From assembly GCF_017656495.1 (NCBI RefSeq), contig NZ_JACDNS010000016.1, positions 1 through 48,153 of the forward strand: DNA of 48,153 nt. Direction: 5' to 3'. This DNA comes from Thermococcus sp. (GTDB taxonomy: Archaea > Methanobacteriota_B > Thermococci > Thermococcales > Thermococcaceae). Both the position numbers and the translations under genes were made by a program. The notes under the pieces were generated by a model. The model searched no databases. It had not been told where the DNA came from and saw only the letters and a list, made by a program, of their open reading frames with translations. This document shows, piece by piece, positions 1-48,153 of this stretch (positions are counted from its first letter, which is position 1; every line of letters begins with the position of its first letter).

Positions 1-267
1 ACTGACCAAATGCTTGGCAATGTAAATGTCCAACAAGTAAGCCCACAATGCCAAAGTTATTGCTCCACTGATTAAGAATGCTGACTTAAAGTAAACTGCA
101 AGGATCGCCATGAATGCTGCAATATCAAAACTCATACAATCAACTGCTAGAATTATATCCACTATCGTCGGACCCTTAAATGCCCTGATTGCATAAATGA
201 TGAATGCTAAAAGGTAAAGCGGAATAACAAACTTCATCAAAAGAAAAAACTGACTTTCAAGGCTCAT
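1..267 (-). CDS. MrpF/MnhF-like Na+/H+ antiporter subunit (partial, 3' end outside window)
   Basis: The N-terminal 89 residues of a small membrane protein are visible; the gene runs off the window start. It has an N-terminal hydrophobic helix, then the MrpF-type segment RAFKGPTIVDIILAVD (family pattern R-x-x-x-GP-x-x-x-D) and two further hydrophobic helices. Its ATG overlaps the TGA of the upstream hydrogenase small-subunit gene (ATGA), so the two are translationally coupled. MrpF is one of the small hydrophobic subunits of multi-subunit Mrp antiporters. In Thermococcus CODH clusters (codh-mch-mnh3 of T. onnurineus, established knowledge) Mrp genes follow the hydrogenase, and this gene fits as the first of them. 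The role in coupling H2 evolution to Na+ export is inferred from context. Confidence 0.8.
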   Translation of the reverse strand, partial: MSLESQFFLLMKFVIPLYLLAFIIYAIRAFKGPTIVDIILAVDCMSFDIAAFMAILAVYFKSAFLISGAITLALWAYLLDIYIAKHLVS

Positions 268-839
268 TCATCTTCCCCTCCATCTGTTTTAACTGTTATG
301 TTAGGAACAAAGTGCCTTGTCTCCTTTGCTTCTCCAAAGAGAATTTCAACTATGTCTCTCTCTGTCTTCTCGTCGAGCTCTTCGATGTAAATTTCTCTCT
401 TTTGCTTCTGCTTTACTAAGCCTCTTGCCATTGCTACAGCATAGATTATTGCCTCTGGCTTAGGAGGACAGCCTGGAATGTAAATTGTTGTTGGAGGCTC
501 AATACCATACTCCTCCTTGAGGATTTTGTATAGCTCTTTCACGCCGCCAATTACTGCATAGGTGTCGTACCATATTCCACCACCGCAAGCACAAGAGCCA
601 ATAGCTAAGACTATCTTCGGTTCTGGGACTGCCTTAAATGCCTCAATGACCTTTGGCAAGCACTCTCTTGTAACTGGACCCGTAAAAGCTATCGCGTCAG
701 CATGCCTTGGTGAGCCAACGAGCTTAATTCCAAACCTTTCAACATCTTGCTTGGGGGCAAATATGTTGAGTATTTCAATGTCACAACCATTACAGCTCCC
801 ACTGTTTAAGTGGAAAACCCATAAACTCTTCTCAAACAT
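264..839 (-). CDS. Membrane-bound [NiFe] hydrogenase small subunit (NuoB/CooL/EchC-like)
   Basis: 191 residues. It carries the ligands of a single proximal [4Fe-4S] cluster: SGSCNGCDIEI near the N-terminus, then GPVTREC, then IGSCACGGG and PGCPPKPEAI. There is no signal peptide and there are no extra clusters, as in group 4 hydrogenases and complex I NuoB. The start was placed at the ATG at 839, because the upstream GGTGGAGGAT overlaps the end of the previous gene and gives normal spacing; the longer reading frame beginning at 860 has no good ribosome site. It overlaps the NuoI-like gene by 8 nt and the MrpF-like gene by 4 nt. It should pass electrons from the ferredoxin-like subunits to the NiFe site in the large subunit. 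The hydrogenase identity is strong because the partner large subunit retains all four NiFe cysteines. Confidence 0.92.
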   Translation of the reverse strand: MFEKSLWVFHLNSGSCNGCDIEILNIFAPKQDVERFGIKLVGSPRHADAIAFTGPVTRECLPKVIEAFKAVPEPKIVLAIGSCACGGGIWYDTYAVIGGVKELYKILKEEYGIEPPTTIYIPGCPPKPEAIIYAVAMARGLVKQKQKREIYIEELDEKTERDIVEILFGEAKETRHFVPNITVKTDGGEDE

Positions 840-1350
840 ATCCTCCACCACCTTTTGCAAAGATTAGCCTCTCAGAAATTCTCTTAGCCCTGCATTCTGG
901 GCACAAGAACATCATCTCCCTCTCCCAAGGCTGGAGTTCCTTCGCTGAGTAAAGCAAATGCCTAAAGGTGTCAAATGGCCTGCCGCATTCTTCACAGCGA
1001 ACCATCTGTAGTTCAACAAACTGATGCAAATCTTCCTCGGAAAGAGTGGCTAGCTCAAACTCCTTTGTGAGCTTTATTGCTCCGGTAGGACACACATCCT
1101 GACAGCGGGCGCAGAAGATGCATCTTCCTATGAAGAGATGGACCACCCTAACTCCCCTTTCCAAGTCATCATAAACTTGCAGTGCTTGAGGAGGACAGGC
1201 ATTTGAGCATGATGTGCACCCGATGCATTTCTCTGGGTCGATTACAGGTTTTCCTCTAAAACCCTCTGGAACTTCAAGTGGGACAAAAGGATACTTCTCC
1301 GTTACTCTTCCAATGCTTATAGCCTTGGCAATAAGCTTAAACCTTCCCAT
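832..1350 (-). CDS. Hydrogenase iron-sulfur subunit (NuoI/CooX/HyfH-like polyferredoxin)
   Basis: 172 residues. Two classical [4Fe-4S] motifs, CIGCTSCSNACP and CIFCARCQDVCP, lie at about residues 42-90, spaced as in NuoI. The C-terminal third adds a CEECGR...CPECRAKR pair of CxxC knuckles, likely a zinc or rubredoxin-like site, as in HycF/HyfH-type subunits. It is expected to relay electrons between CooF and the NuoB-like subunit at the cytoplasmic face. The ATG at 1350 follows a GGAGG-rich stretch 3 nt downstream of the large-subunit stop. It is co-transcribed with the other hydrogenase genes. Confidence 0.92.
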   Translation of the reverse strand: MGRFKLIAKAISIGRVTEKYPFVPLEVPEGFRGKPVIDPEKCIGCTSCSNACPPQALQVYDDLERGVRVVHLFIGRCIFCARCQDVCPTGAIKLTKEFELATLSEEDLHQFVELQMVRCEECGRPFDTFRHLLYSAKELQPWEREMMFLCPECRAKRISERLIFAKGGGGYV

Positions 1351-1353
1351 CGC

Positions 1354-2967
1354 TCACAGCCTCCCGAGATAATCATCCAGAGAACATCTACAAACTTTTT
1401 CTCCGTCAACAATAACCATGTGGTCTGTACACGAGAAGCACGGGTCTATTGAGGCTATGATTATTGGTGCATCTGCCAATTTCTCTCCCATAAGCATTAT
1501 AGGAACTGCAGGCAAGTTGTTGTAGGTCGGTGCTCTTGGACGCCATCTGTAAACTTTATTACCTCCTTCAGTAATTACAAAGTGCACATCTTCTCCTCTT
1601 GGAGCTTCAGTTGCCCCGATGCCAACTGCATATTCTGGGAGTTCATAATCCTCGTTTAAAATGTCTCCCGGTGGCAGTTGATCTAAAGCTTGCTCAATTA
1701 TCCAAAAGCTTTCAAATGTCTCCTCATACCTCACCAAGAACCTTGCGAGAACATCTCCCTCCTTATAGACAGGTACTTTGAAGTCCAAGTCCCCATAGGC
1801 TGCATATGGGTGGTCTCTCCTTACATCGGTGTCAATACCAGAAGCTCTCGCAACTGGCCCAACTACCCCTATTTCTCTTCCTTCCTTCTTTGGCAGAATT
1901 CCAATTCCTTTCATCCTGCTTATGAGTTCCTTCATTCCAACTGCATTGTCAAGAACTTCTTTTGTCTCCTTTTTGGTTTTTTCAAAAATTTCAAGCACTT
2001 TTTTCTTTTTCTCTTCATCAATGTCTCTCCTAACTCCACCGATGAGATTCATCCCATAGGTCTTTCTGTTTCCAGTCAAAAGCTCTGCTAAGTCCATAAA
2101 AGCTTCCCTTATGCGCCATGTATGCATGAATCCAGAATCAAAGCCAAGTAAATGGAAGGCAACACCAAACCAGAGTAAGTGAGAGTGCAATCTTTCAAGC
2201 TCAAGAAGTATGGTTCTTATATAAAGAGCCCTTTCTGGAACTTCAATTTTGGCGGCATCTTCAACGGCTTGAGCATAGGCGCAGTTGTGTGTGTAACCAC
2301 AGATTCCACAGATTCTCTCAGCTAAGAATGGAATCTGATTTATCGTCATCCTTTCCTCTGCTAATTTTTCCATTCCTCTGTGGACGTGAAATCCTCTGTA
2401 GACTGCTCCAACTATTTCCTCGCCTTTAACATGGAGCTCAAAAACCTCTGGCTCGTGAAGCGTTGGATGATAGGGTCCAACTGGAACTTCCATGATCCCG
2501 GGCTTTTTCTCTCTTTTTGGAGGTTTGAATTCAACTTTTGGAGGCCTTTCATTGTAGTGAAACTCCTTTCTCAGTGGGTAAATCCCTTCAGGCCAGTCGT
2601 CGGGTAAAATAAGCCTCAGTGGCTCTGGATGTTCATCAAAGAGAATCCCAATCATGTCCATTGCCTCTCTTTCGGCCCAATTTGCACCACTTATAACTGG
2701 CGTAATTGAAGGGATCTTCAAGTTACTTGCGACTGCTTTGAGAATTACGTATCTCTTTTCAGACTCACAGTTGAAGATATGATACATTGAAAAGCCTACT
2801 CCCAATAAGCGCTCGTCAACGCCAACCCCAGTTGCATAATAACAGCCCGCTTTGAAAAGTAGCTCTGCAGTGGTTCTAAGCTTATCATTTGGAACCAAAG
2901 CTAAGATTACTTTCTCATCATGCCTGAGGATTTTAGCATCATTTCCTTTCAGAATTTCAATTATCAC
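1354..2967 (-). CDS. [NiFe] hydrogenase large subunit, fused NuoC-NuoD type (group 4)
   Basis: 537 residues in two parts. Residues about 1-135 resemble the NuoC/30-kDa subunit (NWAEREAMDMIGI, then GIYPLRKEF), and the remainder is the NuoD/large subunit. NiFe ligands are intact: ERICGICGYTHN at about 220 and DPCFSCTDHM near the C-terminus. This is therefore a true hydrogenase and not a complex I homologue that lost the metal site. About 20 residues follow DPCxxCxxH, consistent with the C-terminal peptide removed after nickel insertion in the family. The start is a GTG at 2967 preceded by GGTGGT at 4-nt spacing; this Shine-Dalgarno lies inside the last codons of the NuoH-like gene. The role is proton reduction to H2 with electrons from CO. 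Confidence 0.93.
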   Translation of the reverse strand: MIIEILKGNDAKILRHDEKVILALVPNDKLRTTAELLFKAGCYYATGVGVDERLLGVGFSMYHIFNCESEKRYVILKAVASNLKIPSITPVISGANWAEREAMDMIGILFDEHPEPLRLILPDDWPEGIYPLRKEFHYNERPPKVEFKPPKREKKPGIMEVPVGPYHPTLHEPEVFELHVKGEEIVGAVYRGFHVHRGMEKLAEERMTINQIPFLAERICGICGYTHNCAYAQAVEDAAKIEVPERALYIRTILLELERLHSHLLWFGVAFHLLGFDSGFMHTWRIREAFMDLAELLTGNRKTYGMNLIGGVRRDIDEEKKKKVLEIFEKTKKETKEVLDNAVGMKELISRMKGIGILPKKEGREIGVVGPVARASGIDTDVRRDHPYAAYGDLDFKVPVYKEGDVLARFLVRYEETFESFWIIEQALDQLPPGDILNEDYELPEYAVGIGATEAPRGEDVHFVITEGGNKVYRWRPRAPTYNNLPAVPIMLMGEKLADAPIIIASIDPCFSCTDHMVIVDGEKVCRCSLDDYLGRL

Positions 2968-2969
2968 GG

Positions 2970-3851
2970 CTACCACCCCACCAAGGCTATAATCCACACA
3001 ACCAAAGCTACAGCAGAAAGCTTCTTCATCAGCTTGACAGCTTGGTCAATTCTGAATCTTCCATAGTAAGCTTCGAATGTTGAATAAACCACTGAAAGAA
3101 TCATTATGCCAATGAGATAACCAATGAGTCTTGTTGGATTTTGAACTGGAAGGATGAAGTTCAAAAGCAAGCTGTAAAGGAGAAGGCGCTTCAGGAATAT
3201 CGAATATTCAAGTAAACCGAGATGTTTTCCGCTGTATTCGATTAGAGGGCCTTCAATTATTTCAGGCTCAGCTTCGGCGATATCAAAGGGTAATCTGGCA
3301 CTTGCAACGTATATCACAAGGAAAAGCAGAATTAACGCAAGAGCTGATGAAATCCTCAAAGGTAGTGGGAACAGCTGATCAAAACTCAAGCTTTTGCCTA
3401 TTACAGCTATCGTACCTATAATGAAAGCCAAGAGCAGTTCTTCACTCATAAAGAGGGAAACCTCTCTGTTTGAACCTATCTGGGCATAAGCATTTCCTGA
3501 AGAAAACGCTCCGATGACAAAGCTCAAAGTTGCCAGGCCAAGGAGATAAACTACAACTATAAAGTCTCCAATGAAGTTTATTGAGCTAGGCAGGAGAGTT
3601 GGAACTATTAAATAAGCCGTCAAGACGGCTGTGAAAGTCACATACGGAGCGAGCTTGTAGAGGGATTTAACAGAATCTTGAGGTTCAATTGTAGGTCTCT
3701 TGAAGAGCTTTATCAAGTCCCACCACGTCTGGAGTATTGGTGGCCCTTGTCTGTTCTGCAGACGTGCTCTGATTTTCCTCTCAAAACCATCTACTACTGG
3801 AGCAATAAGCAGGGCGAATGCCAAGTTGACTGCTATGAAAATGGTGTTCAT
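2970..3851 (-). CDS. Hydrogenase membrane-anchor subunit (NuoH/CooK/HyfC-like)
   Basis: 293 residues with about eight hydrophobic helices. Hallmarks of the NuoH family are present: the loop RLQNRQGPPILQTWWDLIKL near residue 31, and the acidic stretch AEAEPEIIEGPLIEYSGKH around residue 193. This subunit anchors the hydrophilic arm and forms part of the ion pathway at the interface. It overlaps the upstream antiporter-like gene by 4 nt and ends just before the large-subunit start, so the operon is very tight. The ATG at 3851 has GGTGTA upstream. Confidence 0.92.
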   Translation of the reverse strand: MNTIFIAVNLAFALLIAPVVDGFERKIRARLQNRQGPPILQTWWDLIKLFKRPTIEPQDSVKSLYKLAPYVTFTAVLTAYLIVPTLLPSSINFIGDFIVVVYLLGLATLSFVIGAFSSGNAYAQIGSNREVSLFMSEELLLAFIIGTIAVIGKSLSFDQLFPLPLRISSALALILLFLVIYVASARLPFDIAEAEPEIIEGPLIEYSGKHLGLLEYSIFLKRLLLYSLLLNFILPVQNPTRLIGYLIGIMILSVVYSTFEAYYGRFRIDQAVKLMKKLSAVALVVWIIALVGW

Positions 3852-5755
3852 AGGCTTACACCCCCTAAAACTGCCACCAAAATTACTATCAGAATCATTG
3901 CAAGGGAGAGCATTGAGTCTAAGTCATAGGACAAGACTTCAAACTTGGTTCCAAACATTTTTCCAATCTTCGCAACTTTCTGCACAAATCCCTTACTAGC
4001 GTCACCTAAGACATAAACTTCGTTGAAAGCCTCTCTAAAGTCTCTGTAATAAGCATCAGCAGACATGCTCGCGTTGAGGTCTTCACTTCTCCCGGTCTTC
4101 CAAGTTGACACAACACTGCCTCTCGATGGAATAAGTAGCAAAGCTATTAGTGTCGAAACTAGTAGGAATGCAAAGATTACTATTGGCGAATAGCTGCCTG
4201 TTTTTGGCACAACTAGAGAAGGATAAACTACAAGAGAAGCTAACGGAACGCCTATTGAACCCAAGGCTTGGGATATCATTTTCAATGGAATGAAAGGATA
4301 AATTCCAAATGCTATACACAGCAAAGCTAAGAGAAGCTGAGGAGCAGACATTAAAACAGGAACTTCCTTTGCATCAATTTCCTTAACTGCAGGTTTTGTA
4401 AAGATTGCCGTAAAGTACTTCACAAAAGCCCCGAGGGTTACAGCACTTATGAAAATGGCAATTATTCCAAAGAGTGAAGTTGCTGGAGATGAAAGTGTTG
4501 AGATGTAAATCATCCATTTGCTTACAAATCCATTAAGGGGTGGCATACCAGCTATTGCAAGTGAGCCTATTAAAGCAGCGAAAGTCGTGAGAGGCATCTT
4601 CTTTGCTAAACTCCCCAAATAATTCAAATCTCTCGTGCCTGTTTCATACATCACTGAACCGGCCGTAAGGAAGAGAAGGCCTTTAAAGAAAGCATGGTTC
4701 ATTGTGTGGAAGAGTACAGCAGCTAGGGCTATACTTCCAAAAAGCTGATTTCCATTTGCGAGGAAGTAAATCCCAGCCCCCATGGGTAAAAGGATGTATC
4801 CAATGTTGTCTATACTTGAAAAAGCCAATAAACGCTTTGAATCTTCCTGGAGTAAAGCGTACATCATGCTGAAGAAAAGTGTCAGAACTCCAAATACGGC
4901 TATTACAATTCCAATTTCTGGTTTCAATGGGAAGAAGCTTAGGAAGAATCTAAGCAGCATGTATATCGGCAGTTTAATCATAATCCCACTCAGTAAGGCT
5001 GAAACATTGCTCGGAGCTTCTGGGTGAGCATCGGGAAGCCACGAGTGGAATGGTACCATAGCCGCTTTAACCCCAAATCCTATAAGCAACGCGAATGTCA
5101 AAGCATAAAGCATTCCCGGATGAGCTAAGAGATAAGCCGGCAGAATGCTGGTAATTTCAGAATAGTTAGCGTTGAAGTTCGTGGCTTTAAGAATTATTAG
5201 CACAACAGCCAAAACAAGAAACTCAGCTCCAGCTTTTGTCATACAGAAGTACTTGAATGCTGCCTTTACGGCTTTCTCTTCGCTCTGTTCAAATGCCACT
5301 AGGAATTGCGAAAACAGACTCATGAGCTCCCAAAAGATTATGAACCATAGCAAATCCCAGCATATCAGTACAAGATACATTGTCAACAGGAAAATTGGAT
5401 AGTTGAAAGTGTAAACACGCATGTCTTCTTTCTCGAAATACTTTTCCATGTATTTGATGCCATAAACTGACGCACAGAGGCTTAAAATTCCCAGTATCAA
5501 TAGGAAAAATGCTGAAAGTGAATCAACTCTAAAGACAAGCCAGTTGAGAGACATAAAAAGCGAGGGTGAATTGAACAAGTTGCATTTGAACTCAAGTGTT
5601 GTTCTAAGCCCCAATATTCCAATATATATCATTGTCACTGATGCTATTGCTGATAGTGTACTTACTATCTTGAGAACTATTTTTGCCTTTGACAACCCTA
5701 CCAGTGCCGCTATAACTAATATACCTATAGGTATTAACAACATCTGAGTCTCCAT
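3848..5755 (-). CDS. Hydrogenase antiporter-like membrane subunit (NuoL/HyfB/MrpD type)
   Basis: 635 residues, strongly hydrophobic, with about 14-16 predicted helices. The proton-antiporter family core is seen in GVKAAMVPFHSWLPDAHPEA, with its conserved Lys/His/Pro, and in SSIDNIGYILL and FFKGLLFLTAGS further on. A long C-terminal extension ends in another helix, as in HyfB/HycC-like subunits. It is expected to be an ion-translocating subunit of the CO-linked hydrogenase. It is the first gene of the hydrogenase block, set apart from cooT by 215 bp holding a likely promoter. The start at 5755 follows GGTGAACAGCA. The direction and identity of the ion moved (H+ or Na+) cannot be told from sequence. 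Confidence 0.9.
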   Translation of the reverse strand: METQMLLIPIGILVIAALVGLSKAKIVLKIVSTLSAIASVTMIYIGILGLRTTLEFKCNLFNSPSLFMSLNWLVFRVDSLSAFFLLILGILSLCASVYGIKYMEKYFEKEDMRVYTFNYPIFLLTMYLVLICWDLLWFIIFWELMSLFSQFLVAFEQSEEKAVKAAFKYFCMTKAGAEFLVLAVVLIILKATNFNANYSEITSILPAYLLAHPGMLYALTFALLIGFGVKAAMVPFHSWLPDAHPEAPSNVSALLSGIMIKLPIYMLLRFFLSFFPLKPEIGIVIAVFGVLTLFFSMMYALLQEDSKRLLAFSSIDNIGYILLPMGAGIYFLANGNQLFGSIALAAVLFHTMNHAFFKGLLFLTAGSVMYETGTRDLNYLGSLAKKMPLTTFAALIGSLAIAGMPPLNGFVSKWMIYISTLSSPATSLFGIIAIFISAVTLGAFVKYFTAIFTKPAVKEIDAKEVPVLMSAPQLLLALLCIAFGIYPFIPLKMISQALGSIGVPLASLVVYPSLVVPKTGSYSPIVIFAFLLVSTLIALLLIPSRGSVVSTWKTGRSEDLNASMSADAYYRDFREAFNEVYVLGDASKGFVQKVAKIGKMFGTKFEVLSYDLDSMLSLAMILIVILVAVLGGVSL

Positions 5756-5970
5756 TGCTGTTCACCTAAATTTTTCTTAATTTGACTTGATTTTAGCAAA
5801 GTATCTATTTACACACTACATTGCCCGAAATACTCTGAGTGGAATTTTTATTCATGAAATGAAACTCATACATCTGTGAAATTTTCTGGCGAGTTTTGTT
5901 TATATATTTTGCCTAATGTATTCATTTTAAACCTTTGGTTAAAACGTACATTATGAAACAAAAATGGGTA
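5756..5970 (-). promoter_or_regulatory. Intergenic region with probable promoter for the hydrogenase-Mrp block
   Basis: This 215-bp gene-free AT-rich gap separates cooT from the hydrogenase genes. On the minus strand a TATA-like stretch, AAAATATATAAAC, lies at about 5896-5909, which would place transcription start near 5875-5882 and leave a leader of about 120 nt before the ATG at 5755. No clear dyad matching the one upstream of cooF was found. It suggests the hydrogenase-antiporter genes can be transcribed separately from cooFSCT. The call rests on base composition and TATA resemblance only. Confidence 0.5.
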
Positions 5971-6165
5971 TTAAATAGAAAGCTTCAAATAAATTTTGTG
6001 GGAAATGAAATCGATATAATCAATCTCGTATCCCTCAAGAACCAGTTCTTTACCAAGCAAATTCTTAACAATGATTTTCCCATCCTTAACTTCAAGCAGA
6101 GTTACATCTGTCATAACTACCTCAGCTTTTCCGTCTTCAAGAACTATGACCTTTGACTGACACAT
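5971..6165 (-). CDS. cooT: CooT-like small nickel-binding accessory protein
   Basis: 64 residues beginning MCQSKVIVLEDGK, matching the CooT family (short proteins starting MC with a conserved second-residue cysteine used in Ni binding). The rest is a small beta-rich fold (VMTDVTLLEVKDGKIIV). It directly abuts cooC: the ATG begins the base after the cooC stop, and its Shine-Dalgarno (GGTGTT) lies in the last cooC codons. In Rhodospirillum rubrum CooT is a nickel chaperone-like factor for CODH assembly; the same role is inferred here. The family call is good despite the small size because of the MC start and location. Confidence 0.82.
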   Translation of the reverse strand: MCQSKVIVLEDGKAEVVMTDVTLLEVKDGKIIVKNLLGKELVLEGYEIDYIDFISHKIYLKLSI

Positions 6166-6972
6166 TTACAACACCTTTGAACGCTTTTTTATGCTCAATA
6201 TCTTTTTTGCAAGTGCTTCTACATCTCCATATATTGGAGAATCCTTTGAAATGGCATCAACGCCTTTTCCTTCGTTATCCGCATGAATTACGCTCTCATC
6301 AAAGTTTACAAGATGATAAGGCGTTGAATCCGAGAAGACCTTTGCATAAAGTTGGGAAGCTTTTAAGGAGTTACGGACCTTATTTATTACGAGGAATATG
6401 TTTGGTATGTTAAGTTGTTTCCCCATTTCTATGAGCTTTCTTGCTATCATTAGGGACTTCAGGGTTGGCTCTGCTACACATATCATGACATCAAATTTCT
6501 CTGCCAGTCCACGTCCAAATACTTCTGCCCCTGCTTCGCTGTCCACAATTACAATATCCTTTTCAGATAGCAGAACATGCATCAAAAAAGCCCTTGCAAG
6601 AGCTAACGCTGGGCATAGACAGCCTTCTTTGCTTTGCTCTATGCTCCCAACAACGACAAGCTTTAAATTTGGCTTTATTGTTATACCGTATTGCTCAGCC
6701 AAATCATCAACTTTTGGAGTTAGTGAGAATAAAACTCCCCAGCCCTCACCGGGTCTTGCTCCGGTCCTTTCCTCTGCAAGCTTTTCATTTCGTGAAAGTG
6801 GAACAATTTCTAAAGCTTCCTCGAATGGAATTCCCAGACTTTGAGCAAGGTTGGGAACTGAATCTGTGTCCAAAGCTAGTATGTTATACCCTTTGTCGGC
6901 CAAGATATGGGCTAATAAAGCTGAAATTGTAGTTTTCCCAACTCCTCCCTTTCCAGCAACGAGTATCTTCAT
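6166..6972 (-). CDS. cooC: CooC, CODH nickel-insertion ATPase
   Basis: 268 residues, MinD/ParA-type P-loop ATPase. It has a deviant Walker A motif GKGGVGKTT at residues 7-15 and a Walker B-like IVIVDSEAGAE. A CLC pair in SKEGCLCPALALAR, at about 117-119, corresponds to the CxC that binds metal at the CooC dimer interface. It is known to drive ATP-dependent assembly of the Ni-Fe-S C-cluster of CODH. It lies 75 bp downstream of cooS and abuts cooT, forming the maturation module of the operon. Confidence 0.93.
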   Translation of the reverse strand: MKILVAGKGGVGKTTISALLAHILADKGYNILALDTDSVPNLAQSLGIPFEEALEIVPLSRNEKLAEERTGARPGEGWGVLFSLTPKVDDLAEQYGITIKPNLKLVVVGSIEQSKEGCLCPALALARAFLMHVLLSEKDIVIVDSEAGAEVFGRGLAEKFDVMICVAEPTLKSLMIARKLIEMGKQLNIPNIFLVINKVRNSLKASQLYAKVFSDSTPYHLVNFDESVIHADNEGKGVDAISKDSPIYGDVEALAKKILSIKKRSKVL

Positions 6973-7047
6973 TTTAGTGCCCCCAATGATTAAATCGTAC
7001 TTCTTCTATAATTGCTTTTTCAAAATTAAAAAACTAAAAAGGAAAAA

Positions 7048-8949
7048 TCAAACAGGCCATTTAAGCTTCTTCCTTTTCTCAATTATCACATTGTAAATTG
7101 TCTCTGCTGCTTTTACCGGGTCTGGTTCAACGTAGAACTTTCCTCCAATGAGATCCTCAATGTCATCAGTTAGCAACTTAGTTACTTTCTGGCTTCCGAG
7201 CACTGGTGGAACTACTCCTAAGTGGGTGAATACACCGCTTGCAACGAAGTAGGTTCCAATTGACACTGCTTTTTCGCTCATCCATTCCGGAGCAGAACCA
7301 GCAACTGGTAGGTCTGGAATATCAACACCCAAAGCTTCTGACATTGCAGCAAGTACTATCAGAATTCTCGAACAGTCAACACAGCTTCCCATGTGTAAGC
7401 ATGGTGGGATTCCAAGTGCTTCACATATCGCTTTTAGTCCTGGACCAGCTAATTCGGCAGCCTTTGGTGACATTAAACCTTCCATCGCTGCTGCGATTCC
7501 CCAGCAACCAGTACCAACTACTAGGATGTCTCTCTTTATGAGCTCCTTAGTTAATGTTACATGACTATGATTGTGCTTGACCTTTGGATTATTACATCCA
7601 ACAACTCCAACAATTCCTTTAATTGTACCTTCTCTGAGTGCATTGATGAGAGGTTCAAGGGTTCCTCCAAGAGCTTCGAGAATTGCTTCAACACTGAAAC
7701 CTGCAACAACTTCACTCTTGTGTTTTGGAATGTAAACCCTTTCTTTTGGCCTGTTCTGGAAGTTTTCAATTGCAATCTTGACTATCTCCTTGGCAATCTC
7801 ATCTGCTTTCTCTGGTTTGAACTCTATGTGCACTGCTCCGGGTATGTGGGCCTTGGGCTCGGTTGTGATTATCTTGGTGTGATAACAGCCGGCTACATCA
7901 ATCAATGATGGCATTAAACACTGGTAATCAACAACCATAGCCTCAACTGCTCCAGTAATTATCGCCAGCTCTTGCATCAGGAAGTTTCCAGCTGGAGGAA
8001 TGCCAAGCCTCATTAAAACTTCGTTCCCAGTACAGCACATTCCTGCAACATTTACTCCTTTGGCCCCATATTTTTTGGCCAATTTCTGCATCTCTTCACT
8101 TTGAGCAACCTCGGCTATCTTCATTGACAGTATTGGGTTATGACCGTGGACAATTATATTCACATAATCCTCCTTGAGAACACCCAAGTTTGCAATGGTT
8201 TTAATTGGCTTTGGCGTTCCAAAGAGTATATCACTTAGATAAGTAGCCATCATTGAGCCACTCCATCCATCAGCTAGGGAGGTTCTTACGCCGTGAAGGA
8301 GAAGTGAAGCTGGATCTGCATCAACACCCATATGAGTCCTGTGCATACACTCACAAATTTCCCTGTCAATTGCTCTTGGCATGACTCCGAGCCTTTCCCA
8401 GACTTTAATTCTTTTCTTAGGTGCTGTTGCCATGAGCAACTTCAATGGCTCATCATCGGGCTTTCCAAACTCCCATTCCAAGATGTGTGCAACTTCTAAG
8501 GCTATTTCACTCTCGGTTTTTCCTTCTACATCTATTCCCAAAGCTTGAGCTAACCCCTTAAGCTTCTCAACGTCAGTCAGCTTGTATCCCTTGAACTCCC
8601 CTGTTGCTGCTCCTTTAAACACGTGGACGATATCTCTTGCATGATCGCTGTGTGCTGCTGCTCCTGCAGCAATCATCCTCAAAATGTTTCTTGCAACTAT
8701 TGTGTCAGCATCTGCTCCACAAACACCTTTGGTTGGCCCAGCACCAAATGGGTCAATTCTACATGGACCCATGTTACAGTTTCTACAACAGACTCCCAGA
8801 AGACCAAAGCCACATTGGGGTTGCTGTTCTAAAAAGCGGTGCCAAGCAGTCTTCACACCATTCTCCTCAGCCTTCTCAATTAGGTCAGCAACTCCCTTAG
8901 TTTCAGAAACTTTCTTTGCAAGAACCTTAAACTTTATGTATTCCGCCAT
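7048..8949 (-). CDS. cooS: Anaerobic carbon monoxide dehydrogenase catalytic subunit (monofunctional, CooS)
   Basis: 633 residues, usual length for CooS. The N-terminal cysteine block CGFGLLGVCCRNCNMGPCR (about residues 46-64) holds D- and B-cluster ligands. C-cluster ligands can be followed in order: HGHNPILSMK (His), NVAGMCCTGNE, GVVGCNNPK, VGTGCWGIAAAM and HMGSCVDCSR. It catalyses CO + H2O to CO2 + 2 H+ + 2 e- in the cytoplasm. No acetyl-CoA synthase genes occur nearby, and the neighbours are an electron-transfer ferredoxin and a hydrogenase, so the role is energy conservation from CO rather than carbon fixation. The start at 8949 was chosen for GGTGGT plus 4 nt; an upstream in-frame GTG is part of that ribosome site. 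Confidence 0.96.
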   Translation of the reverse strand: MAEYIKFKVLAKKVSETKGVADLIEKAEENGVKTAWHRFLEQQPQCGFGLLGVCCRNCNMGPCRIDPFGAGPTKGVCGADADTIVARNILRMIAAGAAAHSDHARDIVHVFKGAATGEFKGYKLTDVEKLKGLAQALGIDVEGKTESEIALEVAHILEWEFGKPDDEPLKLLMATAPKKRIKVWERLGVMPRAIDREICECMHRTHMGVDADPASLLLHGVRTSLADGWSGSMMATYLSDILFGTPKPIKTIANLGVLKEDYVNIIVHGHNPILSMKIAEVAQSEEMQKLAKKYGAKGVNVAGMCCTGNEVLMRLGIPPAGNFLMQELAIITGAVEAMVVDYQCLMPSLIDVAGCYHTKIITTEPKAHIPGAVHIEFKPEKADEIAKEIVKIAIENFQNRPKERVYIPKHKSEVVAGFSVEAILEALGGTLEPLINALREGTIKGIVGVVGCNNPKVKHNHSHVTLTKELIKRDILVVGTGCWGIAAAMEGLMSPKAAELAGPGLKAICEALGIPPCLHMGSCVDCSRILIVLAAMSEALGVDIPDLPVAGSAPEWMSEKAVSIGTYFVASGVFTHLGVVPPVLGSQKVTKLLTDDIEDLIGGKFYVEPDPVKAAETIYNVIIEKRKKLKWPV

Positions 8950-8959
8950 CATAACCACC

Positions 8960-9595
8960 TCAATACCACTTAACCTCTAAGTAGGCTGTATAAACATCCA
9001 TCGGGCTGACTTTCTCTTCCTTTTTCTTTTCTTCAATAACTGGCTCCATGTATACAATGCCTGGAACTTTCAAGCCCGAAATTAGTTCTTCTGCTCTTTC
9101 TTTTCTAATCTCATCAAGAATTTCTTCAAGGGTTCCGAACTTCAATGCCTTGGTGGGGCAAGCTTCTACACATGCCGGCTCTCTGCCTTCTCTGACCCTC
9201 TCAATGCACGAATCGCACTTTAGAACAACCTTGTATTCTGGTTCATACTTTGGATGTCCAAACGGACATGCCATAACACACATCAAACAACCAATACACT
9301 TATTGGCATTGAGTATTACAAAGCCCTCCTCGCTCTTCTTTATTGCCCCAGTTGGACAGACTTTCATACATGGAGCATCTTCACAGTGCTGACATCTCAG
9401 CGGAACATTGAAGAAATCTGCAACCACGACTTTTAACCTCGGTTTGGGTGTTGGTCTTTCAAAGATTGCTCCGAATAATGTCTTGCTCGTTGAATGTTCT
9501 ACTGCACATGCTATTTCACAAGACCTGCACCCCATGCACTTCTTTGGGTCAATGTAAATTGTTGGTCTCTCTAAACCTGTTTCAAGAAGCGACAT
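8960..9595 (-). CDS. cooF: CooF-like four-cluster ferredoxin, electron acceptor of CODH
   Basis: 211 residues from the ATG at 9595, which follows GAGGTGATAACA; the longer frame beginning at 9664 would read through the promoter. Four cysteine motifs of the DmsB/CooF type are visible: CMGCRSCEIAC, CQHCEDAPCMKVCP, CIGCLMCVMACPFG, and CDSC followed by CVEACPTKAL. It transfers electrons from CooS to the membrane hydrogenase. It is the first structural gene after corR, 10 bp before cooS. A 7-bp inverted repeat occurs just upstream (see the regulatory entry at 9644-9697). Confidence 0.93.
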   Translation of the reverse strand: MSLLETGLERPTIYIDPKKCMGCRSCEIACAVEHSTSKTLFGAIFERPTPKPRLKVVVADFFNVPLRCQHCEDAPCMKVCPTGAIKKSEEGFVILNANKCIGCLMCVMACPFGHPKYEPEYKVVLKCDSCIERVREGREPACVEACPTKALKFGTLEEILDEIRKERAEELISGLKVPGIVYMEPVIEEKKKEEKVSPMDVYTAYLEVKWY

Positions 9596-9643
9596 TGTTA
9601 TCACCTCAAAATTTAGGTAAACAAAGGAGATTAATAAGCAAAC

Positions 9644-9697
9644 CGTGTTCGGCAAACAACTCAAAAACTTCTTAATTTATTCATGCACAAGAACACG
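9644..9697 (-). promoter_or_regulatory. Inverted repeat in the corR-cooF intergenic region, candidate CorR operator
   Basis: Two perfect 7-bp arms, CGTGTTC at 9644-9650 and GAACACG at 9691-9697, are centred 47 bp apart, inside the 104 bp between the corR stop and the cooF ATG. The inner arm sits in CCGAACACGG (minus strand), flanked on both sides by GTTTGC. Paired half-sites at this distance would suit a dimeric LysR/ModE-type activator controlling cooFSCT. The arms are seen directly; the binding role is inference. Confidence 0.4.
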
Positions 9698-9699
9698 TT

Positions 9700-10812
9700 T
9701 TAGTACTCATAAAGTGATACTATTGCTTTTTCTCTTATTTCCCTGTACTCTCGCAAAAGATCTTTAGCAAAATCTGTCAGAATTGTTATTCCCTTTTTCC
9801 TTCCTCCTCTGACGGATATTATCAAAGAAATACCCAGCTTTTCTTCAAGACTCTTTATTTTTTCCCAGTACGTTGATGGAGAAACCCCGAGAGCTTTACA
9901 TGCAGCTCTAAAGGAATTAACTTGAGAGATTAACTCCAAAAGCTCTAAAATTTCCCCAGGAATTTCAACACCCTCTTTTGTCACAAATGAGACTCGTATT
10001 TTGGGGGAGAGTCCAATAACATTTCGATTTATTGCACATGGTGAAAAGAGCATTTTTCTTAGATCTTCCCTAGTTATTTTTCTATAGTTCACTTCAAATC
10101 TTGAAAGTGGACATTTTGAGAAATTTCCATAGGGATTTAAGTACAGAGTTTTACAATTCTCAGCACTTGGAGAGGTAAGCAACGTTACTGGATAATTGTC
10201 TATGAAGACCTTAATGGCATTGTAGAAATATTTCCTCCCATAATGAAGACCAATTTCAACGTTTTCTTTCTTCGCGACTTTTTCAAGAAATTTATCCGCA
10301 TATGGGGATGTGTAAAGCTTTGGTCCTAAAGTTATTTTTAATCCATAACTTTTGCACAGCTCAATTATCGAAAGAATTTCAGCGAAGTCAGAGTTGGAAT
10401 CCAACAAAATATATGCCTCAAGATTGTCTATACCTTGAGAGAGAAGCATTTTCACTGTCTGAAGATTTGACTTTATGTCTTTATAGGTGGGGATAATCAG
10501 AGAGATAAAATCAACGTTCTCAAGGGAAGTTTTGTGGAGAAAATTCTTTGAAACAGATATTGGTAGGAAAAGGGTAATTTTTCTGCAGAGCTCCCTGGTT
10601 TGTCTGATTATGATGTCAATCTTTGGATGAAGAAGAGGATTTGGACATGTCAAAAGTCCCTCATCAAATTTAAAATCTTCAAGATGAGAGCTGAGTATTT
10701 CCAATGCCTCAAGAGGGAGCATTATTCCAGCGCAACCAAATTTCTCTTTCCAAGGACATATTAGACAACTACTGTCGCATTTGCTTGAAGGTTGAACTGC
10801 TAAAATGCTCAT
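9700..10812 (-). CDS. corR: CorR-like CO-responsive regulator: radical-SAM/SPASM-like domain fused to ModE/LysR-type HTH
   Basis: 370 residues from the ATG at 10812 (GTGAT plus 4 nt upstream). The C-terminal ~85 residues are a winged HTH of the ModE/LysR type: SFRAACKALGVSPSTYWEKI, then LEEKLGISL and an RGGRKKGITILT wing. The N-terminal ~280 residues resemble a radical SAM fold: a C-x3-C-x2-C motif (CDSSCLIC, Cys 12, 16, 19), a CPNPLLHP segment where such enzymes have GGEPLLHP, and a SPASM-like tail (LYLNPYGNFSKCPLSRF, then SPCAINRN). CorR with CorQ activates CODH genes in T. onnurineus (established); there it is described by its LysR-type DNA-binding domain. An iron-sulfur cluster in this domain is my inference. 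The gene starts 5 nt after the corQ stop, so the two are made together. Confidence 0.85.
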   Translation of the reverse strand: MSILAVQPSSKCDSSCLICPWKEKFGCAGIMLPLEALEILSSHLEDFKFDEGLLTCPNPLLHPKIDIIIRQTRELCRKITLFLPISVSKNFLHKTSLENVDFISLIIPTYKDIKSNLQTVKMLLSQGIDNLEAYILLDSNSDFAEILSIIELCKSYGLKITLGPKLYTSPYADKFLEKVAKKENVEIGLHYGRKYFYNAIKVFIDNYPVTLLTSPSAENCKTLYLNPYGNFSKCPLSRFEVNYRKITREDLRKMLFSPCAINRNVIGLSPKIRVSFVTKEGVEIPGEILELLELISQVNSFRAACKALGVSPSTYWEKIKSLEEKLGISLIISVRGGRKKGITILTDFAKDLLREYREIREKAIVSLYEY

Positions 10813-10817
10813 ATCCA

Positions 10818-11369
10818 TCACTCAAATATTACTTCAAATCCACAGAAGGAGTTGCCAAGTCCCCAGCAGTAGATTTCACGAGTTATGTTCTTTCCGACAA
10901 GCTCTTCCATGACCCCTTGAATAAGCCCGGCTTCAAAGTCACATAGGGTTCTGCCAATAGGAGGTGCCCGGTAGCAACTGATACACTCATATATGTTCAC
11001 TTTCATCTTGCTGAATGACTCATCTACAATATCAAGAAGCCCTATTTTTTGATTTAGAAACACTTTTGGTAGATCATCAATGTCCTTAATTTCACCAGTT
11101 TCTATCAATCTGCGAGCTAGATTATATCCCGCACCTCTCAGAATTAGAGTCCTCAAAGATGGGCTGTATTCAAGCATGCCATACGAAACCATTCTGAATG
11201 TTCTCACGTATTCCCTATCCTCTGGAGAGATTTTCACGAAAAACGGACGTACAACATTGAAGTAATTTTCTGGAGTTAGTCTAATCTCTTCTCTATGTTT
11301 CTTTTTGCTCTTAACCTCCTCTTTATAAATTTCCCTCCACTTTTCTATCAAAACACTAATATCCTCCAT
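10818..11369 (-). CDS. corQ: CorQ-like V4R-domain protein, partner of CorR
   Basis: 183 residues. The C-terminal half is a V4R (4-vinyl reductase) domain with conserved cysteines: YECISCYRAPPIGRTLCDF, then EIYCWGLGNSFCGFEVIF. The N-terminal half is a helical/alpha-beta region without recognised motifs. V4R domains bind small hydrophobic ligands or metal via such cysteines. CorQ is required for CO-dependent growth in T. onnurineus (established). It is first in the transcription order and divergent from sfsA, with a dyad in the shared promoter. ATG 11369 is preferred over 11378 because GGATGG sits at good spacing. Confidence 0.88.
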   Translation of the reverse strand: MEDISVLIEKWREIYKEEVKSKKKHREEIRLTPENYFNVVRPFFVKISPEDREYVRTFRMVSYGMLEYSPSLRTLILRGAGYNLARRLIETGEIKDIDDLPKVFLNQKIGLLDIVDESFSKMKVNIYECISCYRAPPIGRTLCDFEAGLIQGVMEELVGKNITREIYCWGLGNSFCGFEVIFE

Positions 11370-11407
11370 GCTAACCATCCAATGAAATTATTTGCATATA
11401 TCACTTT

Positions 11408-11429
11408 AAGATTTTTGGTCACAAATCTT
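11408..11429. promoter_or_regulatory. 22-bp dyad in the corQ/sfsA divergent promoter
   Basis: Arms AAGATTT (11408-11414) and AAATCTT (11423-11429) form a perfect 7-bp inverted repeat with an 8-bp spacer. On the minus strand a TATA-like GTGATATATGC lies immediately downstream (about 11395-11405), so the dyad sits where an activator or a BRE-proximal factor would bind for corQ. For sfsA it overlaps the core promoter. The regulator is unknown. Confidence 0.4.
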
Positions 11430-11456
11430 TTCAATGAAAAAATTTAGCTGTTTATT

Positions 11457-12152
11457 ATGATACTCCTAAAGCTTCCTATCATTGAAGGGGAGTTCATTGA
11501 GAGAATAAACAGATTCGTTGGATTGGTCAGAATAAATGGTGAAGTCAAACGAACCCTTATAACAAACACTGGACGCTTAGAGGAATTTATGGTTAAAGGT
11601 AGAAAGTGCTTCTGCATTGCAAAACAAGGAGGAAAAACAGACTTTGTTTTAGTTGCTTTTGAAGATAGAAATTCTAAAGGTGCAGTAATTGATACAAGAA
11701 CTCAAACGAGGGCATTTGAGAGGGCTATCAAGCTTGGATTAATTTCATGGCTGAAAGATTGCTACATTAAAAAGAGGGAAGTCAAAATTGGAGATTCCCG
11801 ATTGGATTACCTTTTGGAGTGTAATGGAGAAGAGATTTGGGTTGAGATAAAGAGCGCTGTTCTCAGGGAAGGGGAATATGCAATGTATCCCGACTGTCCA
11901 AGCTTACGAGGTCAAAAACACATCAGAGAGCTCATAAAACTCCGAGAGCAAGGCAAAAGAACAATGATTGTTTTTATTGGTGCTTTACCAGATGTTAAGA
12001 AGTTTAAGCCTTACATTAAAGGTGATCCAGAAATTGCAAAGCTTTTAAAGGAAGCGAAAGCTAAAGGTGTTGAGATAAAAGCCTTGAGTATATCTCTCTT
12101 ACCCTCAGGAGAAGTTCTTCTTGAGAGGGACAATCTTGAGATTGAAATTTAG
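11457..12152 (+). CDS. sfsA: SfsA family protein (sugar fermentation stimulation protein homologue)
   Basis: 231 residues matching SfsA along its length: FIERINRFVGLVRI near the N-terminus (the nucleic-acid-binding OB-like region), NTGRLEEFMVKGRKC, then the nuclease-like part with EIWVEIKSAVLREGEYAMYP and RGQKHIRELI. SfsA is an old E. coli name; the protein has DNA-binding and PD-(D/E)xK nuclease-like features, and its true role is uncertain. The start has no clear Shine-Dalgarno, but homologues begin at this point, so the mRNA may be nearly leaderless. It is transcribed divergently from corQ. Confidence 0.85.
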   Translation: MILLKLPIIEGEFIERINRFVGLVRINGEVKRTLITNTGRLEEFMVKGRKCFCIAKQGGKTDFVLVAFEDRNSKGAVIDTRTQTRAFERAIKLGLISWLKDCYIKKREVKIGDSRLDYLLECNGEEIWVEIKSAVLREGEYAMYPDCPSLRGQKHIRELIKLREQGKRTMIVFIGALPDVKKFKPYIKGDPEIAKLLKEAKAKGVEIKALSISLLPSGEVLLERDNLEIEI

Positions 12153-12189
12153 GAGAGTTTTTAAAGCCCATAGAGTTTAACAATCCTTA

Positions 12190-12204
12190 GGGGGTAACAC
12201 CCCC
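12190..12204 (+). promoter_or_regulatory. GC-rich hairpin upstream of the TOPRIM gene
   Basis: GGGGGT-aac-ACCCCC is a perfect 6-bp stem with a 3-nt loop, in an otherwise AT-rich intergenic stretch, 10 nt before the GAGGTG ribosome site of the next gene. No T-run follows, so it is unlikely to be a terminator of sfsA. It may be a leader structure or a protein-binding palindrome. A TATA-like TTTTTAAAG precedes it at about 12157-12165. Confidence 0.45.
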
Positions 12205-12225
12205 AAGCTTAAAGAGGTGTCTGGA

Positions 12226-13089
12226 ATGACGATTGTAGATGTTAGAATTTTAGTTGAAGGTGCGAGCGACGTTGAGGTTGTTAGTAAAGCTTTGCAGGGC
12301 TTAGCTTTGGGAAGTGAATACAACATAACAATTTCTTCAATAATTCCAACAACAAATTTAGAGATTGCAAAAAGTGCAGCAGCAGGAGCAGATTTGCTGA
12401 TAATAGCAACTGACGCCGATAGAGTAGGAAGAGAACTCGCAGATAGACTTTTCAAAGAGCTCAGTGAGCTGGTCGGGCACGTTGAGAGGATGAAAATCCC
12501 ATTAGGGCATGATCTAGAGCACATAGATGTCGAGCTTGTGAGGAAAGAGCTCAAAAATACTCTCGTGAGAGCAGGATTAAAGAGTCTTCAACTTCTCCCA
12601 GAATACATGGCTCTTAGGAATCAATTGCTTGACTTGAAAGGAAAATACGAGATGCTTGAACAAGAAAAACAAAACTTAGAAAGCCAAATACAAGAGCTTG
12701 AACAGAGATATGAGGAACTCATGCAAGAATATCAGAAATTAAAGGAGGAAAATGAGAACTTAAAAATACTTCTAGACAAGAGGAGTAATGTGGTAAAGAT
12801 TGAAAATGCATGGAGGCAGATTTTTCCAGGAGAAGGCGTTCCAAGCGAAGAAGTCATAGGAAAAGCCGTTGAAAAGCTTGGATTACAAGGCAGAGTAATC
12901 GTTGGACAGGGATACATCTATGCAGAAGAAGAAAGACTTATCGAGGAGCTCTTGAAGATTGTATATCTCACCATGACAATTGTGAAACCAGAAGAGCAGG
13001 AAAAACCAGAAGAGAAAACTGAAGAAAGTGAGAAAATAGAAGAGATTGAAGAAGCTGAGGTTTTTCATGAAAAAATAGAAGAGCTTTAA
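12226..13089 (+). CDS. TOPRIM-domain protein with central coiled coil and acidic tail
   Basis: 287 residues. The N-terminal ~110 residues are a TOPRIM fold: [14 protein letters not shown] with the catalytic-type Glu, and [14 protein letters not shown] with the DxD pair. Residues about 130-185 form a clear coiled coil ([20 protein letters not shown] and following heptads). A small alpha-beta domain follows, and the last ~40 residues are a Glu/Lys-rich tail. TOPRIM domains act in primases, topoisomerases and OLD/RNase M5-type nucleases, but the rest of those enzymes is missing, so no specific reaction can be assigned. It lies 30 bp before xerA and probably shares its transcript. The ATG at 12226 has GAGGTG upstream; a GTG at 12217 is inside that site. 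Confidence 0.75.
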
Positions 13090-13119
13090 TCCTCTACACC
13101 CTATTTTTTGTGATGAGCT

Positions 13120-13953
13120 ATGGACACGATTGAAGAATTTGAAATGTATCTTGAATTGGAAGGCAAAAGCCAGAATACCGTTAGAATGTACTCCTATTAT
13201 GTGAGGAAGTTTTTGGATGAATATAATGAGGTTAATGCTCGCTCTGCCCTTCGCTTCTTAGCAAAGCTTAAGAAAAGTGGATATTCAAATAAAAGTTTAA
13301 ACCTTGTTGTTCAGGCATTAAAGGCTTATTTTAGGTTTGAAGGGCTTGAAGAAGAAGCTAAAAAACTTAAATCTCCAAAAGTTCCAAAAACATTACCCAA
13401 AAGTCTAACAAAGGAGGAAGTTAAAAAACTTTTGAGTGTAATCCCACCAACGAAGAAAAGAGATAGGCTTATTGTACTATTGCTCTACGGTTCTGGACTT
13501 AGAGCGAGTGAACTCTGCAACTTAAAAATTGATGACATTGACTTTGAGCGCTCTTTAATTATCGTCAGAGGTGGAAAAGGGGCAAAAGATAGAATTGTAC
13601 CAGTTCCAAGAGCTCTTCTTAAGGAGATTGAAGATTACTTAAAAATGAGAAATGATGACAGTGAATATCTGCTTGTCGAAGAAAGGAGGAATAGAAAAGA
13701 CAAACTCTCGTCAAAAACCGTATGGTACCTCCTTGATAAATACGGGAAAAAAGCAGGGGTTAAAGTTACTCCACACATGCTTAGGCATAGCTTCGCAACT
13801 CACATGCTTGAAAATGGGATTGACATCAGAGTCATTCAAGAAATCTTAGGACACTCCAACCTCTCAACGACCCAAATTTACACTAAAGTTACCGTTGAAC
13901 ACTTAAGAAGAGCACAAGAAAAGGCAAAGCTAATTGAGAGTTTAATGGAATGA
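13120..13953 (+). CDS. xerA: XerA tyrosine recombinase
   Basis: 277 residues, typical of archaeal XerA. The N-terminal SAM-like core-binding domain ([16 protein letters not shown]) is followed by the catalytic domain with the full set: Arg in [12 protein letters not shown], Lys in [24 protein letters not shown] (His-x-x-Arg), [10 protein letters not shown] (His) and the nucleophile Tyr in TQIYTKV. XerA resolves chromosome dimers at dif in Pyrococcus (established). No dif-like site was recognised in this window. There are no flanking repeats or integrase-type att features, so it is a chromosomal housekeeping recombinase and not a mobile-element integrase. Confidence 0.93.
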
Positions 13954-13976
13954 GAGAGGTTTTAAATCAAATGAAC

Positions 13977-15359
13977 CTAATACACTCCTTTTCTTCTCAA
14001 TAAAGCAAGATAGCTTGTGAAAGCTCCTGCTGAAATAGTATCTCCAAGCCCTACTGTTGATACTGGGTTTTTAACCAGTCTTGTTGGTATGATGACAACC
14101 TTATATTCCCTTGTTCTCAGTTTTCTCTTTGCCTCCTCAAACCTAAGCTTCACGAATTCGCCATATTCGTTATATGGCACCTTCAAGCCGACTTTAAAGT
14201 CCTCTGGACTCTTTATGTCCCCAAGAGAAGCTCTTGCTGCTGCAAGTGTTGTTGCAATCTCCAAGCTCTGCCTAAGTTCATCCTCACTGAGCGGATTGTC
14301 TTTATGAGTAATATACATAAGATAATAAATCGTATGGATTTGAAGAATCTCAAGATTGAGCTCGTCGAGAATAATTTTCCCACCCAAAACGGTATCTTCA
14401 ATTCTGTTGTAGTTAAATATTCTATCTGCAAGCTTTGGATAGCCGAGAGAGTTGAGAATGTGAGCAATCTCTGACTCATCCATTCCAACACTATCAGCTA
14501 AGGGAAAGATGTTGTAAATGACTTTCTTTCTCAGCTCTCTGTCCTGAATTGATGCAAACTCAACGTGAACCTTGATGTCCTTGTTTTTCTTAAGAAGTCT
14601 TATATCCTCCTTTGCCTTCCTTAAGTAATAGTTGGCATCTTTTCCATCAGAGTAACGCTTTTTAATGCCTTGATATCCAGACAAAATAGCCCCGTCCACA
14701 AGCTCACCAATTTCTGGTAAAAATGGTTTTAAGTCTTCCTTGGTCTCAATCCTAATGCTTTCAAAGCGTGAAGCTACGATAAAACGACCAGAATGTGGTA
14801 CTTCTATAACCTCATTACCTAGTTTAAATCTTATCCCTTTTCTAAATTCAAAAATTCTGTTCACCTTTATGGGATCATTCTCACGATATGCTTCAATCGG
14901 CTTCTTTAAAACCAGCTTTCCATTTTCTACCACAGGATAAAGAAGATTTGGCTTGTTAACAAACATTTGGGCTTGTCTCTTAGCTAAAACAGGAGAATAA
15001 GCAATGATTTTTTTAAAATCAAGATTAGCAAGAAGGTTGGCAATAATTCCAACTTGTCCACCCATCCTCTCCACATCATACTTAAATCTCTCATCAAACC
15101 ATGTATGCATTTCTTCATTTACAAGAGGAACAGCCATAGGTTTTCCAGTTTTTAAAGCATGGATAAGACGAGCAACGAAATCAATTGGCTCGTTGATTTC
15201 TCTTGGGTACTCCTCCATTCTCTTCTTTATGTTTTCTGCCCCAAGCTCGTTAATCAGCTTCTCAATGTGGTCTCTCTTAAGGTAAATTATTGCATCCACG
15301 TTGATATTATATGCCAAATATACGCTGAGCTTTTGGGCATCTTGAAAAACGTCAATCAT
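13977..15359 (-). CDS. pfkC: ADP-dependent phosphofructokinase
   Basis: 460 residues, near-collinear with Pyrococcus ADP-PFK from memory. Recognisable segments are YNINVDAIIYL, REINEPIDFVARLIHALKTG, ERMGGQVGIIANLL, the substrate loop FEFRKGIRFKLG, and the ribokinase-like GLGDTISAG, whose Asp is the catalytic base. It phosphorylates fructose-6-phosphate with ADP in the modified Embden-Meyerhof pathway. The ATG at 15359 follows GAGGGTGATACCA; a GTG at 15368 lies within the ribosome site. A TATACT-style TGM-like site overlaps the presumed transcription start (see 15363-15379), implying repression by Tgr/TrmBL1 when sugars are absent. Confidence 0.95.
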   Translation of the reverse strand: MIDVFQDAQKLSVYLAYNINVDAIIYLKRDHIEKLINELGAENIKKRMEEYPREINEPIDFVARLIHALKTGKPMAVPLVNEEMHTWFDERFKYDVERMGGQVGIIANLLANLDFKKIIAYSPVLAKRQAQMFVNKPNLLYPVVENGKLVLKKPIEAYRENDPIKVNRIFEFRKGIRFKLGNEVIEVPHSGRFIVASRFESIRIETKEDLKPFLPEIGELVDGAILSGYQGIKKRYSDGKDANYYLRKAKEDIRLLKKNKDIKVHVEFASIQDRELRKKVIYNIFPLADSVGMDESEIAHILNSLGYPKLADRIFNYNRIEDTVLGGKIILDELNLEILQIHTIYYLMYITHKDNPLSEDELRQSLEIATTLAAARASLGDIKSPEDFKVGLKVPYNEYGEFVKLRFEEAKRKLRTREYKVVIIPTRLVKNPVSTVGLGDTISAGAFTSYLALLRRKGVY

Positions 15360-15362
15360 TGG

Positions 15363-15379
15363 TATCACCCTCAGTGAAT
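15363..15379 (-). promoter_or_regulatory. TGM-like operator (Tgr/TrmBL1 site) at the pfkC start
   Basis: TATCAC-CCTCA-GTGAAT matches the Thermococcales glycolytic motif TATCAC-N5-GTGATA at 10 of 12 defined positions. The TATA box on the minus strand (ATTTTAAA, about 15404-15411) puts the site about +3 to +19, downstream of the core promoter. In glycolytic genes this position gives repression (established model). Part of the site also serves as the ribosome-binding site, which weakens the statistical case. Confidence 0.5.
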
Positions 15380-15470
15380 ACTAATCCAAAGTTGAGAGTT
15401 CGGTTTAAAATATTTTCGCTGTAATTACTGGATAAATGTCAAATTGAACTAAGGAAGAAATAGAAAAAGT

Positions 15471-16184
15471 TCAATATTCCACAAAGAGTTTTCCAAGCCA
15501 GGGAATCTTTTCTCGAACATCCAATTCTCTCAAGGCAAGCCACAGTGATGCTTGGTTGCTCGTAACAACTGGTACCCCTAAATCCTCTTCAAGAGCCTCG
15601 ATTATTTCAAAAGTCCTTAAATTGGTGCAACTTATGAAAATTGCATCTGCCTCATCCATGAACATTGCCTTAGCCATACGATAAGCTTCATAAGGTTCAA
15701 GTTTCCCTACTTGAAGGTTATCAACAATTCCGAGACCCCTGATATCAAGAATTTCGAATTCATTTGCCTCAAGAAATTCCTTCTCTCTCTGATTTATTTC
15801 GTCAGTATAAGGTGTTATCACTATTATCTGCTGAGCATCGAGAATTTTCAGCGCCTCAACAACAGCCGTGCTTGTTGTTACAACTGGAACATTTATCTCC
15901 CTCTCAATTTTTTCCTCAAGTTCAGCCTCGAAGTTAACCCCACCTATGAAAGAACCACTTGTGCATCCATAAAGGATTAAATCAACATCAGCGTCCTTCA
16001 AGAGTCTAGCACTCTCAACTGCAAGAGAACTCATTTTTAAAAGCTCTTCCTCTGTAATGCCTTTTAATGGCATCCTTGCTGTATGAAGGGAAACACCTTC
16101 AGGCAAGGCAGAGTGAAGCTCCATCTCCATTGTGGTGTTTGATGATGGAACTATTAGACCAATTCTACCTCTCCATCCATACAT
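15471..16184 (-). CDS. Asp/Glu racemase-superfamily protein (maleate isomerase / arylmalonate decarboxylase-like)
   Basis: 237 residues. The N-terminus RIGLIVPSSNTTMEMEL is the family signature of maleate isomerase/AMDase-like proteins. The two active-site cysteines are visible in LYGCTSGSFIGG (about residue 75) and FISCTNLRT (about 192), each at the end of a pseudo-symmetric half. This arrangement supports a catalytic racemase, isomerase or decarboxylase, but the substrate cannot be inferred. It is a single-gene unit, divergent from the nitroreductase. The ATG at 16184 follows AGGTGGGATTC. Confidence 0.8.
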   Translation of the reverse strand: MYGWRGRIGLIVPSSNTTMEMELHSALPEGVSLHTARMPLKGITEEELLKMSSLAVESARLLKDADVDLILYGCTSGSFIGGVNFEAELEEKIEREINVPVVTTSTAVVEALKILDAQQIIVITPYTDEINQREKEFLEANEFEILDIRGLGIVDNLQVGKLEPYEAYRMAKAMFMDEADAIFISCTNLRTFEIIEALEEDLGVPVVTSNQASLWLALRELDVREKIPWLGKLFVEY

Positions 16185-16283
16185 GAATCCCACCTAAAAA
16201 AGAGTTCTCAGGGCATTACTTAAACCTTTGGTTCACAAAAAGGTTAATTAATCAAAAAACATAACGTTAAGATGGTGATTTTC

Positions 16284-16889
16284 ATGGAACTAAGTGAGGC
16301 AATTGCTAAGAGAACTTCCGTGAGGTTTTATGAAGAGAGAGAAGTTGATGAGGAAACTTTAAAGGAGCTAATTAAAGCTGCTATAAGAGCCCCAACTGCA
16401 AGCGGGTTAGAGAACTGGCTCTTTGTAGCATACAAAAGTAAGGACACTCGAGAAAAAATCTACGAACTTATAAAACAAGGGCATATTGAGTATTTTACTG
16501 AAAGAGGATTACCAGAGGAAAAAATGAAGAAGCTGCTAAAAAGATTTGAAGAAGGGATGTACAAGGCCCCCCTCTATCTAGGAGTATTCATTAACAAAAA
16601 TGTTAAAGCATTGCAAGATGAGAAATACAGCGAATTAGAGTTTTACTTTGCATTGGAAAGTGCTGCGATGGCAATTGAAAACTTAATGCTCAAGGCTGTT
16701 GAGCTCGGATTAGGAACATGTTACATAGGGGTCGCATGCTTCGAGGACATAGAAAAAGAGCTCAAGAGAATGGCCGACTTAGGAGATGAGCACTTTCTAG
16801 TAGGCCTGATAACAATAGGATATCCAAGAGGTGAAATAAGACCAAGAGAAAGAAAGAAAAAGATTGATGAAGTTTTGAAAATACTCTAA
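16284..16889 (+). CDS. Nitroreductase-family flavoprotein
   Basis: 201 residues. FMN-binding features are seen in KRTSVRFYEEREVD (Arg-x-Ser-x-Arg) near the N-terminus, APTASGLENWLFV, and AVELGLGTCYIGVA towards the C-terminus. Members are dimeric FMN NAD(P)H oxidoreductases acting on nitro compounds, quinones or flavins; the physiological substrate here is unknown. The ATG at 16284 follows GGTGATTTTC. A T-rich stretch with a small inverted repeat follows the stop. Confidence 0.87.
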   Translation: MELSEAIAKRTSVRFYEEREVDEETLKELIKAAIRAPTASGLENWLFVAYKSKDTREKIYELIKQGHIEYFTERGLPEEKMKKLLKRFEEGMYKAPLYLGVFINKNVKALQDEKYSELEFYFALESAAMAIENLMLKAVELGLGTCYIGVACFEDIEKELKRMADLGDEHFLVGLITIGYPRGEIRPRERKKKIDEVLKIL

Positions 16890-16891
16890 GG

Positions 16892-16912
16892 AACATTTTT
16901 ATTATGTTTTTT
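16892..16912 (+). terminator. Possible terminator after the nitroreductase gene
   Basis: AACAT...ATGTT arms enclose a T-rich loop and are followed by a run of six T, directly after the stop codon. Archaeal termination depends mainly on T-runs, so this is a plausible stop for the nitroreductase transcript. Confidence 0.4.
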
Positions 16913-16932
16913 CTAAATTCAATGGTGAAAAA

Positions 16933-17247
16933 ATGATTGAGTTTGTGATACTGCTGGGTCTTATTGGTGGATGGTTAATCTTTGCATCCACACTATTTTT
17001 AATGCTCGCCTTAGGTAAGATGTGGGGATTATTCGGGATTATCCTTCTAATTGCTGGAATTGAAATAAACCACAAACTAAAAGCAAAGTATATGAAAGCG
17101 GTTATGGATTATTCTCCAAGAGCAAAAGAGTTGGCTACATATATATTTGAGATGAATGAGCTTATTCTAATCTCCTCATATATTATAGCATTAGCTCTTT
17201 ATGTTATCATACAGAAATACGTGGAGATTATGATAAAAATCCCTTGA
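16933..17247 (+). CDS. Small membrane protein of unknown function
   Basis: 104 residues with hydrophobic segments at about 3-45 (probably two helices) and 76-97, and a charged middle (NHKLKAKYMKAVMDYS). No family was recognised. The ATG has GGTGAAAAA upstream. It ends 9 bp before thiI and is likely co-transcribed with it, but nothing in it points to tRNA or sulfur chemistry. Confidence 0.65.
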   Translation: MIEFVILLGLIGGWLIFASTLFLMLALGKMWGLFGIILLIAGIEINHKLKAKYMKAVMDYSPRAKELATYIFEMNELILISSYIIALALYVIIQKYVEIMIKIP

Positions 17248-17256
17248 GGTGGGAGA

Positions 17257-18402
17257 ATGTTCAACTGTGTGATAGTAAGATACGGTGAGATTGGGACCAA
17301 ATCAAAGCAAACAAGGAAATGGTTTGAGAACATATTAGTTAATAATATTAGAGAGGCGTTGGTCAGTGAGAGAATTGAGTACAAAAGTATCTTTGCAAAG
17401 CATGGGAGAATAATAGTTAAAACAAATAAAGCAAGGGAGAGTATAGATGTTTTAAAGCGAGTGTTTGGGATTGTTTCCCTTTCCCCAGCGATGGAAGTTG
17501 ATGCTGAGTTAGAAAAAATCAACAAGACTGCTCTAAAGCTCTTTCGCAAAAAGAAGAGGGAGCTTAATTTGGAAAAACCCAAGTTTAGGGTTACAGCAAG
17601 GCGAATTACAAAGGAGTTCCCTCTGAAAAGTCCAGAAATCCAAGCTAAAGTTGGTGGATATATCTTGGAGAATGAAGAGGCTGATGTGGATTTGAAAAAC
17701 TATGACATAAATGTTGGCGTTGAAATTATGGAAGGCAAAGCCTACATCTTTGTTGATAAAATAAAAGCTTTTGGCGGCTTACCCATAGGGACGCAGGGAA
17801 AAGTCGTCGTCCTGCTTAGTGGTGGGATAGATTCTCCCGTGGCAGCATTCCTTATGATGAAAAGGGGCTGTGAGGTTATTCCAGTTCACATATACATGGG
17901 AGAAAAAACCCTCGAAAAAGCCAGGAAAATATGGACTCAGCTCAAAAAGTACCACTACGGCGGGAAGAGTGATTTAATCGTAATCAAGCCAAAAGAAAGA
18001 GAAAGAATTCTCCAAAAGCTTAAGGAACTTGGGAGAGAGGACTACACCTGCATTTTTTGCAAGTTCATGATGGTCAAAAATGCTGATAAGATAGCGAGAG
18101 AATTTGGAGCTAAAGGCATCGTTATGGGAGACTCCCTCGGACAGGTCGCTTCTCAAACATTGGAAAATATGTATATAGTCAGCCAAGCGAGCGATTTACC
18201 TATTTACAGACCGCTCATAGGACTAGACAAGGAGGAAATAGTAGGAATAGCAAAAGAAATAGGCACTTTTGAGCTATCAACGCTTCCAGAGGATGAAGTT
18301 CCATTCATTCCAAAGCACCCAGTGATTAGAGGCTCTTGGGAGGAATTTAAAAAGCTCTACAGAGAAATCTTTGGAGAAGAGCCAAAAGAACGAGGATGTT
18401 AG
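17257..18402 (+). CDS. thiI: tRNA 4-thiouridine synthetase ThiI (THUMP + PP-loop, no rhodanese domain)
   Basis: 381 residues. An N-terminal ferredoxin-like plus THUMP region (about 1-165) is followed by the PP-loop LLSGGIDSPVAAF at 186-198, which adenylates U8 of tRNA. There is no C-terminal rhodanese domain; instead a CxxC pair, YTCIFCKFMM (Cys 265 and 268), is present, the arrangement used for sulfur transfer by rhodanese-less archaeal ThiI (established for Methanococcus). Also conserved is GDSLGQVASQTLENM. A THUMP-less paralogue is encoded 640 bp downstream. ATG 17257 follows GAGGTGGGAGA. Confidence 0.92.
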   Translation: MFNCVIVRYGEIGTKSKQTRKWFENILVNNIREALVSERIEYKSIFAKHGRIIVKTNKARESIDVLKRVFGIVSLSPAMEVDAELEKINKTALKLFRKKKRELNLEKPKFRVTARRITKEFPLKSPEIQAKVGGYILENEEADVDLKNYDINVGVEIMEGKAYIFVDKIKAFGGLPIGTQGKVVVLLSGGIDSPVAAFLMMKRGCEVIPVHIYMGEKTLEKARKIWTQLKKYHYGGKSDLIVIKPKERERILQKLKELGREDYTCIFCKFMMVKNADKIAREFGAKGIVMGDSLGQVASQTLENMYIVSQASDLPIYRPLIGLDKEEIVGIAKEIGTFELSTLPEDEVPFIPKHPVIRGSWEEFKKLYREIFGEEPKERGC

Positions 18403-18489
18403 AGAAGGAGACGTGAAGAGTAATTGTGACATTGCCATACCTAAAAAATTTATATTCAAAAAATCGGATAATCAGGCTATGAGATAACC

Positions 18490-19047
18490 ATGAGAATAAA
18501 TGCTTTAAAAGTCTCTGCCTATCTCTCTATATTTTCACCTTTACTCTTTGTCATTGGGTTAGCTTTTGTAATAAGCCAAAATCCTTGGTTTTCATTTACA
18601 GATAATGCTCTTAGCGCTATGGGTTCAATACATAATCCCAAAAACTACCTCTTTAACGGTTTTATAATGTTGTTCGCGATTTTTGTGTTTATTATTTCAC
18701 TTGGCATGTTTAAACGTTTTGCTTATCTTATGCCCTTAGCAGTGATGTCTTTATTCTTTGTTGGAGTTTTTCCAGCTGAGTATGAACCTCATGCTCCCGC
18801 AGCGATTCTTTTTTACATTTTGGCATTTACTGACATAATAATAGTTGGAATTAAACTTGGCCGAAACGGACTTAAAGTGGGATATTTGTGGAGTGTTCTC
18901 TCAATTGTGACACTCTTTGTAATGTGCTGGATAATAAAGGCAAAGGTTTTTGAAGGATTGGCAATTCCCGAGCTCATAGGTGTCTCTACGATACTCGCAT
19001 GGTTCTCATATATTGGTCTGCTTGCCTTAAGGGGGGCTGAAAAGTGA
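18490..19047 (+). CDS. DUF998-type multi-pass membrane protein
   Basis: 185 residues with six hydrophobic helices. The pattern SDNALSAMG-like (FTDNALSAMGSIHNP) after the first helix and GVFPAEYEPHAPAAILFY in the middle are typical of DUF998 proteins. Function is unknown. A TATA-like AAATTTATATTC lies about 40 bp upstream (18445-18456), so it begins a new transcript. It overlaps the ThiI-like gene by 4 nt, so the two are translationally coupled. Confidence 0.72.
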   Translation: MRINALKVSAYLSIFSPLLFVIGLAFVISQNPWFSFTDNALSAMGSIHNPKNYLFNGFIMLFAIFVFIISLGMFKRFAYLMPLAVMSLFFVGVFPAEYEPHAPAAILFYILAFTDIIIVGIKLGRNGLKVGYLWSVLSIVTLFVMCWIIKAKVFEGLAIPELIGVSTILAWFSYIGLLALRGAEK

Positions 19048-19637
19048 GAGCAGTTGCTTTACTAAGTTCGGGAATAGACTCTCCCGTAGCTATTTACTTA
19101 ATGCTGAAAAAGGGCTTAGAAGTGATTCCGATCCACTTTAAGCAGAATGAGAACAAATATAAAAAGGTTCAAAAAATTTGGAAACGGCTGAAAGAACTCT
19201 ATCCAGATAAATTAAAGGATTTAATTGTCGTTGATGTTTATGAATACCAAGCTCCTATTTTTGAAAAGCTAATCGAGCTGAAAAAAGAGAAATGGATTTG
19301 TGTATTCTGCAAATTCACGATGTACAAGAAGGCAACAGAAATAGCAAAAGAAAATGATGCTTGGGCAATCATAACTGGAGATTCTTTAGGGCAGGTGGCA
19401 TCCCAGACCCTTGACAATCTCGTTATAATTTCACTAGCAACTGATTTGCCAATCTTAAGGCCTCTCATTGGATTTGATAAAGAGGAAGTTGTAAAAATTG
19501 CTAAGGAAATTGGAACATTTGAAATAAGCATTGAGCCAGAGGAAGGCTGTCCTTTTGTGCCAAAGCATCCAATAATTAGAGGCTCGTTAGGAGAATTCAA
19601 GAAAGTTCATGAGGCAGTTTTTGGAACCCCTTGTTGA
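19044..19637 (+). CDS. THUMP-less ThiI paralogue (PP-loop ATPase with CxxC)
   Basis: 197 residues, similar to the C-terminal PP-loop half of the neighbouring ThiI throughout: LLSSGIDSPVAIYLMLKKGL against LLSGGIDSPVAAFLMMKRGC, WICVFCKFTM against YTCIFCKFMM, GDSLGQVASQTLDN, and RPLIGFDKEEVVKIAKEIGTF. The PP-loop reads SSGIDS rather than SGGIDS. The THUMP domain for tRNA recognition is absent, so either a partner supplies tRNA binding or the sulfur acceptor is different. The start is a GTG overlapping the DUF998 gene. This looks like an ancient local duplication and not a decayed copy, since all catalytic residues are kept. Confidence 0.82.
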   Translation: MRAVALLSSGIDSPVAIYLMLKKGLEVIPIHFKQNENKYKKVQKIWKRLKELYPDKLKDLIVVDVYEYQAPIFEKLIELKKEKWICVFCKFTMYKKATEIAKENDAWAIITGDSLGQVASQTLDNLVIISLATDLPILRPLIGFDKEEVVKIAKEIGTFEISIEPEEGCPFVPKHPIIRGSLGEFKKVHEAVFGTPC

Positions 19638-19639
19638 TT

Positions 19640-19653
19640 ACACATTTTTGTGT
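19640..19653 (+). terminator. Short hairpin with T-rich loop after the ThiI-like gene
   Basis: ACACA-TTTT-TGTGT immediately follows the stop codon and includes a run of five T. It precedes the promoter of the next gene (TTATAAA at 19676-19682). Confidence 0.35.
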
Positions 19654-19714
19654 ATTATTGCCTCGAAAAAAACACTTATAAACGCTCACTCTTACTTAGT
19701 ACTGGTGATAAAAG

Positions 19715-20624
19715 ATGAATGTGTTTTCAAGTACACTTGAGCTTTATGAGAAGTTTAAGCCAACCCCCCTGGTTAGGCTTTCACTTTCAGACGAGAGGGG
19801 GGGTGTATTTTGCCAAATTAGAGTTCTTTAATCCCTTCAGCAGAAGCATTAAAGACAGAGCTGTCTTTAACATGCTCATGAAGGCCAAGCAAAGAAAGGA
19901 AATAAATGGAAAGAACAAACTTTTTGAAGCCACTTCTGGAAATGTTGGAATTGCAATGGCCTCTATGTCAAACATTCTTGGAGTCAAGTTTAGGGCATAC
20001 ATTCCAAAGCCAACGCCGAAAACCACGGAAATTCTGCTAAAAGTTCTTGGAGCAGAGGTCATGAGAACAGATTTTGAGACTATAGATCCAACAATGGTAG
20101 AGTTCGTGAAGAGGGAGGCAGAGAAAAACAACGCTATCAATCTCAACCAGTTTGAAAACGAGGACAACTTTGAGGCACACTACAAATATACCGCAAGAGA
20201 GATTGATGAGCAACTGAGAAGCATAGGCAAGAGGCCAGATGTCATAGTAGCTGGAATAGGAACTTCCGGACACATTGGAGGGCTGGCAAAGTATTTCAAA
20301 GAGCGCTACGATACAAAAATAATTGGAGTAGTTCCAGCAAAAGGAGAAAAAATCCCGGGGATAAAAAGATTAGAGACAAAGCCAAAGTGGGTCTCAAAAG
20401 TGGAAATAGATGAGGTTGTGGAAATAACTCAAAAAGAGGCAATTGAAGGGTCAATAAGGATTGCAAGAAGAGAGGGATTGTTAATTGGCTTAAGTGCTGG
20501 TGCTGTTGCAAGGGGTCTGGAGAAGGTTAGAGACAAATACACCGGGACAGCAGTGTTAATATTTCCAGACGATGGATTTAAATACGTGGAGATATTCGAA
20601 AAATACTTTAGTGAGGAAAAATGA
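19715..20624 (+). CDS. Cysteine synthase-family PLP enzyme, interrupted by a 1-nt frameshift
   Basis: The gene reads well in two frames. From the ATG at 19715 (GGTGATAAAAG upstream) frame 1 gives MNVFSSTLELYEKFKPTPLVRL, the expected cysteine-synthase N-terminus. After the G7 run at 19797-19803 the family sequence continues one frame over: VYFAKLEFFNPFSRSIKDRA (Schiff-base Lys in SIKDRA), EATSGNVGIAMAS (phosphate and PLP loop), GIGTSGHIGGLAKYF and GLSAGAVARG. Removing one G joins both into a 302-residue protein. It may make cysteine from O-acetyl- or O-phosphoserine; the substrate is not determinable. This could be a sequencing error, a recent mutation or slippage. TATA is at 19676-19682. Confidence 0.85.
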
Positions 20625-20926
20625 AGTTAGCTGTATATCTGCTCTTCCTTCAGGCTTTCTTTTTATTCTACTTCTATGTTAATGAGAGAGCGTTAATCTA
20701 CCTTTTGTTTGGTGTATTGAATTTTGTTTTGGCCTGGGCTATTCTTAAAGGAGAAAAGAGAGCTGTTAAGATTACTCTAGTTTACAAAGGCTTAGACTTG
20801 TTTTTCTCAATTTTAATGTTAATGAGTGGGATTTTAAGTGCTGGGGTTAGTGGATTGATAGACTTTCTAATTATCCACGACCTAGTGGGTTTGTTTGGAA
20901 AGAATGTGAATGAGCCCCTTACTTAA
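20621..20926 (+). CDS. Small membrane protein of unknown function
   Basis: 101 residues with about four hydrophobic helices (YLLFLQAFFLFYFYV, YLLFGVLNFVLAWAIL, FFSILMLMSGIL, LIDFLIIHDLVGLF). The ATG overlaps the TGA of the cysteine synthase-like gene, so it depends on that transcript. No family was recognised. Its last 8 bp overlap the convergent zinc-ribbon gene. Confidence 0.6.
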   Translation: MKLAVYLLFLQAFFLFYFYVNERALIYLLFGVLNFVLAWAILKGEKRAVKITLVYKGLDLFFSILMLMSGILSAGVSGLIDFLIIHDLVGLFGKNVNEPLT

Positions 20927-21857
20927 CGCTTACTTTTTCAGGTATCAGCCTCATCAGTGCATCTTTGAGCTCGAAATATCCATCCTTTTCAATGCTGAAT
21001 TTTGCCTTTTTGATTTTTCCTTTCTTTGGGTTTCTGTATCTGATTTCAATTCCCGAGCTAATCCATCCCTTGCTGAGCTTAACTTCAACGATGTATTCGT
21101 ATGGGTAAAAGAGTTCTGGGAGAAGGATGCCATCGGCACTTACAGGTCCTTTAGCTATGCCATCCCTCATGACACAAATATAGCGGTCAGGGCCAAGATA
21201 ATCCTCAAGCTCCCTTGCTTTTGCAAGAATTTTACTTTTCTCAGCCTCTTCTTCGGCTTTCTTTATTTTCCTTTCCCATTCTTCAAAGAGTTTCTCATCG
21301 GTGTAGAATCGTTCAATTAAGTTCATAACCTCTTTATAACCTGCGTTCGAGGATATATCAAAAGCAGCCTCAAGTGCTCTGACACCTCCCTGGAGCAGGT
21401 AAGTCCCGTCCGGATTTAGATAAATGAACAGTGTGCCTTCTTCTCTGTCAATTATCATTGTGACTGGATGCTTCTTTCCTTTAATAATGTCCTTTTTATC
21501 CTTTTTTGAATATTCTTTCGGAAGTTTTGCAAAAACTTCCTGTATTTCACTTAGTGTTAATTCTCCAAGGCTTATTGTCCTATTTTCTCCCGTAAATTTT
21601 TCTAAATTACCAGAAACTCCAATAACCTCTACCTTACACTTAGTTTCTCTCCAGAAAAACTTCCCGTCAACTTCTGGTACTTTTTCAACATGGTCTACAA
21701 CCTTTAATTTTTCTTCTAGTTTCCCTTTCTTTTCTCCTTCTCTTGAGATTCCTTGTACAATTCCAAGCTTTTCTTTGACCTTCCTCAGATCATAACCACA
21801 GATAGGACAAAAATCAAACTCCTCATCAACTTCTGTACCGCATTTAGGACAGAACAC
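20919..21857 (-). CDS. Zinc-ribbon protein of unknown function, paralogue of the divergent neighbour
   Basis: 312 residues. An N-terminal zinc ribbon, FCPKCGTEVDEEFDFCPICG, is followed by a Lys/Glu-rich linker. A domain shared with the gene at 22128-23153 comes next: both have KVEVIGV, then a (L/F)G-(E/K)-L-x-L segment with an F-A/E-K-(L/I)-P-K-x-Y element, and an (L/I)-(E/R)-RFY-x-(D/E) helix. The C-terminal ~90 residues (YICVMRDGIAKGPVSADGIL, VELKLS-like beta strands) resemble a small beta-rich PH/short-C-terminal-like fold. No catalytic motif was found and no signal peptide. Its leader carries the 21-bp element at 21876-21896. Confidence 0.75.
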   Translation of the reverse strand: MFCPKCGTEVDEEFDFCPICGYDLRKVKEKLGIVQGISREGEKKGKLEEKLKVVDHVEKVPEVDGKFFWRETKCKVEVIGVSGNLEKFTGENRTISLGELTLSEIQEVFAKLPKEYSKKDKKDIIKGKKHPVTMIIDREEGTLFIYLNPDGTYLLQGGVRALEAAFDISSNAGYKEVMNLIERFYTDEKLFEEWERKIKKAEEEAEKSKILAKARELEDYLGPDRYICVMRDGIAKGPVSADGILLPELFYPYEYIVEVKLSKGWISSGIEIRYRNPKKGKIKKAKFSIEKDGYFELKDALMRLIPEKVSVK

Positions 21858-21875
21858 CTTTTCACCTCCTCATCA

Positions 21876-21896
21876 AGCCGAAAACCTCAGAAGAGG
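21876..21896 (-). repeat. Left copy of a perfect 21-bp inverted repeat (leader element)
   Basis: A 21-nt sequence beginning AGCCGAAAACCTC is repeated exactly, inverted, at 22086-22106. On the minus transcript it lies just upstream of the GAGGAGGTG ribosome site. With its flank it can fold: AAACCTC-AGAA-GAGGTTT is a 7-bp stem, extended by GCCG/CGGC past one mismatch. Confidence 0.75.
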
Positions 21897-22085
21897 TTTC
21901 CGGCCTAGGGAGTTGTGAGCCGTGCTATGCTCAATTTATATTTTTGTAATGTTTCTTTTTATGTAATTAAAAATTTTCTAAACAATAAGTTTTACAATAT
22001 TTGTTAATAACTTTTGGATTATGTAAAATTTATTAGGGCGTAAGCTGCTAGTCAACCATTGAATAACCGCCATAATGAGTCGAGG

Positions 22086-22106
22086 CCTCTTCTGAGGTTT
22101 TCGGCT
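22086..22106 (+). repeat. Right copy of the 21-bp inverted repeat (leader element)
   Basis: Exact reverse complement of 21876-21896. Relative to its own gene it has the same orientation as the left copy has to the minus-strand gene, and it ends 7 nt before the GGAGG of the GTG-start zinc-ribbon gene. Matching position and orientation in both leaders argue for a shared control element. Confidence 0.75.
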
Positions 22107-22127
22107 CATTAGTGGAGGGAACAAAAA

Positions 22128-23153
22128 GTGCCCCACAACTTTAAATTTTGCCCCTACTGCGGGGGAGAACTTAGAGGAGACTTTAGGTTCTGTCCATACT
22201 GTGGAGCATCCCTTGAAATTGAGAAAGAACCTAAGAGGGAAGAGCTTCCAAGTGAAAACTCCAAAGCAGAGGCCAAAATAGTTCCTCAAACTGCGATAGA
22301 AACTCCAAAGCCAAGTGAAAAAGAAGTTGAAGAATCCGAAAGGGGATTTTCCCTGCGTGATATCCCACCTGGAAAGCCAGTTTCAAAGGAACGCAAGCAT
22401 AAAGTCGAAGTGATAGGTGTAGGCAAGAAGAAGTTTTCGAAGGAACTCGTCTTTGACGGCTCAAAAGGAACAAAGTTCGGAAAGCTGAAGCTTGATGAAG
22501 CTCTGGAACTCTTTGAGAAAATACCAAAAACCTATCCAAGGCCCCTATCTGAGAAGGATAATTTGATAGTTTTTAAGGCAGATTCTCTTAGAATAATAGT
22601 TCTTCCAGTGGAAGGAGCAAGGAAATACAGAATTACATGCGTAGGGGTGATATCAATTGAACTCATTGGCTTCACGATACTGGAGGAAGCTACATATGAA
22701 GAAGCTGTTGAAGCAATAAGGCGATTTTATCTGGAGGATGATTTCATTAAGAATGCATATAGAGCCAAGGAAAAATACTTAGAAGAAAAGGAGGTAGCTG
22801 AAGGTAAGTACATTCTGAAGATACCCGGTGTGTTTAGACGATACGACATTGATGAAAAAGTAGCCTCCGTTCTGTATCTCACTGATAAAGGTTTTCACTT
22901 CTATGCCCATGACGGTGTATATTATTCCATGGAGATGCCAGAAGATTTGCCGTACTTCACCAGAGAAGGTATACAGCGGATTAAGTTCAACAAGAAATAT
23001 ACGGAGATGGAAATTACATACGTTGACCCTGAAGGTAAAAAGGGAACATTTAGCTTTGCCTTTCTATTGCCAGAGGAGGGAATGAGATATTACCAAACTC
23101 TTTCGTCTGAATTCCCTGGAAGAGTTAAAGTTAAGGGGGGTTGGTTTGGATGA
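22128..23153 (+). CDS. Zinc-ribbon protein of unknown function, paralogue of the divergent neighbour
   Basis: 341 residues from a GTG start with GGAGGGA upstream. The N-terminal double-CxxC zinc ribbon (FCPYCGGELRGDFRFCPYCG) leads into a low-complexity Glu/Lys/Pro linker (about 35-85). The domain shared with the minus-strand paralogue follows (HKVEVIGVGKKKF, FGKLKLDEALELFEKIPKTY, AIRRFYLEDDF). A beta-rich C-terminus ends with EMEITYVDPEGKKGTFSF. It overlaps the downstream small membrane-protein gene by 4 nt (ATGA). Function is unknown; zinc ribbons of this sort often mediate protein or nucleic-acid contacts. Confidence 0.75.
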   Translation: MPHNFKFCPYCGGELRGDFRFCPYCGASLEIEKEPKREELPSENSKAEAKIVPQTAIETPKPSEKEVEESERGFSLRDIPPGKPVSKERKHKVEVIGVGKKKFSKELVFDGSKGTKFGKLKLDEALELFEKIPKTYPRPLSEKDNLIVFKADSLRIIVLPVEGARKYRITCVGVISIELIGFTILEEATYEEAVEAIRRFYLEDDFIKNAYRAKEKYLEEKEVAEGKYILKIPGVFRRYDIDEKVASVLYLTDKGFHFYAHDGVYYSMEMPEDLPYFTREGIQRIKFNKKYTEMEITYVDPEGKKGTFSFAFLLPEEGMRYYQTLSSEFPGRVKVKGGWFG

Positions 23154-23419
23154 GCAAGCTGTCTTATATTGCCGCTGCAATGCCCGGATTGGGTCTTATG
23201 CTAAGCTCCTGGGGTCAGAAAGTAGTCTGGGAAAAAAGTATGTGTACTGGATTCCCGTGCTATGCAATTCTCATTGGGTATTTAATAGCACTCCTCGGTG
23301 CAATAATCTGGGTCGCTGATTTGAAGTTCAACACACCCAGTGACGAGTTCAGAAAAACATTCCTGATATCATTTGGAATACTATTCTTGGTTGGCTTCTT
23401 GGCAATCGCTCTCGTTTAA
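23150..23419 (+). CDS. Small membrane protein coupled to the zinc-ribbon gene
   Basis: 89 residues with three hydrophobic helices (AAAMPGLGLMLSSW, YAILIGYLIALLGAIIWVA, FLISFGILFLVGFLAIALV) and a CTGFPC cysteine pair between the first two. No family was recognised. The ATG at 23150 overlaps the upstream stop. Coupling suggests it may anchor or partner the zinc-ribbon protein, which is inference. Confidence 0.65.
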   Translation: MSKLSYIAAAMPGLGLMLSSWGQKVVWEKSMCTGFPCYAILIGYLIALLGAIIWVADLKFNTPSDEFRKTFLISFGILFLVGFLAIALV

Positions 23420-23684
23420 CTTCATACTTCATTATTCTTTTTTTACTTACTTCAGCCTAATTTTTTACAGGAGGTTCTTCCACTTCTCACAAGCTGAAAA
23501 CCAAAAGGTCCTGTCTATTGAGTAGTTGTGTATTTGTATTATTCCCTAATTTTTTATATACACCAAAAGTTGTCAACTAAATATTTGTAAATTAGCAACT
23601 TTAAAATTTTAATACAAAAAGTTCATCTTTGATATAGTGCTTGTACAAGAAGATTTTTATCCATTAATACCAAAAGCTTCTTTC
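23420..23684 (+). other. Intergenic region: T-run terminator, degenerate repeat and MFS promoter
   Basis: 265 bp without a gene. A seven-T run at 23438-23444 probably ends the zinc-ribbon transcript. ACAGGA (23467-23472) and TCCTGT (23508-23513) form a loose dyad. Between them AAGCTGAAAACC resembles the start of the 21-bp leader repeat with one change. A TATA-like TTTTTTATATACACC lies near 23548-23562 and is a likely promoter for the MFS gene. Confidence 0.45.
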
Positions 23685-24512
23685 ATGAAAAAACTGTATC
23701 TCATAATGATCGCTGGATTCTTTGCAATACTAGGCTCAACCATGAGCAAATCTCCTACGTTACCTCTCTATGCACAAAGTTTGGGACTAACAAAAGGAGA
23801 AATTGGATTGGTGGCTTCAGCATCAACGGTAACAGGAATTCTTGTTAACTTTGTTTCAGGTATTTTAAGTGACATCTACGGAAGAAAAAAGCTGTTAAAA
23901 CTCAGCGGATTTGTATTCTTCTCTGCTCCTCTCCTTTACTTTCTCGCAAAGGATGCATTAGTTCTGGCTCTAGTTAGAGCGTATTATGGAATAGCAACTG
24001 CTATATTTGTCCCAGTTTCCTTAGCCTTAATAAGCGATATATTTCCAGAGAAGAAAGGAACATTTATGGGGCTTCTGAGTTCTTCAACGTTAGTCGGAAG
24101 GGCTTTAGCACCTCTCTTAGCTGGAACTCTCATTTATTTTGTTGACTTTTGGATAGTTTTTCTCCTATGTTCCTTCTTCGGTTCCATTGTCTTTGCTTTA
24201 ACCTTCACATTTCCAGAGACAGGAAAAGACCTGGAAAAATTTAAGTTTTCTTTCAGTTCTGACTTGCTCCTATTGGGTATTTTGGATGCTTCAGTTTACA
24301 TGGCGTACCAGAGCATTGAAACGTTTCTACCCCTCTTCTACTTCCTTGAAGGCAAGGAGAGCATAAAAGATGTTGGCCAAGCTTTAGGACCAATAATAGT
24401 TGGATTCTTTGGATTTAAGCTTGGCTTTACTTTTGTGGGCGTTTTTGGAGCCTCAGCTCTGGGAGCTTTCATCTTAAAGTTTAAATCGATAAAAGCAGAA
24501 AAGCTACCATGA
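23685..24512 (+). CDS. MFS transporter with apparent internal deletion
   Basis: 275 residues, against about 370-400 for a normal 12-helix MFS protein. Helices 1-6 are present, with the family loop SDIYGRKKLLKL between helices 2 and 3. Helix 7 (LLLLGILDASVYMAYQSIETFLPLFYF) follows. The sequence then jumps after FLEGKE to SIKDVGQALGPIIVGFFG, which belongs at helix 11 in this family. Helices 8-10 and the second cytoplasmic loop are missing without a frame change. The product is probably non-functional or altered. The ATG at 23685 lacks a clear Shine-Dalgarno. It overlaps the next gene by 4 nt. Confidence 0.8.
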   Translation: MKKLYLIMIAGFFAILGSTMSKSPTLPLYAQSLGLTKGEIGLVASASTVTGILVNFVSGILSDIYGRKKLLKLSGFVFFSAPLLYFLAKDALVLALVRAYYGIATAIFVPVSLALISDIFPEKKGTFMGLLSSSTLVGRALAPLLAGTLIYFVDFWIVFLLCSFFGSIVFALTFTFPETGKDLEKFKFSFSSDLLLLGILDASVYMAYQSIETFLPLFYFLEGKESIKDVGQALGPIIVGFFGFKLGFTFVGVFGASALGAFILKFKSIKAEKLP

Positions 24513-25564
24513 AGCTATCGTTTAAGCCTGTGTGGTTTGACTCTTTAGGAGCTAAAAGTTCATGTGTGTTTGTTAAGACATATGACATATCAATCCTGAT
24601 TGACCCGGGAATTGCCATTATGCAGCCAAGCTTTCCCGCAAGTGAAGAGGAAAAGATCAGATGGCTGATTAAAGGAGAAAGAGAAATAATAAAAGCAAGT
24701 AAAAGAGCAGATGTTATTGTAATCTCTCACTATCATTATGACCACTATTTCCCAGATAATATGGAGATTTATGAAGGAAAGATACTCTTAGCGAAGAACC
24801 CAAACAACTACATAAATGATTCCCAAAGGAAAAGAGCCGAGTATTTTTATTCAAATCTTTACAGTTACTTCGGAGGAATAACCCTCGAAAACATTTTGAC
24901 AAAACCAGAGACAAAAGAATATCCCAACCCTATAAAAGAGCTCCCAATTGCATCTTCAAAGGACTTTGGAGAGTATAGCAAGAGAAGGAAACAATTGCTT
25001 GAGAAAGGGTTTAAGTGGTTTAAAAATAGAGCCAAGAAATGGAACTCCACTCCAAGAATCCCGGAAATGACATTTAAAGACCTAGAAGTTTTCTTTGCTG
25101 ATGGAAAGGAGTTTCGCTTTGGAGATACAAAAATTAAATTTACAAAGCCTCTTTTCCACGGAATTGAGTTTTCAAGAGTTGGATGGGTTTTTGCAACTGT
25201 GGTTGGGTATAAGGATGAAAAGATAATCCATTCGAGCGATTTAAACGGCCCAATAATAGAGGACTATCCGGAATGGATAATTAAAGAAAACCCAAATGTT
25301 CTCATTTTAGATGGTCCTATGACATATATGCTTGGCTATTTATTGAACAAAACGAACCTAAAAAGGACAATAGATAATGCTGTTAAAATCGTGAAAGAGA
25401 TCGACGCTGAAGTTATTATCTATGATCACCATCTACCAAGAGAGGTTCATTTTAAGGAACATACAAAAGAAGTTTGGGAAACTGCAGAAAAGCTTAATAA
25501 AAATCTTTTAACTGCTGCGGAGTTTTTAGGGAAGAAGCCAAAAGTTTTAGAATATAAAAAGTAA
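24509..25564 (+). CDS. Metallo-beta-lactamase-fold hydrolase, UPF0282 type
   Basis: 351 residues. The MBL metal motif is ISHYHYDHYFP (HxHxDH) at about residues 72-82, preceded by ILIDPGIAI. Later candidate ligands are the His in PLFHGIEFS, Asp in IIHSSDLNGP, and DHHLPR near the C-terminus. Length and the HYHYDHY signature match archaeal UPF0282 proteins, whose substrate is unknown. Its ATG overlaps the MFS stop codon. Confidence 0.82.
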   Translation: MKLSFKPVWFDSLGAKSSCVFVKTYDISILIDPGIAIMQPSFPASEEEKIRWLIKGEREIIKASKRADVIVISHYHYDHYFPDNMEIYEGKILLAKNPNNYINDSQRKRAEYFYSNLYSYFGGITLENILTKPETKEYPNPIKELPIASSKDFGEYSKRRKQLLEKGFKWFKNRAKKWNSTPRIPEMTFKDLEVFFADGKEFRFGDTKIKFTKPLFHGIEFSRVGWVFATVVGYKDEKIIHSSDLNGPIIEDYPEWIIKENPNVLILDGPMTYMLGYLLNKTNLKRTIDNAVKIVKEIDAEVIIYDHHLPREVHFKEHTKEVWETAEKLNKNLLTAAEFLGKKPKVLEYKK

Positions 25565-25569
25565 GAAAG

Positions 25570-26277
25570 TCACTTTAAAATTATCCTCGCATCAACTACA
25601 ACTGCTCCTTCGCCTTCGTTGTAGACGAAGACTGGATTTAGGTCCATCTCCTTTATGTAGTCTTTCAGATCGTCAACAAGCTTTGAGACTTTCAACATCA
25701 TGTCGACTAATGCTTTCATGTCAGCTGGTGGTTCTCCTCTTGCACCAGCCAGAATTGGGTAGCCTTTAATGCTCTTTATCATTGCCCAAGCATCTTTCTC
25801 TTCAATTGGAATAATTCTAAATGTAACATCCTTGAGGATTTCTACAAAAATACCACCAAGACCAAACATTATTGCGTGTCCGAACTGTGGATCTTCAGTT
25901 ACGCCTATGATAACCTCTCTTCCAGGTTTAAGCATAGGGGCAACCAAAACACCCAAGATCTCTGCATCTGGGCGGTATTTTTTAGCGTTCTCATGGATTT
26001 CCTCCCACTTCTTTTTCAGCTCTTCTTCATTTTTGATATTCAAGGCAATAATCTTTGCATCGCTCTTATGAAGTATTTGGGGTGACATCAGCTTGAGAAC
26101 AACGGGGTAGCCAATCTCTTTGGCATATTCAAGGGCTTCGTCAAGGGTCTTTGCAAGCTTTTCATTTGGAACAGGCAATTCATAAGCCTTTAAAACTTGC
26201 TTTGCTTCATATTCAACTAAGGCTTTTCTACCTTTGCTCAAAACATCCTCAATAATCCTCAAAGCTTCGTCCTTCAT
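25570..26277 (-). CDS. ADP-forming acetyl-CoA synthetase (ACD) beta subunit
   Basis: 235 residues, the usual size of a separate ACD beta subunit. It is an ATP-grasp fold: EYEAKQVLKAYELPVPNEKL near the N-terminus, GYPVVLKLMSPQILHKSDAK, PGREVIIGVTEDPQFGHAIMFGLGG, and the C-terminal EMDLNPVFVY. With the alpha subunit it converts acyl-CoA + ADP + Pi to acid + CoA + ATP, the main substrate-level ATP step in peptide and sugar fermentation. Alpha and beta are adjacent here (4-bp gap). Which acyl-CoA is used is not clear. The ATG at 26277 follows GGGGGAGTGATTTT; a longer upstream frame overlaps the alpha gene and is not real. Confidence 0.92.
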   Translation of the reverse strand: MKDEALRIIEDVLSKGRKALVEYEAKQVLKAYELPVPNEKLAKTLDEALEYAKEIGYPVVLKLMSPQILHKSDAKIIALNIKNEEELKKKWEEIHENAKKYRPDAEILGVLVAPMLKPGREVIIGVTEDPQFGHAIMFGLGGIFVEILKDVTFRIIPIEEKDAWAMIKSIKGYPILAGARGEPPADMKALVDMMLKVSKLVDDLKDYIKEMDLNPVFVYNEGEGAVVVDARIILK

Positions 26278-26281
26278 AAAA

Positions 26282-27703
26282 TCACTCCCCCTCAACCTTC
26301 TCCAAATATTTTGCATATTGCACAAGACCAGCCAAAGCCCTAACTCCCCTTTCGGGTGTTGGATATACCGGGACTCCTTTCTCCTCAAGCAGCTTTGCAT
26401 AATACTCTGTCTTTTTACCACCCATTGCAACTGCTACAATTGGTTTCTCACTCTTCTTTGCGTACTCTGCTAGAATATCAATTATTTCCATCTCGTTTAA
26501 GAGCGGCACTTGGAAGAGAACTATTACCAGAATAGCGTCAACATTCGGGTCATTTACAAAGCCTTCAATCGCAATCTTGTATCTTTGAGCGTCGGTATCT
26601 CCCACGACGTCAGTTGGGTTACCAGCGACTGCATGTGGTGGGAAGTTCTCCTTAAGGAACTTGAGAGTCTCTTCACTGAGCTGCGCCATCTTTAAGCCAA
26701 ATTTAGCAACTGCATCACTTGCCATGACTCCAGCTCCACCACCATCAGTGATTATCCCAATCCTATCGCCTTTTGGAAGCTTACACTTTGCAAAGGCTTT
26801 AGCAACATCAAACATGTGCTCAAAGTCTTCAGCTCTAATTATTCCAGTCTGCTTGAATACAGCGTCATAAATCACATCAGCTCCGGCTAATGAACCAGTG
26901 TGTGATGATGCAGCCTTTGCTCCATATTCAGTTCTTCCACTCTTCAGTGCAATGACGGGTTTTACTTTTGTTATCCTCTTTGCAGCTTCAATGAACTTTC
27001 TACCATCCTTAACTCCTTCAATGTAGAAGGTAACAACTTTAATTTGGTCGTCATAAATGAAATAGTCCATTAAATCGGCATCGTCTACATCTATTTTATT
27101 GCCATAGCTGACCATTTTTCCAATTCCTATTCCAGCCAAAGCAGCCCAGTCAAGCATTGCTGCCGCGAAAGCTCCACTTTGAGAAACAAAAGCTATTGGA
27201 CCGCTCTTTGGCCTGTCCATTTTTTCTTCTGGTAAAAACACCGTGTCTACACCTGTGTCTGGAACGTAAACACCAACACAGTTTGGTCCAATAATCCTAA
27301 TTCCGTTTGCCTTTGCTATTTCGTAGATTTCTCTCTCTAGTTTCTTCCCTTCTTCACCAAGCTCTCCAAAACCTCCCGTGATGATTATAACTGCTTTGAT
27401 ACCCTTTTCTGCAATCTCCTTCATTGTGGCTGGAACAAACGGTGCAGGAATAGAGATGACCGCTAAATCTGTATCATCAGGAAGTTCCTTAACACTCTTA
27501 TATACTTTATATCCCTCAATTTCATCAAGTTTTGGATTTACGGGATAAATGTTGCCCTTGAAGATCCCTTGTTCCTTGTTTCTCTTGAAATTCTCAAAAA
27601 TGACGTTTCCAACCTTTCCTTTTTTGTTCGTTGCCCCGATGATAGCGACAGCTTTTGGTTCAAAAAAAGGTTTTAATTCTTCAACGATTTTTGGCATTTC
27701 CAT
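26282..27703 (-). CDS. ADP-forming acetyl-CoA synthetase (ACD) alpha subunit
   Basis: 473 residues. The N-terminal CoA-binding Rossmann domain (FEPKAVAIIGATNKKGKVG) is followed by succinyl-CoA-ligase-like domains, with IIGPNCVGVY and VSQSGAFAAAMLDWAA. The catalytic phospho-His is in AASSHTGSLAGAD at about residue 256. It is co-transcribed with the beta gene. A minus-strand TATA (ACTTTTATACAG, about 27785-27797) lies 80-95 bp upstream. The ATG at 27703 was chosen because GGTGATAGAA precedes it; the GTG at 27712 is part of that site. Confidence 0.93.
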   Translation of the reverse strand: MEMPKIVEELKPFFEPKAVAIIGATNKKGKVGNVIFENFKRNKEQGIFKGNIYPVNPKLDEIEGYKVYKSVKELPDDTDLAVISIPAPFVPATMKEIAEKGIKAVIIITGGFGELGEEGKKLEREIYEIAKANGIRIIGPNCVGVYVPDTGVDTVFLPEEKMDRPKSGPIAFVSQSGAFAAAMLDWAALAGIGIGKMVSYGNKIDVDDADLMDYFIYDDQIKVVTFYIEGVKDGRKFIEAAKRITKVKPVIALKSGRTEYGAKAASSHTGSLAGADVIYDAVFKQTGIIRAEDFEHMFDVAKAFAKCKLPKGDRIGIITDGGGAGVMASDAVAKFGLKMAQLSEETLKFLKENFPPHAVAGNPTDVVGDTDAQRYKIAIEGFVNDPNVDAILVIVLFQVPLLNEMEIIDILAEYAKKSEKPIVAVAMGGKKTEYYAKLLEEKGVPVYPTPERGVRALAGLVQYAKYLEKVEGE

Positions 27704-27871
27704 TTCTATCACCTTTAGTTAAAAACTTTCGTTGAATAAGGCTTGCTTTCGAAGCTTTTTCCAATTAACTTTCTTCCTTTCGCTGTATAAAAGTTTTATG
27801 TATGTCAAATAGAATCCCTGATGAATTAGGACCTACACTAATGATAGCAATTTGGAATGAATGACCAAATA

Positions 27872-28636
27872 TTATTTCAGGGAACTTTTCAAAAATTCAA
27901 GACTCTTTTTAAAATCATCTAAACTCCTAACTTCTAGACTCCAAGTGACATCCTTAGGCAATATCTTGAGCACATTGCTCCAAGGTATTATGCCATCCCC
28001 TAGTGCTAAGTGAGAATCGTTTTCTCCATCGTTGTCATGAAGATGAATATGGATTATTCTATCTTTCAAGAGTTCGACAAATTCAGTAAAATCGCTAGTC
28101 ACTGTGTACAAATGCCCAACATCAAAAGTTACGTAGAGATTCGTACCCTCAATTAAATTATACATTCTCTCGGCAGTTTGACCATCTAAAATTGGGAATT
28201 TCGGCATATTTTCAAGAGCGACTTTAACCCCTATTTTTTCAGCTACCTTGTCAATTTCTTCTAAAGAGCGTTTGTGAACTTTTTCATATGCCTTGGGAAA
28301 TTTAAAGCTTAGTGGCGAATAATGACCTGGGTGAAGAACAACCAAGAGAGAACCCATCTCATGCGCAATTTCAAGGGTTTCAAAGATTACTTTAAGCATT
28401 ACTCTCCGAAGCCTTTCATTAAGTGTGGCGATATTTAAATCGCTGAAGGGAGCATGTATTACATTCTTTAGTCCATGGTTCTCCATGAATTCAAGATGAA
28501 ATTTATAGTTATATTTGTCCAATGCATGATACCCTTCATTCATTATTTCAATGAAGTCTAGAGGAAATCCTCTAAATTTGTATAGGGCTACCCCCAAACT
28601 TTTATCAAACAATGCATATGTTGAAACTCCTATCAA
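27872..28636 (-). CDS. Sugar phosphate isomerase/epimerase-like TIM-barrel protein
   Basis: About 254 residues of the xylose isomerase/AP endonuclease 2 superfamily. Metal-ligand positions are recognisable: VVLHPGHYSP (His), VALENMPKFP (Glu), VTFDVGHLYTV (Asp-x-x-His), IIHIHLHDNDGENDSHLALGDG (His and Asp) and SLEVRSLDD (Glu). The substrate is unknown. The start is uncertain: a TTG at 28636 has GGGTGG at ideal spacing, one base after the stop of the upstream MgtE-like gene, while a GTG at 28645 would overlap it. The tight arrangement implies coupled translation. Confidence 0.78.
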   Translation of the reverse strand: MIGVSTYALFDKSLGVALYKFRGFPLDFIEIMNEGYHALDKYNYKFHLEFMENHGLKNVIHAPFSDLNIATLNERLRRVMLKVIFETLEIAHEMGSLLVVLHPGHYSPLSFKFPKAYEKVHKRSLEEIDKVAEKIGVKVALENMPKFPILDGQTAERMYNLIEGTNLYVTFDVGHLYTVTSDFTEFVELLKDRIIHIHLHDNDGENDSHLALGDGIIPWSNVLKILPKDVTWSLEVRSLDDFKKSLEFLKSSLK

Positions 28637-28637
28637 T

Positions 28638-29813
28638 TTAACCACCCACAATGAGCTTTGCTATTAAAACAGCATATATGGTTCCAAAGATATCGCTATT
28701 GTTTGAGATGAGTGGAATCGCAACGTTGTCTGGGTCTATATTCTTCTTAAAGAGGAAGTATGAAATCGTGTAGGAGTAAAACATTATAAAAAGTGCCATA
28801 AAGGGATAAGTTAATGCCAAAGCATATATTGGTTTCACATTTATTCCCAGAGTTAGGCTTGCGACTACAATGCCAAAAAGGTTTATCAACAATCCAATTA
28901 TTGGAGTTGTTGCAAAAAGAGCCAGAATTTCCAAAAATGGTTCTAATGAAAAGAATTTGTCAATCTCACCAAGATGTAATTTTGTTGAGGTTTTTGCAGC
29001 AATTACAGATCCATAATTTCCAAAACTGCTTAGCAAAGAAGGATACGCAAATCCTAAGATTATGGATGCCTGAATTAAGTGGCTAAATTTCTCAAGGGTG
29101 AATCCAGAGAGTAATGAAAGCATGGCTAAGAATGTGATTATGATGAATAGCTCTTTGAATTCCAAAAGCTCACTCTTCCTTATCTTGCTGATATCCACTA
29201 ATAGAACCAAAAGTCCAATAAGGAGAATATTTGATAACCAAAATGCCAGTTTAAATGACTCCAAAATTAGAATAAACATAATCAACGAGGGAATCGTTAG
29301 CAAGTCCCCCATGGAAGCAACTAAAGGAGCAGCAACACTATCTGGGTCAGTTCCCCTTTTGAAGGAGAATATTGTCACAAATGCTGTAAAATAACCTAAT
29401 AACAATGAAACTAAAATCGTGGAGCTAATAACTATTAGAAGAATCTGAAATGCATGATAGCGGATTCCCTTAATTACACCAATCATCCAGAGAATTGTAA
29501 CTGGGATAAGAGAAAGCATCATTGCAATCACAATGTTTCTCAGAACTTTCTTTTCTCGAATCCTCGGCTCTAAATCACCCAAATAAAGCATCGTTGAAAA
29601 TCGAGATGCCATAGAACCAAAAACATTTCCTCTCAATCCCATCATCCCAGGGAGAATAACCAAAATACCAGGATAAGTAGAACGAATCTTATTGAAATAT
29701 TTACCCAGAAAAGTTCCTCCAAAGAACCCAATTATCAATGAGACTACTAGTGAAGCTAATGTTACAGTGTATGCCTCTCTCAACTTTTCTTTCAAGTCCA
29801 AAAGGACTGTCAT
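28638..29813 (-). CDS. MgtE/SLC41-type divalent cation transporter, tandem membrane domains without CBS
   Basis: 391 residues with two homologous halves of about five helices each. Each half has a SLC41/MgtE element: LPGMMGLRGNVFGSMASRF and GTDPDSVAAPLVASMGDLL in the first, FGNYGSVIAAKTSTKLHLG and NIDPDNVAIPLISNNSDIFG in the second. The conserved Asp/Asn residues are those lining the Mg2+ path. The cytoplasmic N and CBS regulatory domains of bacterial MgtE are absent. Mg2+ or another divalent cation is likely but unproven. The ATG at 29813 follows GAGGGTGAGGGCG. The TATA on the minus strand is near 29868-29880. Confidence 0.85.
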   Translation of the reverse strand: MTVLLDLKEKLREAYTVTLASLVVSLIIGFFGGTFLGKYFNKIRSTYPGILVILPGMMGLRGNVFGSMASRFSTMLYLGDLEPRIREKKVLRNIVIAMMLSLIPVTILWMIGVIKGIRYHAFQILLIVISSTILVSLLLGYFTAFVTIFSFKRGTDPDSVAAPLVASMGDLLTIPSLIMFILILESFKLAFWLSNILLIGLLVLLVDISKIRKSELLEFKELFIIITFLAMLSLLSGFTLEKFSHLIQASIILGFAYPSLLSSFGNYGSVIAAKTSTKLHLGEIDKFFSLEPFLEILALFATTPIIGLLINLFGIVVASLTLGINVKPIYALALTYPFMALFIMFYSYTISYFLFKKNIDPDNVAIPLISNNSDIFGTIYAVLIAKLIVGG

Positions 29814-29889
29814 CGCCCTCACCCTCCATCTCTGGCACCCCCTTCCTTATCATTTTGAAATCAACAATTAGATATATAAAATTTCCCGG

Positions 29890-30600
29890 CTAAGTTTTTC
29901 TTATCTCTTCATCACTAATAAGACCTTTTGCGTATGGGCAAAGTGCTCTTAGAGGACATTTATCGCATTTTGGACTTATTGGACGGCAGATTGCTTTTCC
30001 ATGATCAACCATAGCATGATTCACATAAATCCACAGCCCTTTGGGAATGAGTTCCATCAGATATTCCTCAACTTTTTCGGGTGAAGCTTTGGGAGGAGCT
30101 AACCCCAAACGCTTGCTTATTCTGTTCACATGTGTATCAACGGGAATTGCCGGATATCCGAAACCATAAGCTAGAACAATGTTTGCACATTTTCTTCCAA
30201 TGCCCGGCAATTTAACAAGCTCCTCCAATGTGTCAGGAACTTTTCCACTGTATTTTTCCAGAATTATCCGAGAACATTCAACGATCCATTTTCCTTTGTT
30301 TTTCCACAGACCCACACCATTCTCTTTTAATAACTTTTGAACATCTTCAACCCTGGCATTTGCCAAATCATGAATTGTGGGATATTTCCTGAAAAGGGCC
30401 TCACTCGCTTTGTCTGTTGTCTCGTCCTTGTTTCTCTGGGAGATTATGCACCTTACAAGTGTGAAGAAGGGATCACCGTGCAGAAGCCTTTCTCTGGGGT
30501 ATATTTCAATAAGTTTTTTAACAATTTTCAATGCTCTCTCCTTCTTTTCTTCCCAGCTCTCGTTAAATGTGAATGAGCCTGAGCTTTTTACCTTCTCCAT
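29890..30600 (-). CDS. nth: Endonuclease III (DNA glycosylase/AP lyase)
   Basis: 236 residues. A helix-hairpin-helix LPGIGRKCANIVL carries the catalytic Lys, PVDTHVNRI carries the catalytic Asp, and the C-terminal [4Fe-4S] loop follows the canonical C-x6-C-x2-C-x5-C spacing (CRPISPKCDKCPLRALC). It removes oxidised pyrimidines in base excision repair. It overlaps the upstream orphan gene by 38 bp; the ATG at 30600 has GGTGGTAGTTT upstream, inside that gene. Confidence 0.95.
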   Translation of the reverse strand: MEKVKSSGSFTFNESWEEKKERALKIVKKLIEIYPRERLLHGDPFFTLVRCIISQRNKDETTDKASEALFRKYPTIHDLANARVEDVQKLLKENGVGLWKNKGKWIVECSRIILEKYSGKVPDTLEELVKLPGIGRKCANIVLAYGFGYPAIPVDTHVNRISKRLGLAPPKASPEKVEEYLMELIPKGLWIYVNHAMVDHGKAICRPISPKCDKCPLRALCPYAKGLISDEEIRKT

Positions 30601-30997
30601 AAACTACCACCAGGATATTTTTAGTCCCCCTAACTTCTTTAAGCCCTTCGAATTTTTCGTTATAAATCTTATGTCCATTCTCACTCAGGACTAAGACCTC
30701 ATCTTCAAAAATGAGTACAATGCTCTTTTCTAGCAGTATAATGTTCTTAATGACTTTATCAAATTCGAAATCCAGGATTAATTCTCCCCTAGATGAAAGC
30801 TCTATTTTTGTGTCTTCTCTCACTCTAAATTCTTTAGGTTCTGCATAAACAACCTCAAATTTCAATGGCTTCCCCAATAAGTCAATCTCAACAACTTCTC
30901 CCTCTTTAATTTCTCTACCCTTTATTTTTGCCTTTAAGATATCAACAAACTCTGGGGGAAGTTCTACTTCAAAGAGAGGTTTAAGAATGAGCCTCAT
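30563..30997 (-). CDS. Hypothetical protein overlapping nth
   Basis: 144 residues beginning MRLILKPLFEVELPPEF. The first half (DILKAKIKGREIKEGEVVEIDLLGKPLKFEVVYAEP) looks like a small beta barrel resembling N-terminal CDC48-type substrate-binding folds, and the second half is beta-rich. No family can be named securely. The ATG at 30997 with GGGGATG upstream is preferred; upstream codons lie in the promoter region. The strong overlap with nth suggests coupled expression. Confidence 0.62.
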   Translation of the reverse strand: MRLILKPLFEVELPPEFVDILKAKIKGREIKEGEVVEIDLLGKPLKFEVVYAEPKEFRVREDTKIELSSRGELILDFEFDKVIKNIILLEKSIVLIFEDEVLVLSENGHKIYNEKFEGLKEVRGTKNILVVVYGEGKKLRLIHI

Positions 30998-31088
30998 TTC
31001 GCATCCCCAATTAAAATAACCTTTACTGCACTTAAAAGGGTATTCATATCCCGGATCACCCATATATTCGAAAGGTTTATAACGGCTA

Positions 31089-31106
31089 ATATATCTATCG
31101 ATATAT
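31089..31106 (+). promoter_or_regulatory. 18-bp palindrome at the PadR gene start site, candidate autoregulatory operator
   Basis: ATATATC-TATC-GATATAT is a perfect 7-bp dyad with a 4-nt spacer. It lies just downstream of a TATA box (TTTATAA, 31076-31082), covering the expected transcription start and ending before the GAGGTGA ribosome site. A PadR repressor binding here would block its own operon. AT content makes chance dyads easier. Confidence 0.45.
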
Positions 31107-31120
31107 CGAGGTGAAGAATA

Positions 31121-31585
31121 TTGGAGCGACCGAAGTTTAAAGGACATCTCAAGCTGCTCGTGCTTCATCTGCTAAGCAAAGAGCCAATGCATGGTTATGC
31201 AATAATGAAAGAACTCGAAGAGCGGTTTGGAATTCCAGCTCCAAGTGCTGGAGTGATATACCCAATCCTATTCAGCCTGAAGCGCGCTGGGCTTATTGAA
31301 ACGGTAGGAACCGGACAGAGGGAGAAAAAAATCTACAAGATAACAGAGAATGGCATTGAGTACCTAAAAGAGCATGAAGAAGAACTGAGAGAGGCAATCA
31401 AGCTCGCAAGAATTTACAGAGAGTTTTCTGAGATGGGAGGGAAAGAGCTTAGAGAAGCCTTCAAGTTGATTTTTGACAACTTTGATAACCTTACAGAGAA
31501 GCAGAAGGAAGAACTTTCCAAGATAATAAGGGAGTTCGCAAAGAGAATAAAGTTCATCGTGGAGTTTGGTGGTTCCTATGAGTGA
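31121..31585 (+). CDS. PadR-family transcriptional regulator
   Basis: 154 residues from a TTG start with GAGGTGA upstream. The winged-helix PadR domain is clear: LLVLHLLSKEPMHGYAIMKEL, PSAGVIYPILFSLKRAGLIE, and the wing GQREKKIYKITENGIEYL. A C-terminal helical dimerisation region follows. It heads an operon with a ferredoxin-like protein and a DrrAB-type exporter, the classic setting of drug-responsive PadR repressors. The inducer is unknown. Confidence 0.9.
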   Translation: MERPKFKGHLKLLVLHLLSKEPMHGYAIMKELEERFGIPAPSAGVIYPILFSLKRAGLIETVGTGQREKKIYKITENGIEYLKEHEEELREAIKLARIYREFSEMGGKELREAFKLIFDNFDNLTEKQKEELSKIIREFAKRIKFIVEFGGSYE

Positions 31586-31982
31586 GGCAAAAAGCTGGAG
31601 AGAATATTACGAGAGGATGAAACAAAAGGCCCCGCTGACAATTTACTATCCAATATGTGGCGGAGGGGAGGAGTGCATAACTGCCTGTCCCTATGGCGAA
31701 AAAATTTGGGACGTTAAGCCTATGAAGGTTTCCCTCTTTGGCTTCAATGAAAAAGTCCGTCTGAGGCCAGTTATGAAAAATCCAGAGCTATGTAAGGAGT
31801 GTTATCTATGCGTTGAAGCCTGCCCAACGGGCGCGCTGAGGCCTGGAGATAAGTCCGTTAAGCATCCATTCTTAACTCTTGTTTACAACACCCTAAAGCT
31901 TCCGTTTAAGAAGAAATACAACATCAAGTTCGTTTTTCGCCCAGAACATGTTGAGAAGTTCAAGCACAACAATGGGAGGTGA
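31578..31982 (+). CDS. Ferredoxin-like protein with one altered cluster motif
   Basis: 134 residues. The second motif is canonical, CKECYLCVEACPTGAL, but the first is CGGGEECITACPYG. This keeps the C-x5-C-x3-C-P spacing while the second cysteine of CxxCxxCxxxCP is Gly, so that cluster may be [3Fe-4S] or labile. There are about 25 residues before and 45 after, without other domains. It overlaps padR by 8 bp and ends 4 bp before the ABC ATPase gene. A redox protein in an ABC-exporter operon is unusual; its partner is unknown. Confidence 0.8.
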   Translation: MSEAKSWREYYERMKQKAPLTIYYPICGGGEECITACPYGEKIWDVKPMKVSLFGFNEKVRLRPVMKNPELCKECYLCVEACPTGALRPGDKSVKHPFLTLVYNTLKLPFKKKYNIKFVFRPEHVEKFKHNNGR

Positions 31983-31986
31983 ATGA

Positions 31987-32979
31987 ATGGAATATGCAAT
32001 AACAGCTGATAATCTAGTGAAAAAGTATGGAGATCTCACAGCAGTTAGAGGTGTCTCATTTAAAGTCAAAAAAGGAGAGATATTTGCATTTCTGGGACCA
32101 AATGGGGCGGGAAAGACAACAACAATTCACATGCTTGTTACACTGCTCAAACCAACCTCAGGAAAGGCCACTGTTGCCGGACATGATGTTGTAAAGGAGC
32201 CGGATAAGGTCAGAAAAAAGATTGGAATAGTTTTTCAAGATCCAAGCTTGGATAGAGAGCTAACAGCTTACGAGAACATGTACATTCATGGAAAGATTTA
32301 CGGATTAAGTGGGGACAAACTGAAAAAAAGAATCATGGAAATGCTGAAATTTGTCGAGCTTGAGGAGTTCAAAGACAGGCAGGTAAAGTTTTTCAGCGGT
32401 GGGATGCAGAGAAGACTTGAAATTGCGAGGGCTTTGATTCACGAGCCAGAAGTCCTCTTCTTGGACGAGCCAACGATAGGATTAGATCCACAGACAAGAG
32501 CTCACATCTGGGAGTACATAAAAAGAATGAAGGAAGAGCATGAAATGACAATTTTCCTAACAACGCACTACATGGATGAAGCAGAGCAACTAGCTGACAG
32601 GATAGCAATCATTGACCATGGAAAAATCATAGCAGAGGGAACATCTGAAGAGCTTAAAAAGCTCGTCGGAAATGACGTCATTTACATCAGAATAGCGAAC
32701 GGAAAAGAGGGGATAAAATGTCTAAATGCTGATTTCATAAGAGGCTGTAAGGTTCTTCCTGATGGGAGAGTTAGGCTCGAAGTTGTGAATGCTGCTGAAG
32801 CTCTGCCAAAGCTCTTTGAACTTGCTCAGCAAAACGGCATTAAAATCTTGGAAGTTACATACCACAGACCAACACTCAATGATGTGTTCTTGTATCTAAC
32901 AGGTAGGGAGCTCAGAGAAGAAAGTGCAAGCGGTTTTGATATGGCAAAAATAGCAGTCAGAAGGAGGTATATGAGATGA
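31987..32979 (+). CDS. ABC exporter ATP-binding protein (DrrA type)
   Basis: 330 residues. Walker A is GPNGAGKTTT (about residue 38), the Q-loop is in IVFQDPSLDRELT, the signature is FSGGMQRRLEIARAL, Walker B is VLFLDEPTIGLDPQTR, and the switch His is in FLTTHYMDEAEQL. The C-terminal ~90-residue extension and the PTLNDVFLYLTGRELRE ending are typical of DrrA-like drug-exporter ATPases. It is paired with the next gene (ATGA overlap). Confidence 0.92.
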   Translation: MEYAITADNLVKKYGDLTAVRGVSFKVKKGEIFAFLGPNGAGKTTTIHMLVTLLKPTSGKATVAGHDVVKEPDKVRKKIGIVFQDPSLDRELTAYENMYIHGKIYGLSGDKLKKRIMEMLKFVELEEFKDRQVKFFSGGMQRRLEIARALIHEPEVLFLDEPTIGLDPQTRAHIWEYIKRMKEEHEMTIFLTTHYMDEAEQLADRIAIIDHGKIIAEGTSEELKKLVGNDVIYIRIANGKEGIKCLNADFIRGCKVLPDGRVRLEVVNAAEALPKLFELAQQNGIKILEVTYHRPTLNDVFLYLTGRELREESASGFDMAKIAVRRRYMR

Positions 32980-33791
32980 AGGCATTTACAACGATGGCAT
33001 ATAGACAGATTAAAAGGTTCTTCAGAGCGAGATCAAGAGTAATAGGCATGTTCGTGAATCCTTTAATGTGGCTCATATTCTTTGGATTGGGATGGAGCAA
33101 AGTCTTCAACTTCCCAATGGCGAGTGCACTCTTTGGAGGTGTTGACTACCTCTCATTCCTTGCACCGGGTATAACGGCAATGACAATCTTCAACGCAAGC
33201 TTCATAGCCGGGATAAGCGTCATCTGGGACAAGCAGTTTGGATTCCTCAAAGAGATTTTAGTTGCCCCAGCATCAAGGAAAGAAGCTATAACCGGCAGAA
33301 TATTCGGGGACTCAATAATGGCAGTCCTTCAAGGACTGATTATCCTCCTGCTGACATTCACCATAGCAAGCAGCCTTAAGTTTTCCGGTGTTTTGCCAAT
33401 GATACTCATAGGCTTCCTGCTTGCAGTAGCGTTCTCAAGCTTTGGCGTCAGCTTGGCATTGAGAATGACCAGCATGGAAGGGTTCCAGATGATAATGAGC
33501 TTCCTAATGCTTCCCCTAATGTTCCTCAGCGGAGCATTTTATCCGGTTGAGACCATGCCAACGTGGATGCAGTATTTAGCTTATATAAACCCGCTAACCT
33601 ACGCCGTCGACGCAGCAAGACATGTGCTGGTTAATGCTCCAGCAACGACAGCAACAGCTTCAATACCTGGTATGCCAACAGTTTCATTAACGAGATTTTC
33701 ACTGACGACAGACATTGGAGTTCTGAGCATGTTGGCCTTAGCCTTCCTTGTGGTGGCTATGATTTCATTCGAAAGGGCAACGATTGAGTGA
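32976..33791 (+). CDS. ABC-2 type permease (DrrB type)
   Basis: 271 residues with six hydrophobic helices. It begins with the amphipathic YRQIKRFFRARSRVIG and has the ABC-2 signature region MTSMEGFQMIMSFLMLPLMFLSGAFYPVETMP followed by LAYINPLTYAVDAAR. It forms the membrane part of the exporter with the upstream ATPase. The substrate is unknown, probably a hydrophobic compound or lipid. Confidence 0.9.
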   Translation: MKAFTTMAYRQIKRFFRARSRVIGMFVNPLMWLIFFGLGWSKVFNFPMASALFGGVDYLSFLAPGITAMTIFNASFIAGISVIWDKQFGFLKEILVAPASRKEAITGRIFGDSIMAVLQGLIILLLTFTIASSLKFSGVLPMILIGFLLAVAFSSFGVSLALRMTSMEGFQMIMSFLMLPLMFLSGAFYPVETMPTWMQYLAYINPLTYAVDAARHVLVNAPATTATASIPGMPTVSLTRFSLTTDIGVLSMLALAFLVVAMISFERATIE

Positions 33792-33801
33792 GGTGTTAAA
33801 A

Positions 33802-34110
33802 ATGAACAGACAAAAACTGACTATGATTTGTGTCACTCTGGCTGGATTAATCTTTATTCCTTCAGTCTTTTTCAACAAGCCACTCTTTGCATTAGTTGGG
33901 GCATTCTTTGACTGGCTTCCATTGCCAACAGGATGGATGAAAGCGGAAAAAGAAATTAACAGAACATTCCTCAAGCTCCATGTGATTGCAACACTAATAG
34001 CATATGTCATCTTTATAGCCTGGCTTATCAAAGGGCTAGCAATAGTTGGCTTTGCATTCCTTGAGGTCTGGTGGTTAGCAGTAATCTTTGGAGTTTTTAT
34101 GAACTATTAA
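33802..34110 (+). CDS. Small membrane protein at the end of the PadR operon
   Basis: 102 residues with about three hydrophobic helices (LTMICVTLAGLIFIPSVFF, LHVIATLIAYVIFIAWLI, IVGFAFLEVWWLAVIFGVF) and an amphipathic loop. No family was recognised. The ATG at 33802 follows GAGGTGTTAAA, 10 bp after the permease stop. Its 3' end overlaps the convergent pgk by 14 bp. Confidence 0.62.
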   Translation: MNRQKLTMICVTLAGLIFIPSVFFNKPLFALVGAFFDWLPLPTGWMKAEKEINRTFLKLHVIATLIAYVIFIAWLIKGLAIVGFAFLEVWWLAVIFGVFMNY

Positions 34111-35347
34111 TTTCTTTCTTCACTTTATCCTTAAACCTTTCATAACTAATTTTGAAAGCTTCCAAAACCGGTAATTTTTCTCCTGCAAAAAATGCAAGCA
34201 TTGCCCCGCCTCCTGTGCTTATGTGGGTAATTCCTCGAATATTGTACTTGTATATACTTGCTATACTATGCCCTCCTCCAATGATGGAGAATGCTCCACT
34301 CTCACCAATCGCGTTAAAAACACCTACTGTCCCTTTTGCGAATTCCTCTCTCTCAAAGACACCCATGGGCCCATTTGCAACAATTATCTTTGCCCGCTTT
34401 AGAATCTGAGCATATTTTTCAATAGTCCTTGAACCTATATCCAAAATTGGATACTCATCAAACAGCCACTTTTCATCGCTTAGTAAATCTACCTCAAGCC
34501 TCTCTCCTTTGTAATCAATAGCAAAGTCAACAGGGGTTCTGATGTATGGGTAAAAGTCATCTAAAAGTTTTTCAGCCCAATCTACCAACTCTAAAAGCCC
34601 TTTCTTTTCAAGGAATTCTATATTCGTAATTCCTAGGTTGTACCCCTTTGCCAATATGAAGATGTGTCCAACTAATCCACCAGTAAGAATTAAGTCTGCT
34701 TTTTCCTGTTTCAGCACGTTTTCTGCCACCCTGAGCGAGTCATCAACCTTTGCACCACCGAGCACATATACCTTTGGCCTCTCACTGCTTTCATAAGCTT
34801 TGGTTAGGGCGTTAACCTCCTTTTCCATTAAAAAGCCCATTATCATTGGCTTAATTCTAGCAAAGCCTACTAGAGAAGGCTGAGAACGATGAGCAGCAGC
34901 AAAGGCATCATTAACAACATAATCCAAAAGTGGAGCAAGCTTCCTTACAAAATGAGTTTTCTCGCATTCCTCTAAAGGTTTTTGCTTTACCTCCTCAGCA
35001 GCAAAACGAAGGTTTTCTAAAATTATAGCCTCACCAGGTCTAAGGGACCTTATCTTTTCTCTAGCATATTTTCCAAAGATGTCCTCAACATATTCAACTT
35101 CTCTGCCAATTAATGAACTCAAGATTTCAGCGTGCTGTTCTGTTGTTATGTAGTCCTCGTTGTATGGTTTGCTCTGATGTGTGGCGATTATAACTTTTGC
35201 ATTATGTTCCAAAAGATAAAGTAAAGTAGGCAAAACAGCTCTAAACCTTGCATCACTTATGATTCTACCATTTTTCACAGGAGAATTTAAATCCACCCGC
35301 AGAAAGACCGTTTTGCCGTGATAATTGAAATCCGTGAGCCTGAACAT
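34097..35347 (-). CDS. pgk: Phosphoglycerate kinase
   Basis: 416 residues. The N-domain signature is VFLRVDLNSPVKNGRI with the basic patch around ATHQSKP. Substrate-binding NDAFAAAHRSQPSLVGF and the nucleotide-site YVLGGAKVDDSLRV follow, then ANGPMGVFE and the Gly-rich SIIGGGHS near the C-terminus. It interconverts 1,3-bisphosphoglycerate and 3-phosphoglycerate; in Thermococcales, where GAPOR bypasses this step in glycolysis, it is mainly gluconeogenic. The upstream TGM-like site (35396-35412) lies beyond the TATA box, consistent with activation by Tgr. The ATG follows GGTGATGAA. Confidence 0.95.
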   Translation of the reverse strand: MFRLTDFNYHGKTVFLRVDLNSPVKNGRIISDARFRAVLPTLLYLLEHNAKVIIATHQSKPYNEDYITTEQHAEILSSLIGREVEYVEDIFGKYAREKIRSLRPGEAIILENLRFAAEEVKQKPLEECEKTHFVRKLAPLLDYVVNDAFAAAHRSQPSLVGFARIKPMIMGFLMEKEVNALTKAYESSERPKVYVLGGAKVDDSLRVAENVLKQEKADLILTGGLVGHIFILAKGYNLGITNIEFLEKKGLLELVDWAEKLLDDFYPYIRTPVDFAIDYKGERLEVDLLSDEKWLFDEYPILDIGSRTIEKYAQILKRAKIIVANGPMGVFEREEFAKGTVGVFNAIGESGAFSIIGGGHSIASIYKYNIRGITHISTGGGAMLAFFAGEKLPVLEAFKISYERFKDKVKKEINSS

Positions 35348-35395
35348 TTCATCACCAAAAGTATGTCAATTAAAAGCGCATTAAAAGGTTATCCT

Positions 35396-35412
35396 ATACA
35401 CCTTGGGTGATA
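35396..35412 (-). promoter_or_regulatory. TGM-like site upstream of the pgk TATA box
   Basis: On the minus strand TATCAC-CCAAG-GTGTAT matches the glycolytic motif TATCAC-N5-GTGATA with a perfect first half and GTG of the second (9 of 12). The pgk TATA-like CCTTTTAATG is at 35379-35388, so the site lies directly upstream of it, the position at which Tgr/TrmBL1 activates gluconeogenic genes (established model). Confidence 0.5.
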
Positions 35413-35441
35413 AGCCACTGAAAGAAAAACAAGGAAAGAGA

Positions 35442-35449
35442 TTTATAAA
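35442..35449 (+). promoter_or_regulatory. TATA box for the nuclease-like/PepSY-repeat gene
   Basis: TTTATAAA preceded by the purine-rich GAAAGAGA (BRE-like) lies 55-62 bp upstream of the ATG at 35504, divergent from the pgk promoter. A start near 35472 would leave a leader of about 30 nt. Confidence 0.55.
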
Positions 35450-35503
35450 ATAAAAGCATAATTACTCCTGTGTGAATTTTTACTTGTATGCACGGTGATG
35501 CTA

Positions 35504-37648
35504 ATGGCATGGATTGTAGAGGATATCACAATAGTGCCCCAAGAATACTTGGCAAGTGTTCTTCTAGAGCTTTTAAAACGAATGGGATTTAGAGAGTATG
35601 AAAAAGTTAGCAATCCCAAACAATGGGGAATAGATATTATTGCTTTTAGAGATGATCCAATATCCGGCACCGAGAAATACGTTATTAAAATAAAATCAGG
35701 AGCCTTAGCAGATTCCCGTGATGTTAATGTTTTTGCTGGTATAATGGAGAGGTTTAAAGCTGACAGAGGTATTATTATCTCCCCAGTAGGATTTACAAAG
35801 GATGCAAAGGTATTGGCAACTAAAGAGTATAGGGGGAGGATAGTTCTCTGGGACGGGGTTAAACTAGTAGAAATACTAAACAACTATGGAATTGAACCAG
35901 ATAGAGAGCTTATCAAAGAAATTAGATCCAAAAATGTAAAAGAAGAGAAAAAAGAAGCCCTAACTACTGTAGCACTGGACGCTCCGCTGTTATTTGAGTT
36001 TTCCCCAGATAAAGTCTTCAAAGACGTTGTATCAAAAATTAAAGCGGAATATCGGATTGAAGAAAGAGAAGTGTCTCTTAAGCATCTTATGCTTCAATTA
36101 AAGACCGCGTATATTTTTTCATGGTCAGCTGAGGAAACTGACAATGGAATTAAGGATAAGGCCATTGTGTTTACGAAAGATGAGATTGTACCCTTTGTAA
36201 GCAGAGATGAAAAACTCAAGAATGCTGTATCGAGGGCATTGCTTAATGATTCGTCAGTTGTAAAAGTCAGCGAAAAGAACGTGAAAGTTGAAATAAGTCC
36301 AAGTGAAGCAGTTTTGTTGCTGAAATCAAGAATAGCTGAGGAGCTTCAAATCCCTCAATCGGCAATTATCATTCATGAAAAGAAGAAGGTGTACATCCCA
36401 GAAACGGCGTTTCTTGAATTGGAGATAGGCAGAAGCTCTGGAAGAGCAGAGGTTAATCTGAGGGACAGAGAAATAAAAATACACCTAGAGCCACTACCAG
36501 AAGAAACCTTGATTGAGATCGCAAAGAAAGAATGCATCAAAACAATGGGAGAAGAAATAGAAAACATGGACGTGAGAATAATAAGGGATAGAATTACAGT
36601 GAAAGGAGAAACCAGCCGCTTTATGGTTGAAATTGTCCTAAATATTTATACTGGGAAGATTCTTAAAAAAGAGTCCTTATTAAAAGAAGAGGCATTGAAA
36701 AAATTAATTCATACACTTTATCCTTCTGGACAAGTTGTCTATATCGAAAAAGGCAAAAGGCACGCGATAGTTGATATCCTCACGAAAGATTGCATCATAA
36801 TTCTTGAGGTAAATTTGACCAATGGTGAGTATAAGATTGTGAGGGAATTAATAACACCTAAAAAAGCTGCAGAAGAAGGAAAAAAGATAATAGAGGGCAA
36901 TTTTCCCTTAAAGGATCTTGAAATGGAAGAGTTTGCAATTGTTGATCACAAATATATTGAGGTAACACTAAAGAGCAGAGATGGTAAAGCAAAAGTTAAA
37001 GTTGACGGTATAAATGGAGATATCCTTGATTACTTCGTTGATATAAGTGAAGATAAAGCGAGAGAATTAATAGGGAAGAGATACCCAGAGTGGAGTATTA
37101 AATCTCTAACAGTTGAGAAGGATTCGTTCCTAGCTGAGATTGAAAATGAACAATATGTTGCAAAAATCAGGCTCAGCAAGGATGGCAAGCTGATTGAGGA
37201 GATTGACAGATACATCAAGAAGAACATCGCAGAAAAGCTAGCTAAGGAGCATTTAGAGAGGAAAGGGATACAAGCAACAATTAAAAGTCTCATATTGAAC
37301 CAGGATTGGGAGGTTGAGTTTCTCGGAGAAGAAAGGATAGGAACATTAACTCTCAACAGACGGGACGGCAAAGTGAAAAAGGAAGAGATATGGTTCACAG
37401 AATTGGCTATTGAAAAAATGTACCATGAACATGTCAAACAAAAATTTGGAGAGCAAAAAGTGAAAACTGAAAGATTAACCCATTATAAAGACAAAGGATA
37501 CGTCACAATAAAGCTCTCAGGAGAAAATGCTCTTTATTATGCCAAAATTAATTCAAAAACAGGAGATATAATGGAGGAAGATATGGTTTCACTCAAAGGC
37601 CTCATGGCAAAGATAAAGAAATTACAAATGGAAAGCAAATACAAATAA
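35504..37648 (+). CDS. Mrr/restriction-endonuclease-like domain fused to tandem PepSY-like repeats
   Basis: 714 residues with no signal peptide or membrane helix, so cytoplasmic. Residues about 5-130 match the Mrr-type nuclease fold: helix LASVLLELLKRMGF, WGIDIIAF with the core Asp, YVIKIKSG, and FKADRGIIISPVGFTKDAKVLA. The usual QxK is KIK here: the Lys is kept but the Gln/Glu is not, so activity is doubtful. From about residue 265 to 710 I count six or seven repeats of about 55 residues with the PepSY pattern: helix (A-x-x-x-A/L), then strands, ending in a (N/T/D)-G-x-I/L turn, for example YTGKILK, INGDILD, KTGDIME. It is monocistronic, with GGTGATGCTA before the ATG. Function is unknown. 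Confidence 0.75.
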   Translation: MAWIVEDITIVPQEYLASVLLELLKRMGFREYEKVSNPKQWGIDIIAFRDDPISGTEKYVIKIKSGALADSRDVNVFAGIMERFKADRGIIISPVGFTKDAKVLATKEYRGRIVLWDGVKLVEILNNYGIEPDRELIKEIRSKNVKEEKKEALTTVALDAPLLFEFSPDKVFKDVVSKIKAEYRIEEREVSLKHLMLQLKTAYIFSWSAEETDNGIKDKAIVFTKDEIVPFVSRDEKLKNAVSRALLNDSSVVKVSEKNVKVEISPSEAVLLLKSRIAEELQIPQSAIIIHEKKKVYIPETAFLELEIGRSSGRAEVNLRDREIKIHLEPLPEETLIEIAKKECIKTMGEEIENMDVRIIRDRITVKGETSRFMVEIVLNIYTGKILKKESLLKEEALKKLIHTLYPSGQVVYIEKGKRHAIVDILTKDCIIILEVNLTNGEYKIVRELITPKKAAEEGKKIIEGNFPLKDLEMEEFAIVDHKYIEVTLKSRDGKAKVKVDGINGDILDYFVDISEDKARELIGKRYPEWSIKSLTVEKDSFLAEIENEQYVAKIRLSKDGKLIEEIDRYIKKNIAEKLAKEHLERKGIQATIKSLILNQDWEVEFLGEERIGTLTLNRRDGKVKKEEIWFTELAIEKMYHEHVKQKFGEQKVKTERLTHYKDKGYVTIKLSGENALYYAKINSKTGDIMEEDMVSLKGLMAKIKKLQMESKYK

Positions 37649-38263
37649 TCACGTCATTAAAAGGTTTTCAATTAGCTTTATTGCTTCTACAATCTTAACT
37701 TCTGGCTTTTCTTCTCCCTTTGGAAGCTCAAGGTTTATAACTAACCTTTCTTCTCTCCCCTCTTCCTCAAGGTCATAAACCTCCAGCTCTTCTATATCAA
37801 CATCTTCAAAGAGGCTCTCTACTTCAGGACCGATTATCTTTTTATCATTTCCATAAACTTCAACCCTCACAACATCATCTTTTGAAGACGTTAGAACTAC
37901 TATCTCATAATCTCCGACTTTCTTAGTGAAGCGTATCATATTTCCATAGCCAATTATCTCCTCTTTAAACCCTAACTTTTTCATTGTAGCCCTTATTGTA
38001 TCAACTTTTGCCTTCATCTTTCTCAAAATTCTCTCCTTAAGCTTGTAGCTCTCTTCAAGGGCTTTTTTAATGCCCTCTCCGGCTTTTTCAATCTCACCCT
38101 CCCAAATACCAATGAGCTTTAAGCCTGAAGAAGTTGATCTGAGCTCAATCTTTAAGTTATCAACATCAAAGTCTCTCAAATCATCTATTTTGAGCTCGCT
38201 AAGTCTTAGAATTTCAAATTCAATTCTAACGATGTTTCCAAAGGCTTTTCCCTTAAATTTCAC
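37649..38263 (-). CDS. Hypothetical protein
   Basis: 204 residues. The N-terminal ~65 residues are beta-rich (FGNIVRIEFEILRLSELKI), a helical stretch follows (EKAGEGIKKALEESYKLKERI), then an alpha-beta region (IIGYGNMIRFTKKVGDYEIVV) and an acidic tail. No family was recognised. The start is taken as a GTG at 38263 because GGTGATGCCC precedes it exactly as at other genes here; an ATG at 38269 lies within that site. It is convergent with the PepSY-repeat gene with no spacer between the stops. Confidence 0.65.
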   Translation of the reverse strand: MKFKGKAFGNIVRIEFEILRLSELKIDDLRDFDVDNLKIELRSTSSGLKLIGIWEGEIEKAGEGIKKALEESYKLKERILRKMKAKVDTIRATMKKLGFKEEIIGYGNMIRFTKKVGDYEIVVLTSSKDDVVRVEVYGNDKKIIGPEVESLFEDVDIEELEVYDLEEEGREERLVINLELPKGEEKPEVKIVEAIKLIENLLMT

Positions 38264-38356
38264 GGGCATCACCCAAAGGAGAGAAGCAGACAATGGTTTA
38301 AAAACTCTTCCCCTCCCAATATTGTAGAAAAGACAAAAGAACGAAAAAGAATAAGC

Positions 38357-40333
38357 TCACTTTCTCTTTCTTAACAATAATGGAAGCAAAGCAAGTCCGA
38401 TAATTACTGCCGGACCACATGTCTCGCTTGTTGTGGCTGTCGAAGTTTGTGTTGGTGAGCTTTCACTTGAAGTAGTCTCAGAGGTTGTGGTAGTTGTTGT
38501 CTTTGTGGTCGTGGTAGTTGTCGTTTTACCCATGACTTTTTCAGCAACAGCCTTGTTACCATAGAAGTCAACTGCAATTACTCTAATTGTGTAGGTGTCT
38601 GCCTCTACTCCAGGTATCTGGGCGAGGAAATAGTCTCCAACAGCTTTTGTTGGTTCTGCTGGATATTTCCTAACTTCGCCGTTAGCCTCTATTTCAACAT
38701 ATAGGTCCTTAATTCCCAAGTTATCGCTCGCCTTGAAGTAAACCTTAAACGGCTTTCCTTTTATCGGCTTTGATGGTGATGTGTAGGCAATGCTGACCTG
38801 CGGCTTTTTGGTATCCTTTGCCTTTGTAATTACAAGCTCACTGCTGCCTTTTGGAATGGTGACCTCAAGAAGCATGTAGTGTCTATCACCAATCGTTCTT
38901 TCTCCTAAGACTTTGTATTTGACGTTTGTAACGGTATCGTCAACTTTAGCCCCTTCAGGAACGATGACCGCTATTTTGCCCGTTATCTCCTGGTACTCAT
39001 TTATGAATTTGAGTGCTGTTCCCTCATCACCGTGGTGCCTGAATACCATAAACTCCTGCGGAACTGGAAGTGAGCTTAATGGTCCAAATATCGTGCCAAA
39101 CTTCTCTTTGATCATTGGAAGCTCAACCTTTCCATCATCGTAGATATACACCATTCTTGAGCCGTACCAGTTGTCTTTCTCTCTCTTGTCTGGTGCACCA
39201 GTTGCTGTTAAGGTTACAAACCAGTGCTCATTGCCGTTTTTGTCAACGTAAAGCTGAACGTAATCTGCGTGGACGTGTCCGCTTAAGACGAGCTTTATGT
39301 TGTACTTCTCAACATCCTCAAGGAATCTCTTTGCAATGTCTTCACTCTTTCTCTCAGGTCCTCCAATCCAGTACCAGCTTACAAGAGGAGCTATGGTTTC
39401 CCAGTCATCAAAGACACTAAGACCTTCAATTTTTCCACTCCTTCCCTCTGGAGTCTTGTACCAGTATGGATGGTGAACCAAAACAATCGGTATCTTGTCT
39501 GGATTCTGCTCGAGGACTTTTTCCATCCATTCAAGCTGATCCATGGTTGGATGAGCTGTATCTCCATCGCTGTCAAGGACAATTATGAGGAACTTACCAA
39601 TTGTGAGATAGTAATACGGTGGAGCTATAAACTTGGAGAAGTACTTCGGTGGGTCATCATGGTTTCCTTTGATTGTTATCATTGCCCTTCCAGCAGCGCT
39701 TGTTAATTCTGCAATTTGTGAGAACAACATGTATCCCTTCAAGTCACCAGCAGTATCTACAACATCACCTGTGTTGATTATCACATCAACGGCATCACTC
39801 ATTGCCCAATATGTGTAAACGCTCCCTGTTGCGACATAGCTGTGAAGTGGAATTGAGTCCTCACCACATTTGGAAATGCTCCTGCAGAACTTCTCCCCGA
39901 CCACATAACCAACCTTTGCAGCACTTGTAACGTGAGTATCACTTACGTGGGCGATTCTAAGAACTTTTGGATACTCTTTGAGAATCCAAACACCGTTTGG
40001 GATAACCACTTCACCTTTGTTGGATTTGACAATTAGGAAATAGTCATCCGGAACTACGTTCTCTGGGATTTTAACCTGAAGCTCGTTACCATTCTTTCCA
40101 ACTATTTGTAACTCATAGGGTCCATTGAGTACTGACACTATTGAAAGAGCTGTTATATCAACGCCGTTTTGAACTTTCATTGTCACTGTTTCCCCCGGAA
40201 GAGCCACAACTGGAGCTCCTGGAGAGGGATACTCTAAAACGTCGAGAGGATAAATGGTTTCTGCCTTAACTGGTACTGTCGGTACTAATGAGAAAACTAT
40301 AAACACCAGAAGCAAGCTTAATGCCCTCTTCAT
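38357..40333 (-). CDS. Secreted calcineurin-like metallophosphoesterase with CGP-CTERM anchor
   Basis: 658 residues. A signal peptide (MKRALSLLLVFIVFSLVPTV, cleavage probably after VKA) leads into a beta domain of about 100 residues. The metallophosphoesterase follows with all motifs: IAHVSDTHV, IINTGDVVD, IKGNHDD, VLVHHPYW and LSGHVHADY. An Ig-like domain (PSKPIKGKPFKVYFKASDN) precedes a Thr/Ser-rich linker, probably glycosylated, and the C-terminus ETCGPAVIIGLALLPLLLRK is the CGP-CTERM sorting signal of Thermococcaceae. It acts on the cell surface; the substrate may be a phosphate ester or nucleotide. Confidence 0.9.
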   Translation of the reverse strand: MKRALSLLLVFIVFSLVPTVPVKAETIYPLDVLEYPSPGAPVVALPGETVTMKVQNGVDITALSIVSVLNGPYELQIVGKNGNELQVKIPENVVPDDYFLIVKSNKGEVVIPNGVWILKEYPKVLRIAHVSDTHVTSAAKVGYVVGEKFCRSISKCGEDSIPLHSYVATGSVYTYWAMSDAVDVIINTGDVVDTAGDLKGYMLFSQIAELTSAAGRAMITIKGNHDDPPKYFSKFIAPPYYYLTIGKFLIIVLDSDGDTAHPTMDQLEWMEKVLEQNPDKIPIVLVHHPYWYKTPEGRSGKIEGLSVFDDWETIAPLVSWYWIGGPERKSEDIAKRFLEDVEKYNIKLVLSGHVHADYVQLYVDKNGNEHWFVTLTATGAPDKREKDNWYGSRMVYIYDDGKVELPMIKEKFGTIFGPLSSLPVPQEFMVFRHHGDEGTALKFINEYQEITGKIAVIVPEGAKVDDTVTNVKYKVLGERTIGDRHYMLLEVTIPKGSSELVITKAKDTKKPQVSIAYTSPSKPIKGKPFKVYFKASDNLGIKDLYVEIEANGEVRKYPAEPTKAVGDYFLAQIPGVEADTYTIRVIAVDFYGNKAVAEKVMGKTTTTTTTKTTTTTTSETTSSESSPTQTSTATTSETCGPAVIIGLALLPLLLRKRK

Positions 40334-40425
40334 AACATCACCGTAAAAAATTGTCTCTATCAATATAAAACATTATCCAACACAAATTTGTGCAACTAAG
40401 GGAGAAAAAATTGGGATATTTAACA

Positions 40426-41037
40426 CTATGAGTTCCATCTAACAGAGATTAATGCTAATCCCATAATCTTCTCTGCAAGCTCGCTTTTTCCACCCAATCG
40501 AATGTATTCTTGATATCCTTGCCATATTTTTGAGTACAGCTTTTGAGCTACATCAACTTTATGCCTTCTTGTCGCAACAAATAGCCTCGTTAAATGAACT
40601 GCCATCTCTAATAAGACATAATCAGCTCTGCTAAGAGGTTTTATAATTGAAGGAATCATCTCACCATAAAGCGGGATGAATTTGCATTTTAACACTTTGC
40701 TTTTTCCGAATTCATCTTCAATTTCAGTCTCCTCAAACTCTATCTTGCCCTCCACCCAGCTCAACTTTTTGATTTTTCTGAGAGGTATTTCCTTTGCATC
40801 TTCAAACTCCACATCAATTGGAATGTTCAGCGCAGCTTTTATCAGAAGCTCAACATCCTGTGTAATATGGACAACTCCAAAAGGATGCTCCTTAACCTCA
40901 CGAAAACTCTTTCCTCCAAAAAGCTTGAAATATAGGTAATTTCCTTTTCGAACTATCCCAATAGGAGTTACATTTGACTTTGTTACCAGGAGCACTTCAT
41001 ATACTTTCCCTTCCTCAAATAATCCCAAAATCTTCAT
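40426..41037 (-). CDS. DUF447-family protein (flavin-reductase-like fold)
   Basis: 203 residues. The N-terminal beta-rich part (KVYEVLLVTKSNVTPIGIVRKGNYLYFKLF) and FGVVHITQDVELLI match archaeal DUF447 proteins with a split-barrel flavin-reductase-like fold. The helical C-terminus (DYVLLEMAVHLTRLF, AEKIMGLALI) is also typical. The biochemical role is unknown. The ATG at 41037 has GGTGAGAGC upstream, 35 bp after the ABC ATPase gene, so it may be the last gene of that operon. Confidence 0.75.
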   Translation of the reverse strand: MKILGLFEEGKVYEVLLVTKSNVTPIGIVRKGNYLYFKLFGGKSFREVKEHPFGVVHITQDVELLIKAALNIPIDVEFEDAKEIPLRKIKKLSWVEGKIEFEETEIEDEFGKSKVLKCKFIPLYGEMIPSIIKPLSRADYVLLEMAVHLTRLFVATRRHKVDVAQKLYSKIWQGYQEYIRLGGKSELAEKIMGLALISVRWNS

Positions 41038-41071
41038 GCTCTCACCCAAGAAGGATGTTAAGAAAAGAAAG

Positions 41072-42133
41072 TCAAAGTTGTTTTGGCAAAACGAGAATAT
41101 CGTCTTTGTTTATGTAGAAAGCAACTGGGCCTTGAGGCCTTAAGCCCATTACGTCTTTGTCGCTTATTGTTCTTGCAATAATTCTGGTTTCTCCAAACAT
41201 TCCAACGACCTCAATGAAGAATCCGTAGTATTCAATTAGATCGACCTTACCTTCAAGCTTAACTGCATTTTCAATTGGGTGTAAGCTGATGCGCTCTGGT
41301 CTGATAACAATGACAACTTTGTCACTCTTGTCAGTATATGTGAGGCCTTCAAGTCTGAAGTGTTCAAATTCAACGGTAACCTTGTCTCCATGTCTTTCAA
41401 CAACCTTTGCTGGAATCACGTTTGTCTTGCCCATGAACGATGCAACGAACTCAGTTTTTGGCTTCTCATAGATTTCCCTCGGCGTTCCAATTTGCTCAAC
41501 AGTTCCAACGTTCATGACGGCTATTCTGTCACTTATTGCCATTGCTTCCTCTTGGTCGTGTGTAACGTAAAGCACCGTGATTCCCAACTCACGCTGAATT
41601 CTTCTGATCTCAGAACGCATCTCAAGTCTGAGCTTTGCATCAAGGTTTGAAAGAGGCTCATCGAGGAGGAGCAATTTAGGCTCAACGACTATCGCCCTTG
41701 CTATTGCAACTCTCTGCTGCTGACCACCACTGAGCTGAGTAGGATATCTGTCTTCAAATCCTTCGAGCTTTACCAACTGAAGTGCCCACTTGACCTTTCT
41801 CTCAATTTCTTCCTTTGGAAGCTTTCTAATCTTGAGCCCATAGGCAATGTTGTCATAAACTGTCATGTGAGGCCAAAGAGCATAGTTCTGAAACACCAAG
41901 ACTGCTCCTCTTTCGCTTGAGCTTAGGTAGGTAACCTCTTGGTCGTCAAAGAATATTCTTCCGCTATCTGGAAAATCAAGACCAGCAATGATTCTCAATG
42001 TTGTGGATTTTCCACATCCGGAGGGTCCAAGTAAGGTAAACAGCTCGCCATGCTTTATGTGCAAATCAATTCCCTTTAATGCGACAGTTTCTCCGAAGGT
42101 TTTAACAATATTCTCAAGTTTGACTTCAACCAA
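41072..42133 (-). CDS. ABC importer ATP-binding protein (FbpC/PotA type)
   Basis: 353 residues. Walker A is GPSGCGKSTTLRI, the Q-loop VFQNYALWPHMT, the signature LSGGQQQRVAIARA, Walker B LLLLDEPLSNLDAKLR, and the switch YVTHDQEEAM. A C-terminal TOBE/OB region (about 240-350) follows, as in MalK/FbpC ATPases. The start is probably a TTG at 42133 with GAGGTGAGAAAA upstream; a GTG at 42142 overlaps that site. It energises the adjacent fused permease. Confidence 0.9.
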   Translation of the reverse strand: MVEVKLENIVKTFGETVALKGIDLHIKHGELFTLLGPSGCGKSTTLRIIAGLDFPDSGRIFFDDQEVTYLSSSERGAVLVFQNYALWPHMTVYDNIAYGLKIRKLPKEEIERKVKWALQLVKLEGFEDRYPTQLSGGQQQRVAIARAIVVEPKLLLLDEPLSNLDAKLRLEMRSEIRRIQRELGITVLYVTHDQEEAMAISDRIAVMNVGTVEQIGTPREIYEKPKTEFVASFMGKTNVIPAKVVERHGDKVTVEFEHFRLEGLTYTDKSDKVVIVIRPERISLHPIENAVKLEGKVDLIEYYGFFIEVVGMFGETRIIARTISDKDVMGLRPQGPVAFYINKDDILVLPKQL

Positions 42134-42143
42134 TTTTCTCACC

Positions 42144-43985
42144 TCATGTTAATCCTATGAATGCATATCTTTGCTTGGTGATTATGTTAACCAACACAAT
42201 TGAGAGTATCTGGACTGTAATTAACAGCACACCCAATGCCGCAGCCAGTTGAGCACTTCCTGCTGCCGACATCATAATATCTTTCATGAATGCTGTAATC
42301 GGTGCATACTGCATATTGAGTGAACCTAATGTAATACCAACACTTGTCTCACTCATTGAATAAACGAAGCTGAGCATTGCACCACCAAAGACGTTAAGTG
42401 AAATCAATGGTAGCAAGATACCAGTTATTGTCTTCCATCTACTTGCTCCAAGGTTCATTGAAGCTTCTTCAAGGGAAACATGAACCTGCTGAAGTCCAGC
42501 GTACACAGAACGTGCTGAGAATGGCAGTCTTCTGATTGAATATGCCAATATAAGCACGAAGGCTGGGTTGAAGTTGAAGATGTTCGTTGGGTCTAGTGGT
42601 GTGTCGGGGAACACCTGTGAGAAGAAGTAGAAGTAGCCCATTGCTACAACTATACCTGGAACAGCAATTGGTATTATGACTAAACTTTCAAGCACTGGGG
42701 TTAAGATTCCCTTAAATCTGCTGGTTGCATATGATGATGTCACTGATAGGAGTATGATAAGTACAACAGCAGCAGCTGAATACATAAGGCTGTTTATGAT
42801 GTATCTCCTCACATCAGGATTGAAGAGCATCTGTTTGACGTATTCTGTTGTGAATCCTTGAGGCATCACAGTAACGCTCCACTGTTTGGAAAATGCCAAT
42901 AGGACAACACCAATCTGTGGGAATATTGTGAAGAGCAACAGTGGGAGTAAAACTACATAAATGATTGCAGCTTGCCATGGTCTTGGTTTGCTGACCCTTG
43001 GCTTCCATCTTCCACCTTTGCTGAGCATAGCATACTGCCTCAAGCTGACATACTTCCTAATTCCGAGGAATGCAAGCACAGCCAAAGTAAGCATTAAAAT
43101 TGACAGTGCTGCAATCTCTGGACTCCTCTCACCCAAACCATAGAGGAATTTGCTGAAGATTTGATAAGACATCAGTTTCTTAGCCAATGGGTCACCTTGG
43201 AAGACAATTGGTGCTGCTAAATCCTCAAGACTAAAGATGAATACAAGCGTTGCACCAGCGGCTATACCTGGTAAAGCTAATGGAAATGTCACGGTTCTAA
43301 AAAGGTGAAAGCCTTTGCTCCCGAGATTTTCTGCCTGCTCCTCTAATGTTGGATCAATGTTGATAAAGCTTGCATAGGCATTGAGGTAAACTATTGGATA
43401 GTATGTCATAGCTTGGGCTAAAACAACACCCGCTAAGCCATCGATTTTAATCCTAAATGGCAGTATGTGAAGCAATTCATAGAAAATGTAGTTGATTAAA
43501 CCCGTGTCGAGGAACATCTTCTTAATAACATATGCATTAACGAATGGGGTAACCAACAGAGGAATAAATAAGGCAATTCTAAAGAAGTTCTTACCCCTAA
43601 AGTCATATCTCGCCATAATAAAGGCGAAAATTGTTCCCATGAGCGAAGCCAAAAGCGTTACAAGAGCAGCAACCACAAGTGAGTTGATTACAACTCCAAA
43701 ATCAATTCCCCTAATTAGATAAACGGTCTCTCCAGTTGCAGTAACAGTTTTTATAGCAAAATCTCCTCGAGGTGGAAATTGAACATAATAACTTGAAGTT
43801 AAGATGCTCTTAAACCAATACAAGGAAAAGTGTCCCTCATGTCTAAATGCTATTGCCAGCATAGCTAAAACTGGCACAATTAAAAACACCACTATATACA
43901 GCAGAGGGAAAAGGTAGGAAAAAGAAACGAGAGGCTCAAACAGCGGAGTTCCGAAAAGTCTTTCGCTCCATTTACTTACCTTCAT
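42144..43985 (-). CDS. ABC importer permease, two fused permease domains (FbpB/ThiP type)
   Basis: 613 residues with about 12 helices in two halves of six. Each half has an EAA loop for ATPase contact: EEQAENLGSKGFHLFRTVTF-P in the first and LEEASMNLGASRWKTITGI in the second. Fused two-domain permeases of this length are typical of iron(III) and thiamine importers. The ATG overlaps the stop of the binding-protein gene, and the ATPase gene starts about 10 bp downstream. Confidence 0.9.
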   Translation of the reverse strand: MKVSKWSERLFGTPLFEPLVSFSYLFPLLYIVVFLIVPVLAMLAIAFRHEGHFSLYWFKSILTSSYYVQFPPRGDFAIKTVTATGETVYLIRGIDFGVVINSLVVAALVTLLASLMGTIFAFIMARYDFRGKNFFRIALFIPLLVTPFVNAYVIKKMFLDTGLINYIFYELLHILPFRIKIDGLAGVVLAQAMTYYPIVYLNAYASFINIDPTLEEQAENLGSKGFHLFRTVTFPLALPGIAAGATLVFIFSLEDLAAPIVFQGDPLAKKLMSYQIFSKFLYGLGERSPEIAALSILMLTLAVLAFLGIRKYVSLRQYAMLSKGGRWKPRVSKPRPWQAAIIYVVLLPLLLFTIFPQIGVVLLAFSKQWSVTVMPQGFTTEYVKQMLFNPDVRRYIINSLMYSAAAVVLIILLSVTSSYATSRFKGILTPVLESLVIIPIAVPGIVVAMGYFYFFSQVFPDTPLDPTNIFNFNPAFVLILAYSIRRLPFSARSVYAGLQQVHVSLEEASMNLGASRWKTITGILLPLISLNVFGGAMLSFVYSMSETSVGITLGSLNMQYAPITAFMKDIMMSAAGSAQLAAALGVLLITVQILSIVLVNIITKQRYAFIGLT

Positions 43986-45385
43986 CCTTGCACCTCCGCT
44001 AATACCTTATTGTATTTAGCTCTTGCAGCATCTCTCCACTCTTGCATAAGTGTGTCTTTGAATCCTGAATCCTTAATAAGCCTTTCATTTATCTTCTTTG
44101 CATAGTCTTCAGTGAATGTAACCATTTGTCCTGTGTCTGGGTCTTTAAACTGTATTGGAGCCAAAAGCTGAGCCTTAAGCTGCTCGTACTTCTCCTTGCT
44201 TATCTTTCCTTGCTTGTATGCTTGGACAAGAGCAACCCAAGCTCTGTGGAGCTCCTGGTTTGCATCAACCAATGTAGCCTTGAAGTAGAACTGCATTGCA
44301 TAAACAGTTGCCAAAGCCCTTGCATCATCAAACTGAATACCTTGAGTTTGCAAAGCCAATTCATAGGCCTTCTTCAAGTCTGGTCTCTTTTGTCCCTCTG
44401 GAGTGTCAAAGACTGCTGGATTAACTGGGAGTCTGTTGACATTTTCATTAAGCCAAATCTTCTGCCCCTCTGTAAGTACCCAGTAAATAAAGGCCTGTGC
44501 AGCCTCTGGGTGCTGGGAGTTCTTAAGCAAAGCAATTGGGTCACCGTTGATTATACTCTCACCCTTTGGAATGATATAAACACATGCAGGATTGAGCTTC
44601 ATTGCAGTGTATCCATAGAAGTCAATTGTATTTCCAACAGCTATATCGCCAGCTATAACTGCCTCTCTAACGGCATCACTTGCATCATAAATCTTTGAGT
44701 TTGCGGCTATAATTGTGAGAACTTTCCATCCCTCTTCCCAACCAAAAGCTTGGAGAATAATCTGGTAAATTCTTGTGTTGGAGGTACTCCTTGTTGGATC
44801 AGCAATACCAACTTGTGGTGGGTCTAGTGCAAAGGTCTCACTTGCTATATCTTCCCATCTTTCTGGCATTGGGAGGTTCCATCTCTTAAGGACATCCTTA
44901 TTCACTGTGAAACCAAATGATGAAAGTGCGGCTGCAATCCAGTAAACTTTTCCATCATCGCCTTTTCTTACCATTGGCATTCCAGCAATGTCTTCCTTTA
45001 TTTGTGTTCCAAGAAGTCCAAGAACCTTCTCATCTGTAATTGGAGCTAAATAACCTTGTTTGAAGAGGTCATCAAAGAGCGTTGGCCCTCCACCCCATCC
45101 AATATCGGCACCTTTCTTAATTAGGGCTGGCCACTGTGAATCTGGAGCTTTGATGAATTTGATGTTTACAATATTATATTGTTTTGCAATATCGCTCTTC
45201 AGAAATGCCTCTTTTGCCAGCATTTGGATGGTAGTGTCATGTCTTGTCAGAACAATTAGGGTTATTCCCTCACTGGGTTTTGATGTGCTTGTCGCGGTTG
45301 TGCTTTTCTCTCCACCACCAATACATCCAGAGACTATACTAATGAGAAACAGCAGCACAAGTGAAAGGGCAATGCCTTTTTTCAT
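43982..45385 (-). CDS. ABC importer substrate-binding lipoprotein (FbpA-like)
   Basis: 467 residues. The N-terminal signal ends in a lipobox, SIVSGCIGGGE, followed by a Thr/Ser linker, so it is probably lipid-anchored outside the cell. The mature part is a two-lobed periplasmic-binding-type protein (LIVLTRHDTTIQMLAKEAF, GADIGWGGGPTLFDDLFKQG, KNSQHPEAAQAFIYWVLTEG). It is related to iron/thiamine/phosphonate-type binding proteins; the ligand cannot be read from sequence. The C-terminal ~110 residues form an extra helical region (AWVALVQAYKQGKISKEKYE), long for the family. The ATG follows GAGGTGAGCCAAA. Confidence 0.88.
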   Translation of the reverse strand: MKKGIALSLVLLFLISIVSGCIGGGEKSTTATSTSKPSEGITLIVLTRHDTTIQMLAKEAFLKSDIAKQYNIVNIKFIKAPDSQWPALIKKGADIGWGGGPTLFDDLFKQGYLAPITDEKVLGLLGTQIKEDIAGMPMVRKGDDGKVYWIAAALSSFGFTVNKDVLKRWNLPMPERWEDIASETFALDPPQVGIADPTRSTSNTRIYQIILQAFGWEEGWKVLTIIAANSKIYDASDAVREAVIAGDIAVGNTIDFYGYTAMKLNPACVYIIPKGESIINGDPIALLKNSQHPEAAQAFIYWVLTEGQKIWLNENVNRLPVNPAVFDTPEGQKRPDLKKAYELALQTQGIQFDDARALATVYAMQFYFKATLVDANQELHRAWVALVQAYKQGKISKEKYEQLKAQLLAPIQFKDPDTGQMVTFTEDYAKKINERLIKDSGFKDTLMQEWRDAARAKYNKVLAEVQG

Positions 45386-45476
45386 TTTGGCTCACCTCTG
45401 ATGGGGTTTTACAAAAGCTTCTTTAAATTTTTGCCACAAAAAAATGTTAAAAATTAAAGATTTAGAGAGAAATAAT

Positions 45477-46613
45477 TCACTTTCTTCTTCTCAAGAGCAG
45501 TGGAATCAATGCCAATCCAACGAGAGCTACTGGACCGCATGTCTTGCTTGTTGTAGCTGGAGCTGAAGTGCTGGTTTCAGCTGGCTTTTCAGTCTCTGTT
45601 GTGGTTGGCTTCTCTGTTGTTGTCTCTGTCGGCTTCTCCTCAACTTTGCTTGCCTCTTGAAGTGCCCAGTGTATGAAGTTTGTAACAAATGTTGGACCAT
45701 CAAGTGGAACTCCGTGATACTTTGGTGACCATGTTGGCTCGTAGTCACCGTATGGTGATTCACCGCTAACGATGAGCAAGCTCTGCTTTCCGTTATCAAA
45801 CTTAACAAATTCAACTGCCAAAAGTGTGAATACGCCAGTGTCACCAGCCATGTAGGCGTTTGCTGGTGGGTCGTTGTTTTCGACTATTGTACCATCCTTG
45901 GTTGTCTTGACGATTCTGTAAACATTCTCTGGGATATTTCCATCAACAAGCTTCTGCCAGTTTCCATTGTCATCAACATAAGCAACAACACCTGGTCCGT
46001 GGTAGAGGACTTTTCCTCCATTCTTGAAGCCCTCAGTAATCATGCTTGCATCTGGGGTGTTTGGATCTGGGTTAACAATCCCAACAACTCTGTATCCTCT
46101 TCCAGCGTTGCTTGTTGGGTCTTCAACTGAACAGAGGTCTAATCTGAGGTGACCGATTCCAAGCTGGTCAAGAAGTGAGTTAACAGTGTCCTGAACCTGC
46201 ACACCGCTTCCGTAGTCGCTGTCACCAGCGATCCAGAGAACCTTTCCACCTTGCTTGAACCACTCTGCAATTGCTTGTATTTCATCTGGTTCGAATGGGC
46301 TTGATGGCTGACCGATGATAAGCATGTCAACACCCTTGAGACCATCGGCTGTAATTTTATCGCCAAGGTGTGGGATGCCTAAGGTGTCAGCGGCAGCTGG
46401 ATCACCAAAGTATGCCCACTTTACATCGGTGATTGTCTTTACAATACCATGGGCTAAGGTCTCATTAGTATCTCTATCAATGACATCTCCTGCAAGGTAC
46501 TTGTCATTTTCACCATGGGCTAAATCTACAGCAACGGTTGCTGCACTGGCAAAAGCGACTCCAAAAAGTCCAAACAGAACAAAAACTGATAATAGTATTG
46601 CAAGCTTCTTCAT
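45477..46613 (-). CDS. CGP-CTERM surface protein with GATase/DUF4350-like domain
   Basis: 378 residues. The signal peptide MKKLAILLSVFVLFGLFGVA (cleavage near ASA) is followed by VAVDLAHGENDKYL, typical of glutamine-amidotransferase-like ABC-associated surface domains. The core has MLIIGQPSSPFEPDEIQAI, WFKQGGKVLWIAGDSDYG and SLLIVSGESPYGDY. A Thr/Glu/Pro-rich linker leads to KTCGPVALVGLALIPLLLRR, the CGP-CTERM signal. There is no catalytic Cys of true amidotransferases at the expected turn, so it is probably a binding domain. It lies 91 bp upstream of the ABC binding-protein gene on the same strand. The minus-strand TATA (ATTTATAA) is near 46645. Confidence 0.82.
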   Translation of the reverse strand: MKKLAILLSVFVLFGLFGVAFASAATVAVDLAHGENDKYLAGDVIDRDTNETLAHGIVKTITDVKWAYFGDPAAADTLGIPHLGDKITADGLKGVDMLIIGQPSSPFEPDEIQAIAEWFKQGGKVLWIAGDSDYGSGVQVQDTVNSLLDQLGIGHLRLDLCSVEDPTSNAGRGYRVVGIVNPDPNTPDASMITEGFKNGGKVLYHGPGVVAYVDDNGNWQKLVDGNIPENVYRIVKTTKDGTIVENNDPPANAYMAGDTGVFTLLAVEFVKFDNGKQSLLIVSGESPYGDYEPTWSPKYHGVPLDGPTFVTNFIHWALQEASKVEEKPTETTTEKPTTTETEKPAETSTSAPATTSKTCGPVALVGLALIPLLLRRRK

Positions 46614-46748
46614 GGCGTTCACCAAAAATGTTTAACGTATAAAGCAGTTATAAATCTTATTGAACCCCCATTAGGTAACAATGTGTAGCAAAGTACTCAA
46701 ATTTATATTGGTAGATGTTGAGAAACCTAGACACTAAAGACAGCACTG

Positions 46749-46776
46749 AGGATTTGTGCATACACATCGGTATCCT
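46749..46776 (+). promoter_or_regulatory. Possible stem-loop in the tyrS leader
   Basis: AGGAT (46749-46753) pairs with ATCCT (46772-46776), and TGTG (46755-46758) with CACA (46763-46766) inside it, leaving a CATA loop. A TATA-like AAATTTATATTGG near 46708-46720 puts it at the start of a leader of about 100 nt. Stability is modest and function is unproven. Confidence 0.3.
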
Positions 46777-46846
46777 GACAGTATGACAATTTTCAAATGC
46801 GTAAATGCCTTAAAGGATAACATCATTTTTGGCTTAGGTGGTGTGA

Positions 46847-47974
46847 ATGGACATAGAGAGAAAGATTGAATTGATAACAAGAAAGCCAACTGAGGAAGTA
46901 TTGACCGTAGAAAATTTGAGACAACTCTTGGAAATGGGGGTTCCTCTTCAGCATTATATCGGATTTGAAATAAGCGGTTACATTCATCTTGGCACTGGAT
47001 TAATGGCAGGTGCAAAGATTGCTGACTTCCAGAAAGCCGGCATAAAGACAAGAATATTCCTAGCGGATTGGCACAGTTGGATTAACGATAAACTTGGCGG
47101 AGACCTTGAGACAATTCAAAAAGTAGCTTTAACTTACTTTAAAGAAGGAATGAAGCAGAGCATCAAAGTTATGGGTGGCGACCCAGATAAAGTCGAGTTC
47201 GTCTTAGCGAGTGAGATCCTTGAAAAAGGTGACTACTGGCAGACCGTCATTGATATTTCAAAGAACGTTACTTTAAGCAGAGTTATGCGCTCCATCACAA
47301 TCATGGGTAGACAGATGGGTGAGGCAATAGACTTTGCAAAGCTGATCTACCCGATGATGCAGGTTGCTGACATATTCTACCAGGGAGTTAACATTGCACA
47401 CGCTGGAATGGACCAAAGAAAGGCTCACGTTATTGCAATAGAGGTTGCTGAAAAGCTGAAATACCACCCATTAGTTTGGGAAGGCAAGAAATACAAGCCG
47501 GTTGCCGTTCACCACCACCTCCTACTTGGTCTGCAAGAACCACCAAAGTGGCCAATTGAGAGCGAAGAGGAGTTCAAGGAGATTAAAGCAGCTATGAAGA
47601 TGAGCAAGTCAAAGCCATACTCCGCTGTTTTCATACACGACAGCCCCGAAGAGATTAGGCAGAAGCTTAGAAGGGCATTCTGTCCTGCAAGAGAAGTCAG
47701 ATACAATCCAGTTCTGGATTGGGCGGAGCACATAATCTTTAGGGAGGAGCCAACCGAATTTACCATTCACAGACCAGCTAAGTTCGGTGGTGATGTAACT
47801 TACACAACGTTTGAAGAGCTCAAGAAGGACTTTGCTGAAGGAAAGCTGCACCCACTTGACCTGAAGAATGCGGTTGCCGAATACCTGATAGAGCTCCTCA
47901 AGCCAGTCAGAGAGTACTTTGAAAAACACCCAGAGCCTTTAGAGCTGATGAAGGAAGTTAAGATTACGAGATGA
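46847..47974 (+). CDS. tyrS: Tyrosyl-tRNA synthetase
   Basis: 375 residues, the usual archaeal TyrRS length. The class I motifs are YIHLGTGLMAG (HIGH-like, about residue 45) and KMSKSKPYSAVF (KMSKS, about 249). Tyrosine-site features include FEISGYIHLG, YPMMQVADIFYQGVNIAHAGMDQRK and the archaeal insertion ADWHSWINDKLGG. It charges tRNA-Tyr. The ATG follows GGTGGTGTGA. It is monocistronic. Confidence 0.95.
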   Translation: MDIERKIELITRKPTEEVLTVENLRQLLEMGVPLQHYIGFEISGYIHLGTGLMAGAKIADFQKAGIKTRIFLADWHSWINDKLGGDLETIQKVALTYFKEGMKQSIKVMGGDPDKVEFVLASEILEKGDYWQTVIDISKNVTLSRVMRSITIMGRQMGEAIDFAKLIYPMMQVADIFYQGVNIAHAGMDQRKAHVIAIEVAEKLKYHPLVWEGKKYKPVAVHHHLLLGLQEPPKWPIESEEEFKEIKAAMKMSKSKPYSAVFIHDSPEEIRQKLRRAFCPAREVRYNPVLDWAEHIIFREEPTEFTIHRPAKFGGDVTYTTFEELKKDFAEGKLHPLDLKNAVAEYLIELLKPVREYFEKHPEPLELMKEVKITR

Positions 47975-48103
47975 GTTTTATTCTCGCTTTAATTCTCCTT
48001 TTTCGGTTTAATTGAGCTTAACTAAATATCCAGAATTACAGATAGTTTGAGTTATTACCAAGAGAAGACTATTTTTGAGAAGTTTGCTCAGAAGAATTTG
48101 TTG

Positions 48104-48153
48104 TGGTGCGGGGGCGGGGATTTGAACCCCGGAACCCCTACGGGACGGGACCC
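48104..48153 (-). tRNA. tRNA-Leu, 3' portion only (truncated by window end)
   Basis: Reading the minus strand, the window ends inside the anticodon arm. Visible are a long type II variable arm (TCCCGTAGGGGTTC), a T-arm with CGGGG-TTCAAAT-CCCCG, an acceptor strand CCCCCGC, discriminator A and an encoded CCA. A long variable arm with A73 indicates leucine rather than serine (G73 in archaea). The anticodon lies outside; the visible G run next to the stem hints at a CUN-reading isoacceptor, which is weak inference. The 129 bp between tyrS and this gene holds only T-rich sequence. Confidence 0.82.

Follow-up and report, generated by a model that had tools for sequence, protein, structure and literature searches.

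A predicted radical-SAM-type fold in CorR, the DNA-binding subunit of an archaeal CO-responsive regulator

The CorQR system raises the question of which of its two proteins senses CO, and by what chemistry. CorQR was identified as the activator of the carbon monoxide dehydrogenase (CODH) gene cluster in Thermococcus onnurineus, where it is reported to be needed for CODH expression in response to CO and for growth on CO (Kim et al. 2015, cited in PMC4791640). In PMC4791640 and PMC6557876, which cite the same study for CorR and CorQ of T. onnurineus NA1, CorR is described solely by its LysR-type DNA-binding domain, with no mention of a radical-SAM-fold domain. Earlier authors credited the 4-vinyl reductase (V4R) domain with CO sensing (PMC6557876). 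It should be noted that the introduction of PMC6557876 swaps the names, giving the LysR domain to CorQ and the 4-vinyl reductase domain to CorR; in its discussion, CO sensing is still assigned to the 4-vinyl reductase domain. The sensor of CorQR has so far been left without an assignment or credited to the V4R part. Here, the corQ-corR locus of a Thermococcales genome of 2.05 Mb was analyzed within a window comprising the whole 48,153-nt stretch of DNA.

The corQ-corR locus and its distribution

The corR reading frame of the window (Table 1) is, as judged by sequence, the orthologue of T. onnurineus CorR, and it lies in the same operon. An earlier note on this DNA, made from the nucleotide letters, had placed the start of corR at position 10812. 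This is the ATG of an invariant methionine, Met4, and to that extent the assignment stood; the open reading frame itself reaches a GTG at 10821, which replaces it as the start. The genes are arranged in the order corQ-corR-cooF-cooS-cooC, followed by antiporter/hydrogenase genes, and the order from corQ to cooC is common to Thermococcales and Korarchaeia. The corQ-corR pair thus adjoins the CODH operon, as in the CorQR CO-responsive system, and the 4-base overlap of the two genes suggests coupled translation. An SfsA-type-looking gene (11457-12152, + strand), divergent to corQ, lies between the CODH cluster and the unrelated genes beyond.

Table 1. Coordinates of genes, protein domains and sequence motifs of the corQ-corR-cooF region (positions in the window)
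Feature	Position	Strand	Basis or remark
cooC-like maturation ATPase gene	6166..6972	-	ORF; conserved order; identified by sequence character
cooS, Ni-CODH catalytic subunit	7048..8958	-	TIGR01702, 790 bits
cooF-like ferredoxin gene	8960..9595	-	TON_1017 orthologue; opens the regulated operon; conserved gene order
TATA-like GCTTATTAAT, putative CODH operon promoter	9630..9639	-	inspection and 16-locus alignment; inferred
CCGAACACG, candidate CorR operator	9644..9652	-	upstream of the cooF TATA-like region
CGTGTTC, distal inverted half-site	9691..9697	-	in part of the loci
corR	9700..10821	-	373-codon ORF; GTG start at 10821; invariant Met4 ATG at 10812
ModE/LysR-type winged helix-turn-helix, ~residues 286-365	9727..9966	-	PF00126, TIGR00637, ModE structures 2ijl and 1b9m
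Predicted radical-SAM-fold (MoaA/Twitch-like) domain, CorR residues 1-265	10027..10821	-	AlphaFold2 and Foldseek, profile-profile alignment, PDB profile search
C223-x13-C237 ... C262	10036..10155	-	presumed auxiliary (Twitch-like) cluster ligands
CPNPLLHP, residues 59-66	10624..10647	-	occupies the radical SAM GGE position; C59 and P60 invariant
CDSSCLIC, C15-x3-C19-x2-C22	10756..10779	-	presumed radical-SAM-type [4Fe-4S] ligands; aligned with MoaA CX3CX2C
corQ	10818..11378	-	V4R-domain protein; 4-base overlap with the corR start

A full-length CorR orthologue was found in 16 of 115 genomes in the phylum; identity ranges from 53 to 95% across the 16 Thermococcales genomes. More distant orthologues (~25% identity) occur in Korarchaeia. 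In the genomes examined, CorR accompanies a single type of CODH: the 15 top-scoring cooS matches all came from genomes with CorR, and the sixteenth CorR (genome G085) is located at a contig end. Other cooS genes (e.g. those of G017, G058 and G034, and the second copy in G054) lie in genomes or places without CorR. A contig labelled Thermotogota (JAADCS010000069.1, locus L034) carries a typical Thermococcus-like CorR locus and is probably misbinned. A divergent Korarchaeal CorR paralogue of 345 aa (~27% identity), with all seven of the conserved cysteines described below, was observed at L155:9610-10647 and L158:11691-14803 (G407:C70), downstream of a cluster of cooF-cooS-cooC and membrane-hydrogenase genes; a non-exhaustive look revealed no corQ-like ORF beside it.

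Fold and cysteine sites of CorR

By every method used, the C-terminus of CorR is a ModE/LysR-type winged helix-turn-helix (wHTH). Pfam HTH_1 (LysR; PF00126) matched residues 292-351 above its cut-off, and NCBIfam ModE_repress (TIGR00637) matched at 2e-10, below its cut-off. The wHTH is shared with the ModE/LysR-type regulators, but in CorR the DNA-binding domain is C-terminal, and no molybdate-binding or LysR effector domain was matched by Pfam, the region there being the radical-SAM-fold part. Relatives often encode ModE-like wHTH proteins that stand alone, or ModE-wHTHs joined to other domains (L017-L030, L051-L057), and the radical-SAM fusion of CorR is one of several partnerships of this domain.

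According to the earlier note, a radical-SAM/SPASM-like domain precedes the wHTH. Structure prediction bore this out and refined it to a MoaA/Twitch-like domain. The AlphaFold2 input consisted of 23 CorR-family sequences, including the Korarchaeal ones, and contained no outside radical SAM protein; the resulting model (pLDDT 83.9, pTM 0.69) was compared with solved structures using Foldseek. The best match was MoaA (E 8.5e-11), followed by SuiB, SkfB, BlsE, viperin, HydE, HydG, PqqE and SpeY. Nearly all of the matches were radical SAM proteins; the exceptions were barrels of homocitrate synthase and matches to the ModE/LysR domain. The model thus has the partial TIM barrel of the radical SAM fold, the very similarity on which the earlier proposal had been made to depend. 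In an earlier model, built from 16 close orthologues, the N-terminus was poor (pLDDT 63), and MoaA was already the top PDB match.

Profile comparisons agreed with the model. Alignment of the CorR profile with a profile of Thermococcales MoaA (P 1.6e-6, residues 7-238) brought three motif blocks into register, pairing (i) CX3CX2C with CX3CX2C, (ii) TCPNP with TGGEP, and (iii) C223-x13-C237 with the C-x13-C formed by the last two cysteines of the second, C-terminal cluster of MoaA. The CorR family profile found MoaA among PDB sequences at E 2.4e-4. When 24 radical SAM proteins encoded in this genome and ~316 other ORFs were ranked against the CorR profile, the former took nearly all ranks directly under the CorR homologues, and the top-ranked ORF of the remainder was itself a radical SAM/SPASM protein. 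Searches of PDB and Pfam with single CorR sequences gave no radical SAM match or a sub-threshold one; with Pfam Radical_SAM the CorR of the window scored E 0.01, below threshold, and the best family member 1.4e-7, and NCBIfam gave a weak archaeal MoaA match. With the invariant cysteines described below, the model and the family-profile match to PDB MoaA speak against a chance resemblance. We hold it as practically certain, at the level of a predicted structure, that CorR residues 1-265 adopt a MoaA/Twitch-type radical SAM fold.

Seven cysteines (C15, C19, C22, C59, C223, C237 and C262) are invariant in the 23 CorR proteins, which come from both Thermococcales and Korarchaeia and share as little as ~25% identity. 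The first three form the CX3CX2C cluster motif of the radical SAM superfamily and occur in every homologue whose N-terminus is included, so that the conservation on which the earlier note had staked its claim was observed. The note had given this motif, CDSSCLIC, as residues 12-19, which is true of the short form of the protein and corresponds to 15-22 in the long form. The two further segments that it had pointed out, CPNPLLHP and a SPASM-like stretch, were both present, the latter being LYLNPYGNFSKCP at residues 226-238. Of the SPASM/Twitch signature, C-x8-15-G-x4-C with additional cysteine ligands, CorR has an invariant C223-x8-G-x4-C237 plus C262, and the full SPASM set is absent. CorR has the predicted fold and the Cys-Gly-x4-Cys half-signature in common with SPASM/Twitch proteins (SuiB, SkfB, PqqE, BlsE and SpeY), but differs from them in lacking a substrate context and in the number of auxiliary cysteines, which is only three in Thermococcales and three to four in Korarchaeia; the additional cysteine of most Korarchaeal members is located four residues ahead of C223. 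At either three-/four-cysteine site of CorR, the metal could be zinc instead of an iron-sulfur cluster.

In comparison with MoaA (GTP 3',8-cyclase; PDB 2fb2, 1tv7), the best match by fold and profile, CorR retains the cluster-I motif and the C-x13-C in register, but has lost the GGE and SAM-contact segments, has the extra invariant cysteines C59 and C262, and has gained the wHTH. Each of the 23 CorR proteins has C-P (mostly CP[N/D]P) in place of GGE, the motif for the amino group of SAM. Radical SAM proteins encoded in the genome analyzed here have GGE, GEP or similar at the C59 column, and none of those whose alignment covers it has a cysteine there. In the MoaA alignment, CorR has no equivalent of the segments LSMTTNG, VNVSL and KLNM, nor of the parts of MoaA in contact with the ribose and adenine of SAM, and by inspection of this alignment the ribose and GXIXGXXE motif regions are unrecognizable. 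In Thermococcales, the residue ahead of C22 is I, A, V or N, and the CX3CX-aromatic-C pattern is not found. In several Korarchaeal members the third cysteine is preceded by an aromatic residue (mixed across the group), and traces of the SAM-contact regions, e.g. PGVND, remain in that group.

These features bear on whether CorR still works as a radical SAM enzyme, modifying CorQ, itself or a small molecule, to which DNA binding was added. Such a role would agree with the three cluster-I cysteines, the predicted fold and the retained auxiliary cluster motif, and SAM binding could persist in Korarchaeal CorR, since several members keep the aromatic residue. We nevertheless consider it unlikely in view of the universal C-P, the missing SAM-contact segments and the residues ahead of C22 in Thermococcales. 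The loss of GGE and of the SAM contacts, combined with retention of the cluster ligands, therefore suggests that a non-catalytic iron-sulfur domain is likelier than an enzyme.

CorQ and a conserved promoter motif

CorQ matched the V4R domain (PF02830, 4.6e-13) and MsvR (1e-11), and MJ1460 is also a relative. The five cysteines reported earlier for its C-terminal half are present, but Korarchaeia share only C146, C171 and C179, and the other two are lineage-specific. C146, E168, C171 and C179 are invariant and align with MopR; CorQ thus combines the V4R fold with the C-E-C-C set that corresponds to the zinc ligands of DmpR, Cys151, Glu172, Cys177 and Cys185 (PMC7264223). It differs from the DmpR/MopR sensory domain and MsvR, with which it shares this site, in standing alone, without an ATPase or DNA-binding domain. 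Because the conserved residues match the V4R zinc site, CorQ is likely a zinc-stabilised ligand-binding or partner protein, and the former suggestion that it donates a cluster to CorR was abandoned as improbable, also in view of the two lineage-specific cysteines.

CO, or another small ligand, might instead be sensed in the V4R pocket of CorQ, the radical-SAM-fold part of CorR serving merely as a structural or dimerization platform. V4R is a known ligand-binding domain, the zinc-site residues of CorQ are conserved (PMC7264223), and this is where CO sensing was placed previously (PMC6557876). Against such a division of labor, a pure platform would have no need of seven cysteines kept invariant over ~25% identity, and the divergent CorR paralogue of Korarchaeia has no CorQ-like neighbor as far as was seen. 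Furthermore, the V4R ligands known to us are aromatic compounds, not CO. We regard a sensory CorQ beside a merely structural CorR domain as rather improbable, albeit less so than an enzymatic CorR.

The sequence CCGAACACG is identical in all 16 Thermococcales CorR loci, where it lies between corR and cooF, just upstream of the TATA-like sequence. The window has a single copy (0.06 expected), and the genome has three, of which the remaining two are within ORFs. The arrangement CGTGTTC-N30-55-CGAACACG had one match in the window and none in 100 shuffles. Some loci contain a second inverted half-site, either proximal (TGTTC-N8-GAACA) or distal (CGTGTTC). The corR-cooF interval of four of six Korarchaeal loci contains CGGAA. 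This sequence was seen upstream of cooF in L058 (8700-8760), L061, L062 and L156, and L058 has CGGAACA-N10-TGTTCG, resembling the Thermococcales CCGAACACG element.

Two other assignments of the motif were considered and rejected. The published 36-bp site of the repressor EnfR is present exactly in locus L064, which must therefore be from T. onnurineus or a very close relative. In L064, CCGAACACG spans -56 to -48 from the TON_1017 ATG, and the EnfR footprint (-44 to +3; PMC10570040) begins downstream of it, so CCGAACACG is not the EnfR site. A role in corQ autoregulation was dismissed since no copy occurs upstream of corQ in the loci whose sequence covers that stretch. The conservation and placement of CCGAACACG make it a probable operator, and a site lying ahead of the core promoter is what would be expected for an activator. 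We infer that CorR is the protein that binds it; it could also belong to another factor.

Reading of the CO signal

CooA and RcoM, which like CorQR are CO-dependent activators of CODH operons, are heme proteins. The CorR lineages examined differ in lacking heme synthesis: hemB, which was looked for, is absent from the genome analyzed here, and all heme-synthesis genes are missing from T. onnurineus, other Thermococcus and Pyrococcus species, and Korarchaeum cryptofilum (table in PMC3004389). Heme synthesis is therefore absent in both CorR-bearing lineages, and heme-free CO sensing is needed. The two invariant CP dipeptides of CorR, C59-P60 and C237-P238, could in principle act as heme ligands in a CooA/RcoM-like sensor, with the conserved H65 nearby. 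In addition to the missing pathway, the alignment of the CorR cysteines with the cluster ligands of MoaA speaks against this, and heme-based sensing was rejected as extremely improbable. The earlier idea of an iron-sulfur domain turned into a sensor gained strength from the same absence of heme synthesis (PMC3004389) together with the loss of the GGE and SAM-contact motifs.

The combined explanation that we favor, and regard as reasonably probable, is that CorR is an iron-sulfur-domain activator which acts with CorQ at CCGAACACG and reads the signal at a cluster. The computations establish the domain identity, the conserved cysteines, the lost motifs, the operon setting and the promoter motif. 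In it, CorR would be a transcription activator composed of a MoaA/Twitch-like iron-sulfur domain of radical SAM fold and a ModE/LysR-type wHTH. C15, C19 and C22 would hold a cluster at the radical SAM position, and C223, C237 and C262 an auxiliary cluster. With the SAM-contact motifs lost and Cys59-Pro in place of GGE, most likely no SAM chemistry would take place. Together with its presumably translationally coupled V4R partner CorQ, a putative zinc-site ligand-binding protein, CorR would bind CCGAACACG, immediately ahead of the cooF TATA region, and thereby switch on the CODH operon.

The signal might reach the iron-sulfur cluster in two ways: (i) CO may bind to an iron that is incompletely ligated by cysteine, or (ii) the cluster may be reduced once CO-derived electrons enter ferredoxin. 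Should C59 be the fourth ligand of cluster I, the iron left free would be at the three-cysteine auxiliary site. The auxiliary cluster of HydG handles CO, which provides a precedent for CO on such clusters. Direct binding of CO, already envisaged in the earlier note, to an open cluster iron in a SAM-less radical SAM fold would make CorR a heme-free CO sensor; this is put forward tentatively, as a possibility to which we give less than even weight.

Targeted literature searches for transcription regulators with a radical SAM fold, or for CO sensors without heme, returned nothing relevant. To our knowledge, no experimentally described transcription factor senses its signal through a domain of radical SAM fold. 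With its degenerate radical SAM fold and its two conserved cysteine sites, the DNA-binding subunit offers a concrete, mutable candidate for the sensor, and the conserved promoter motif a likely CorR target. If CO does bind directly, CorR would represent a new class of gas sensors among transcription factors, one that arose from a radical SAM enzyme. CorR would show how an enzyme superfamily converts into regulators, and heme-less archaea may sense CO, or the redox change resulting from it, with iron-sulfur clusters.
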